A DNA stretch of 35,255 nucleotides from assembly GCA_003155495.1 (NCBI GenBank), contig PMDB01000112.1:1-35255 (forward strand), written 5' to 3'. The notes under the pieces are model-generated. The model was not told the origin of the DNA, did no database searches, and saw nothing but the letters and a program-made list of their open reading frames with translations. The DNA is from Ignavibacteriota bacterium. GTDB lineage: Bacteria; Bacteroidota; Ignavibacteria; UBA10030. The position numbers and the translations under genes were made by a program. This document shows, one piece after another, positions 1-35,255 of this stretch (its first letter is position 1; each line of letters begins with the position of its first letter).

Positions 1-82
1 GGATGGCGGAATTGGTAGACGCACAGGACTTAAAATCCTGTGTCCTGCAAAGGGCGTGCGGGTTCGAGTCCCGCTCTCGGCA
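1..82 (+). tRNA. tRNA-Leu (UAA anticodon), first ~4 bases outside the window
   Basis: The D-arm motif GGTAGACGC, the anticodon loop CTTAAAA with anticodon TAA, a long variable arm and the T-arm GTTCGAGTC are all present, as in a class II leucine tRNA. The 3' acceptor strand TCTCGGC plus discriminator A ends at 82. The 5' partner should be GCCGGGA, but only its last three bases (GGA) lie in the window, so about four bases are missing at the left edge. CCA is not encoded (CAA follows A82). Confidence 0.95.
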
Positions 83-186
83 CAAGGTGTTTTTTATATC
101 TCGGACAATTTATTTTTCTTCATGATCAAACCGGATCATTTCTTTTGCCCCTCATCCTTTTTTGACAGTCATCCAGGGAATTACTT

Positions 187-687
187 TTGAAAGCAGCGTT
201 TCGCTCGATACTTACGATCACCGTGCTAACCGTTTCACTTATTCTCGCACAACCTATTGATTCCACCAAACAAACATCTAAACAACACCAGAAGTTTGAT
301 CCCGCACGTGATGCGCAGAAAGATATTCAAGATGCCATTGTGCTGGCGAAAAAATCTAACAAGCGCATTCTTCTTGATATTGGCGGTGAGTGGTGTATCT
401 GGTGCCATCGTCTCGATAGTCTTTTCATTCAGAATAAAGACCTTGAAAACTACCTCAACAAACATTACGTTGTTGTCAAGATCAATGTAAGCAAGGAGAA
501 TGAGAACAAAGTAGTTCTCTCGAAATATCCGAAAGTTGCAGGATATCCACATATCTTTATTCTCAATAAAAACGGTCAGTTAATACAATCACAAGACACG
601 GGAGAATTGGAATTTCCTAAAGATCATCCTTACAAAGGACACGATAGAACAAAGGTCTTTGCGTTTCTAAAGAAGTGGGCGAAATGA
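187..687 (+). CDS. Exported thioredoxin-fold protein (Thioredoxin_7-like, WCxWCH)
   Basis: This 166-residue protein starts at TTG, with AGGGA upstream. Residues 1-21 form a hydrophobic signal peptide ending near LILAQ, so the protein probably acts in the periplasm. The redox motif is Cys70-Ile-Trp-Cys73 followed by His74, and a Gly-Tyr-Pro at 119-121 fits the cis-proline loop. The WC-x-WCH form is typical of the thioredoxin-like proteins related to DUF255 and of thiol-disulfide reductases in Bacteroidota. Substrates are unknown. It lies just after tRNA-Leu and 24 nt before a small ORF that may share its transcript. Confidence 0.85.
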   Translation: MKAAFRSILTITVLTVSLILAQPIDSTKQTSKQHQKFDPARDAQKDIQDAIVLAKKSNKRILLDIGGEWCIWCHRLDSLFIQNKDLENYLNKHYVVVKINVSKENENKVVLSKYPKVAGYPHIFILNKNGQLIQSQDTGELEFPKDHPYKGHDRTKVFAFLKKWAK

Positions 688-711
688 TGTTTATTCATTG
701 GAGGAATATAC

Positions 712-942
712 ATGACATCGGTTGAGCAACGCAAGATGGTTCAACGGCTGAAGCAAGTGATGACGAAAATGAGTTCGGATGAACGACAATCGTTTGAGAT
801 GATGCTCAAGAGAGATCATGATGACGAAGAACTTGATTCTCTCACCTTGGCGAAATTGAAGCAGCTCCATGCAAAGTTTTTCCCAAAGAATTCCAAACAA
901 GCCCTTGAAGATAAGTGGAAGAAGTTGACGGGTGAAGAATAG
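712..942 (+). CDS. Small charged helical protein, unknown function
   Basis: The 76-residue protein starts at ATG with GGAGG 8-9 nt upstream, 24 nt after the thioredoxin-like gene, so the two are probably co-transcribed. It has no signal peptide or membrane segment. It is rich in Lys, Asp, Glu and Met and looks fully alpha-helical (RKMVQRLKQVMTKM, LTLAKLKQLHAKFF). I do not recognise a family. The strong ribosome site and biased composition support a real gene. Confidence 0.7.
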   Translation: MTSVEQRKMVQRLKQVMTKMSSDERQSFEMMLKRDHDDEELDSLTLAKLKQLHAKFFPKNSKQALEDKWKKLTGEE

Positions 943-960
943 TGAGAAAGGAGAAGCGCC

Positions 961-1029
961 ATGGAATATAGAACACCCTCAGTCCTAAGAATTCAGATTG
1001 GGAACGAAATTTTTTACATAAGGAATTAA
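961..1029 (+). CDS. Possible 22-residue micro-ORF
   Basis: An ATG at 961 follows AAAGGAG at a workable distance and opens 22 codons (MEYRTPSVLRIQ...) that stop 4 nt before the next gene. It has no family signature and could be a chance ORF or a translation-coupling leader for the downstream lipoprotein gene. Confidence 0.3.
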   Translation: MEYRTPSVLRIQIGNEIFYIRN

Positions 1030-1033
1030 ATAC

Positions 1034-1573
1034 ATGAGAATTATTGCATCATTACTCTTCGTGCTGTTGATTTCCTGTGTCCCAGAAAAAAAGGAATCAT
1101 CGGGTGATATATCTGAAGATGTTGTACTCATCGAACGTGAGATTGCTGATTTTCACCAAGCGTTGAAGCAAGCTTATAATGGCATTCCGATAAACACCGA
1201 TAGCTTGATGGACAATTTCTTTGATAAGGATGTCTATTATGTGACATATTGGGGGATGGCAGAGCCTATCGATTCAACAAAATCGCGATTGCGCTATGCA
1301 TTGCCTGGAATCAAAGAGTACGAAAACCGCTTGGAAAGCATGAATGTCAAAGTATATCATGGTGGTGCCTACGCGTTCTTTATTCTGCGGCAGACATATT
1401 CACTCAATGGAATTATGATGGACGAATATCTACCTACTACCTTCATTCTTGAACGCCGTGATAATCGATGGATGGTAGTGCACTCTCAGCGTTCAGCAGA
1501 TTTTCAGACCATTCACCATCTCATGGAAGTGGCACGGCAGCGTGAGGAATCGATTGGGCAGGATATGAAGTAA
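1034..1573 (+). CDS. Lipoprotein with SnoaL/DUF4440-like (NTF2-fold) domain
   Basis: The 179-residue product has a short signal peptide with a lipobox (LLISC, Cys15), so it should be lipid-anchored after SPase II processing. Residues ~30-165 have the pattern of small NTF2-fold proteins: a long N-terminal helix (IEREIADFHQALKQAY), a loop with D-V-Y-Y-V, then beta strands ending in WMVVHSQRS, a hallmark of SnoaL/DUF4440 domains. That fold binds small ligands or acts as a ketosteroid-isomerase-like scaffold, but no specific function can be assigned. Upstream start-site support is AAGGA at 1020. A strong terminator follows. Confidence 0.7.
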   Translation: MRIIASLLFVLLISCVPEKKESSGDISEDVVLIEREIADFHQALKQAYNGIPINTDSLMDNFFDKDVYYVTYWGMAEPIDSTKSRLRYALPGIKEYENRLESMNVKVYHGGAYAFFILRQTYSLNGIMMDEYLPTTFILERRDNRWMVVHSQRSADFQTIHHLMEVARQREESIGQDMK

Positions 1574-1596
1574 GAAAATGGATTGTGTTAAAACCC

Positions 1597-1633
1597 GAAA
1601 AGCCCCTTCAACCTTCAGTTGAGGGGGCTTTTC
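1597..1633. terminator. Bidirectional rho-independent terminator
   Basis: GAAAAGCCCCTTCAAC pairs with GTTGAGGGGGCTTTTC around a CTTCA loop (one G-U pair). Because the stem ends in A/T runs it can serve both the lipoprotein gene (+) and the convergent rpsU (-). Confidence 0.9.
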
Positions 1634-1649
1634 ATTTACTTCTATGATA

Positions 1650-1844
1650 CTACAATTCTTCTGACGCTGCACGCTGAGACCGGCGAATTGCTTTCGCTTG
1701 CTTCATACGTTTCTTGACCGAAGGTTTAGTGAAGAATGCACGCTTCTTTACCTCTTTCAGAATGCCTGATCGTTCATATTTCTTCTTAAAACGTCGTATA
1801 GCACGGTCGATTGGTTCATTTTCACCTATAATAATGCCGACCAA
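1650..1844 (-). CDS. rpsU: 30S ribosomal protein bS21
   Basis: The sequence begins VGIIIGENEPIDRAIRRFKK, the typical bS21 N-terminus, followed by the basic tail with KRMKQAKAIRRSQR. bS21 binds the 30S platform near the anti-Shine-Dalgarno end of 16S rRNA. The start is set at TTG 1844 (64 residues). The perfect SD AAGGAGGTGA lies just upstream of it, and an earlier ATG at 1865 would place that SD inside the coding region. Convergent with the lipoprotein gene and sharing its terminator. Confidence 0.93.
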   Translation of the reverse strand: MVGIIIGENEPIDRAIRRFKKKYERSGILKEVKKRAFFTKPSVKKRMKQAKAIRRSQRAASEEL

Positions 1845-1906
1845 GAAATCACCTCCTTCGCTCAAGGTAACAACTACACAACTTGGTTCCTAAATACTTT
1901 TTTCTA

Positions 1907-2296
1907 TTATAGCTGGATGTTTTCCAGAAGCTTTCGCTCGCCAAATTTTTCGAATGTAACGACAATCGAATGAATTCCATTCGACATTTTGTCTTTTCGG
2001 ACGACCTTTCCGACATCATCCCATTCTGAATGATAAATATTTTCACCAACCGAGAATATCTTTTCCTTGGCATATGGTGTGCATAATTCACGATTAATGG
2101 CAACAGCACGTCTCTTCTTCATCTGGCTCGCAGGAGAGAGTGTTAATAAGGCACTGTGTTTGCACTTACCGCAGCGGTACCAAACCTTTATAATCTCAAC
2201 GTTGGTATCATCAGATGGCTGACCACCTATGAATTCCATCTTTGTTTCCCGTCGGCAGTATGCACATTGGTGCATGATGTATTTTGTTTTTGCCAT
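1907..2296 (-). CDS. Zinc-ribbon protein with CarD/KOW-like C-terminal half, unknown function
   Basis: In this 129-residue protein, two CxxC pairs (CAYCRRE near residue 11-14 and YRCGKCKH near 42-45) form a probable zinc ribbon. The C-terminal part holds FSVGENIYHSEWDDVGKVV, a pattern like the small barrel of CarD-type or KOW proteins (F.vGe.I.H....G.V). This suggests a nucleic-acid or RNA-polymerase contact, but this is inference only. No signal peptide is present. It lies upstream of rpsU on the same strand with a 62-nt gap. Confidence 0.65.
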   Translation of the reverse strand: MAKTKYIMHQCAYCRRETKMEFIGGQPSDDTNVEIIKVWYRCGKCKHSALLTLSPASQMKKRRAVAINRELCTPYAKEKIFSVGENIYHSEWDDVGKVVRKDKMSNGIHSIVVTFEKFGERKLLENIQL

Positions 2297-2419
2297 TTTG
2301 GTTCCCTATTAACCCTTCTTGGGGCATCATGATGTTGGCTGATTCAATTTGGATAGAACAGGATTTAGCCAACTAGTTATATAAAGATACGCAAAATCGA
2401 CAGGGAAGTCAAGCAATGC

Positions 2420-2427
2420 AAAATTTT
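2420..2427. repeat. Left copy of the 8-bp target-site duplication AAAATTTT
   Basis: AAAATTTT directly precedes the GGTAGTGGGG terminal repeat of E1. The same 8 bp recur at 6431-6438 and 11589-11596. Eight to nine bp is usual for IS1-type transposition. The octamer is its own reverse complement. Confidence 0.9.
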
Positions 2428-2446
2428 GGTAGTGGGGTCTTTTGAA
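2428..2446 (+). repeat. E1 left terminal inverted repeat
   Basis: GGTAGTGGGGTCTTTTGAA, a perfect inverse match to 6412-6430. It shares GGTAGTGGG and CTTTGAA-like ends with the E2 repeat. Confidence 0.92.
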
Positions 2447-2550
2447 TGTTGAAAGTGGAGTTGATTATATCCATATTAAGGTATCAAAAAGCTTCTTCTT
2501 TGATTATTTTTGGGTTATATTTTTCTTTTCAAAAATATTGCGAGGTTAAT

Positions 2551-2688
2551 ATGGGTAAATCAAACAAGACTACATCTGCTCCTGCACCGGCTCCAAAACC
2601 AGCAGCACCACCTCCGGTTAATATACCAAAAGTCGATCCGAATGTATTGACAAAATCAATTACATCCGTGACTATTAAAAAGAGATAA
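2551..2688 (+). CDS. 45-residue Pro/Ala-rich peptide of E1
   Basis: The start is set at ATG 2551 because GCGAGG lies 6-10 nt upstream. An in-frame ATG at 2446 next to the inverted repeat has no SD. The peptide has a basic start (MGKSNKTT), a Pro/Ala-rich linker (APAPAPKPAAPPPVNIP) and a hydrophilic end. The composition resembles small tail-fibre or virion-associated linker proteins, but no function can be given. Its 3' end overlaps the convergent membrane gene by 14 nt. Confidence 0.5.
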   Translation: MGKSNKTTSAPAPAPKPAAPPPVNIPKVDPNVLTKSITSVTIKKR

Positions 2689-3160
2689 ACCATTTCAACA
2701 GAAAGAACATTTCCGTTATAAAGCATATTATCATTAAGATGGAAATCCATACCTTCCAGTTTACTAAAAACTGGTTGTTGGTAAATGCTTCTCCGGCTCG
2801 AATAAGAATGTCGGTTTTGAATTGAAATTCATCCAAAGAATAGAATTCTTCATGTAGAATTTTTGGATGAAGCAATTTAAGAGAACCAACGGCTTTGGTC
2901 GCAAGTCCAGAAATTATTGCACCGACAAATAATATCATTGAACAATAAAACCATTTCGACGAGAAATTGACGGTATAATGTGTAGAAATAAAAGCTATCA
3001 ATGCAAGAGTAACGCTGGATATCCATCCTAAAAGTTTGTCGATTCCACCGTCTATCGCATTAGAGCGATTTATACACCAATCATACGATTTCAGTGCAAT
3101 TTCATAAGCAGGTTTTATGTATGGGTATTGTTCTTCTATTACATTTTTTTTCTTATCCAT
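2675..3160 (-). CDS. E1 cargo: three-helix membrane protein (SLATT-like layout), unknown function
   Basis: The 161-residue product has a charged N-terminal helix (residues ~1-42) and membrane segments at about 43-65, 72-95 and 137-160. The last two are separated by a cytoplasmic helical segment (HPKILHEEFYSLDEFQFKTD). N-terminal helix plus two to three membrane helices recalls SLATT-type effector proteins of bacterial conflict systems, but no diagnostic motif is visible. The start is well supported by TAGGAGG 5 nt before ATG 3160. Expression appears to be gated by a terminator/antiterminator switch immediately upstream (3168-3300). Confidence 0.7.
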   Translation of the reverse strand: MDKKKNVIEEQYPYIKPAYEIALKSYDWCINRSNAIDGGIDKLLGWISSVTLALIAFISTHYTVNFSSKWFYCSMILFVGAIISGLATKAVGSLKLLHPKILHEEFYSLDEFQFKTDILIRAGEAFTNNQFLVNWKVWISILMIICFITEMFFLLKWFISF

Positions 3161-3167
3161 GATTACC

Positions 3168-3300
3168 TCCTAAAATAAAAATGCTCAATTCTTGGATTAA
3201 GAGTTGAGCATTTCGATGATACTTGATTAAGAGTTCGCTGGTCGCTGAAGATCGCTGTGTACGGTGAGCCTTTATACCTTGTGCTTAGTCATGCTCAACT
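3168..3300 (-). promoter_or_regulatory. Predicted transcription-attenuation switch ahead of the E1 membrane protein
   Basis: On the minus strand, AAATGCTCAACTCTT (3213-3199) pairs with AAGAATTGAGCATTT (3193-3179), followed by TTATTTTA: a strong terminator just before the SD and ATG 3160. Upstream, AGTTGAGCAT (3300-3291) is perfectly complementary, over 10 nt, to the terminator's 5' arm (3202-3211), so it can act as an antiterminator. A six-codon ORF (MTKHKV) starts at 3292 inside that antiterminator strand. Between the arms lies about 80 nt with three AGCGA copies. I do not recognise a known riboswitch class. Confidence 0.65.
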
Positions 3301-3307
3301 ACCTTGA

Positions 3308-3336
3308 AAGATATGTCATTGGAAATCAATTGTCAA
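3308..3336 (-). promoter_or_regulatory. Promoter for the attenuated E1 membrane-protein gene
   Basis: On the minus strand TTGACA (3336-3331) and TATCTT (3313-3308) are 17 nt apart. The predicted start near 3301 would put the antiterminator strand 3300-3291 at the very 5' end of the RNA. The -35 box is perfect; the -10 box matches 4 of 6. Confidence 0.55.
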
Positions 3337-3345
3337 TCTCTTTTT

Positions 3346-3939
3346 TCATCTATTGGTTTCTTTCGTAGAAGAGGCGGCTTTCTGTTCTGATGGAGTGTCT
3401 GAATATTTCCAACTTGCGGGAATCCATTGGAGATTTGCTCGATAATAATAGCTCATACTATGAACTTTTTCCAAAGACGAGCGAATATTCGCATTATCAG
3501 AACTATAAATTCTGTCATAAATTTTATGTTCCATATCATAACTTGCAAATTTGTCGCTCCTGAAATTCGTTGCCTCGTCAATAAGCTTTAATGATTGTTT
3601 ATCAAGAAAAAAGGATTCAAAATTCTGAATATCTTTATCGTTGCCGGATTGAATCGAATTTGCCTCAATCTCTATTTTCTTTAGTCCCATAGTCGCATCA
3701 AATCTGTATGTAACAATACCCCTGATATTAGCACCATGCAAATATTCTTCATATTCCAGTTTGTCAGACTCCATATTGTATGGCATCGTTTTGTAAAGAG
3801 ATTGAACTTCGGTCATCGACATTCCCCAAACTGCTCCATTATATATTTTCGGTTTGGAAGCAATATTTTTGATGTTGCAATGTATTGACATTGCTATTAA
3901 TACTATGACAACGAGAATAATCAGGAATGTCTTTTTCAT
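3346..3939 (-). CDS. E1 cargo: membrane-anchored or exported protein, unknown function
   Basis: The 197-residue protein has a hydrophobic N-terminus (residues 4-20) ending in MSIHC. The Cys at 21 could be a weak lipobox, otherwise the segment is an uncleaved anchor. The rest is soluble: NGAVWGMSMTEVQSLY at ~34-49 resembles the W-G-[MT]-[ST]-x-x-[ED]-V/[AL] opening repeat often seen in small periplasmic proteins of Gram-negative bacteria. The tail is hydrophilic, rich in Ser, Thr and Lys. The SD is AAGGTAG upstream of ATG 3939. It starts 18 nt after the transposase stop on the same strand, so it may be read from the transposase transcript. Confidence 0.6.
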   Translation of the reverse strand: MKKTFLIILVVIVLIAMSIHCNIKNIASKPKIYNGAVWGMSMTEVQSLYKTMPYNMESDKLEYEEYLHGANIRGIVTYRFDATMGLKKIEIEANSIQSGNDKDIQNFESFFLDKQSLKLIDEATNFRSDKFASYDMEHKIYDRIYSSDNANIRSSLEKVHSMSYYYRANLQWIPASWKYSDTPSEQKAASSTKETNR

Positions 3940-3957
3940 ATTATGACTACCTTTTGA

Positions 3958-4800
3958 TTACGCCGCTTTTCTTTCTATGTTATTAGAATTTAATAAATCA
4001 TTCCAATTCCAAAGTCTATTTGTGATCTTCGCCTGCATCGCTGGTGTCACTCTTAATGAACTATGAATTCTCATAAAGTTGTAATGGAAGAAATGTAATG
4101 CGATAGCGGCTTTATGATTCTCTAATTTCTTGCTGAATGCGTTTGTTAATCTTGTAAGCCGTCGCATGTTCATTCTCATAGTAAGATTTTGTCTCTCAAT
4201 ATGCGAAGTACTGATTCGCTTCTTTTGGGGATCGCCTAATATTATTCTAAGAGAAGTAGAGACTATCTTGGCAGGGCTATACCGTTTTTCTCCCCTGAAT
4301 TCTTCTGCATAGTTCTTGTGAACCTGTCCATAATCAATATCTTCACCGAATACACGGTCAACGGCTTCATTGTATGCGCTGAAAGCATCTGTAGAAAGTT
4401 GAAAGCGGTTACTAACTCGGAATTGCAAATCCTTTATGATCGTTGTTGCATTTTCTAATGTTCGTTTCCCTACAAGTGAAGAAATAACAAGCTTAGTGTC
4501 TGAATCCATCGCAACAAATACATATTGATCGCCTACTTTTCCAATTCGTCTTTCTTCTTCTGTGCATTCCTTTTGTTTCTTTCCGACATATCCCCAAATC
4601 TCATCCATCTGAACAAAGTTACATTTAAGATTGACTAATTCGGAGTCGAGAATCTCACTGGCTTTCTCTCCATATTCACAGAGAACGCGAATAATAGCTC
4701 TCTTCGTGATTCCTGTGATTCTTTCGATTGAGCGGATACTTAAACCTTCTACAAGGTGTGTCAAAACAAGTTCTTTCTTTTTATTTGATAATACGTTCAT
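3958..4800 (-). CDS. E1 transposase, IS1-type DDE
   Basis: The 280-residue enzyme would cut and join the E1 ends. Residues ~1-45 form an HTH (EGLSIRSIERITGITKRAII). The likely catalytic triad is Asp66 (QMDEIWGYVGKKQK), Asp138 (LSTDAF) and Glu202 (SHIERQNLTMRM), in the motif context of IS1-family transposases. The C-terminal part (FHYNFMRIHSSLR) is also typical. The start is set at ATG 4800 by the SD AAGGAGAAAGCA; an ATG at 4875 would run through the conserved leader hairpins. Unlike classic IS1 (insA/insB frameshift), it is one intact ORF. Its E2 homologue starts at the same residue. Confidence 0.9.
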   Translation of the reverse strand: MNVLSNKKKELVLTHLVEGLSIRSIERITGITKRAIIRVLCEYGEKASEILDSELVNLKCNFVQMDEIWGYVGKKQKECTEEERRIGKVGDQYVFVAMDSDTKLVISSLVGKRTLENATTIIKDLQFRVSNRFQLSTDAFSAYNEAVDRVFGEDIDYGQVHKNYAEEFRGEKRYSPAKIVSTSLRIILGDPQKKRISTSHIERQNLTMRMNMRRLTRLTNAFSKKLENHKAAIALHFFHYNFMRIHSSLRVTPAMQAKITNRLWNWNDLLNSNNIERKAA

Positions 4801-4833
4801 TGCTTTCTCCTTAATTTGGGTCTTGACTTTGAA

Positions 4834-4923
4834 CCCGCAATGAACGATATTTCTAACAGGTCGTTGCTCGTTCAAGCGGGCAATGGTTTTAGAAGCCGTG
4901 GGTGTTTCTGCACTTACGGCTTC
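4834..4923 (-). ncRNA. Structured leader between HTH and transposase genes of E1
   Basis: Two hairpins on the minus strand. The first is GAAGCCGT/ACGGCTTC (4923-4916 with 4899-4892, 16-nt loop). The second has an outer stem CCCGC/GCGGG (4880-4876 with 4838-4834) and an inner stem TGAACGA/TCGTTCA (4874-4868 with 4847-4841). The E2 leader at 10099-10191 keeps both hairpins, the apical-loop sequence and a compensatory pair in the first stem. The likely role is control of transposase expression; a DNA-level role cannot be excluded. Confidence 0.65.
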
Positions 4924-4933
4924 GTTATTTATA

Positions 4934-5131
4934 CTACTTTTGTATTTCTTTCCATCTCTCTATCTCTTCGTTACTTATCAATGTTAATGACTTGAACTTA
5001 TAGGCAGTCATTTTTCCCCAAGACAGATAATTACGAATAGAACTTGGCTCTATACCTAAAATCTTAGCCGTTTCTTTAATCGTAAAGAACTGTGAACCGT
5101 CTGCAATTTTCAATTCTTTTGTCTTTTTCAT
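4934..5131 (-). CDS. E1 small HTH protein (excisionase/MerR-like, HTH_17)
   Basis: The 65-residue protein is almost entirely one winged-HTH unit: FFTIKETAKILGIEPSSIRNYLSWGKMTAYKF, then SLTLISNEEIERWKE. This is the pattern of HTH_17 / excisionase-like DNA-binding proteins. The E2 protein at 9895-10092 aligns along its full length. It lies directly upstream of the transposase in both elements, so it is probably a repressor or an accessory factor for transposition. Its promoter puts the RNA start at or next to the ATG, so it should be leaderless. A 5-bp inverted repeat inside the promoter is a candidate autoregulatory operator. Confidence 0.85.
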   Translation of the reverse strand: MKKTKELKIADGSQFFTIKETAKILGIEPSSIRNYLSWGKMTAYKFKSLTLISNEEIERWKEIQK

Positions 5132-5137
5132 ATGTTT

Positions 5138-5166
5138 AATATACTACATAGAGTATGTATTGTCAA
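5138..5166 (-). promoter_or_regulatory. Leaderless HTH promoter of E1 with operator-like inverted repeat
   Basis: TTGACA (5166-5161), a 17-nt spacer and TATATT (5143-5138) lie 7 nt before ATG 5131. Within the spacer is ATACT-N6-AGTAT (5141-5156). E2 has ATACA-N6-TGTAT at the same place, that is, both half-sites changed together. Confidence 0.75.
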
Positions 5167-5247
5167 GTGAAATCGTAATTATTTTTCACTTTTCTTTCTC
5201 AAAGAAAATACCTATATTTATATAAGCCCGTTGTGAAGCGGGCGGGA

Positions 5248-5319
5248 TTATATTATAGCACGAGCACGAATCGTGAATCCGGCAAAAGAGTCTACGATTC
5301 CGCTCCAGTTGTTTCTCAT
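5248..5319 (-). CDS. E1 23-residue leader-type ORF conserved with E2
   Basis: Too short for ordinary gene calling, but it has a very strong SD (AAAGGAGGGTGAT) and starts at ATG 5319. The product is MRNNWSGIVDSFAGFTIRA plus RAII. E2 has an ORF of exactly the same length (72 nt) in the same place with a related core: FAGFTIRARAII here, FSGTTHKARGII in E2. The DNA also contains GAATCGT...ACGATTC, which can form a hairpin, and a GCCCG/CGGGC hairpin follows the stop. It could be a leader peptide, a small regulator, or the translated part of a structured RNA. Confidence 0.55.
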   Translation of the reverse strand: MRNNWSGIVDSFAGFTIRARAII

Positions 5320-5362
5320 ATCACCCTCCTTTCTTATAGGTTCTTGGTTTTTGTTTACTAAG

Positions 5363-5396
5363 CCCGTTACCGACTGCAATCGGGACGGGTTTTTTA
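5363..5396 (+). terminator. Terminator facing away from the E1 core genes
   Basis: CCCGT (5363) pairs with ACGGG (5389) and an inner CCGA with TCGG, followed by seven T (5390-5396). It would stop plus-strand transcripts that run antisense to the 23-codon ORF. E2 has an equivalent terminator at 9657-9679 in the matching relative orientation. Confidence 0.75.
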
Positions 5397-5410
5397 TTGC
5401 TTTAAATATA

Positions 5411-5496
5411 GCTATGGAATAGGGGATAAGAACTGATGAAAGGATATATAGAACCGCTATGGAACTACTATGGAACTAACTTTAATGGTTCCATAG
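5411..5496. repeat. CTATGGAAC repeat cluster in E1
   Basis: GCTATGGAAT (5411), GCTATGGAAC (5456) and ACTATGGAAC (5467) are direct copies, and GTTCCATAGT (from 5488) is an inverted copy forming a 9-bp hairpin with 5468-5476. There is no T-run on the minus strand, so it is a poor terminator for the gene ending at 5498. It may be a protein-binding array. Confidence 0.5.
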
Positions 5497-5497
5497 T

Positions 5498-5902
5498 CTA
5501 TTGTTTAACTTTTTTTAGGTAAGAATTTCTTAGGTTGTCAATCATCCGAAGTCTTGATTTTCCAGTCAAATCTTGATAAAAGAGCTTAACGGCTTCAACT
5601 GCAATGCCCCTCTTACTGATCTTCTTTTTTTGATTAGATTTCTGCTTTTTGTATTGTTTTGTACACCAAGTTACCGCATCATGAACTTTATTTTCTTCTC
5701 TCATTTCTTTCTCTTTTTGTAACCTTGCTTGACGTTCTCTCTCTTTTAATTCGCCTTGAATCAGATAGTAATCATCTTGGCTTGCATTATCCAAAGAATT
5801 GAAATTCCCGCCCAATTCAAGATATTTTTCCCGAAGTTGTTCATCGTCGATTTTAGCATACTTTTCGGTTAGCAGTCTATATCTTAGTTGGTTCAATGGC
5901 AT
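5498..5902 (-). CDS. E1 cargo: 134-residue basic protein, unknown function
   Basis: The start is placed at ATG 5902 (MPLNQLRYRLLTEKYAKID). A TTG at 5923 lies within a terminator-like hairpin and is less likely. The protein is highly charged and helical: a Glu/Arg/Lys coiled-coil stretch (QGELKERERQARLQKEKEMREE) is followed by a basic region (KKQKSNQKKKISKRG) and a C-terminal helix. The basic, coiled-coil character suggests nucleic-acid binding, but no family is recognised. It is preceded by its own promoter and by a terminator hairpin. Confidence 0.5.
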   Translation of the reverse strand: MPLNQLRYRLLTEKYAKIDDEQLREKYLELGGNFNSLDNASQDDYYLIQGELKERERQARLQKEKEMREENKVHDAVTWCTKQYKKQKSNQKKKISKRGIAVEAVKLFYQDLTGKSRLRMIDNLRNSYLKKVKQ

Positions 5903-5915
5903 CTCTAATAGCAAA

Positions 5916-5950
5916 AAAGGCAATCACACTCTGAGAGTATGATCGCCTTT
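5916..5950 (-). terminator. Terminator/attenuator hairpin upstream of the 134-residue gene
   Basis: On the minus strand AAAGGCgATCAtACTC pairs with GAGTgTGATtGCCTTT, followed by six T, 14 nt before ATG 5902. No gene ends upstream on this strand, so it probably attenuates the 134-residue gene. A weak competing segment (GGAGTAT, 6020-6014) is complementary to part of its 5' arm. Confidence 0.65.
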
Positions 5951-5994
5951 ATCCGTTCAATTAGTACGTGGCAAGATGGTTTTTTCTTATATTA

Positions 5995-6050
5995 TAGTAT
6001 CTTGTAGTATCTTATACTCCAATAATAGAAACATGGTGTCTTAAAGTCAA
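5995..6050 (-). promoter_or_regulatory. Promoter and direct repeats upstream of the 134-residue E1 gene
   Basis: Minus-strand TTGACT (6050-6045) and TATTAT (6027-6022) are separated by 17 nt. Just downstream are two copies of TAGTATCTT on the plus strand (5995-6003 and 6005-6013), spaced 10 bp apart, possibly an operator. Confidence 0.5.
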
Positions 6051-6070
6051 ACTAATTAAGGGATTGTCTT

Positions 6071-6316
6071 ATGATTACTCTGGAAAACTTTAATCCAAAA
6101 CCCCATATACCTATGGAAAAACTTCCTCTTATCAATTATTCCCTTTTGCTCGGTACCTTAGCATCTGTTCAGGCTTTAGATGCCCATATAATCCATCTTA
6201 GTCACCAGTTAGATAATGCCAAAGAGATCGGAACCATTGAAAAGGAATTGAAAGAAAAATACCAAAAATGCGCTGACGAAATAAAGATTCAGCTTTTTTC
6301 TCTTTATGGTTCATAG
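6071..6316 (+). CDS. E1 cargo: 81-residue helical protein, unknown function
   Basis: ATG 6071 follows AAGGGA. Residues ~20-40 are moderately hydrophobic (INYSLLLGTLASVQALDAHI), and the rest is an amphipathic or coiled-coil helix (EKELKEKYQKCADEIKIQLF). No family is recognised. It is transcribed toward the right end of E1, divergently from the 134-residue gene. A weak AACAGA/TCTGTT hairpin follows at about 6330. Confidence 0.5.
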   Translation: MITLENFNPKPHIPMEKLPLINYSLLLGTLASVQALDAHIIHLSHQLDNAKEIGTIEKELKEKYQKCADEIKIQLFSLYGS

Positions 6317-6411
6317 ACTCTTTTATGAGTAACAGAACACCTCTGTTGCTTATTATTGGCAAGTCTAAGATATTGACTGAATGTCTTTTTCGCCTATTTT
6401 GCTTGTTCTGT

Positions 6412-6430
6412 TTCAAAAGACCCCACTACC
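6412..6430 (-). repeat. E1 right terminal inverted repeat
   Basis: TTCAAAAGACCCCACTACC, the exact inverse of 2428-2446. Confidence 0.92.
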
Positions 6431-6438
6431 AAAATTTT
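6431..6438. repeat. Central AAAATTTT shared by E1 and E2
   Basis: A single 8-bp copy separates the right end of E1 from the left end of E2. Together with CCCACTACC and GGTAGTGGG it forms a perfect 26-bp palindrome (6422-6447). It serves as the target duplication for both elements. Confidence 0.9.
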
Positions 6439-6454
6439 GGTAGTGGGCTACTTT
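6439..6454 (+). repeat. E2 left terminal inverted repeat
   Basis: GGTAGTGGGCTACTTT, an exact inverse of 11573-11588. Confidence 0.9.
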
Positions 6455-6710
6455 GAATAACTCCGCCCAAAATAAAAACTTACTTTTTGAGCAAGAAAAG
6501 GAATTTAGACGGTTTGAACTCTCGAATATTGACCAAAAAATACTAAATAAGTATTTCCCCGTTAAAGAAGGGTATAATTTTAATAGATTGTTTGCATTAC
6601 AAATCCTTTTAGAGTTTAAAAAAATCAATACTCTACTTGAGGAGTTGAATGGTCATTATAACAACTCCGGCAATAGTAGCAAAAACTCCAAGAAAAGTAG
6701 CAAGGGTTAA
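6453..6710 (+). CDS. Possible E2 ORF starting inside the terminal repeat
   Basis: TTG 6453 overlaps the end of the inverted repeat and opens 85 codons. The first ~65 residues look protein-like (LLFEQEKEFRRFELSNIDQK, LFALQILLEFKKINTLLEEL). The Ser/Asn/Lys-rich tail is the opposite strand of the convergent membrane gene, which it overlaps by 78 nt. No clear SD and no alternative ATG. Possibly real, function unknown. Confidence 0.35.
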   Translation: MNNSAQNKNLLFEQEKEFRRFELSNIDQKILNKYFPVKEGYNFNRLFALQILLEFKKINTLLEELNGHYNNSGNSSKNSKKSSKG

Positions 6711-6914
6711 CACGATGTTTAACCATAATATTCTTTTTGACAATCCCTCGTTAGATTTTGCGGTTGACTCCATTGATACTCGTAACGAATCAAGTTTGCC
6801 GTCGAGTTCTCGGATTGTTTTGACAAATGCAGTATGCCAATATATGGCAGAACCAAGTCCAGACTCGGCTACGAGGTCTTCTATCTCTTTTTCAAAGAGT
6901 TTTTTAGCATCCAT
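6633..6914 (-). CDS. E2 cargo: 93-residue protein with C-terminal membrane helix
   Basis: The start is placed at ATG 6914 (MDAKKLFEKEIEDLVAES), with AAAGGA upstream. An upstream ATG at 6980 has no SD. The N-terminal ~60 residues are charged and helical (a coiled coil, TIRELDGKLDSLRVSMES), and residues ~65-91 are a strongly hydrophobic segment (LNIVLTLATFLGVFATIAGV). The layout is that of a small tail-anchored membrane protein, such as holin-like or effector-type proteins, but no specific family is visible. Confidence 0.6.
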   Translation of the reverse strand: MDAKKLFEKEIEDLVAESGLGSAIYWHTAFVKTIRELDGKLDSLRVSMESTAKSNEGLSKRILWLNIVLTLATFLGVFATIAGVVIMTIQLLK

Positions 6915-6943
6915 GTTATAATCCTTTGATTTTATGATTAGGA

Positions 6944-7195
6944 ATGAAAAACGATAATAATAAAACATTAATGTTCGCAATTAGCAACAGTCTTAGTAAG
7001 CCTGAAGCTATCAGTTTTGCCCGTACAATGAACGGCGGGGACAGGTGGTATATTACCAAAGTTTTCGAGAACCCCAAAGCCCGCCACATTGAAGACAGAG
7101 AACGATGGGTAGTAGTTCGAGATGTTAGAAAAGGCGAAATTGTGCCGAATGGATATGCGTTGTTTGTGAAGAGGCAAAATTTATTAGAAAATTAG
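6944..7195 (+). CDS. E2 cargo: 83-residue protein, unknown function
   Basis: ATG 6944 immediately follows TAGGA, which is too close for ideal initiation. An in-frame ATG at 6971 (MFAISNSLSK) is an alternative start. The sequence looks globular (FARTMNGGDRWYITKVFE, RERWVVVRDVRKGEIVPNGY) with a C-terminal VPNGYALFVKRQN. No family is recognised. It overlaps the convergent toxin gene by 12 nt. Confidence 0.5.
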   Translation: MKNDNNKTLMFAISNSLSKPEAISFARTMNGGDRWYITKVFENPKARHIEDRERWVVVRDVRKGEIVPNGYALFVKRQNLLEN

Positions 7196-7600
7196 ATCAA
7201 ATATTTCTGGCGGAATATCTTCCTTTATTGATTTTAAACAATCGAGTATTGCTTGTAATTCCCTGCCTATAACCTTATTCTTTAAAAGACTCATTTGTTT
7301 CGATGTTTTTCTACGTTCAAATTCTTCAATCGGCACACTCTCAACAAATTCATATTGAATTATTGACTTGTCTCTATAGAACTCGGTTTGTTGTTTAACA
7401 TAATATACTTTATCATTTTTATTGCAACCTTGCATGTATGGATAATCTCTTTTGTTTGTAGTGGCGGGAACAATTACAACATCTTCGTTGCCTTTATGGT
7501 TTTTATTCAATACTAACAACAATTTATCGCAAGGAATCGGATTATTAGAATAGAAAAACAACTTGTCGTGAAATACTTCTCCCCTTAAATATGAAGGCAT
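7184..7600 (-). CDS. Putative toxin of a Panacea-type pair (MazF/PemK-like barrel)
   Basis: The 138-residue protein begins MPSYLRGEVFHDKLFFY, then DKLLLVLNKN and EDVVIVPATTNK, the strand pattern of MazF/PemK-type SH3-like barrels, which as a family cleave RNA. QTEFYRDKSIIQYEFVESVP and a C-terminal helix (GRELQAILDCLKSI) fit the same fold. It starts 3 nt after the stop of the antitoxin gene, with GGGGAA as SD inside that gene, so the two are translationally coupled. Fold assignment is by pattern only; the catalytic residues are not certain. Confidence 0.6.
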   Translation of the reverse strand: MPSYLRGEVFHDKLFFYSNNPIPCDKLLLVLNKNHKGNEDVVIVPATTNKRDYPYMQGCNKNDKVYYVKQQTEFYRDKSIIQYEFVESVPIEEFERRKTSKQMSLLKNKVIGRELQAILDCLKSIKEDIPPEIFDLIF

Positions 7601-7603
7601 TAT

Positions 7604-8203
7604 TTATTCCCCGTAATTAGCTACAAGTGCCTTCATTTCTTCTATTTTTTCTTTTGCAAGCTCTAAATTTATTGATTTATCCAAATCTGCATATTTAATC
7701 AAATCAATCTTTTTATTTCTTCCTTCTGCTTTTACAGTTCTTGACCAAGGTGTATTAGGTTCATGGGAAGCTTCACTTGCCATCCATGCGGGAGCTTCTT
7801 TAAACATGTCAATAACTTTTTTTAATATTCTTTGTTGTCTCGGTGTAAATACTTTTAAATTTGGAGTTCTCCCTCTCTTAGGATGAAAACCAAATTCTAC
7901 CCCTCTTTTTCCATCTGGTAATGTAAAGATTTCTTTTGAAACACTTAACGAATCTTGCATATATTCTGGTAATATAACATCTTCACCTTTTGTGATTTCT
8001 CTATGGAATTCTGCCGGAACATCTCCCTTTTCCCATGATTCATATTCGAGACTTGTAGCTGGAAGTCCTGTTTCTTCATAGTGCAAATAGTCGAACTTTG
8101 CCAACATTTTATACATCATCATTTTTGTTGGATGTTTTACAGATGAGGAAAAGTAAACGAGGGCTTCTAAGAGAAGTTTCCGATATTTAGGCAAAGTTTT
8201 CAT
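7604..8203 (-). CDS. Panacea-domain (DUF4065, SocA-like) antitoxin
   Basis: The 199-residue protein starts LLLEALVYFSSSVKHPTKMM, then MLAKFDYLHYEETGLPATSL and WEKGDVPAEFHREI, the diagnostic N-terminal layout of Panacea proteins (K-L-x-Y-[ML]-x-D ... G-x-P-[IA] ... GPVP). Near the C-terminus SHEPNTPWSRT matches the conserved S-H-x-x-x-x-W region. Panacea antitoxins are known to neutralise many unrelated toxins by direct binding. Here the partner is the gene at 7184-7600, coupled with a 3-nt gap. The pair could stabilise E2 by post-segregational killing. Confidence 0.8.
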   Translation of the reverse strand: MKTLPKYRKLLLEALVYFSSSVKHPTKMMMYKMLAKFDYLHYEETGLPATSLEYESWEKGDVPAEFHREITKGEDVILPEYMQDSLSVSKEIFTLPDGKRGVEFGFHPKRGRTPNLKVFTPRQQRILKKVIDMFKEAPAWMASEASHEPNTPWSRTVKAEGRNKKIDLIKYADLDKSINLELAKEKIEEMKALVANYGE

Positions 8204-8232
8204 TTATAGGTTGAACGATCAAAGATTAGTGT

Positions 8233-8775
8233 TTAAATTTTGCCTTCGTCCGATTTTAGAGTATCTAAATCTTCAACTTTAAAGCCCGCATTATTCAAAC
8301 ATATATCTCTGAAATAGATTCCACCCGTTCTTCTTATCGTTTCCATGCTCACACCATGCTTATAGGCGGATAATTTCAGAGAGTCTTCAATTTCTTTTTC
8401 AAACGTAAATTCATCGAAGAATTTGAAAGCCCCTTCCTGTATATCATAGGGGTTTGTCATTAGACTACGTTGCTTACACGACGAAAGTAGTTCATCTTTC
8501 TTTTCGTCTATAAATTTTTTCAAACCGCTATCTTCTAAGATCGTTATTCCTTTTGGCAACAGACGGATAGGGGAACCACTGCTATATGTCTTATCCAATC
8601 GCCCGCTTAAATTCGTTAGACGACCATCAAACCCCGAAATAATGTTCCCAAAATCTTCAACTTTTGTCTCAACCCTCGTCAACCTATGAGAAAGATACCA
8701 TGCGCCCGTGATTAAAGCGGCAAGAAGTGTTAGGAGTTTATAAATGCCAATATTAATAACAAAATTTTGTACCAT
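8233..8775 (-). CDS. E2 cargo: 180-residue protein with N-terminal membrane helix and coiled coil
   Basis: A membrane segment at residues ~9-28 (IGIYKLLTLLAALITGAWYL) is followed by a heptad-like region (RVETKVEDFGNIISGFDGRL) and a soluble domain (SPIRLLPKGITILEDSGLKK...). The layout suggests a membrane-tethered soluble domain facing the cytoplasm. No family is recognised. The ATG at 8775 has no clear SD. It lies 29 nt upstream of the antitoxin on the same strand, so it may be the first gene of a three-gene operon. Palindromes overlap its start and promoter region. Confidence 0.6.
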   Translation of the reverse strand: MVQNFVINIGIYKLLTLLAALITGAWYLSHRLTRVETKVEDFGNIISGFDGRLTNLSGRLDKTYSSGSPIRLLPKGITILEDSGLKKFIDEKKDELLSSCKQRSLMTNPYDIQEGAFKFFDEFTFEKEIEDSLKLSAYKHGVSMETIRRTGGIYFRDICLNNAGFKVEDLDTLKSDEGKI

Positions 8776-8834
8776 GACTTTTTTTATGTGTATATAGCCA
8801 CATTCCTATTGCATGCGTACAAATTTTGTACCCA
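8758..8834 (-). promoter_or_regulatory. Two GTACAAA-type palindromes around the start of the toxin-antitoxin operon
   Basis: ACAAAATTTTGT followed by ACC lies at about 8758-8772, overlapping the start of the 180-residue gene. GTACAAATTTTGTAC (perfect, odd centre) lies at about 8818-8833. Two copies of one palindrome bracketing the start region look like an operator pair; the -10 could be TATATA near 8793. Toxin-antitoxin operons are usually autorepressed, which fits. Confidence 0.5.
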
Positions 8835-9152
8835 AGATAAAACACGCAAAACGAGAATTTTTAAAAGAATAACTAATTGATGGTACGTATTGACTTGGTA
8901 AATGTTGCATTCTCGTGTGTAAATAACCGGAAGCTGCACTTCCAATGTATCTTTCAGAATGATACCTCAACCCCATTCACCCATGACCAGTCAGAGAATA
9001 AGAATTATCCATCAAAATAGCAATAGGGAAATATCTGATTTTTGTATCTGTTTTAAAAATCCCCTCAGTAAAGGGTACGGCTTATTTACCGTATATGTTG
9101 AAAAAACTCAATTCACTTGCTTTTATTGGATTGTATTTCTATTCTTTTCATT
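8835..9152. other. Intergenic region of E2 with tandem hairpins, no convincing gene
   Basis: It contains three short inverted repeats: GGAAG/CTTCC (8929-8943), GTATC/GATAC (8947-8965) and TACGG/CCGTA (9076-9093). A 67-codon plus-strand ORF (8959-9162) lacks an SD and overlaps the next gene, so I do not call it. The region could hold a small RNA or the leader of the gene at 9153; nothing is conclusive. Confidence 0.3.
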
Positions 9153-9557
9153 ATGGGAATAGACGGCAAGCATCCAGACAAACCAAAACCCGCTAAATTC
9201 TATATAGATAGTTGCTATAGGGCATATAAAAATGGTATGCCTCCAGAAAAGTACATTGCCGAATTAGAAGACATGTTGAAACGTGCGATTGAGCGCCTAA
9301 TGAGTCAAAATGAAATACTGGCTTCTATAAGACTGGAAGAAATTCGCAATGAAAGATTTATGGGGAAGAAAATTTCACCGGAAAATTTGAAGCTCTACAA
9401 AGAAATTAGAAAAGAATATATAAACCTAAAACAAGAAGCCGGTGAATGTGATTTTAGTACCGCCACAAGAATTGTGGCGAGAAGACACAGAAAACAGTAT
9501 AAAAACCTGTATCCCAATTTTATCAGATGGAAAAATAATTATTGCAAGGAACAATAG
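9153..9557 (+). CDS. E2 cargo: 134-residue basic helical protein, unknown function
   Basis: The start is placed at ATG 9153 (MGIDGKHPDKPKPAKFY). The upstream in-frame extension is hydrophobic and has no SD. The protein is helical and basic (EDMLKRAIERLMSQNEILAS, RIVARRHRKQYKNLYPNFIR). It is close in size and character to the 134-residue protein of E1 next to that element's core, but I see no clear alignment. DNA or RNA binding is possible. A perfect hairpin (9552-9577) overlaps its stop. Confidence 0.5.
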   Translation: MGIDGKHPDKPKPAKFYIDSCYRAYKNGMPPEKYIAELEDMLKRAIERLMSQNEILASIRLEEIRNERFMGKKISPENLKLYKEIRKEYINLKQEAGECDFSTATRIVARRHRKQYKNLYPNFIRWKNNYCKEQ

Positions 9558-9577
9558 CGTTTGCGTAAACACTATTG
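9552..9577. terminator. Hairpin at the end of the 134-residue E2 gene
   Basis: CAATAGcGTTT pairs with AAACaCTATTG around GCGT. The T-run is weak on both sides, so termination is uncertain. Confidence 0.4.
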
Positions 9578-9656
9578 TCTGTTAAGTATAGGCAAAGAAT
9601 AATATTTATAACCCTCCGCATACCTTATCCTCGTTTCGTTATCTTGATTAGCACAT

Positions 9657-9679
9657 AAAAAAGCCCTCACTAAGAGGGC
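9657..9679 (-). terminator. Terminator facing away from the E2 core genes
   Basis: Minus-strand GCCCTC-TTAGT-GAGGGC is followed by six T (9662-9657). It would end transcripts antisense to the 23-codon ORF at 9738-9809, as the terminator at 5363-5396 does in E1. Confidence 0.8.
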
Positions 9680-9737
9680 ATTGTTCCAAAGGGTTAATCG
9701 AAGATGTTTAGACCATCTTCAGAATTAGGAGGTGAAT

Positions 9738-9809
9738 ATGATATACCGAGTTTTCTCTGGCACTACTCACAAAGCCAGAGGTATAATATCGCTCCGATTC
9801 CTTAATTAA
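9738..9809 (+). CDS. E2 23-residue leader-type ORF conserved with E1
   Basis: ATG 9738 follows TTAGGAGGTGAAT, a near-perfect SD. The product is MIYRVFSGTTHKARGIISLR plus FLN, exactly as long as its E1 counterpart and sharing F-[AS]-G-x-T-x-[RK]-A-R-[AG]-I-I. The DNA contains CTCTGGC...GCCAGAG, a 7-bp stem that could make the segment a regulatory hairpin. It lies 85 nt before the HTH gene. Because TATAAT occurs within the conserved end in both elements, part of the conservation could be a promoter rather than a peptide. Confidence 0.55.
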   Translation: MIYRVFSGTTHKARGIISLRFLN

Positions 9810-9860
9810 ATATAGGGAATTATCTTTAAGAAAAAAAGTGAAAAATAGTTACGATTTAAC

Positions 9861-9888
9861 TTGACAAATATACAATATAGTGTATATT
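9861..9888 (+). promoter_or_regulatory. Leaderless HTH promoter of E2 with operator-like inverted repeat
   Basis: TTGACA (9861-9866), a 16-nt spacer and TATATT (9883-9888) are 6 nt before ATG 9895. ATACA-N6-TGTAT (9870-9885) sits between the boxes. About 60 nt upstream, including AGTGAAAAATA and TTACGATTT, is nearly identical in E1. Confidence 0.75.
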
Positions 9889-9894
9889 GTAGAT

Positions 9895-10092
9895 ATGAAA
9901 ACAACGATAAAAATAGACAAACCAAAAGATACTTCATACTTCACGGTGCAAGAAGCCGCCGATGAATTAGGTATCAATACACAAACTATAAGAGATTATC
10001 TTGTAAAAGGCATAATGAAAACTTACAAGTTTAAGACTCTTACTTTGATTAGTAAAGAAGAAGTAAAACAACGGAAGCAAAAACAGAAATAA
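9895..10092 (+). CDS. E2 small HTH protein (excisionase/MerR-like, HTH_17)
   Basis: The start is set at ATG 9895, where the promoter predicts the RNA to begin. An ATG 15 nt upstream lies within the -10 region. The 65-residue protein holds YFTVQEAADELGINTQTIRD, then GIMKTYKFKTLTLISKEEV, which aligns with the whole E1 protein. Such HTH_17 proteins bind DNA as repressors or excision factors. Being first in the HTH-transposase pair and having an inverted repeat in its own promoter, it is most likely an autoregulator. Confidence 0.85.
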   Translation: MKTTIKIDKPKDTSYFTVQEAADELGINTQTIRDYLVKGIMKTYKFKTLTLISKEEVKQRKQKQK

Positions 10093-10098
10093 AATAAC

Positions 10099-10191
10099 GA
10101 ATCCGTAGATACTCGAAATACCTACGGATTCTCAACTCATTACCCGCGTAAACGAGTAACGAACCTATACAAATATCGTTCATTGCGGGTA
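10099..10191 (+). ncRNA. Structured leader between HTH and transposase genes of E2
   Basis: Hairpin 1 is a perfect 10-bp stem, GAATCCGTAG/CTACGGATTC (10099-10108 with 10122-10131). Hairpin 2 has an outer stem TACCCGC/GCGGGTA (10141-10147 with 10185-10191) and an inner stem AACGA/TCGTT (10151-10155 with 10176-10180). In E1 the first stem reads GAAGCCGT/ACGGCTTC: the T-A pair is replaced by G-C. The apical loop (AACGA.CCT.T...AATA) is also kept. Confidence 0.65.
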
Positions 10192-10221
10192 CAAAGTCAA
10201 TAGCCAAGAAAGGGCACTGCA

Positions 10222-11055
10222 ATGAACACATTATCTCTCGAAAAGAAAGTTTTAGTCCTCAACTCCCTCGTTGAAGGCAACTCAATCCGAAGTACTGTCA
10301 GACTCACAGGCGTGAACAAGAAAACTGTCATGCGTTTACTCGTTGAAGCTGGAGAACAAGCGAAAGAAATCCTTGATACTCAAATGGTAGGCATTCAATC
10401 AAGGTATGTGCAGGTAGATGAAATCTGGACTTATGTAGGGAAGAAACAAAAACAACTCACAGAAAATGATTCTAAGGAATTGGGCGATCAATATGTATTT
10501 GTGGCTATGGATGCAGAAACGAAACTTGTTCCCGCCTTCAAAGTAGGGAAGAGAACCTATGGAGTAACAGAATCTTTCATTAAAGATTTACAGTACAGAA
10601 TCAGCACAAGATTCCAGCTTAGTACAGATTCATTCAAACCGTACTTCAATGTAGTCGATTCTATTTTCGGAACTGATATTGATTACGGACAGATTCACAA
10701 AGAGTATAGAGAAGAAGGAAAAGGCGAAAAGCGATACAGTCCCGCTCAAATAATACGAGTCATAATAAACCCATTAATCGGACAGCCGAGTATTAAACAT
10801 ATTTCTACCAGCTTCATTGAACGCCAGAATCTTACAATGAGAATGCAAATGAGAAGATTTACACGATTAACTAATGCGTTTAGTAAGAAGTTAAGAAACT
10901 TAGAATGTGCCGTTGCATTGCATTTCTATCATTACAACTTTATGAGAATTCATTCATCATTGAGAGTAACACCTGCAATGCAAGCGAATGTTACGAGTAC
11001 AATTTGGACATGGGAAAACTTATTACTCGGAACACAGATGAAGAAAGCGGCTTGA
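10222..11055 (+). CDS. E2 transposase, IS1-type DDE
   Basis: The 277-residue homologue of the E1 transposase has the N-terminal HTH (EGNSIRSTVRLTGVNKKTVM) and the likely triad Asp66 (QVDEIWTYVGKKQK), Asp136 (LSTDSF) and Glu200 (SFIERQNLTMRM). The C-terminal FHYHNF-like region reads FYHYNFMRIHSSLR. More than half the residues match E1 by eye. It is intact, with AAAGGG 8-12 nt before ATG 10222. It should act on GGTAGTGGG ends; the slightly different inverted repeats of the two elements may make each enzyme specific for its own ends. Confidence 0.9.
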   Translation: MNTLSLEKKVLVLNSLVEGNSIRSTVRLTGVNKKTVMRLLVEAGEQAKEILDTQMVGIQSRYVQVDEIWTYVGKKQKQLTENDSKELGDQYVFVAMDAETKLVPAFKVGKRTYGVTESFIKDLQYRISTRFQLSTDSFKPYFNVVDSIFGTDIDYGQIHKEYREEGKGEKRYSPAQIIRVIINPLIGQPSIKHISTSFIERQNLTMRMQMRRFTRLTNAFSKKLRNLECAVALHFYHYNFMRIHSSLRVTPAMQANVTSTIWTWENLLLGTQMKKAA

Positions 11056-11125
11056 AGTGTACTCACATTACTATTGTAGCATTACTCACTTCTCGGTACA
11101 TTATAGTGAGGAGAAAGCATACGTT

Positions 11126-11317
11126 ATGAGGAAAAATAATATTAAATACTTTGATCCCGCAGAAGCCGGATTGATTAAACTCAAACAGGTATTACGAAGG
11201 CACAATATAGCTATAGTTAAAGTTGATAATTTACAGCCGTTAAATGAAACGGATGTTATTGTCGGCTTATCAGTTCAGGTTTTTGACAGTTTAAGTTTAG
11301 CTAAAAAATTAAGATAA
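11126..11317 (+). CDS. E2 cargo: 63-residue protein, unknown function
   Basis: ATG 11126 lies 12 nt after AGGAG. The product (MRKNNIKYFDPAEAGLIKLK, then VKVDNLQPLNETDVIVGLSV) looks globular and soluble. No family is recognised. It follows the transposase by 70 nt and may be co-transcribed. Its last 43 nt overlap a convergent small gene. Confidence 0.4.
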   Translation: MRKNNIKYFDPAEAGLIKLKQVLRRHNIAIVKVDNLQPLNETDVIVGLSVQVFDSLSLAKKLR

Positions 11318-11448
11318 ACTTGGAATACTGCGGCATCGTTTACAAGTGTAAGCGCGGTAGTTGTTCCGATAGGTCTTTCACGGTTTAATGTTGAGAAATA
11401 TGCAACGGTCAAATTGCTTGCTACAATATGTTTAGTATTTTCATCCAT
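11275..11448 (-). CDS. E2 cargo: 57-residue protein, unknown function
   Basis: The start is set at ATG 11448 because AAGGGGA lies about 8 nt upstream; the longer frame to 11562 has no SD. The product has ENTKHIVASNLTVAYFSTLN and RPIGTTTALTLVNDAAVFQV. No family is recognised. The 124 nt between it and the right end of E2 holds a GTTCC/GGAAC hairpin and nothing else that I can identify. Confidence 0.45.
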   Translation of the reverse strand: MDENTKHIVASNLTVAYFSTLNRERPIGTTTALTLVNDAAVFQVYLNFLAKLKLSKT

Positions 11449-11572
11449 GATAAATCCCCTTATAGATAGTGAAGTATTTAGTGAATTATTGGCATCACAA
11501 ACATGATAAACATTACACCTAAAAGCAATATAAGTTCCCGAAAGCGGAACGAAGAGACTCATGGAAGAATCT

Positions 11573-11588
11573 AAAGTAGCCCACTACC
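11573..11588 (-). repeat. E2 right terminal inverted repeat
   Basis: AAAGTAGCCCACTACC, the exact inverse of 6439-6454. Confidence 0.9.
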
Positions 11589-11596
11589 AAAATTTT
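11589..11596. repeat. Right copy of the target-site duplication AAAATTTT
   Basis: It abuts the E2 right end and overlaps the next promoter: its last TT are the first two bases of the -35 box TTGACT. Confidence 0.9.
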
Positions 11597-11622
11597 GACT
11601 TTCAGCTTTTTTTTGTTATACT
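11595..11622 (+). promoter_or_regulatory. Promoter of the M23/bactofilin/ATP synthase operon
   Basis: TTGACT (11595-11600), a 16-nt spacer and TATACT (11617-11622). AAAATTTT just upstream could act as an AT-rich UP element. The transposon insertion duplicated this octamer, so the promoter was rebuilt. Confidence 0.7.
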
Positions 11623-11662
11623 TTACAACTAAATAAGTCACAATTAAGGTGAAAAGCAGCGT

Positions 11663-12553
11663 TTGGTAGCAGATCGTCAGCACCATAAATCGAAAAAAAA
11701 CCGATATACGATTGTACTGGTGAGAGATGAAGATGCCAGTAAAGCTAAAAATTTCCAAATAGCTTTCTGGCAATTGGCAGCAGGATTCGTACTCTTCGCG
11801 GTATTGGTGGTAATGATCGTGGTGCTTGCTCTGACCTATACTCCATTAGGTCAGGTATTCCCATTGTCGAATAAAGGGCTCGAAAATAGGTATAGCAAAG
11901 AGTTGGTCTCTTTGAACCAACAAATGATGAGTTTGATGGAGCAACTTATCGAGTTACGAAGTTATAACATTAAACTCCGGCGGGCATTTGGTGAGAATAT
12001 TACATTGTCTGATTCCGGAGTTGTCAAAGTAACTTCACGAATTTCTCAGGCAGAAAAGAGTGATTTGATACAGGAAGGACAGATAGCCGCGAGATCGACC
12101 CAATTGATGAATCCTGCACAGCGGATGATTCCAACCCAGACTGTGAAGTCTGAAACAGGCGAGCGAAGTGCAGTCTCATTTCCTGCAATTCTTCCGACAG
12201 AAGGATATATGACACGTGGATTCGACCCGGAGTATAACCATTATGGACTGGATATTGCCGGAAAGATTGGCACGCTCATCAATGCAGCCGCAGATGGAAA
12301 TATCGTTTTTTCCGGTTGGACATACAACGATGGATATGTAGTCATTATATCGCATGCGAGCGGTTTTATGAGTTTTTACAAGCACAATCAAACATTATTG
12401 AAATCTGCCGGTTCGTTCGTTCGGCGAGGTGAACCAATTGCAACCTTGGGAAATTCTGGAGCCACGAGTTCTGGTCCGCATCTTCATTTTGAAATTTGGA
12501 AAGATGGAGTTCCAGTGGATCCATCCATTTATATGATTAATTATTATCTCTAG
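11663..12553 (+). CDS. Membrane-anchored M23 peptidase (LytM/peptidoglycan hydrolase)
   Basis: The 296-residue protein starts at TTG with AAGGTG upstream. It has a basic N-terminus, one membrane helix (~38-60), a coiled coil (~75-108) and a C-terminal M23 domain (~175-290). Zinc ligands are His193 and Asp197 (HYGLD) and His275 (HLH); His241 and His273 complete the active site, so it should be an active endopeptidase on peptidoglycan cross-bridges. Bactofilin follows after 9 nt; M23-bactofilin pairs shape the cell wall in several phyla. It is the first gene downstream of the transposons. Confidence 0.9.
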   Translation: MVADRQHHKSKKNRYTIVLVRDEDASKAKNFQIAFWQLAAGFVLFAVLVVMIVVLALTYTPLGQVFPLSNKGLENRYSKELVSLNQQMMSLMEQLIELRSYNIKLRRAFGENITLSDSGVVKVTSRISQAEKSDLIQEGQIAARSTQLMNPAQRMIPTQTVKSETGERSAVSFPAILPTEGYMTRGFDPEYNHYGLDIAGKIGTLINAAADGNIVFSGWTYNDGYVVIISHASGFMSFYKHNQTLLKSAGSFVRRGEPIATLGNSGATSSGPHLHFEIWKDGVPVDPSIYMINYYL

Positions 12554-12562
12554 AGGTGATCT

Positions 12563-12928
12563 GTGGCTACGAAACTTGACCCTATCAAAGAAATGAATAT
12601 AATTGGTGCCGGGACAGTTATGGAAGGCAAAATTCGAAGCCAGGGCAGTGTACGTGTGGATGGGAAATTGGTCGGTGAAGTGACTGCAAGTGAATCACTT
12701 GCCGTAGGCGTTACCGGCGAGATCGATGGGAATGTTACCGCGAAAAATGTCACTATTGGTGGAAAAGTGCGAGGTACGATCAATGCCGCAGAAAAAATTG
12801 TATTCGAAGGAAAATCAGTCGTCCGTGCCGATATCCGTGCCACTCGCCTTGTCATTGACGAGGGGTCGATTTTCGATGGGAAAGTTTCTATGACTGATAG
12901 AGCCCCAACGTATGAAGTGAAACACTGA
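12563..12928 (+). CDS. Bactofilin
   Basis: The 121-residue protein is a bactofilin (DUF583): the core is a repeated beta-helix pattern (GSVRVDGKLVGEVTASESLA, GEIDGNVTAKNVTIGGKVRG), with polar tails on both sides. Bactofilins polymerise into cytoskeletal filaments without a nucleotide. The N-terminal MATKLDPIKEMNIIG could bind membrane. The start is GTG, with AGAGGTGA 5 nt upstream. Tight coupling to the M23 gene suggests that it localises that enzyme. Confidence 0.93.
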   Translation: MATKLDPIKEMNIIGAGTVMEGKIRSQGSVRVDGKLVGEVTASESLAVGVTGEIDGNVTAKNVTIGGKVRGTINAAEKIVFEGKSVVRADIRATRLVIDEGSIFDGKVSMTDRAPTYEVKH

Positions 12929-12959
12929 TTGGTATAAAATCGGAGACCGAGCATACGGC

Positions 12960-13256
12960 ATGAACTCTGAATCTCCGGATAGCGGAACGCAAGACGAAAA
13001 GAAAGAAATTAAAATCCAAGGAACGTATCGTGAGTATGGACCGTACCTGACAATAGGAATTCAATTGGCAGCGGCGGTCGTCGTTTTCTTTTTCCTTGGC
13101 GATTGGTTTGATACTAGATACGGAATTGCGCCGATCGGGAAATTAGTAGGAATATCGATAGGAATAGTTGGCGGTTTTATAAAATTTTTTAAATCGGTTG
13201 CTTCATTAATTGCGGATGAAGAGCGAAATCGAACGAGTGATAAGCGTGAAAATTGA
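12960..13256 (+). CDS. atpZ: AtpZ, ATP synthase accessory membrane protein
   Basis: The 98-residue protein has a charged N-terminus, then two membrane helices (~31-48 and ~62-82) split by GDWFDTRYG, which is the signature of AtpZ/AtpI-type F0F1 accessory proteins. It is thought to help Mg2+ handling or rotor assembly. It begins 31 nt after bactofilin and overlaps the next gene, so the ATP synthase cluster is probably co-transcribed with the wall genes. Confidence 0.8.
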   Translation: MNSESPDSGTQDEKKEIKIQGTYREYGPYLTIGIQLAAAVVVFFFLGDWFDTRYGIAPIGKLVGISIGIVGGFIKFFKSVASLIADEERNRTSDKREN

Positions 13257-13629
13257 TTGGTCGTTTCTGCGATTAGTTTTGTTTTGTTTCACTTGTACGG
13301 CAGCACTCACCTATTATCCGATTTCGGAGTTTGCGACGAGAGAAGTACTGCACAGTATTATTGCGGGCAGCATTATGAGCCTTGCGAATTTATTATTGGG
13401 ATATTTGGCAATTGAAGTATCGTTCGAGCGATCGCATACAACATTTCTGAAATATGTTTTAGGTGGAATGGTCGGACGATTGATGCTGATGTGGGGAGCA
13501 TTTTTACTGCTCATACGAGCATTCGGCTTCCATCCAGCATCGTTAATGCTGACATTATTATTTTTCTATGTGATGAATTTGGGATTAGAAATTTATTATC
13601 TTCAAAAAAGAATTTCTGCAAAAAAATAG
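13216..13629 (+). CDS. atpI: AtpI-like ATP synthase subunit I
   Basis: This small membrane protein has four predicted helices (LRLVLFCFTCTAALTYY, LHSIIAGSIMSLANLLLGYL, YVLGGMVGRLMLMWGAFLLL, LMLTLLFFYVMNLGLEIYYL), as in subunit I of Bacteroidota-type ATP synthase operons, where it assists c-ring assembly. Start alternatives are ATG 13216 (used here) or GTG 13246; neither has a strong SD. Either way it overlaps atpZ or nearly so, consistent with translational coupling. Confidence 0.75.
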   Translation: MKSEIERVISVKIDWSFLRLVLFCFTCTAALTYYPISEFATREVLHSIIAGSIMSLANLLLGYLAIEVSFERSHTTFLKYVLGGMVGRLMLMWGAFLLLIRAFGFHPASLMLTLLFFYVMNLGLEIYYLQKRISAKK

Positions 13630-13641
13630 ATTGAGGAAGTA

Positions 13642-14559
13642 TTGTTCTTCGAGAATCCAATAGTGCAAGATACTCTTCAGCAAGCGACACACGCGCTTGT
13701 AGATACAGCAACAATTGCCCATACTTCCGGCGAGCATGGTGGTGGTTTCAACTTTATGCACCTTCTCGACCACATGAAAGATTCGCGGAGTGTGGAAAGT
13801 CCGCTTGGGCATCTCTCTTTGCCGCAGTTTACTCCGGTTCATCTTGGTAGTGCCACAATAGATCTTTCGATAACCAAACACGTTTTTTTCCTTTTATTGT
13901 GCGGAGTTTTGCTTGTCATTGCAATGATGTATGTTGCGCGGTCTTACAAGAAAAGTCTTGTACCACATGGATTTGTGAATTTATTAGAACTAGTAATTGT
14001 TTTTCTTCGGGATGAGGTGGTGCTTCCCAATATGGGACCAGCCGGTTTGAGATACATGCCGTATTTGCTTACTACATTTTTTTACATTCTTATTATGAAT
14101 TTAGCAGGACTTATCCCTTATGGTGCCACACCTACCGGTAATATTATGGTTACTGCCGGCCTTGCGGTGATAGCTTTTTGTATGATTCAAATTTCTGCTA
14201 TTCGTGCCCAAGGTCTGACGCATTATTTAGCACATCTCACGGGTGGGGCTCCTTGGTATCTTTGGGTTATTATGGTGCCTATTGAAATTCTTGGACTCTT
14301 TACTAAACCATTTGCGCTTTGTATGCGTTTATTCGCAAACATGACGGGCGGGCATATTGTAATTCTTTCGCTTTTTGGATTGGTTTTAATGTTCCGGTCT
14401 TATATTGTAGCACCTTTCCCGTTGATGTTTATCGTGGGGATATATATGCTGGAATTATTTGTAGCGTTTTTGCAGGCTTATGTTTTTACTATGCTCACTT
14501 CGTTGTTCATGGGTTTGGGTACGCAGGCGAGCAGTCACGCAGAAGATTCGAAGCATTAA
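13642..14559 (+). CDS. atpB: ATP synthase F0 subunit a
   Basis: This 305-residue integral membrane subunit forms the proton half-channels next to the c-ring. The essential arginine lies in KPFALCMRLFANMTGGH. It starts at TTG behind GAGGAAG. A long hydrophilic N-terminal part (~75 residues, His-rich HTSGEHGGGFNFMHLL) precedes the first helix, as in Bacteroidota. At least five helices follow. It lies 12 nt after atpI. Confidence 0.93.
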   Translation: MFFENPIVQDTLQQATHALVDTATIAHTSGEHGGGFNFMHLLDHMKDSRSVESPLGHLSLPQFTPVHLGSATIDLSITKHVFFLLLCGVLLVIAMMYVARSYKKSLVPHGFVNLLELVIVFLRDEVVLPNMGPAGLRYMPYLLTTFFYILIMNLAGLIPYGATPTGNIMVTAGLAVIAFCMIQISAIRAQGLTHYLAHLTGGAPWYLWVIMVPIEILGLFTKPFALCMRLFANMTGGHIVILSLFGLVLMFRSYIVAPFPLMFIVGIYMLELFVAFLQAYVFTMLTSLFMGLGTQASSHAEDSKH

Positions 14560-14605
14560 ACAGAAAGAATCAAAATCACTTTAACCATATTTGGAGGATT
14601 TTTCA

Positions 14606-14833
14606 ATGGAAGCACATGCAGTAGCGTATCTCTCAGCAGGATTTGGAGCAGGAATTGTTGTTCTTGGTGCAGCATTCGGTATCGGCAAACTTGCCGCCGC
14701 TGCAATGGAAGCTAGTGGCCGCCAACCGGAAGTTGCCGCACAAGTACGTGTGTCAATGTTGGTTGCTGCAGCACTTATCGAAGGTGCTACTTTTTTTGCG
14801 CTTGCAATATGCATTCTTCTTGCACTTAAGTAA
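14606..14833 (+). CDS. atpE: ATP synthase F0 subunit c
   Basis: The 75-residue hairpin has two helices joined by the polar loop ASGRQPEV. The ion-carrying Glu59 is in ALIEGATFF. Gly-rich helix 1 (GFGAGIVVLGAAFGIG) supports ring packing. I see no Gln in helix 1 of the kind used for Na+ binding, so protons are the likely ion. The start is ATG 14606 because GGAGG (14592-14596) is upstream; an in-frame TTG at 14591 would overlap that SD. Confidence 0.95.
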   Translation: MEAHAVAYLSAGFGAGIVVLGAAFGIGKLAAAAMEASGRQPEVAAQVRVSMLVAAALIEGATFFALAICILLALK

Positions 14834-14852
14834 AGAAAAGGAACGCTGATAA

Positions 14853-15338
14853 ATGTTTGAGATTAACCCCGGACTTATCGTCTGGACCATCATTACTTTT
14901 CTTGTTCTTTTGTCGGTGATGACAAAATTTGCTTGGAAGCCGATTTTGAAAATGCTCGAAGAGCGTGAGAGCAAGATTCGAATTGCACTTGAAGAAGCAG
15001 ATCGTGCACGAACGGAAGCAGCAGAAATGCTGAAGCAAAATGAAAAGAATCTCGCTCGTGCGGAAGAAGAATACAAGAAAATGATCCAAGAAGGCAAGGC
15101 GCTTGCCGAAAAGTTAAAGGAAGATATTGTAAGCAAGGCAAGACAGCAAGCTCAACAAGAACTGAAACTGGCGATGGAAGAAATCAAACGCAATGTGGAT
15201 GCAGCGAAACTGCAGCTTCGTGCAGAAGTCGCTGATCTTGCAATCAAAGCGACAGAAAAAATTCTCGAAGAAACGCTCGACGAGAAAAGGCAGAAGCAAC
15301 TCATAGATTCTGTGATGAATAAACTTCCGAAGAACTAA
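14853..15338 (+). CDS. atpF: ATP synthase F0 subunit b
   Basis: The 161-residue stator has a membrane helix (LIVWTIITFLVLLSVMTKF) and a long charged helix with repeated Ala/Glu/Lys heptads that joins F0 to delta/alpha. AAGGA precedes ATG 14853. It lies 19 nt after atpE and 6 nt before atpH. Confidence 0.94.
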   Translation: MFEINPGLIVWTIITFLVLLSVMTKFAWKPILKMLEERESKIRIALEEADRARTEAAEMLKQNEKNLARAEEEYKKMIQEGKALAEKLKEDIVSKARQQAQQELKLAMEEIKRNVDAAKLQLRAEVADLAIKATEKILEETLDEKRQKQLIDSVMNKLPKN

Positions 15339-15344
15339 TAGATT

Positions 15345-15896
15345 ATGAGTAATCTGCGAACAGCAAATCGCTATGCCGAAGCGTTGATGACCACCGCTGA
15401 AGAATTGCATATACTTAAGGATGTGAGCGATGATCTCACCGTTATCCGGCGGATTATCAATGAGTCGCACGAGTTTCAACTGTTCTTGAAGAGTCCTGTC
15501 GTAAAGAAGGAGAAGAAACAGCAGGTATTTGAAACGACGTTTGGCAAGGCGATTCAACCGCTCACGCTAAAATTCTTATCTCTTCTTGCTGAAAAGGGAC
15601 GGGAGGATATTCTTTTGGACATCATCGAGGCCTTCTTTCGTTTGCAGGATGAGACATTGGGAATCGTCAATGTGTATGTAAAGGCAGCAGCAGAATTATC
15701 GGCACAGCAAACAGTTCAACTTGAGCGGAGATTCGAAGCGTACTCAAAGAAAAAGGTTCACGTCGATGTAAGCTTGGATTCAAAATTAATTGGTGGCTTC
15801 ATTGTTCGTATCGGAGATACGATGTTTGATGGCAGCGTGAAGCGCCAGCTTGAACTTCTTCGCAAGAGGTTTGCGGAAGAGATTACTGTTGCATAG
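15345..15896 (+). CDS. atpH: ATP synthase F1 subunit delta
   Basis: The 183-residue stator protein has the typical N-terminal helical bundle (NRYAEALMTTAEELHILKDV) and the C-terminal signature IGGFIVRIGDTMFDGSVKRQ, diagnostic for OSCP/delta. It links subunit b to the alpha N-termini. An 81-nt gap with a CCAGCT/AGCTGG hairpin separates it from atpA. Confidence 0.95.
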   Translation: MSNLRTANRYAEALMTTAEELHILKDVSDDLTVIRRIINESHEFQLFLKSPVVKKEKKQQVFETTFGKAIQPLTLKFLSLLAEKGREDILLDIIEAFFRLQDETLGIVNVYVKAAAELSAQQTVQLERRFEAYSKKKVHVDVSLDSKLIGGFIVRIGDTMFDGSVKRQLELLRKRFAEEITVA

Positions 15897-15977
15897 TCTC
15901 CGGACAGTATCCTATTAAATAATATTTGTTCAATATCATCCAGCTGGATTTAAGCTGGAGATGCATAGAGGAAGAAA

Positions 15978-17531
15978 ATGTCAGAAGTTCGACCAGATGA
16001 AGTATCTGCAATTTTGCGAAAACAGCTTTCCGGTTTTGAAAAGGAAGTAGATGTGTATGATGTCGGGACTGTCCTGCAAGTAGGTGATGGCATCGCACGC
16101 GTTTATGGTCTCTCGAAAGTTATGGCGAGCGAGTTAGTGGAATTCCCAGGCAACGTATTCGGTATGGCGTTGAATCTCGAAGAAGACAATGTCGGATGCG
16201 TGATTTTTGGCGATTCCACGCATATCAAAGAAGGCGACACCGTGAAGCGAACGAGTCGTGTCGCATCCATGCCCGTGGGTGAACAGATGCTCGGGCGCGT
16301 GATGACACCACTGGGCCAGCCGCTTGATGGAAAAGGACCGATCAAGACTAATACATTCCTTCCGTTGGAACGCAAGGCGCTCGGTGTTGTTGCTCGAAGT
16401 CCTGTGAAAGAACCTTTGCAGACCGGCATCAAACCGGTGGATGGCATGATCCCGATTGGACGCGGACAGAGAGAGTTGATTATTGGTGACCGCCAAACCG
16501 GGAAAACCGCGATTGCGATTGATACCATTATCAATCAAAAATACACACACACAGAGAAGGCAAAGAAAGAAGGCATTAAGCCAGTTTATTGCATTTATGT
16601 CGCCATCGGTCAAAAGGGATCGACGGTTGCTCAGGTGGTAGCAACATTAGAAGAATATGGTGCGATGGAATATACGACAGTAATTCATGCATCTGCAAGC
16701 GATTCTGCGCCGTTGCAATTCATCGCTCCCTATGCGGGTGCCACCCTTGGAGAATATTTTCGCGATTCCAGTCGTCATGCGCTTGTGATCTACGATGACT
16801 TATCGAAGCATGCACAAGCATATCGCCAGATGTCTTTGCTTTTACGCAGACCTCCGGGACGTGAGGCGTATCCTGGTGATGTGTTCTATCTTCACTCACG
16901 TCTATTAGAGCGAGCATCAAAACTTAATGATGAACTCGGTGGAGGAAGTCTCACTGCATTGCCGATTATCGAAACGCAAGCAGGTGACGTTTCCGCGTAT
17001 ATACCAACCAATGTCATTTCTATTACTGATGGACAGATTTATCTTGAACCCAGTTTGTTTAATGCCGGCGTACGTCCTGCAATCAATGTTGGTATCTCGG
17101 TATCACGGGTCGGTGGAAACGCACAGATCAAGGCAATGAAGCGAGTAGCGGGACGTCTGCGCATGGATCTTGCCCAGTATCGTGAGTTGGAAGCGTTTTC
17201 GAAATTCGGTTCAGATCTTGATAAATCGACTCAGCAGACATTGCGACGAGGTTCGCATCTTGTGGAGTTACTCAAACAAGGTCAATATGTCCCGATGTCG
17301 GTTGAGAAACAGGTGGCGAGTATGTTCACAGGAACGAATGGATATTTAGATGAGCTGCCCTTAGAAGAAGTACAGCGATTTGAGCTGGAATTTCTTGAGA
17401 TGATGGACATGAAATATGCAGATATTCTTGGAACAATCGCTGAGACGAAAGAACTTTCTAAAGAGATAGAAATGAGGCTTCATGCTATTGCGAAAGAATT
17501 TGTTCAGAAATTCATAGGAACGGTGAAGTAA
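15978..17531 (+). CDS. atpA: ATP synthase F1 subunit alpha
   Basis: The 517-residue non-catalytic nucleotide-binding subunit has the P-loop GDRQTGKTA near 170-178, the arginine-finger region with [14 protein letters not shown], and the family signature [14 protein letters not shown]. Length is normal. GAGGAAGAAA precedes ATG 15978. atpG follows after 3 nt. The catalytic beta subunit is not in the window. Confidence 0.97.
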
Positions 17532-17534
17532 TCT

Positions 17535-18434
17535 GTGGCAACACTTCGAGAAATACGACGCCGGGTTACAAGTGTTAAAAGCACACAGAAAATTACTAAA
17601 GCTATGAAAATGGTCGCAGCGGCAAAACTTCGCCGCGCTCAAGACGCACTCGTTTCAACACGTCCGTATGCACGCAAAATGAACGGGCTCCTTCGCCGTT
17701 TGGTAACCAAAATTGATCTCTCGATTCATCCTTTGCTGAAAGAACGTGAAGTCAAACATGTGCTGCTCGTGGTGGTGTCGGGAGATAGGGGCATGTGCGG
17801 TGCATTCAATGGCAATGTTATCAAAGCTGCTATCGATCATATGAACTCACAGTATCGACATTTGCTGAAGGAACCCGATGGAGTTCGGATCGTGACGGTG
17901 GGGAAAAAATCAACGGATTTCTTGTCGAAACGAAATTACATTCTCTATTCGAAACATGTCGGTATTTTTGGGAGTCTCCATTTCGGTCACGCACGAACCA
18001 TCATTCAGCAGATAGTGGATCAGTACCTCAAGGGCGAGTACGACAAAGTGGAAGTTGTCTACAATGAGTTCAAATCGGTCATCCAACAGCGGATTGTTGT
18101 TGAGCAAGTTTTGCCGATCCTCCCGGAGCAAATTCAAGAGACCAAGGATATTCACGCACTTGCTCAGGTCGACTATATTTACGAGCCGTCCATTAGGGAA
18201 ATTATCGATGTACTGTTGCCAATACACCTGAACTTCCAAATGTGGCGCATTTTGCTGGAGTCCAGTACGGCAGAGGAAGGCGCTCGAATGACAGCTATGA
18301 GTAACGCAACGGAAAACGCGAAAGAGCTTATCCGTGATTTGACATTATCGTACAATAAGGAGCGACAAGCAAGTATTACGAAAGAACTGCTCGAAATCGT
18401 TAGCGGGGCAGAAGCGTTGAAGAAAGCAAGTTAA
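17535..18434 (+). CDS. atpG: ATP synthase F1 subunit gamma
   Basis: This 299-residue central shaft has long N- and C-terminal helices (ATLREIRRRVTSVKSTQKIT and the C-terminal signature EEGARMTAMSNATENA). It starts at GTG directly after atpA. No atpD or atpC follows, which fits the split arrangement (alpha/gamma here, beta/epsilon elsewhere) common in Chlorobiota/Bacteroidota. Confidence 0.95.
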   Translation: MATLREIRRRVTSVKSTQKITKAMKMVAAAKLRRAQDALVSTRPYARKMNGLLRRLVTKIDLSIHPLLKEREVKHVLLVVVSGDRGMCGAFNGNVIKAAIDHMNSQYRHLLKEPDGVRIVTVGKKSTDFLSKRNYILYSKHVGIFGSLHFGHARTIIQQIVDQYLKGEYDKVEVVYNEFKSVIQQRIVVEQVLPILPEQIQETKDIHALAQVDYIYEPSIREIIDVLLPIHLNFQMWRILLESSTAEEGARMTAMSNATENAKELIRDLTLSYNKERQASITKELLEIVSGAEALKKAS

Positions 18435-18559
18435 GAACGCAGAAACAATCTTCATTCAAAAAACCACCGTGAAAGATTGAGAAACGGTCTATTGAAGGAG
18501 GATTGAAAAAAATCAATGTGTAAGGTACCATTGAGCCGTCACTTTGCCGGAGAAAAACA

Positions 18560-19858
18560 ATGGCAGTCACACCACAACAACCCGTACCACCGCGTCAAAT
18601 ACCTGGACAACCGGGGCAAGTTCCGCAGCGGATTGCCCTCGAACAGCTTGATGTAAAATCTCTCTCGAAAGACAAAATTCGAGAGTTATTTCGCTTGGGC
18701 AAGCTGCCCACGGCGGATCAAATCGTCGAGGAAATCTTAGTACGAGCTATTCAAAGCGGTGCAACAGACATCCATTTCGAGCCGATAGAAGGTGAACTCC
18801 AGATTCGTCTTGGGCATGAAGGAACATTGAAGAGGCTTGTTTCTCTTTCCCCGGATATGAATGAGCCTGTTATCAGTATTCTGAAAACAAAAGCAACACT
18901 GAATCAATTTGAAAAAAAGAAACCACAGGAAGGACGGTTTTCTTCGGTGTATGGAAATGAGCCGTTCGATTTTCGCCTTAATGTAATTCCCGTACTTTCG
19001 GGTGAACGATGCTTGGTGCGATTGTGGAGGAAGACAGCGACCATCTCTCGACTTGACGAACTTGGATATGGCAAAGAGAATCTCGATAGATTGCGAACAT
19101 TGCTCCGCAGTCCTCGTGGATTGGTTTTAGTTACTGGACCGTCTGGGAGCGGGAAATCAACAACCGTTTATGCTTCGGTAAACCATGTCCAGACACCGGA
19201 AAAATGTGTTATTACCGTTGAAGACCCTGTAGAGTTTCGTTTGCCATATGCCAGTCAAGTGCACTTGCCGGCTGATAAATCATTTAATTTTATTGATGCA
19301 CTCAGGGCGATTCTCCGGCAGAATCCCAACGTCATCATGATTGGTGAAATACGTGATGCGGAGACCGGTATTGTGGCTGCTGAAGCTGCGCTGACCGGTA
19401 ATCTGGTGCTCAGTACTATGCTTGCCGATGATGCAATTGGTGCTATTCATCGCCTTTACAATCTTGGTATTCCCCCATACTGGCTCGCATCGTCACTGGC
19501 TGGAATTGTTTATCAACTTTTAATCCGAAGAATCTGTCTCAATTGTAAGGAAGAATATCAGCTTTCACCCGATGAACTTCAAATGGTCGGTGCACCAATG
19601 GGATCATCCGATCTCAAACTCTTCCGCGGTCGTGGTTGTCAGAATTGTTTCGGTACCGGCTATAAAGGCCGGGCCGCCATCAGCGAAATTGTTACGATTA
19701 GCACGGTATTACGCGATTTGATCATCAATAAGGAATCGATTCTGAAGATGCGTCAAGAGGCTGTTAATTGCGGATTCCAGGCAATTCGGCAAGATGCAGT
19801 CCGTAAGGCGCTCACCGGCGTTACAACACTGCAAGAAGTTGTACGCGTGCTCGGTTGA
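18560..19858 (+). CDS. GspE/PilB-family secretion ATPase with altered His box
   Basis: The 432-residue protein has the N2 domain (QSGATDIHFEPIEGELQIRL), Walker A (GPSGSGKS, 193-200), an Asp box (VEDPVEF), Walker B (IMIGEIRDAETG) and a CxxC...CxxC zinc element (CLNC at 326-329, GCQNCFGTGYKGR). It would drive a type II secretion or type IV pilus system. It lacks the N1 domain and begins with a Pro/Gln-rich tail. The usual TGHLVLSTLHTN box reads TGNLVLSTMLAD, so both histidines are replaced. No partner pilus genes are nearby. Confidence 0.85.
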   Translation: MAVTPQQPVPPRQIPGQPGQVPQRIALEQLDVKSLSKDKIRELFRLGKLPTADQIVEEILVRAIQSGATDIHFEPIEGELQIRLGHEGTLKRLVSLSPDMNEPVISILKTKATLNQFEKKKPQEGRFSSVYGNEPFDFRLNVIPVLSGERCLVRLWRKTATISRLDELGYGKENLDRLRTLLRSPRGLVLVTGPSGSGKSTTVYASVNHVQTPEKCVITVEDPVEFRLPYASQVHLPADKSFNFIDALRAILRQNPNVIMIGEIRDAETGIVAAEAALTGNLVLSTMLADDAIGAIHRLYNLGIPPYWLASSLAGIVYQLLIRRICLNCKEEYQLSPDELQMVGAPMGSSDLKLFRGRGCQNCFGTGYKGRAAISEIVTISTVLRDLIINKESILKMRQEAVNCGFQAIRQDAVRKALTGVTTLQEVVRVLG

Positions 19859-20061
19859 GTGTTTGGCTATTAGAAAGTTTTTAAGTAACAGCCGGTCTCA
19901 TCTTTATTTTGTTGGAGATGAGAATCCCAAATAATTTCTTGATTGCCTCCCCTTTTTTCACTATTTTTTAGTAAGTAAACTCGTATGAACTTCTGGCGCT
20001 CTCGGTTTTACTAACGCTGAGGCAAAAGAAGTTTTGTTGTACTATTGACGGTGGAAAGCGA
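19859..20061. other. Intergenic region upstream of ffh
   Basis: It contains TCTCATCT/AGATGAGA (19896-19923), an 8-bp hairpin with a 12-nt loop and no T-run. I see no gene and no SRP RNA signature. Confidence 0.35.
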
Positions 20062-21390
20062 ATGTTTGAAAGCCTTACCCAGAAGTTAGAAACGGCATTT
20101 AAAAAGCTTCGGGGACAGGGAAAGATTACGCCTCGGAATGTTGAGGAATCTTTGCGTGAAGTACGCCGTGCTTTGCTCGATGCAGATGTGAACTATAAGG
20201 TTGTTAAGCAGTTCATCGAGGATGTTCAAAAGCGTGCCGTGGGGCAGGAAGTGCTCACGAGTTTTACGCCGGGACAACTCATCATCAAGATCATTCATGA
20301 TGAGATGGTGAAGCTGCTTGGTGAAACAAAAACAGATATTGCGACAGCACAAGCTCCGCCAACAGTTATTTTGGTGGCAGGATTGCAAGGATCTGGAAAA
20401 ACGACGTTCTCGGCGAAGTTGGCAAATCATCTGAAAAGCAAAGGACGATTTCCATTACTCGTCGGAGCAGATGTTCACCGGCCTGCTGCTATTGATCAGT
20501 TGGAGATGTTGGGAAAACAGATAGAAATTCCGGTATATGCGGAACGCGGGGTCGGAGCAGTGAAAATTGCACAAAACTCTATTGACTTCGCACGCAAGAA
20601 TGTTCGAGATACAGTCATCATCGATACTGCAGGTCGTTTCCATGTCGATGAAGAGATGATGAAGGAAGTGGAAGCAGTTCGTGATATTGCACATCCGCAT
20701 GAAATTTTGTTCGTGGTCGATGCAATGACTGGACAGGATGCTGTTCATACGGCGAAAGCGTTTCACGAACGTTTAAATTTCGACGGTGTTGTTCTTACAA
20801 AACTTGATGGAGATAGCCGCGGTGGAGCTGCACTTTCGATACGAGCAGTGGTTCAAAAACCGATTAAATTTATCGGTGTCGGCGAAAAGTTAGATGCATT
20901 GGAACCGTTTTATCCGGACCGCATTGCGTCTCGCATTCTCGGTATGGGCGATATTGTGACACTTGTTGAGAAAGCGCAAGAAAATTTCGACGAAGTAAAA
21001 GCGATCAAACTGGAGGAAAAGCTCCGAAAGTCACAATTCACTTTTGAAGATTTTCTGGATCAGCTTCGGGAAGTCAAGAAGATGGGATCTCTCAGTCAAG
21101 TGATGGGGATGATTCCGGGAATGAACCGACTTCCGGCAAATACCGAGATTGACGAGAAAAGCCTCGTACGTGTTGAAGCAATTATTCAATCGATGACTGT
21201 GGATGAGCGATTGCGTCCATCAATTATCAATGGAAATCGGAGACGCCGGATTGCACTAGGAAGCGGCACGACAGTGCAGGATGTCAACCGACTCTTGAAA
21301 CAGTTCGATGAGATGCAAAAAATGATGAAACGGTTTAAAAAAGGGAATATGCATCGTGCGTTGCATGGCATGCAATTTCCGATGAATTAG
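20062..21390 (+). CDS. ffh: Signal recognition particle protein Ffh (SRP54)
   Basis: The 442-residue GTPase pairs with SRP RNA and FtsY to send membrane proteins to the translocon. The N domain (1-85) is followed by the G domain with GLQGSGKTT (107-115), DTAGR, and TKLDGDSRGG. The Met-rich M domain (GSLSQVMGMIPGMNRL, MQKMMKRFKKGNMHRAL) binds RNA and signal peptides. Length is normal. It begins the ribosome/translation cluster that continues to rplS. Confidence 0.97.
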   Translation: MFESLTQKLETAFKKLRGQGKITPRNVEESLREVRRALLDADVNYKVVKQFIEDVQKRAVGQEVLTSFTPGQLIIKIIHDEMVKLLGETKTDIATAQAPPTVILVAGLQGSGKTTFSAKLANHLKSKGRFPLLVGADVHRPAAIDQLEMLGKQIEIPVYAERGVGAVKIAQNSIDFARKNVRDTVIIDTAGRFHVDEEMMKEVEAVRDIAHPHEILFVVDAMTGQDAVHTAKAFHERLNFDGVVLTKLDGDSRGGAALSIRAVVQKPIKFIGVGEKLDALEPFYPDRIASRILGMGDIVTLVEKAQENFDEVKAIKLEEKLRKSQFTFEDFLDQLREVKKMGSLSQVMGMIPGMNRLPANTEIDEKSLVRVEAIIQSMTVDERLRPSIINGNRRRRIALGSGTTVQDVNRLLKQFDEMQKMMKRFKKGNMHRALHGMQFPMN

Positions 21391-21452
21391 CAATCGATAA
21401 TGAAAATAACTATTTTGATAACTGAGTCAAGTAAAACACAGGAGTAATAACA

Positions 21453-21875
21453 TTGGTTAAAATTCGAATGCGGAGAGAGGGAAAGAAAAAACATCCAATT
21501 TACAAGTTGGTGGCGACAGATTCCCGTTCTCCTCGCAATGGTGGATATCTCGAAGCTCTCGGGCAATACGATCCGCATACAAACCCTATCACCTTGGTAT
21601 TAAAAGAGCCGCGCATTGAATTTTGGCTGCGCAAAGGTGCACAACCGACAGATACGGTCCGTTCATTACTGAGGCGCACAGGTTTTTGGCTGCACTGGAC
21701 ACTCACACGCCAGGGCAAAGATGAGATGACGGTGAAGAGTGTGATGGAACGCTGGCAGATGCTTCAGGTTGATAAACCAAAGCGCGAAGCCGATCGGAAA
21801 TCACGGCGAGCAGAGCGGAAGAAAAAATCTGCTCCCCCAACAGAAACTCCAGCTCCAGCACCGGCTGCTGCGTAA
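21453..21875 (+). CDS. rpsP: 30S ribosomal protein bS16 with C-terminal extension
   Basis: MVKIRMRREGKKKHPIYKLV and RSPRNGGYLEALGQYDP are the conserved bS16 N-terminus. Residues ~85-140 are an extension, ending basic and then Ala/Pro-rich (PTETPAPAPAAA), common in Bacteroidota. The start is TTG 21453, with AGGAG 8 nt upstream. It is the first gene of the conserved rpsP-khpA-rimM-trmD-rplS group. Confidence 0.96.
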   Translation: MVKIRMRREGKKKHPIYKLVATDSRSPRNGGYLEALGQYDPHTNPITLVLKEPRIEFWLRKGAQPTDTVRSLLRRTGFWLHWTLTRQGKDEMTVKSVMERWQMLQVDKPKREADRKSRRAERKKKSAPPTETPAPAPAAA

Positions 21876-22084
21876 TATAGTCAGCGAATCTGACTAAACA
21901 CTTGATAATTTTTCCGTCGAACGGATTTTGACAACTGATTTTTCCATAGCAGTTCATTAATCCACGGTTAGGGCAGAAGCAAGGCACTAACGCAGTTTCC
22001 ACAATTGAAATAGTTGTACGCTGGGATTGCAAAGGCAAAGGAACCTGCAAACGCCCGGAGAACAACTGATACCGAGGTGGAACG

Positions 22085-22315
22085 ATGAAGGAATTTCTGG
22101 AGTTCGTTGTGAAACATCTAGTGGATCATCCGGAAAGCGTCACTATTGAGATAGAAGAAAAAGAAAACAAGCACATCTTCAAACTCAAGGTAGCTGAAGG
22201 AGAGATCGGAAAAGTCATCGGCAGGCGTGGTCAAACAGCAACTTCCTTACGCGTGCTCCTAAAAGCGATCGCCGCAAAGGAAGGTAAGCGAGCGGTTTTA
22301 GATATCATTGGGTAG
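22085..22315 (+). CDS. khpA: KH-domain RNA-binding protein KhpA
   Basis: This 76-residue single KH domain has the GxxG loop in VIGRRGQTATSLRVLL. KhpA binds many RNAs, often as a partner of KhpB. It sits between rpsP and rimM as in many bacteria. GAGGTGG precedes ATG 22085. The 209-nt gap upstream holds no gene I can support. Confidence 0.92.
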   Translation: MKEFLEFVVKHLVDHPESVTIEIEEKENKHIFKLKVAEGEIGKVIGRRGQTATSLRVLLKAIAAKEGKRAVLDIIG

Positions 22316-22369
22316 GCAGTTCAATGGACTCAGTGCCCTGAATCCGGGATGGACGGCAAGATAGTCTGT

Positions 22370-22876
22370 ATGGATTTGATTGCGATTGGAAGAATTTCCA
22401 AACCGATTGGTCCTCGGGGTGAGATGAAAGTTCTCCCGTTGACAGACGACAAACAGCGATTTGCAGGTTTACAGTCGGTGTGGGTAGGTCACGATGCTAC
22501 GAGAGTGGAACAGCGGGATATTTGCGTAGTGCGAATTGATGCCAAACAGGTTGTTGTGAGTCTGAATGGTATTGAGACACCGCATGAAGCACAAGAGTTT
22601 CGGAATAAATATCTATTCGTCCCGAAAGAGCATACTATAAAACTCCGTACAGGGAGCTACTTCATGGACGAGGTGATCGGATGCGAAGTAGTAACTGAAG
22701 AACAGATAAATGTTGGAATAGTAGATGATCTGCTTTCGCTTCCAGCAAATGATGTATGGGTTGTCCGGAACGGCACGAAGGAATTCTTGATTCCGGCAGT
22801 CAAAGCGATCATCCGGAAGGTAGATGTAAAGATGAAACGCATCACTATCCACGCTATAGAAGGATTGCTTGAGTGA
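22370..22876 (+). CDS. rimM: 16S rRNA processing protein RimM
   Basis: The 168-residue protein begins MDLIAIGRISKPIGPRGEMK, the RimM N-terminal barrel signature. A PRC-barrel follows (YFMDEVIGCEVVTE, SLPANDVWVV, LIPAVKAIIRKVD). It assists 30S maturation with bS19. The start is placed at ATG 22370 by family alignment; an in-frame ATG at 22349 is possible and neither has a strong SD. Its stop overlaps the trmD start by 1 nt. Confidence 0.9.
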   Translation: MDLIAIGRISKPIGPRGEMKVLPLTDDKQRFAGLQSVWVGHDATRVEQRDICVVRIDAKQVVVSLNGIETPHEAQEFRNKYLFVPKEHTIKLRTGSYFMDEVIGCEVVTEEQINVGIVDDLLSLPANDVWVVRNGTKEFLIPAVKAIIRKVDVKMKRITIHAIEGLLE

Positions 22877-23553
22877 TGCGCATCGATATTATAACAGGAT
22901 TGCCGAAGCTGTTGGAAAGCCCATTGCAGGAAAGTATTCTGAAACGGGCGCAGAATAAAGAGATTGTTGAGATTGTTGTGCACGATCTGCGTGCATATAC
23001 GCACGATAAACACAACACCATTGACGATGCGCCCTATGGCGGTGGCGCAGGGATGGTGCTGAAACCGGAACCGTTCTTTGAATGTGTTGAAGCCCTGAAG
23101 ACACAACGCCAGTACGATGAAATAATATTTCTTGCGGCTGATGGCGAAATATTTACGCAGAAGATTGCAACGCAGTTTTCGCTGAAAAAGAATCTCATAC
23201 TGATGTGTGGTCATTATAAAGGTGTAGATCAACGAGTACGCGAAGCGTTGGCTACGCGCGAGATTTCCATCGGTGATTATGTTTTGACAGGCGGTGAGTT
23301 GGCGGCAATGGTTGTTGTAGATGCAATTGTACGGCTTATTCCCGGTGTTTTGAATGATGGTGAGTCAGCATTGACGGATTCGTTTCAGGATGGAATGCTA
23401 GGCTGTCCTCAATACACAAGGCCGTCAGAATATCGCGGGATGACCATTCCGGATGTGTTGCTTTCTGGAAATCATCACGAAATTGACCAATGGCGTACGG
23501 AACAGCGTGAGCAGAGAACAAGACGGTTACGGGGTGATAGTTCTGCATCGTAA
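22876..23553 (+). CDS. trmD: tRNA (guanine-37-N1)-methyltransferase
   Basis: The 225-residue SPOUT enzyme uses SAM to make m1G37, which prevents frameshifting. Diagnostic motifs are APYGGGAGMVLKPEP, LMCGHYKGVDQRV and ISIGDYVLTGGELA (the trefoil knot). ATG 22876 overlaps the rimM stop (TGATG); a GTG 3 nt earlier is less likely. Length is normal. Confidence 0.96.
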   Translation: MRIDIITGLPKLLESPLQESILKRAQNKEIVEIVVHDLRAYTHDKHNTIDDAPYGGGAGMVLKPEPFFECVEALKTQRQYDEIIFLAADGEIFTQKIATQFSLKKNLILMCGHYKGVDQRVREALATREISIGDYVLTGGELAAMVVVDAIVRLIPGVLNDGESALTDSFQDGMLGCPQYTRPSEYRGMTIPDVLLSGNHHEIDQWRTEQREQRTRRLRGDSSAS

Positions 23554-23611
23554 ATAAAGAAGAGAAGAGAATATAAATACACAATATATGATTTAGCGGA
23601 GTGAAACACCA

Positions 23612-23953
23612 ATGGATAAGTTGAAGCTTGTTGAGGCGACTCAACTAAAAACAGATGTCCCGAAATTCAAATCAGGCGACATCGTGAACGTGCACGTGAA
23701 AGTAAAAGAGGGTGATAAAGAACGCATCCAGGAATTCCAGGGCATTGTCATGGGACAGCGTGGATCGGGCATCAATGCGACATTTACCGTTCGAAAAATT
23801 TCTGACGGAGTCGGTGTCGAAAGAATATTTCCTCTGCATTCTCCTCGCATTGCAAAAATCGAGAAGGTGAAGGAGGGTAAGTCCCGCCGTTCGAAGATTT
23901 ACTATGTGCGCGAACTCGCTACGAAAGCAGTCGCGCAAAAAACGAATGCCTGA
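23612..23953 (+). CDS. rplS: 50S ribosomal protein bL19
   Basis: The 113-residue protein has the family motifs [20 protein letters not shown] and [19 protein letters not shown]. It sits at the 30S-50S interface. GCGGAG is upstream of ATG 23612. Its TGA overlaps the ATG of the next gene (ATGA), which suggests coupling to the mqnA-like gene. Confidence 0.96.
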
Positions 23954-24786
23954 TGAAATCGCGGCTTGCGGTGTCCGATGCACTCTTCCTCAAGCCGCTC
24001 TTGTTTGGCTTAGATCGAACAGAATCTCCGTTTGATCCGGTCATCGACATACCTGCACAAAATGCGTTGAAACTCAGCCAGCGTTCCGAAGGAATTCGGA
24101 ACGCTTTTTTATCTCCAATTGACTATGCACGGCACGGGGGAGAATATTGTATTGTGCCGAATATCTGTGTCGCCTCATCCATTCCGACCAACACCATTCA
24201 ACTCATTCTCAAGTCAGAACTACACACCATCAATACTGTTGCCATTGATGTGCGTATCACTTCGGAAATTATTCTCGCAAAGATTATTCTCGAAGAAAAA
24301 TACCGCACTGACCCATCCCGCTCAAATCTCCAGTTTATTCCCATGATGCCGGATATCGATGCAATGCTTGCAAAAGCAGATGCAGCACTGCTGGTGAATG
24401 AAGCTCCTGTTGTATACAATAAATCCGGTGTCTTCACACTCGATCTCGTCGAAGAATGGAATGATCTGACCGATTTGCCGTATGTTCATGGTTTCTGGGT
24501 AGGACGTGAAGAAGAAATGACAGAACAAGAAGCGAAAGCCTTGCTCATGGCAAAGAACAATGGTGTACTTCTGCAATTACAGATTGCGCAAGAAGCTGCA
24601 CAACAGCGGAATCTTCCTCTTGGAGAAATAACACAGTATTTTTCTTCATTTTCTTATGACTTGGGTGAACGTGAGCAAGAGAGCTTGGCAGAATTTATTC
24701 AATATGCATATTATCATACCGTTATCGGTGATGTGCCGGAGATTCGCTTTTTTGATGTAAGTTCAAATCTCTCATCTCAAAACTAA
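23953..24786 (+). CDS. MqnA/MqnD-family protein (menaquinone via futalosine)
   Basis: The 277-residue protein has the periplasmic-binding-like fold of VitK2_biosynth proteins. Features include SEGIRNAFLSPIDYARHGG, a helix after VRITSEIILAK (usually SRTS), and EEWNDLTDLPYVHGFW (usually eWxxLTGLPFVFAxW). MqnA makes 3-enolpyruvyl-benzoate from chorismate; MqnD cleaves the later futalosine product. The sequence looks nearer MqnA but deviates at several conserved residues (NEAPV where IGDEAL is usual). ATG overlaps the rplS stop. Confidence 0.65.
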   Translation: MKSRLAVSDALFLKPLLFGLDRTESPFDPVIDIPAQNALKLSQRSEGIRNAFLSPIDYARHGGEYCIVPNICVASSIPTNTIQLILKSELHTINTVAIDVRITSEIILAKIILEEKYRTDPSRSNLQFIPMMPDIDAMLAKADAALLVNEAPVVYNKSGVFTLDLVEEWNDLTDLPYVHGFWVGREEEMTEQEAKALLMAKNNGVLLQLQIAQEAAQQRNLPLGEITQYFSSFSYDLGEREQESLAEFIQYAYYHTVIGDVPEIRFFDVSSNLSSQN

Positions 24787-24854
24787 CATCTTATTTTGAT
24801 TCTTCTTAAACAAAAAAAAAGAAATTTAATCAACTATTATTGATTGGGATAATA

Positions 24855-26117
24855 ATGAAAACTGGAACTTTGGTATTAGGACGATTCTCTATTGGCATCG
24901 GAGATCGATTCGGATTGGAAGGAAGAGCACAACTTCGCGCTTTAAAGAAAGCACTAGAGAAAGGTGTTGAAGTGACTCCGGTGTGGAACAAATCCAATCG
25001 CGAACATACATTGATCGGCACCGAACCATCGACAACGCGTGTTGCAGCTGAAAACGCCGTAAAAGCTGAAGGATGGACGCGTCAATTTTTTGTCGATGCG
25101 GACCATATTGGCTTGAAGACTGTCGATCGTTTCGTAGAAGCTTGCGATTTCTTCACTCTAGACGTAGCAGATTTTATCGGCAAAGCTGCCCCCGATGACG
25201 AAATTAATCAATTTGTAAAGGCTATTACACCGTATACCGGACCACTGCGTCATCCACTCTTAGATGGAGAGTTGAAAGTTTCGGTAGAAGAACTTCGAAC
25301 CTTTGCAAAGAAATATCTCTATGCATTACAGGAGGCCGGCAAGACGTATGTCCATATTAAAAAGAACAAAGGCGAAGGAAACTTTATCATAGAAGTTTCA
25401 GTTGATGAGGCATACGACCCCCAGACACCCTCGGAGTTATATCTTTTCTTGGCAGGTTTGGCGCATTTACGAATTGCTGCACAGACTGTTGCGCCAAAAT
25501 TTTCTGGTAAATTCTTAAAGGGAATTGATTATGTAGGTAATGTAGCAGCGTTCGCGAAAGAATTTAAGGAAGACGTTGCCGTTATTTCCATTGCAACGGA
25601 AAAATTTGCACTTCCTAAAGAATTAAAACTCAGTATTCATTCAGGAAGTGACAAGTTCTCATTGTATCCTCTTATCTATTCAATTCTCAAGAAGTCTGGC
25701 AGCGGAGTACATCTAAAGACTGCAGGAACAACGTGGCTGGAAGAAGTGATTGGGCTCGCAGCAGATATAAATACACTTCCTATTGCGAAGAAAATTTATA
25801 CGTTGGCATTTGATCGTTTTGAGGAGCTTCGCAAACCGTACGAAACCGTTGTAGAAATTGAACAAGCCAAGCTGCCCAAACCATCGGCGGTTGCTCAATG
25901 GTCGTCTGATCAGTTTGTCGGAGCACTGAAACATGACCAAGACAGTAAAACACTTGATCGTAATTTCCGTCAATTGGTGCATATTGCCTTCCGTGTGGCA
26001 TCAGAGATGGGCGATGAATTTCGAAATGCTCTTATCAGTGCCCGTACAAGCATTGAGCAGAATGTGACATATAATCTGTATACCCGGCATATTGAACCAC
26101 TTTTTGTTGGAAAATAA
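24855..26117 (+). CDS. UxaE-type tagaturonate epimerase family protein
   Basis: The 420-residue protein contains RFSIGIGDRFGLEGRAQLRA, FFVDADHIGLKTVDRFVEAC, LKLSIHSGSDKFSLYPLIYS and HLKTAGTTWLEE, the pattern of UxaE. That family interconverts tagaturonate and fructuronate in hexuronate breakdown and binds a metal via His/Asp residues such as those in DADH and SIHSGSDK. The start is at ATG 24855 (SD GGGA); a TTG at 24840 is less likely. No other hexuronate genes are adjacent. Confidence 0.75.
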   Translation: MKTGTLVLGRFSIGIGDRFGLEGRAQLRALKKALEKGVEVTPVWNKSNREHTLIGTEPSTTRVAAENAVKAEGWTRQFFVDADHIGLKTVDRFVEACDFFTLDVADFIGKAAPDDEINQFVKAITPYTGPLRHPLLDGELKVSVEELRTFAKKYLYALQEAGKTYVHIKKNKGEGNFIIEVSVDEAYDPQTPSELYLFLAGLAHLRIAAQTVAPKFSGKFLKGIDYVGNVAAFAKEFKEDVAVISIATEKFALPKELKLSIHSGSDKFSLYPLIYSILKKSGSGVHLKTAGTTWLEEVIGLAADINTLPIAKKIYTLAFDRFEELRKPYETVVEIEQAKLPKPSAVAQWSSDQFVGALKHDQDSKTLDRNFRQLVHIAFRVASEMGDEFRNALISARTSIEQNVTYNLYTRHIEPLFVGK

Positions 26118-26156
26118 TCCGGCGGCGAGTTCTTTTATCTTGTAGTCAGTTTGAGA

Positions 26157-26196
26157 AAATCTCCTGATAGATCTGCACTGTTAGGAGATTTTTTAT
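26157..26196 (+). terminator. Rho-independent terminator after the UxaE-type gene
   Basis: AAATCTCCT pairs with AGGAGATTT (26157-26165 with 26183-26191), with further T's to about 26195. Confidence 0.85.
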
Positions 26197-26326
26197 TGGG
26201 ATGTCTGCCTTAAGATAATATTATTGTACTGGGCAACCAGCCATATTGGTCTGATATAAATCAATACGGAAAGGATTTCATCTCATTGAAATTCCATCTT
26301 TTTTTCTTACATTTGAGCAAAAGCAA

Positions 26327-28078
26327 ATGCTCAAATCTCTTTCTATCCGCAACTATGCTCTCATCGAATCTGTGGATATCGAATTCGAGAGCGGTCTCAA
26401 TATCCTCACCGGTGAGACTGGTGCAGGTAAATCTATCATCATAGATGCATTGAGTCTTATTCTCGGTGATCGAGCAAGCTCTGATGTCGTCCGTAAAGGA
26501 AGCGATAAAGCTATTGTAGAAGGAATTTTAGGAATAGCCGGAAATCAGAGGGTAAAAATATTGCTCGAGCAGAATGAGATCGATTTGCATGACGACCTCA
26601 TTCTCCGTAGAGAAGTTTCTATGAAAGGTCAATCACGGTGTTTTGTGAATGACTCGCCGGTGCCGCTGAATGTCTTAAAAGAAATTGGTGATCATCTTGT
26701 TGATCTTCATGGCCAGCATGAACATCAATCGTTGCTTCGATCGGAGACGCATCTTGGACTTTTGGATGAATTCGGAAGTCTTGATGGCCTGGTAGATGAA
26801 TATCGAATATCATACAATCGTTTAACGATGCTCTTCTCAGAATTCCGAGCGCTTACTCGAAAAGAAAATGAACTAAGGGAAAAAAGAGATCTGTATGAAT
26901 TCCAGATAAAAGAAATTGATACCGTTGAGCCACGAAGAGGGGAAGACGGAGATTTGGAAAACGAACTGCGAATTTTGGAGAATGCTGAGAAACTTTTTGA
27001 AGCAACATCGCAGCTCTACCAGTCTTTGTATGAAGGTGAGCCCAATCATCAAGGTGCTGAGAATACCTGTGGGCAGTCGGTATACGATCTTCTCGTTAAG
27101 GCTCGGAACCAATTGGAAGACCTTGCCGGAATTGATAAGGCATTTGAGGATTCGAAGAATGAATGTGCTTCTGCAGCGGCGATCATTGGAGAGTTAACCA
27201 AGTTTATTCAAAGCTATAATTCGAAAATAGAATTTAATCCGGAACGGCTTGAGCAAATCCGGGAGCGGTTAGGTCAGATCACACTTCTCAAAAAGAAATA
27301 TGGCGGTTCTTTGGATACGGTGATCGAGCAGCGTGAAAAGATCGGCAAAGAATTCGTGATGGCGGAAAATTTCGAAAATGAAATTCAGAGATTAAAGGAG
27401 CAGATCGAATCTGAACGAAAAATATGTTCCGCTGCGGCACAACGTCTTTCGACAAAACGGCAGGAATTAGTGAGCAAGATCGGTAAGTCGGTATGTATGG
27501 AATTGGCAAAACTAGGTATTGCTCACGCTCAATTCGATGTAAAAATTGAGAATCGTACCATGGGCAAATCGGATGGAGAAGCTGCAAGTGCATATGTTAA
27601 GCTTGGACGCGATTATTACGAAGCGGTACCAAATGGTATCGACTTCGTAGAATTCTATCTTTCAACCAATGCCGGCGAAGATGTAAAACCATTAGTGAAA
27701 GTCGCATCTGGCGGTGAAATTTCGCGCATTATGCTTGCCTTGAAAACAATCCTTGCTAAGGCAGATCGACTGCCATTGCTTGTCTTTGATGAAATAGATG
27801 TCGGCATCAGTGGAAGGATTGCTCAGGCTGTTGGTAAGAGTCTCAAGAGCCTGTCGCAATTTCATCAGGTCATTTCTATTACACATTTGCCACAGATAGC
27901 AGGTTTTGCGGATTGTCATTTTACAGTAGAGAAAAAAGAATCAAAGAATCGTACATCATCGTCCATCCGCAAGTTGGGTGAAGAAGAACGGGTCAGAGAA
28001 GTTGCACGACTCCTCAGTGGAGAAGAAGTAACCGAAGCAAGTTTGAATGGGGCAAAAGAATTGATAGGGATGAAATGA
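26327..28078 (+). CDS. recN: DNA repair protein RecN
   Basis: This 583-residue SMC-like protein acts early in double-strand-break repair. Walker A is GETGAGKS (29-36). A coiled-coil middle (FEFQIKEIDTVE; REKIGKEFVMAENFENEIQR) is followed by the ABC signature VKVASGGEISRIMLALK, Walker B LLVFDEIDVGISGR and the SITHLPQIAGFADCHF loop. Length is normal. It is preceded by a terminator and a ~130-nt spacer, so it is probably transcribed alone. Confidence 0.96.
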   Translation: MLKSLSIRNYALIESVDIEFESGLNILTGETGAGKSIIIDALSLILGDRASSDVVRKGSDKAIVEGILGIAGNQRVKILLEQNEIDLHDDLILRREVSMKGQSRCFVNDSPVPLNVLKEIGDHLVDLHGQHEHQSLLRSETHLGLLDEFGSLDGLVDEYRISYNRLTMLFSEFRALTRKENELREKRDLYEFQIKEIDTVEPRRGEDGDLENELRILENAEKLFEATSQLYQSLYEGEPNHQGAENTCGQSVYDLLVKARNQLEDLAGIDKAFEDSKNECASAAAIIGELTKFIQSYNSKIEFNPERLEQIRERLGQITLLKKKYGGSLDTVIEQREKIGKEFVMAENFENEIQRLKEQIESERKICSAAAQRLSTKRQELVSKIGKSVCMELAKLGIAHAQFDVKIENRTMGKSDGEAASAYVKLGRDYYEAVPNGIDFVEFYLSTNAGEDVKPLVKVASGGEISRIMLALKTILAKADRLPLLVFDEIDVGISGRIAQAVGKSLKSLSQFHQVISITHLPQIAGFADCHFTVEKKESKNRTSSSIRKLGEEERVREVARLLSGEEVTEASLNGAKELIGMK

Positions 28079-28192
28079 AGGAAAAAGTGAAGAGTAAACA
28101 GTAAACAGTGAAAAGTAAAAATGAAAAAGTATTAAAAGAAAAATGATAAAATGAAAAACGATTTAAACCCAACACCTAAAACCTAATCAGCT
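28079..28192. repeat. A-rich degenerate repeat between recN and cysS
   Basis: Repeated AGTAAACAGTAAACAGTGAAAAGTA-type units are followed by ACACCTAAAACCTAATC. This style of simple repeat often fills intergenic space in Bacteroidota/Ignavibacteria-like genomes. No gene is seen. Confidence 0.5.
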
Positions 28193-29641
28193 ATGGCCCT
28201 TTTTATTTATAATACCCTCACTCGGCAAAAAGAAAAATTCAAACCGATTCATGAAGGACTCGTAGGCATGTATGTTTGCGGACCAACTGTGTACAGCGAT
28301 TCGCATATTGGTCATGGAAAAAGCTATGTCTCTTTTGATGTGATTGTCAGATACCTGCGTTATCTTGGTAACAAAGTATTATATATTCAGAATATTACTG
28401 ATGTAGGACATTTATTAGATGATGGCGAAGATCGGATGCTGAAGCAATCGAAAATTGAAAAAGTCCATCCGATGCAAATTGCTGAAAAAATTACACGAAG
28501 CTATTTCGAGGATATGGATAAGCTTGGAATTGTGCGTCCGGATATTTCTCCACGTGCATCGGGGCATATCATCGAACAAATCGAAATGGTGAAACAGCTT
28601 CTTGCAAAAGGTTTCGCATATGAAGTAAACGGTTCCGTGTATTACGATGTGCAGAAATTTAACAAGTATGGAAAACTTTCAGGAAGGGTTTTGGATGAAG
28701 CCGTCGAAGGAACGCGTGTAGAATCACGATCGGAGAAACGGAATCCGGCTGATTTTGCATTATGGAAAAAAGCTGAAAGTGGACATATTATGCATTGGCC
28801 AAGCCCTTGGGGCGAGGGTTTCCCTGGCTGGCACATCGAGTGTTCAGCAATGTCCATGAAGTATCTTGGCGAAACATTCGATATCCATGGCGGCGGAATG
28901 GATAACCAGTTTCCACATCATGAATGCGAGATTGCTCAAAGCGAAGCTGTTACCGGAAAACCGTTTGTGAAATACTGGATTCACAACAATCTTGTTACGG
29001 TGGACGGGAAAAAAATGTCGAAGTCATTCGGCAATTTTGTGACACTGAAAGATGCTTTCATAAAATACGATCCGCTTGTCGTTCGTTTTTTCATTCTGCA
29101 AAGTCATTATCGCAGTACTTTAGATTTCAGCGACGAAGCATTGCAAGGTGCGAGGACCGGCTATGAAAAACTGTTGACCACTATTCGTAATCTTCGAGAG
29201 GAATTGCAAAAAGCCGAATCCGAAAAACGGAATGAAGGAATCAGCTTTGATTTGTCTTTGTACAAGAAACGCTTTATGGAAGCGATGAATGACGATTTCA
29301 ATGCACCGCTGGCAATGGGAGTGATCTTTGAGTTGTCTCGCGAAACAAATCAAGCACTCAATTCTGAACAGAAGCTGTCCATAGATTTTCTCAGACAAAT
29401 CGATATGTGCTTCAGTGAACTTGGCGGCAGGATCCTTGGAATTATTCCGGAACAAATATCGACAAAAAAGGACGGAGAAAATATTGAATCGCAATTGATT
29501 GACATTCATATTAAGGTAAGGCAGCAGGCAAAACAAGAAAAAGTTTGGTGGGCAGCGGATTTAATTCGTAAGGAACTAGAAGCACTCGGAATCCGTCTGG
29601 AAGATAAAAAAGATGGAACGATTTGGCATAGAGCAAAATAG
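28193..29641 (+). CDS. cysS: Cysteinyl-tRNA synthetase
   Basis: The 482-residue class I synthetase charges tRNA-Cys. Zinc and cysteine recognition use Cys29 (MYVCGPTVY), the Cys in HIECSAM and the His-His-Glu-Cys in [10 protein letters not shown]. The HIGH motif is HIGHGKS (38-44) and KMSKS is KKMSKSFGN. Length is slightly above the usual ~465. The amidohydrolase gene follows after 5 nt, so the two are co-transcribed. Confidence 0.96.
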
Positions 29642-29646
29642 TCAAT

Positions 29647-31173
29647 ATGAACGAATCGACGAAAATAATTGAAAACGGGTTCGTCTTTACCGGCGATAAA
29701 CAACATCATGCGAGAAGATTGACATTACTTGTCCAGAAAGGACGAATCGTCGACATTGGAAAACCTGTCCAGGTCTTGAAAACATTGCATCCCTCAGCTG
29801 AAATCATTAATGCGGCTGACAAAGTTCTCCTTCCGGGATTTGTGGATGCGCATCATGCAGGCGAGTCGTTCATTTTGCGATATGTTACTTCCGGACAACC
29901 GATGTCGCGATGGAATAAGAATTCGGCTGTCAGTCTTGCTGCCGATTATTTACGGAAAGAAGCCACGTATGAAGATTTTTTGAATCTGTACAAGTTGTCG
30001 TACTTTGCAGCTCTCAAATCCGGTGTAACCACAATAGCAGAATATGGATTTGATACTCCAGAACATTCCCTTTCAGCAGCTCTCGAAGCGATGCGACAAA
30101 CGAACGTGAGAGGTGTCATTGGTTTGCACAACGGTGATCAGATTGAGGCTGCACGAACACTGCGTGGGACATCATCTCGATTTGCATGTGCTATCGCTGA
30201 CGAAGAAAATCTCACGACATACAATTTCCAATCCACGATTCGAACTGCCCATGAGCTTCAATGGCCTGTTATATTGCATTTGGGACAAACTCAGCACGGG
30301 TTTGATGTGGTGAAAAAGAACTTCAATAAATCTATAATGCAATTGTACGCTGATTATCATGTTTTTGACTTTCCTGTACACCTGACACATCTTGCATGCT
30401 TTGATGACGGCGATATAGAAATTATTGCGAAGTTCGGTATACCGTTAGTCCTGTCTCCAATGTCGATTCTTCGGAAGGGAACGGATATACCTCCTTTTGA
30501 AAAATTATTTCAGCACAATGTAACATTGGCGCTTGGCAGTGATTGGGGGACAGCACAACCTTTGGAAAATATTCAATCCTATACTTCTCTTCTCAAGATG
30601 CTCGGTTTGCCAGTGGATAAGGCAGATGACTTGCTCGCGCTTCACACAAAAAATGGAGCGCGTACACTTGGGTTGGACACTGAAATTGGAACAATTGAGA
30701 TAGGAAAGAAAGCTGATATTATTTTTCTTGATCTATCGGAATTCCGTATAAATGCTGCCCTTGCCGATGAGAATACTGAAAGGATACTTGATGTTGGTTT
30801 GCTGGAATCGACATCGTACCATGTAAGCGAAGTGATGATTAACGGTGAGTTCTATGTTCGCGAAGGACATCTTCTTACATATTCAGAAGACGATTTGAAG
30901 AATGAGGGTCAGGCAATTTTAAGAAAAATATTGCTGGGGATCGGAAAAAATAAATCATTCGTGCCGACCTCCGCTCCTGTCCTCGAACTTTCAACACAAC
31001 GTAAGAACGAAAATGAAATTCCGATAACAGGGTTACCTTACGAAGAAGGTTTTAAAGTCGTGCGGAAAAAAACGATTCCCGCAGGTTATGAAAGAAAAGA
31101 TGATGCATCGATAAATAGAACGAGCAAGTTGCCGGACAATGTTCGAAAAATATTTGGTGATGATGAAGTATGA
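29647..31173 (+). CDS. Amidohydrolase-superfamily protein with an altered first metal motif
   Basis: The 508-residue protein has the amidohydrolase layout: small beta domain, LLPGFVDAHHAGESF, ILHLGQTQHG, LTHLACFDDGDIEII, LSPMSI, LALGSDWGT and a C-terminal GTIEIGKKADIIFLDL. It resembles the ATZ/TRZ/SsnA branch, which deaminates or dechlorinates ring nitrogen compounds. The first motif is normally H-x-H; here it is His69-His70-Ala71, so one metal ligand is absent or shifted. Substrate unknown. Confidence 0.75.
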   Translation: MNESTKIIENGFVFTGDKQHHARRLTLLVQKGRIVDIGKPVQVLKTLHPSAEIINAADKVLLPGFVDAHHAGESFILRYVTSGQPMSRWNKNSAVSLAADYLRKEATYEDFLNLYKLSYFAALKSGVTTIAEYGFDTPEHSLSAALEAMRQTNVRGVIGLHNGDQIEAARTLRGTSSRFACAIADEENLTTYNFQSTIRTAHELQWPVILHLGQTQHGFDVVKKNFNKSIMQLYADYHVFDFPVHLTHLACFDDGDIEIIAKFGIPLVLSPMSILRKGTDIPPFEKLFQHNVTLALGSDWGTAQPLENIQSYTSLLKMLGLPVDKADDLLALHTKNGARTLGLDTEIGTIEIGKKADIIFLDLSEFRINAALADENTERILDVGLLESTSYHVSEVMINGEFYVREGHLLTYSEDDLKNEGQAILRKILLGIGKNKSFVPTSAPVLELSTQRKNENEIPITGLPYEEGFKVVRKKTIPAGYERKDDASINRTSKLPDNVRKIFGDDEV

Positions 31174-31196
31174 TAAATATTTGAAATGGAAAATCA

Positions 31197-31979
31197 ATGA
31201 TAACAATTAACAAAATCCTCATACTCAGTGTATTGATTGCAGCAACTCATAATTTGGTTATGGCGCAAAGCTATGCAGGTAGTGCAGCGAATGTTGAACC
31301 GACAATGCTTGTCGATAAACCAACTGCAGGTTTATTGAAGCGTGGATCGTACTCGGTCTCATCGAATTTCTTTCAGAGAGGCGGGATGCTTATCGGTATC
31401 ACGGTTGGTATTTTTGAACCATTCACATTTGGAATATCATATGGAGGCACTGGTATTATCGGGAAAGACAGTATTAATATGAATCCGGTACCTGGAGTAA
31501 ATGCTAAACTGCGTCTGGTGGGTGAAGGCATCTTGATGCCTGCTTTGGCAATCGGATTCGATTCCCAGGGCAAAGAACCGTACCTTGGTGCTGATTCTTT
31601 AAAACGTTATACAATCAAGTCACCAGGTGTGTATGTCGTAGCAAGTAAGAATTATGCAATCCTGGGAAATCTCAGTATTCATGGTGGATTAAACAAGTCT
31701 CTAGAAACTGGAGATGGCGATGGAGATCTCAATATGTTTATTGGTGTGGAAAAATCATTAAGCAGCGATGTCTCGATCATGATGGAATATGATTTTGGAG
31801 TGAATGATAACCATGGGCATGCAATTGGAAAAGGAAATGGTTACCTCAATTTCGGTTTTCGTTGGTCGTGGGGAAAAGGGCTTGTTGTCGGCTTCAACCT
31901 TAAAAATATTACTAAGAACCAAGACAATGTGGATGTTGGAAACCGAACGCTTCAGATTGACTATATTGGTGAATTATAA
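31197..31979 (+). CDS. Probable outer-membrane beta-barrel protein
   Basis: The 260-residue protein has a signal peptide (residues 1-23, ending VMAQ) and alternating-strand segments typical of small barrels (GGMLIGITVGIFEPFTFGIS, SIMMEYDFGVND, GYLNFGFRWSWGKGLVVGFN). The closing region is aromatic and beta-rich. It resembles YjbH-like or PorV-type surface proteins. Exact role unknown. It begins 23 nt after the amidohydrolase stop. Confidence 0.65.
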   Translation: MITINKILILSVLIAATHNLVMAQSYAGSAANVEPTMLVDKPTAGLLKRGSYSVSSNFFQRGGMLIGITVGIFEPFTFGISYGGTGIIGKDSINMNPVPGVNAKLRLVGEGILMPALAIGFDSQGKEPYLGADSLKRYTIKSPGVYVVASKNYAILGNLSIHGGLNKSLETGDGDGDLNMFIGVEKSLSSDVSIMMEYDFGVNDNHGHAIGKGNGYLNFGFRWSWGKGLVVGFNLKNITKNQDNVDVGNRTLQIDYIGEL

Positions 31980-32117
31980 TCCACACTCATCTCCTTTCAT
32001 AAAGGTTTCGGTAGTTAAATCTGCCTCAAATATTGCAGTATACACAAGTGTGCAAATCTGTGGACGGTGATGAATAGTTCTATAGACAAATATGAATTTG
32101 TATGATACTTGGAGACT

Positions 32118-32201
32118 ATGAAAGTGGCGAAAACAAGCGAATATCGTGACTCAGTTTTATTAATTAATGGCAAGAAACTTGATTCCTTTTTAGGAGTCTA
32201 A
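32118..32201 (+). CDS. Possible 27-residue micro-ORF upstream of the lipoprotein gene
   Basis: ATG 32118 follows GGAG by only 3 nt and opens MKVAKTSEYRDSVLLINGKK... with a stop 3 nt before the next ATG. It may be a coupling leader or chance. The remaining ~140 nt of this gap shows nothing else. Confidence 0.3.
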   Translation: MKVAKTSEYRDSVLLINGKKLDSFLGV

Positions 32202-32204
32202 TAG

Positions 32205-33032
32205 ATGAGGTCATTTATGAAAACAATCAAATTATTCACGTTTCCGTTATTCTTAGGATTGATGACGGTTCTTTTTCAAGGTTGCTATACGCAAATTGCG
32301 ACAATGAAGGAAGATGAATCCTCTTATGAACAAGAGGGGCAAAATTCCGGCCAATCCGACAGCACTGCCTATGATAATGCGAATTATGACAATGATGATA
32401 ATTGGCAGCCGCATAATTATCTAGGTTTCTCGTACTATTATCCCGGTTGGAGTTCTTATTGGGCGTCGGATTATGGTTGTGTCTATCCGACTTACTGGGA
32501 TCCGCTGTGGTGGGGTCCTGCGTTCTATGCAGGTTATGGGTATTATCCACATCATTGGGGTTATGGGGATTCTTATTCAAGATATGGTTATGGTCATTCA
32601 TACCATTCTCGTTCATTTGTGACACGTAACTCTGGTTACCAAAGAGGAGGAAATAATCTCCGAAACTACGGTGTTGGGAGGTCCTCGTCGAATGGAACCG
32701 CTGGAACAGGAACGATATATAATAGCAGGTCTGGATCAGCTGGTGGAAGCATCAATCTTCCTCGGGCATCAAGTACGAGAATACGACAAAGCAGCACTGG
32801 CACATTGAAATCAAATCGGCGAAGCACTGTCTCTTCAGGTAGTTCAAGAGGAAGTGCTAAAAATCGGGGTACAACTTTGCATCGGACTGGCAATTCTCAA
32901 AACCGAAGTCAATCAAGTCCAAGACAATCGCATTCGAGTGCGCCAGCTCCAAGGAGTTCACAAAGCACGCCTTCCCAAAGAAATGATGGCGGCGGACAGC
33001 ACAACAGCGGCTCTGGCAGATCACGACGATAA
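32205..33032 (+). CDS. Lipoprotein with Gly/Tyr-rich and Ser/Arg-rich low-complexity regions
   Basis: The 275-residue protein has a signal peptide ending LFQGCYTQ (Cys27). Aromatic Tyr/Gly/Trp/His repeats follow (~70-140), and then a basic Ser/Arg/Gly/Asn tail (~150-275). It has no enzyme motif. The aromatic region could aid adhesion or matrix packing and the basic tail could bind nucleic acid or wall polymer, both inference. AGGAG lies 9 nt before ATG 32205. Confidence 0.65.
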   Translation: MRSFMKTIKLFTFPLFLGLMTVLFQGCYTQIATMKEDESSYEQEGQNSGQSDSTAYDNANYDNDDNWQPHNYLGFSYYYPGWSSYWASDYGCVYPTYWDPLWWGPAFYAGYGYYPHHWGYGDSYSRYGYGHSYHSRSFVTRNSGYQRGGNNLRNYGVGRSSSNGTAGTGTIYNSRSGSAGGSINLPRASSTRIRQSSTGTLKSNRRSTVSSGSSRGSAKNRGTTLHRTGNSQNRSQSSPRQSHSSAPAPRSSQSTPSQRNDGGGQHNSGSGRSRR

Positions 33033-33063
33033 CCTGACACTGGAAAGAATGGAGCAAAATAGT

Positions 33064-34518
33064 ATGATAAAAAGATATCAAATATGTTTCTTAGCGATCC
33101 TCGTTACGATGGGACTTCAAATAACACAAGCACAATTGGCAGAAGATGCACTTCGATATTCACAGCTTGGATTGGGTGTCGGAGCACGTGAGCTGGGTAT
33201 GGGTAATGCTACTGTAGGTGGCGTGAATGACTATTCCGCGCTTTTTTGGAATCCTGCAGGCCTTGCGCTTGAACGCGACTTTGAATTCTCTTTTGGATTA
33301 TCGAGAATCGGTTATACCAACGATGTATCTTATCTCGGAACGAAAACATCCTCAAACAATAACGCAGTAAATCTCAACAACCTCGGCCTCGTCTATCCAA
33401 TTCCAACGTTTCGGGGGAGTCTTACATTTGCGTTTGGTTTCAATCGTGCCGCGAATTACACCTCAACGGCTTCGATGAGCGCGTTTAATCCTTCAAGTTC
33501 CTTTTCCCAGGCGACATTTCTTTCTAGCAATCGATCATTGGACAACAATATTCCATATCAGCTTTTCTTAGCCAACAAGGATTCTCTTGAACGAGTTACA
33601 CCAATCCTGAACGGTAATGTCCAGCAAGCAATCGACGTTATCGAGGGAGGAGGATTGAATCATTGGACAGTTGGAGGAGCAATGGATATTGGAGAAAACC
33701 TCTCTCTCGGTGTTTCACTTAACTTTGCTTCCGGATCATATTCTTATGACCAAACAGTAGCTGAAAGCGATACACGGAATAACTATCCAAGCCCTCCGAA
33801 CGATTTTCAACAATTTAACTATGAAAATACATATAATGATGATATCAATGGATTTAATGCACTCTTTGGACTCATGTTTAGAAAACCGGGGAAATACTCT
33901 ATCGGATTTGCTATTCGTACAATAAACACGTATGACATTTCTGAAACATTTACCGAGTCTGCGACGAGTCAATTTAAAACCCCTGATTCATCAGGCAATA
34001 AAGCGTATGAATATCCGCTGACCTCTAATTCGATTAAATATAGAGTGACAACACCCTATGTATTGAGCGGAGGAATATCTGTCCAACCCTTAGATTGGCT
34101 CCTCCTGGCTGGTGATGTCGAGTATATTGATTGGACGCAGATGGAAATTAAAGCGGACAGAATCGACTTTAGTGAACAAAATTCTCGTATAAAGAATGAA
34201 ATGCGAGCAACAACCAATCTTCGAGGGGGAATTGAAGTCTCGCTATTTAATTTAGGATTGAAGCTCCGTGGCGGAATCATTGATAATCCATCTCCTTGGA
34301 AAGGAGACCCAAGTAGTCGAGACCAGTTGTACTACACTGCAGGAATCGGATACACGCTTGATGAGCGGACTACTTTAAATGCCGCGTATGCCTATGGATC
34401 ATGGAAGAGTCTGCGGAGCAATTATTCTTATAATGCCTCCGGCCTCCTGTATGATGTCGGGACAGATGAGACCATTACTACGAATAACATTAATCTGACA
34501 TTGTCCTTCCGCTTTTAA
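33064..34518 (+). CDS. PorV/FadL-like outer-membrane protein
   Basis: The 484-residue protein has the signal peptide MIKRYQICFLAILVTMGLQ ending near TQAQ. The N-terminal RYSQLGLGVGARELGMGNAT and SALFWNPAGLAL are typical of PorV/OmpP1 (FadL family) barrels. It probably takes up hydrophobic compounds or supports type IX-type secretion. The start is at ATG 33064 because GGAG and the signal peptide begin there; a much longer frame upstream is antisense-like low-complexity sequence from the previous gene. It ends in NLTLSFRF, a C-terminal aromatic barrel signal. Confidence 0.8.
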   Translation: MIKRYQICFLAILVTMGLQITQAQLAEDALRYSQLGLGVGARELGMGNATVGGVNDYSALFWNPAGLALERDFEFSFGLSRIGYTNDVSYLGTKTSSNNNAVNLNNLGLVYPIPTFRGSLTFAFGFNRAANYTSTASMSAFNPSSSFSQATFLSSNRSLDNNIPYQLFLANKDSLERVTPILNGNVQQAIDVIEGGGLNHWTVGGAMDIGENLSLGVSLNFASGSYSYDQTVAESDTRNNYPSPPNDFQQFNYENTYNDDINGFNALFGLMFRKPGKYSIGFAIRTINTYDISETFTESATSQFKTPDSSGNKAYEYPLTSNSIKYRVTTPYVLSGGISVQPLDWLLLAGDVEYIDWTQMEIKADRIDFSEQNSRIKNEMRATTNLRGGIEVSLFNLGLKLRGGIIDNPSPWKGDPSSRDQLYYTAGIGYTLDERTTLNAAYAYGSWKSLRSNYSYNASGLLYDVGTDETITTNNINLTLSFRF

Positions 34519-34553
34519 CTGAGTTGCACTGCTTTTTAAGTTTGCTTACATTG

Positions 34554-34595
34554 ATTCCGTCCCGATTGATATAATCAACCGGGACGGAATTTTTA
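34554..34595 (+). terminator. Terminator after the FadL-like gene
   Basis: ATTCCGTCCCG pairs with CGGGACGGAAT (34554-34564 with 34580-34590), with an inner TTGAT/ATCAA stem, then five T. Confidence 0.92.
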
Positions 34596-34616
34596 ATGTA
34601 CACGCAAGGATTATTC

Positions 34617-35255
34617 ATGCGAAACACACAAAAAGGAATGATCGGAATTATTGCAACGATCATGTTTGTTGTGCTCACCATAGGAGCGGTTGGCTACTAT
34701 TTGGTAACACGATCGTTTTCAAAGATTTCAGGTATCATACGTGTGCAAGGACTCACGCACGAGGTAAAAGTTTATCGTGATGAATATGGCGTTCCTCATA
34801 TTAGTGCTCAATCTGAGTACGATGCTTTCTTTGCGGTCGGGTACACCCATGCACAAGATCGGTTGTGGCAGATGGATTTGATGCGACGGGCTGGTTCCGG
34901 CCGCTTATCTGAAGTGCTGGGTGAACCAACGTTGAAAATAGATAAGATGTTTCGGACGCTTGGTCTTTGGAAGCATGCGCAGAAACTTTCTCAGTTCATT
35001 GATGAAGACACACGAAAAGCATTGCAGGCATATGCTGATGGTGTGAATCAATTTATTTCCACACAGAACGGCAAATACCCGATTGAATTCGACATGTTAA
35101 ATATCGAACCGGAACCATGGACGGTCGAACATTCGCTCCTCGTAAGTCGGTTAATGTCATGGGAACTCAACTATTCGCGGTGGGTGGATTTACTCCTTGC
35201 TGAACTCGTAGAGAAATTTGGAGAAGAAAAGGCGAAAGAAATATTTCCATACTGG
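34617..35255 (+). CDS. Penicillin acylase family protein, 5' part only
   Basis: A frame of 213 codons runs off the right edge. A membrane or signal helix (residues ~8-30) is followed by VKVYRDEYGVPHISAQSEYD and FFAVGYTHAQDRLWQMDLMR, the conserved alpha-chain start of the Ntn-hydrolase penicillin acylases, then LQAYADGVNQFI. The catalytic Ser of the beta chain would lie beyond the window. AAGGA is 6 nt before ATG 34617. Family members cleave amide bonds, including acyl-homoserine lactones. Confidence 0.85.
   Translation, partial: MRNTQKGMIGIIATIMFVVLTIGAVGYYLVTRSFSKISGIIRVQGLTHEVKVYRDEYGVPHISAQSEYDAFFAVGYTHAQDRLWQMDLMRRAGSGRLSEVLGEPTLKIDKMFRTLGLWKHAQKLSQFIDEDTRKALQAYADGVNQFISTQNGKYPIEFDMLNIEPEPWTVEHSLLVSRLMSWELNYSRWVDLLLAELVEKFGEEKAKEIFPYW

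Follow-up and report, generated by a model that had tools for sequence, protein, structure and literature searches.

Can an intrinsic terminator that stands directly before a gene on a mobile element be disarmed by the first bases of the very RNA that it would otherwise end? The question is raised by one locus, chosen by eye from the 35 kb of a window (35,255 nucleotides) that is the entire contig C16 of an Ignavibacteria genome in 119 contigs. Our reading, which we hold tentatively and at slightly less than an even chance, is that this locus comprises a conditional intrinsic terminator, i.e., a transcription attenuator, placed before a 161-codon cargo gene (Table 1).

Table 1. Coordinates of the leader, its neighbouring genes and the host element in the window; promoter-like sites and the RNA start are predictions
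Feature	Position	Strand	Remarks
IS1-related element	2428-6430		19-bp perfect terminal repeats GGTAGTGGGGTCTTTTGAA; flanks AAAATTTT
IS1-related transposase gene	3958-4875	minus	PF03400, 41.2 bits (cut-off 24.1)
197-residue gene	3346-3939	minus	N-terminus like that of an exported protein
Promoter-like site TTGACA-17-TATCTT	3308-3336	minus	10/12 consensus match; TTGACA 3336-3331, 17-nt spacer, TATCTT 3313-3308
Candidate antiterminator strand AGTTGAGCAT	3291-3300	minus	At the predicted RNA 5' end
Second, weaker promoter-like site TTGAGC-16-TATAAA	3271-3298	minus	9/12 match; predicted start ~3264
Six-codon ORF MTKHKV with stop	3272-3292	minus	ATG 3292-3290, TAA 3274-3272
GCTCA	3265-3269	minus	Early pairing with 3297-3293 gives a weak competing hairpin
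AACTCTTAATC	3225-3235	minus	Direct repeat of 3205-3195
Intrinsic terminator hairpin	3178-3214	minus	T-run to 3172
ATGCTCAACT	3202-3211	minus	Common to the terminator (rising arm) and the antiterminator
Shine-Dalgarno AGGAGG of the 161-codon gene	3166-3171	minus	ATG at 3160
161-residue membrane-protein gene	2675-3160	minus	Cargo; no known family

The 161-codon gene lies within an IS1-related element that is delimited by perfect terminal repeats (2428-2446 and 6412-6430), is bordered on both flanks by a duplicated AAAATTTT (2420-2427 and 6431-6438) and contains a transposase gene; these features confirm an earlier, preliminary description of the gene as IS-type cargo. The transposase passes the Pfam cut-off, and its NCBIfam IS1 score of 71.3 bits is below the cut-off of 100. 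On the minus strand the transposase gene is followed by the 197-codon gene, the leader and the 161-codon gene, in that order. The product of the 197-codon gene gave one weak further match among 294 genomes. An 80-codon ORF (2446-2688, plus strand), part of which is rich in alanine and proline, lies close inside the element's left end and runs convergent to the cargo gene.

A second IS1-related element (6439-11588) abuts the first; its ends carry GGTAGTGGGCTACTTTGAA, the inner letters of the other end being slightly different, and AAAATTTT is present before, between and after the two elements (2420-2427, 6431-6438 and 11589-11596). The search match for its transposase (10180-11046) reports one TAG inside. 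The cargo of this second element (7184-8203, minus strand) consists of a gene (7604-8203) encoding a SocA/Panacea antitoxin domain (PF13274), then a 138-codon gene without a Pfam match; the two are probably a toxin-antitoxin pair. A related third element, in a same-genus genome (L041 3379-7804), shares the outer end sequence, has an 8-bp repeat of its own, AAAACGAT, and carries a different cargo that includes a DUF3800 gene.

The preliminary description had placed a strong terminator just before the Shine-Dalgarno of the 161-residue gene, and that is what we find: the hairpin has a 16-bp stem with one C.A mismatch (-14.8 kcal/mol), and its T-run, TTTTATTTT, leads straight into AGGAGG, a motif that only 9 of 449 control ORFs (200 aa or longer) carry. 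This terminator is missing from the list of a stock scanner and was picked up by our own finder. It lies between the start codon and a promoter-like site, the latter recognised by consensus only. The perfect -35 element that was said to start an RNA is indeed present, and the start itself, at 3302-3300, is a prediction only. The promoter-like site begins 9 nt past the stop codon of the 197-codon gene, and the same stretch matches, with one miss (as TTG-N20-TAtcTTTc), the Bacteroidota-type promoter pattern TTG-N20-TAnnTTTG. In 800 kb of same-genus DNA there are, per kb and strand, 0.118 sites that match at 10/12 or better and keep T1, A2 and T6 of the -10 hexamer, and 0.014 sites that fit both promoter models. 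The last promoter-like site listed before the ATG of the 161-codon gene (3216-3188; 8/12) is weak and overlaps the terminator hairpin, so that RNA reaching this gene most likely must cross the terminator.

Another key observation concerns the opposite end of the leader. As had been claimed, the strand at 3300-3291 is an exact complement, in 10/10 nt on the minus strand, of the terminator's 5' arm at 3211-3202; it begins no more than 2 nt from the predicted RNA start, and it pairs with the rising arm better than does the terminator's own falling arm, which has the C.A mismatch. A complement of at least 10 nt to the arm arose with P = 0.00175 when the upstream 130 nt were shuffled (40,000 shuffles), and at a frequency of 0.00085 among 24,612 genomic 130-mers from the same genus; in 800 kb, such a 10-nt complement was found at 0 of 58 strict control terminators (best, 7 nt) and 0 of 298 looser ones (best, 9 nt). 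Shuffling of the leader gave a 10-nt inverted repeat anywhere, with its copies at least 20 nt apart, at P = 0.00365, and an 11-nt direct repeat at P = 0.001. Furthermore, the arm pairing probability of the real leader was equalled by only 2 of 2000 shuffles; the energy cost of freeing the arm, a weaker and modest test, was equalled by 65 of 2000. With 7 strict terminators in the window, the family-wise chance comes closer to 0.01. Taken alone, the complementarity is unlikely to be due to chance; set against this are its selection by eye out of a long window and an energetic margin that is ordinary.

Two trivial sources of the repeat were considered and rejected: a stereotyped terminator stem (in 61 genomes, this is the sole occurrence of a strict 14-bp pattern) and an overused word (AGTTGAGCAT has 2 occurrences on both strands of 800 kb, versus 1.5 for permuted words). 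The 8-mer TTGAGCAT has three copies in the leader, counting either direction, and two more in the remainder of the window, at 802 and 26327; from these sequence repeats, a protein-DNA operator was also considered.

We modelled folding during transcription by following successively longer RNA prefixes, which pass through three stages: a small hairpin sequesters some of the 5' strand (RNA to ~3264), the antiterminator is the best structure from RNA end 3204, and the terminator takes over from RNA end 3180. The antiterminator pairing probability is 0.954-0.976 for RNA ends 3192-3184 and at most 0.005 from 3180 on; with the start set at 3302, its mean is 0.976 at 3192, 0.963 at 3184 and 0.002 at 3180. 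Once the falling arm has been made, stability favours the terminator (-26.0 versus -19.4 kcal/mol), and at equilibrium the full-length RNA adopts the terminator form with a probability of 0.99. Entry into the antiterminator faces a barrier of 6.5-7.7 kcal/mol for RNA ends 3202-3186 and of 14.1 kcal/mol at 3182, and passage from antiterminator to terminator one of 12.0 kcal/mol; these are findpath estimates, i.e., heuristic values that ignore polymerase contacts. A rule-of-thumb rate turns such barriers into times of a fraction of a second for entry and minutes for exit. Taken at face value, the findpath barriers predict that a free 5' strand would lead to readthrough. When the 5' 24 nt are masked in the model (3302-3278), the terminator alone remains. 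The preliminary description had the two structures excluding each other: this layout is real and above chance, the energy-based version of that comparison is weaker, and the modelled folding supports an antiterminated intermediate during synthesis.

The Shine-Dalgarno, on the other hand, fails to separate the terminator and antiterminator states by its own pairing, because it is partly paired in both. In the terminator form, a predicted helix between CTCTTAA (3233-3227, in AACTCTTAATC) and TTAGGAG covers the Shine-Dalgarno; when the antiterminator is forced in the model, part of the Shine-Dalgarno (3170-3168) is paired again.

We hypothesize that the attenuator would operate as a race: according to the computed folds, the first ten RNA bases would pair with the terminator's rising arm before its falling arm exists, and although the full hairpin is more stable, exit from this captured state would be slow relative to transcription. 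With the 5' end free, polymerase would then read through into the 161-codon gene; with the 5' end covered or removed (whether by bound protein, RNA or ribosome or by a downstream start), the terminator would form and the gene would be off. A more specific version, namely a kinetic RNA switch on a transposon whose first ten bases are the antiterminator, with occupancy or trimming of the 5' end, including by a ribosome initiating at the overlapping ATG, turning the cargo off and their absence turning it on, we consider unlikely as a whole. Several observations count against a switch: the searches described below found no homologous leader, the one clear relative of the cargo protein has no leader, and the terminator wins outright at equilibrium.

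The overlapping ATG is that of MTKHKV. This six-codon ORF is real, and of its ATG only the A and T lie in the antiterminator strand. On an RNA from 3302-3300, just 8-10 nt and no Shine-Dalgarno would precede this ATG, so that control by MTKHKV translation is possible but unsupported; AAGG (3305-3302) is at or upstream of the predicted start, and could serve the ORF only on an RNA from further upstream. When 3290-3262 is masked in the model, to imitate a ribosome that has reached the MTKHKV stop codon, the antiterminator can still form at RNA ends 3192 and 3180, though not at 3174. Bearing in mind also that short ATG ORFs are commonplace, we see no support for the proposal that translation initiation at MTKHKV sets the choice; the ORF is, from its sequence, probably incidental.

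The searches for related leaders bear on the strongest competing account. A search of the genome's own sequence returned only the leader itself. In 391 genomes of the class (as a rule, the best 2 candidates of each were scored), 276 gave at least one match with E no higher than 1; these matches were terminator-like or short only, with no homologous leader among them. The best after the window itself, again among the best 2 per genome, is 83% identical over 57 nt around a similar terminator (G004:C22), and a similar terminator stem is also present in G543:C38. The exact 31-nt hairpin pattern and the exact 19-nt 5' pattern were both absent from viral contigs, and plasmids gave no leader match. 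For a covariation comparison of the two helices, these searches thus yielded a single leader.

The cargo protein has a similarly narrow distribution. No match rose over cut-off in Pfam, NCBIfam or PADLOC; a structural model (pLDDT 81.4, from two sequences) gave no fold match with E < 0.001, and the search for solved relatives yielded none, two NusB matches at E 0.1 being taken as chance. No further homologue was found in viral contigs, plasmids or phages. The one clear relative, 36-37% identical, is in the same-genus genome G004 (L003 566-1995); weak matches at L004, L005, L053 (internal stops) and L095 (low score) were left out of use. Upstream of the G004 gene is a transposase gene scoring above the IS1595 cut-offs, and its stop codon is 8 nt from the start of the G004 gene, a gap that leaves no room for a leader; convincing terminal repeats were looked for around this relative, and not found. 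This protein family therefore occurs twice beside a transposase, of two different transposase families, and the leader does not travel with the protein.

Both sets of results suit an alternative that we regard as possible, albeit doubtful: the hairpin would be the ordinary terminator of the unit formed by the transposase and 197-codon genes, the 5' complement would be coincidental, and the 161-codon gene would be weakly expressed by leaky readthrough, which keeps a membrane protein low. About 130 nt separate the start of the hairpin from the stop codon of the 197-codon gene on the same strand, the G004 relative does without a leader, similar single hairpins exist elsewhere in the class, and such terminators are common on IS elements, according to a 2010 survey (PMC2965389). 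Yet this account must accept a complement with a chance of ~0.001-0.002 that, moreover, begins at a predicted promoter start, and that promoter would be pointless for the gene if its sole product ended ~120 nt on.

A promoter-like site and a terminator also enclose the unit expected of a separate small RNA of ~120-130 nt (3302 to ~3172), which would act elsewhere and have the cargo gene merely next to it. The dominance of the terminator form at full length would suit such a product, and the 2010 survey places 2.2% of predicted 5' terminators at annotated small RNAs (PMC2965389). Against this, Rfam gave no match in the leader region at gathering scores, neither to T-box nor to any other family, and at E up to 10 the best was the PyrG leader at 19.3 bits versus 65, which also leaves the leader outside the known riboswitches and T-boxes; the unit is single-copy with no homologue found, its fold z-score is only -2.0 and, on our reading of the structure, mostly due to the terminator, and the T-run is set directly against the Shine-Dalgarno. 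We judge a separate small RNA to be improbable. That RNA instead starts from the second promoter-like site, so that TTGAGC is a -35 element and the RNA begins without the antiterminator strand, we consider highly unlikely, for in spite of its 9/12 match and TATAAA this site's -10 is without the conserved last T, and the first site both scores higher and fits the Bacteroidota-type pattern.

Returning to the conditional terminator, it resembles the terminator/antiterminator attenuators, e.g., trp leaders and riboswitches, in that its 5' leader has an intrinsic terminator immediately ahead of the gene, overlapped by an alternative helix; it differs from them in that the leader has no known sensor domain or found homologue, and in that the antiterminator strand forms the very 5' end predicted for the RNA. 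With ribosome-controlled leader-peptide attenuation it shares a short ORF overlapping the antiterminator strand, but MTKHKV has only six codons, no run of regulatory codons, and no Shine-Dalgarno on the predicted RNA. We know of no studied attenuators in Ignavibacteria.

Naville and Gautheret (2010; PMC2965389) describe many terminators before IS-related genes, and name exapted IS terminators 'mobile attenuators'. The suggestion that this kind of control is rare on IS-type cargo is accordingly doubtful, and a terminator in such a place is, in itself, ordinary; it is the antiterminator candidate that would lift this one above the ordinary. The likeness to 'mobile attenuators' is that a terminator precedes an IS-related gene; here, it is between two internal genes rather than at an outer end, is accompanied by an antiterminator candidate, and was not found repeated. 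If our reading is wrong, the locus has nothing more than a routine terminator and a repeat that arose by chance. If it is right, passenger genes of IS elements can carry their own conditional terminator, the cargo protein would be silent except under a condition, and the design would be a compact one in which the 5' end of the RNA is itself the antiterminator.

Follow-up and report, generated by a model that had tools for sequence, protein, structure and literature searches.

Two elements and a common core

The window analysed here (the whole 35,255-nt stretch of contig PMDB01000112.1 from an Ignavibacteriota bacterium) holds two complete mobile elements, E1 (2428..6430, minus strand, 4003 bp) and E2 (6439..11588, plus strand, 5150 bp). 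A TIR/TSD search found that the inverted ends of both elements open with GGTAGTGGG (the TIR being GGTAGTGGGGTCTTTTGAA in E1 and GGTAGTGGGCTACTTTGAA in E2) and that a palindromic 8-bp target, AAAATTTT, occurs three times: to the left of E1 (2420-2427), between the elements (6431-6438), and to the right of E2 (11589-11596), with the middle copy being the TSD common to both. The three copies imply that whichever element came second entered at, or next to, the target already used by the first. The arrangement is thus a tandem insertion of two different elements at a single AAAATTTT site.

Outside the TIRs, the sole substantial alignment between E1 and E2 is a core of about 1.3 kb (852/1276 positions identical, 67% at the DNA level, E=1e-157), which begins upstream of the HTH promoter, stops where the transposase ends, and has the same gene order in both elements: short ORF, HTH, noncoding leader, and transposase. 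No alignment was obtained between their cargo. An earlier note on this DNA had described a common core in one order with differing cargo, along with two conserved noncoding blocks, and both descriptions stand, the latter because E1 and E2 resemble each other more closely in the promoter (81% identity) and the leader (77%) than in the HTH (60%) and the transposase (63-64%). The cargo of E2 (7184-8775) includes a SocA/Panacea-domain protein (7604-8203) beside a 138-aa ORF, a candidate toxin-antitoxin-like pair; defence models run on the cargo of E1 and E2 gave zero matches.

The transposases of E1 (3958..4800, minus strand, 280 aa) and E2 (10222..11055, plus strand, 277 aa) have an IS1-like DDE domain, scoring above gathering for Pfam DDE_Tnp_IS1 (41.2 bits on a 305-aa ORF in E1 and 29.0 bits in E2; cut-off 24.1) and under the cut-off of 100 for NCBIfam IS1 (NF033558; 70.3 and 59.6 bits, respectively). 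With the IS1 family (InsAB') the elements have in common this domain, a TIR starting GGT, and an 8-bp TSD. They differ from it in having a single-ORF transposase of 277-280 aa and a length of 4.0 and 5.15 kb with cargo, and they lack the canonical traits of an insA/insB' programmed frameshift and a size of about 0.7-1.2 kb without passengers. Canonical IS1 elements are regulated by InsA and frameshifting, and the control of E1 and E2 differs. Judging by sequence, we file E1 and E2 as IS1-like and not as IS1, their transposases being only remote homologues.

Relatives were gathered from 294 genomes of the class and from a GTDB-wide contig collection, yielding 114 distinct transposase copies. 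Many belong to elements of about 1.9-5.2 kb with TIRs of the form GGTAGTG... and a perfect 8-bp TSD, and their cargo varies by element, with Pfam matches that include DNA methylase, Mrr-type endonuclease, SocA/Panacea, NYN, and PIN domains. In the transposase tree, a leader clade of 28 sequences (mostly from Ignavibacteria, Kryptonia, Chlorobi, and related groups) and acidobacterial relatives split from a large clade of other phyla. Many transposases of this distant clade have, on reading the sequences, a TTGAC promoter directly before the ATG and no leader. In members such as L095, L098, L143, and L145, the TTGAC promoter abuts the transposase, carries a repeated AAGCAT/TGCTTG, and leaves hardly any 5' UTR; it is possibly a different kind of promoter, autoregulated by the transposase.

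The transposase leader and its opposite strand

Segment B3 of the leader (CGUUCAUUGCGGG in E1 and E2) is complementary both to an upstream arm, B5, and to the transposase start region (GCAAUGAAC). In E1 (minus strand), B5, the anti-sequestor arm, lies at 4868..4880, B3 at 4834..4846, and the start region with which B3 can pair, GCAAUGAACG, at 4794..4803; in E2 (plus strand), the corresponding positions are 10143..10155, 10177..10189, and 10219..10227. Start-site sequestration by a leader segment is found in 29/29 leaders (mean z -3.2, with z<-2 in 23) when tested with a sliding split (a fixed window overlooks the more closely spaced leaders). In the distant transposase clade, no such sequestration is seen (z about 0).

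Both pairings covary in the 28 leaders aligned with a covariance model, R1. For the OFF pairing (B3:start, with B1), to which the alignment was not fitted, 79.4% of cells are paired against 27-46% in slid controls, with changes on both sides in 14/18 pairs. For hairpin A and the ON pairing (B5:B3), to which the alignment was fitted, the figures are 82.6% against 34-39%, with double changes in 22/23 pairs; the 82.6% is probably an underestimate, since the columns of the lower stem of hairpin A are off by one between subgroups. B5 and the start site can be near-identical direct repeats in wholly different sequence, as in L136 (CTTGTAGCGAAC twice), and the three-way relation is likewise kept in L052 (GGCAAGCC twice), despite its unrelated sequence, and in the held-out L171 (CTTTGTAACGAACA twice). 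The ON and OFF states are nearly isoenergetic (median OFF-ON -2.2 kcal/mol).

When R1 was searched against 391 genomes, its matches adjoined a transposase except for a weak one (L173) and one in L167, a 1682-bp non-autonomous element (L167:1060-2741) with TIRs and a TSD (CAATAAAA) that has no transposase and keeps the leader/antisense gene. Such an element might repress its relatives in trans. Across the window, Rfam returned only tRNAs elsewhere and no family at gathering score in the core, on which ground a riboswitch, ribozyme, or known leader was rejected.

The bases conserved outside the helices lie on either side of B3 (AAAGTCAA/AAAATCAA on its 3' side and AAATATC/AAATATA on its 5' side), and on the other strand they read as a promoter, TTGAYT-17-KATATT. 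The mean best promoter score around B3 is 8.3 on the antisense strand against 3.8 on the sense strand (p<0.05 in 16/30), and the promoter is also present in the held-out L177 and in L167; it is poor in the subclade L040/L042/L128. In E1 (plus strand), the promoter TTGACT-17-GATATT (4823..4851), whose spacer contains B3, precedes a predicted antisense RNA of about 75 nt (4858..4933, fold z -7.6) with a terminator hairpin A (4892-4923) followed by GUUAUUUAUA. In E2 (minus strand), the same promoter (10172..10200) precedes a predicted RNA at 10088..10165 (fold z -6.6) with hairpin A at 10099-10131 and GUUAUUUUAU. Both RNAs fold as two near-perfect hairpins, and the predicted 5' ends of many members are GGUC or a close variant.

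A U-tract follows hairpin A on the antisense side in 16/28 members and on the sense side in 2/28, which rules out hairpin A as a sense-strand transcription attenuator; about ten members have a second hairpin in place of the U-tract. The A-B1 fold is more stable as antisense RNA in 27/27 leaders (median -13.3 kcal/mol), with a p of 1.5e-8 that is nominal because the members are related. In A and B1, A.C mismatches on the sense strand (G.U pairs in the antisense RNA) number 68 against 17 sense G.U pairs, compared with 32 against 43 in the ON/OFF helices. If A and B1 work in the antisense RNA, selection tolerates changes there that keep a G.U pair, and these are seen as A.C on the sense strand. 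We rate this asymmetry, which shows the antisense strand to be under selection, above any other individual result. The loop of hairpin A contains YUNR in 24/28 members on the sense strand and 19/28 on the antisense strand (counts made without a shuffle control), and not in E1. A weak full-length Rfam match to the P22 sar antisense RNA on the same strand (4860-4927, 68 nt; 25.7 bits against a gathering score of 43) covers the E1 antisense interval, and at this sub-threshold score it is an analogy and not a homology.

The earlier note had suggested a family of regulated transposons with a defined control module, and this is supported: the leader, with its covarying RNA switch and predicted antisense gene, is found in 26/27 close relatives. 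To judge from the sequences, the part that defines this control is the leader and not the HTH, and its key ingredient, new relative to the earlier note, is the predicted antisense RNA gene.

The HTH gene and the short leader ORFs

The HTH genes of E1 (4934..5131, minus strand) and E2 (9895..10092, plus strand) each encode a 65-aa protein that passes the cut-offs for NCBIfam excisionase (TIGR01764, 29.5 and 31.7 against 28.8) and Pfam HTH_17 (PF12728, 35.6 and 31.3 against 27), a family assignment that does not imply excisionase function. Each has its own promoter matching 11/12 consensus positions: TTGACA-17-TATATT in E1 (5138..5166, minus strand), with the palindrome CATActcTATG in the spacer, and TTGACA-16-TATATT in E2 (9861..9888, plus strand), with the palindrome AATATAC-N8-GTATATT. 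In E1 the -10 box ends 7 nt before the HTH ATG, so that the transcript is predicted to be leaderless. A near-consensus promoter, a spacer palindrome, and a 7-nt gap to the ATG would suit a leaderless, autorepressed operon.

The HTH is an optional part. It lies within 1.2 kb upstream of only 5/114 transposases (those of E1, E2, L116, L117, and L039), and a search for the HTH by itself in 391 genomes gave close matches at these same five places and at one site cut by a contig end. On a careful tree its distribution needs four changes, the gene having been gained or lost several times, and a single-clade origin of the HTH-bearing elements is rejected (p-AU 1.6e-72). Sister elements without it include L115, whose transposase is 84% identical to that of E2, and L126 (76% to E1). 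The promoter and leader of E1 and E2 are closer to each other (81% and 77%) than their leaders are to those of their own sisters (57% and 61%), which suggests that the regulatory segment moved as a cassette.

The 23-codon leader ORFs of E1 (MRNNWSGIVDSFAGFTIRARAII, 5248..5319, minus strand) and E2 (MIYRVFSGTTHKARGIISLRFLN, 9738..9809, plus strand) both have AGGAGG-type SDs and, like the HTHs, are present as the earlier note described them. Motif comparison places FxGxxxxARxII at residues 12-23 in E1 and 6-17 in E2, and this offset makes their identical length a coincidence. The motif is common to E1, L120, L035, L115, E2, L037, and L116 and is conserved in the coding frame only (mean BLOSUM 2.44 in frame against 0.3 out of frame). 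Other relatives have, on reading the sequences, MSxVLKxI-like leader peptides, and four acidobacterial elements have an MPPPP...ANxxxR ORF with an SD, giving three mutually unrelated versions of the short ORF, which several members lack altogether. Within the C-terminal motif, every Ile codon is AUA (about 15 elements, by inspection), compared with 19% AUA in the transposase genes. A role in ribosome pausing at rare codons or polyproline is plausible. The AUA-AUA codons may double as a -10 box in E1, L035, and L120 (TGCTATAAT), but the box is absent in most others.

Several further structures lie upstream of the transposase. Possible H-type pseudoknots are seen in the short ORFs of E2 (9755-9800; GAGU/ACUC and CUCUGGC/GCCAGAG), L037 (CGGUU/AACCG and UCUGGC/GCCAGA), and L116. 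tRNAs or tRNA-like sequences lie between the leader ORF or cargo and the transposase in L039 (5495-5580), L064 (3310-3399), L043, L046, L049, L065, and L125; their anticodon arms are odd or missing (ARAGORN gives 'gata' in L039 and 'ta' in L064), and they are perhaps processing or mimicry elements. In both L121 elements and in L130, another structured RNA replaces the short ORF about 150-200 nt upstream of the transposase; it is partly conserved (GAAAYCTAAG...GGACTCWGCA), and the L121 copy sits between GCATGC arms with a T-run.

Could the family nonetheless be defined by a fixed unit of HTH, 23-codon ORF, leader, and transposase? Such a unit holds for E1 and E2, and the leader ORFs of E2, L116, and L037 are related. 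With the HTH in 5/27 close relatives, four changes on the tree, and sister elements that lack it, an obligatory HTH is ruled out and the fixed unit is refuted as stated, leaving that definition almost no credence. Constant co-occurrence of HTH, 23-codon ORF, and transposase, which the earlier note had put up for checking, is refuted on the same counts, on the p-AU value, and on the three unrelated versions of the ORF. The same note had asked whether most close homologues lack both HTH and leader: the HTH is indeed missing from most, but the leader is not.

A proposed antisense-controlled attenuator

Here, we propose that the conserved core attenuates the translation of an IS1-like transposase under the control of an antisense RNA, a model that we consider probable. 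Its computational basis is the covariation of both pairings, the strand-specific selection on the antisense fold, and the conservation of promoter and terminator; from there on, we infer that the antisense RNA is produced, that it inhibits the transposase, and that the HTH acts as a repressor. The mRNA leader would comprise three segments, B5, B3, and the ribosome-binding/start site. In the ON state B3 would pair with B5 and leave the start site open, and in the OFF state it would pair with the start site itself. The antisense RNA, encoded on the opposite strand, would begin immediately 5' of B3 and end at hairpin A, spanning A and B5 and excluding B3. On the nascent mRNA it would tie up B5 and stop short of B3, leaving B3 to close the transposase start, a geometry that favours inhibition. 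More copies of the element would mean more antisense RNA, and transposase synthesis would in this way be limited by copy number. In E1, E2, and three relatives, the excisionase-type HTH would come first in the operon, transcribed from a promoter of its own whose -35 and -10 boxes flank a palindrome, and is by analogy probably a CopG-like autorepressor; in other members a translated short leader ORF would take its place. Blocking A to B5 lowers the predicted accessibility of the start only modestly (from 0.36 to 0.24 on average) since many members already have OFF as their ground state. The ON state hence probably depends on co-transcriptional folding, which the model needs.

An OFF ground state in most members, together with an ON state able to form before the start site is transcribed, would also suit a timer acting in cis, in which the leader is ON while nascent and settles into OFF once the mRNA is released, giving a burst of translation that needs neither ligand nor antisense RNA. 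This is improbable in our view, as the conserved antisense promoter, the terminator, and the fold asymmetry would be left unexplained. The asymmetry would be equally unexplained if ribosome pausing on the short ORF selected between B5:B3 and B3:start and the antisense features were secondary, an option that draws on the in-frame conservation of the peptide, the all-AUA Ile codons near its C-terminus (AUA-AUA in the Ignavibacteria-type elements), and the MPPPP-type ORF of the acidobacterial elements. We hold it to be unlikely, though the most credible of these alternatives, since several members have no ORF and, in the HTH-bearing elements, the HTH gene intervenes between the short ORF and the switch. 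Alternatively, the antisense RNA might unfold a structure in which the ribosome-binding site is buried and so activate the transposase; activation has been reported for Asr9 of ISPpu9 (PMC8450116), a precedent from another transposase. The RNA predicted here, however, starts upstream of B3 and would remove the anti-sequestor B5 and not the sequestor, making activation highly improbable.

Antisense-controlled attenuation finds its nearest parallels in plasmids. In pMV158, the CopG repressor and the antisense RNAII are coupled in the copG-repB intergenic region, with RNAII acting on translation (PMC4485353). The order copG-RNAII-repB would match the HTH-bearing elements part for part, with an autorepressor gene first, an antisense RNA on the opposite strand of the intergenic region, and the controlled protein second, whereas RNAII has 48 nt and one hairpin (about 75 nt and two hairpins are predicted in the elements) and the controlled protein is a replication initiator and not a transposase. 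CopG is, moreover, a ribbon-helix-helix protein, whereas that of the elements is an HTH_17 protein. The ctRNA of repABC plasmids, encoded between repB and repC, switches the leader between an inhibitory fold and one that leaves the repC SD/start open (PMC3155836). The elements are similarly predicted to change their leader fold by means of an antisense RNA from the intergenic region, but the inhibitory fold of repABC is an intrinsic terminator, whereas theirs would be a start-site pairing without a sense U-tract.

Among transposons, ISPpu9 has both the antisense RNA Asr9 and a structured 5' UTR, and Asr9 activates its transposase (PMC8450116). Antisense RNA and 5'-UTR structure likewise bear on a transposase there, but in another transposase family and with the opposite sign. 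Antisense RNA and/or 5'-UTR structure also control the transposases of IS10 (RNA-OUT) and IS200 (art200), which again belong to other families, and in IS10 the antisense RNA covers the start codon itself. To our knowledge, none of IS10, IS200, and ISPpu9 has both a B5/B3/start switch and an optional HTH repressor. A search of the open literature found no report of an antisense-controlled IS1-like or ISMhu11-type element. By analogy, we regard the arrangement, which is absent from Rfam, as convergent with the control of pMV158 and repABC plasmids.

In light of this, what might the core represent? We are moderately inclined to see it as a new RNA regulatory family whose locus has a double function, encoding an antisense RNA and, on the strand opposite to it, a bistable start-codon switch. 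Such a locus would bring plasmid-like copy-number control to multi-phylum, cargo-carrying IS1-like transposons with interchangeable upstream modules (an HTH repressor, an AUA- or polyproline-bearing leader peptide, or a tRNA-like element). R1 provides a sequence model that finds these elements, and strand asymmetry in an alignment (G.U against A.C) can reveal the functional RNA strand of a conserved hairpin. If the proposal is true, a compact bistable RNA would be available for study, and element-specific immunity between copies would be predicted. Transposons carrying restriction enzymes, methylases, and toxin-antitoxin-like proteins would then have arrived by their own evolution at the combination of repressor and antisense RNA that governs plasmid copy number.
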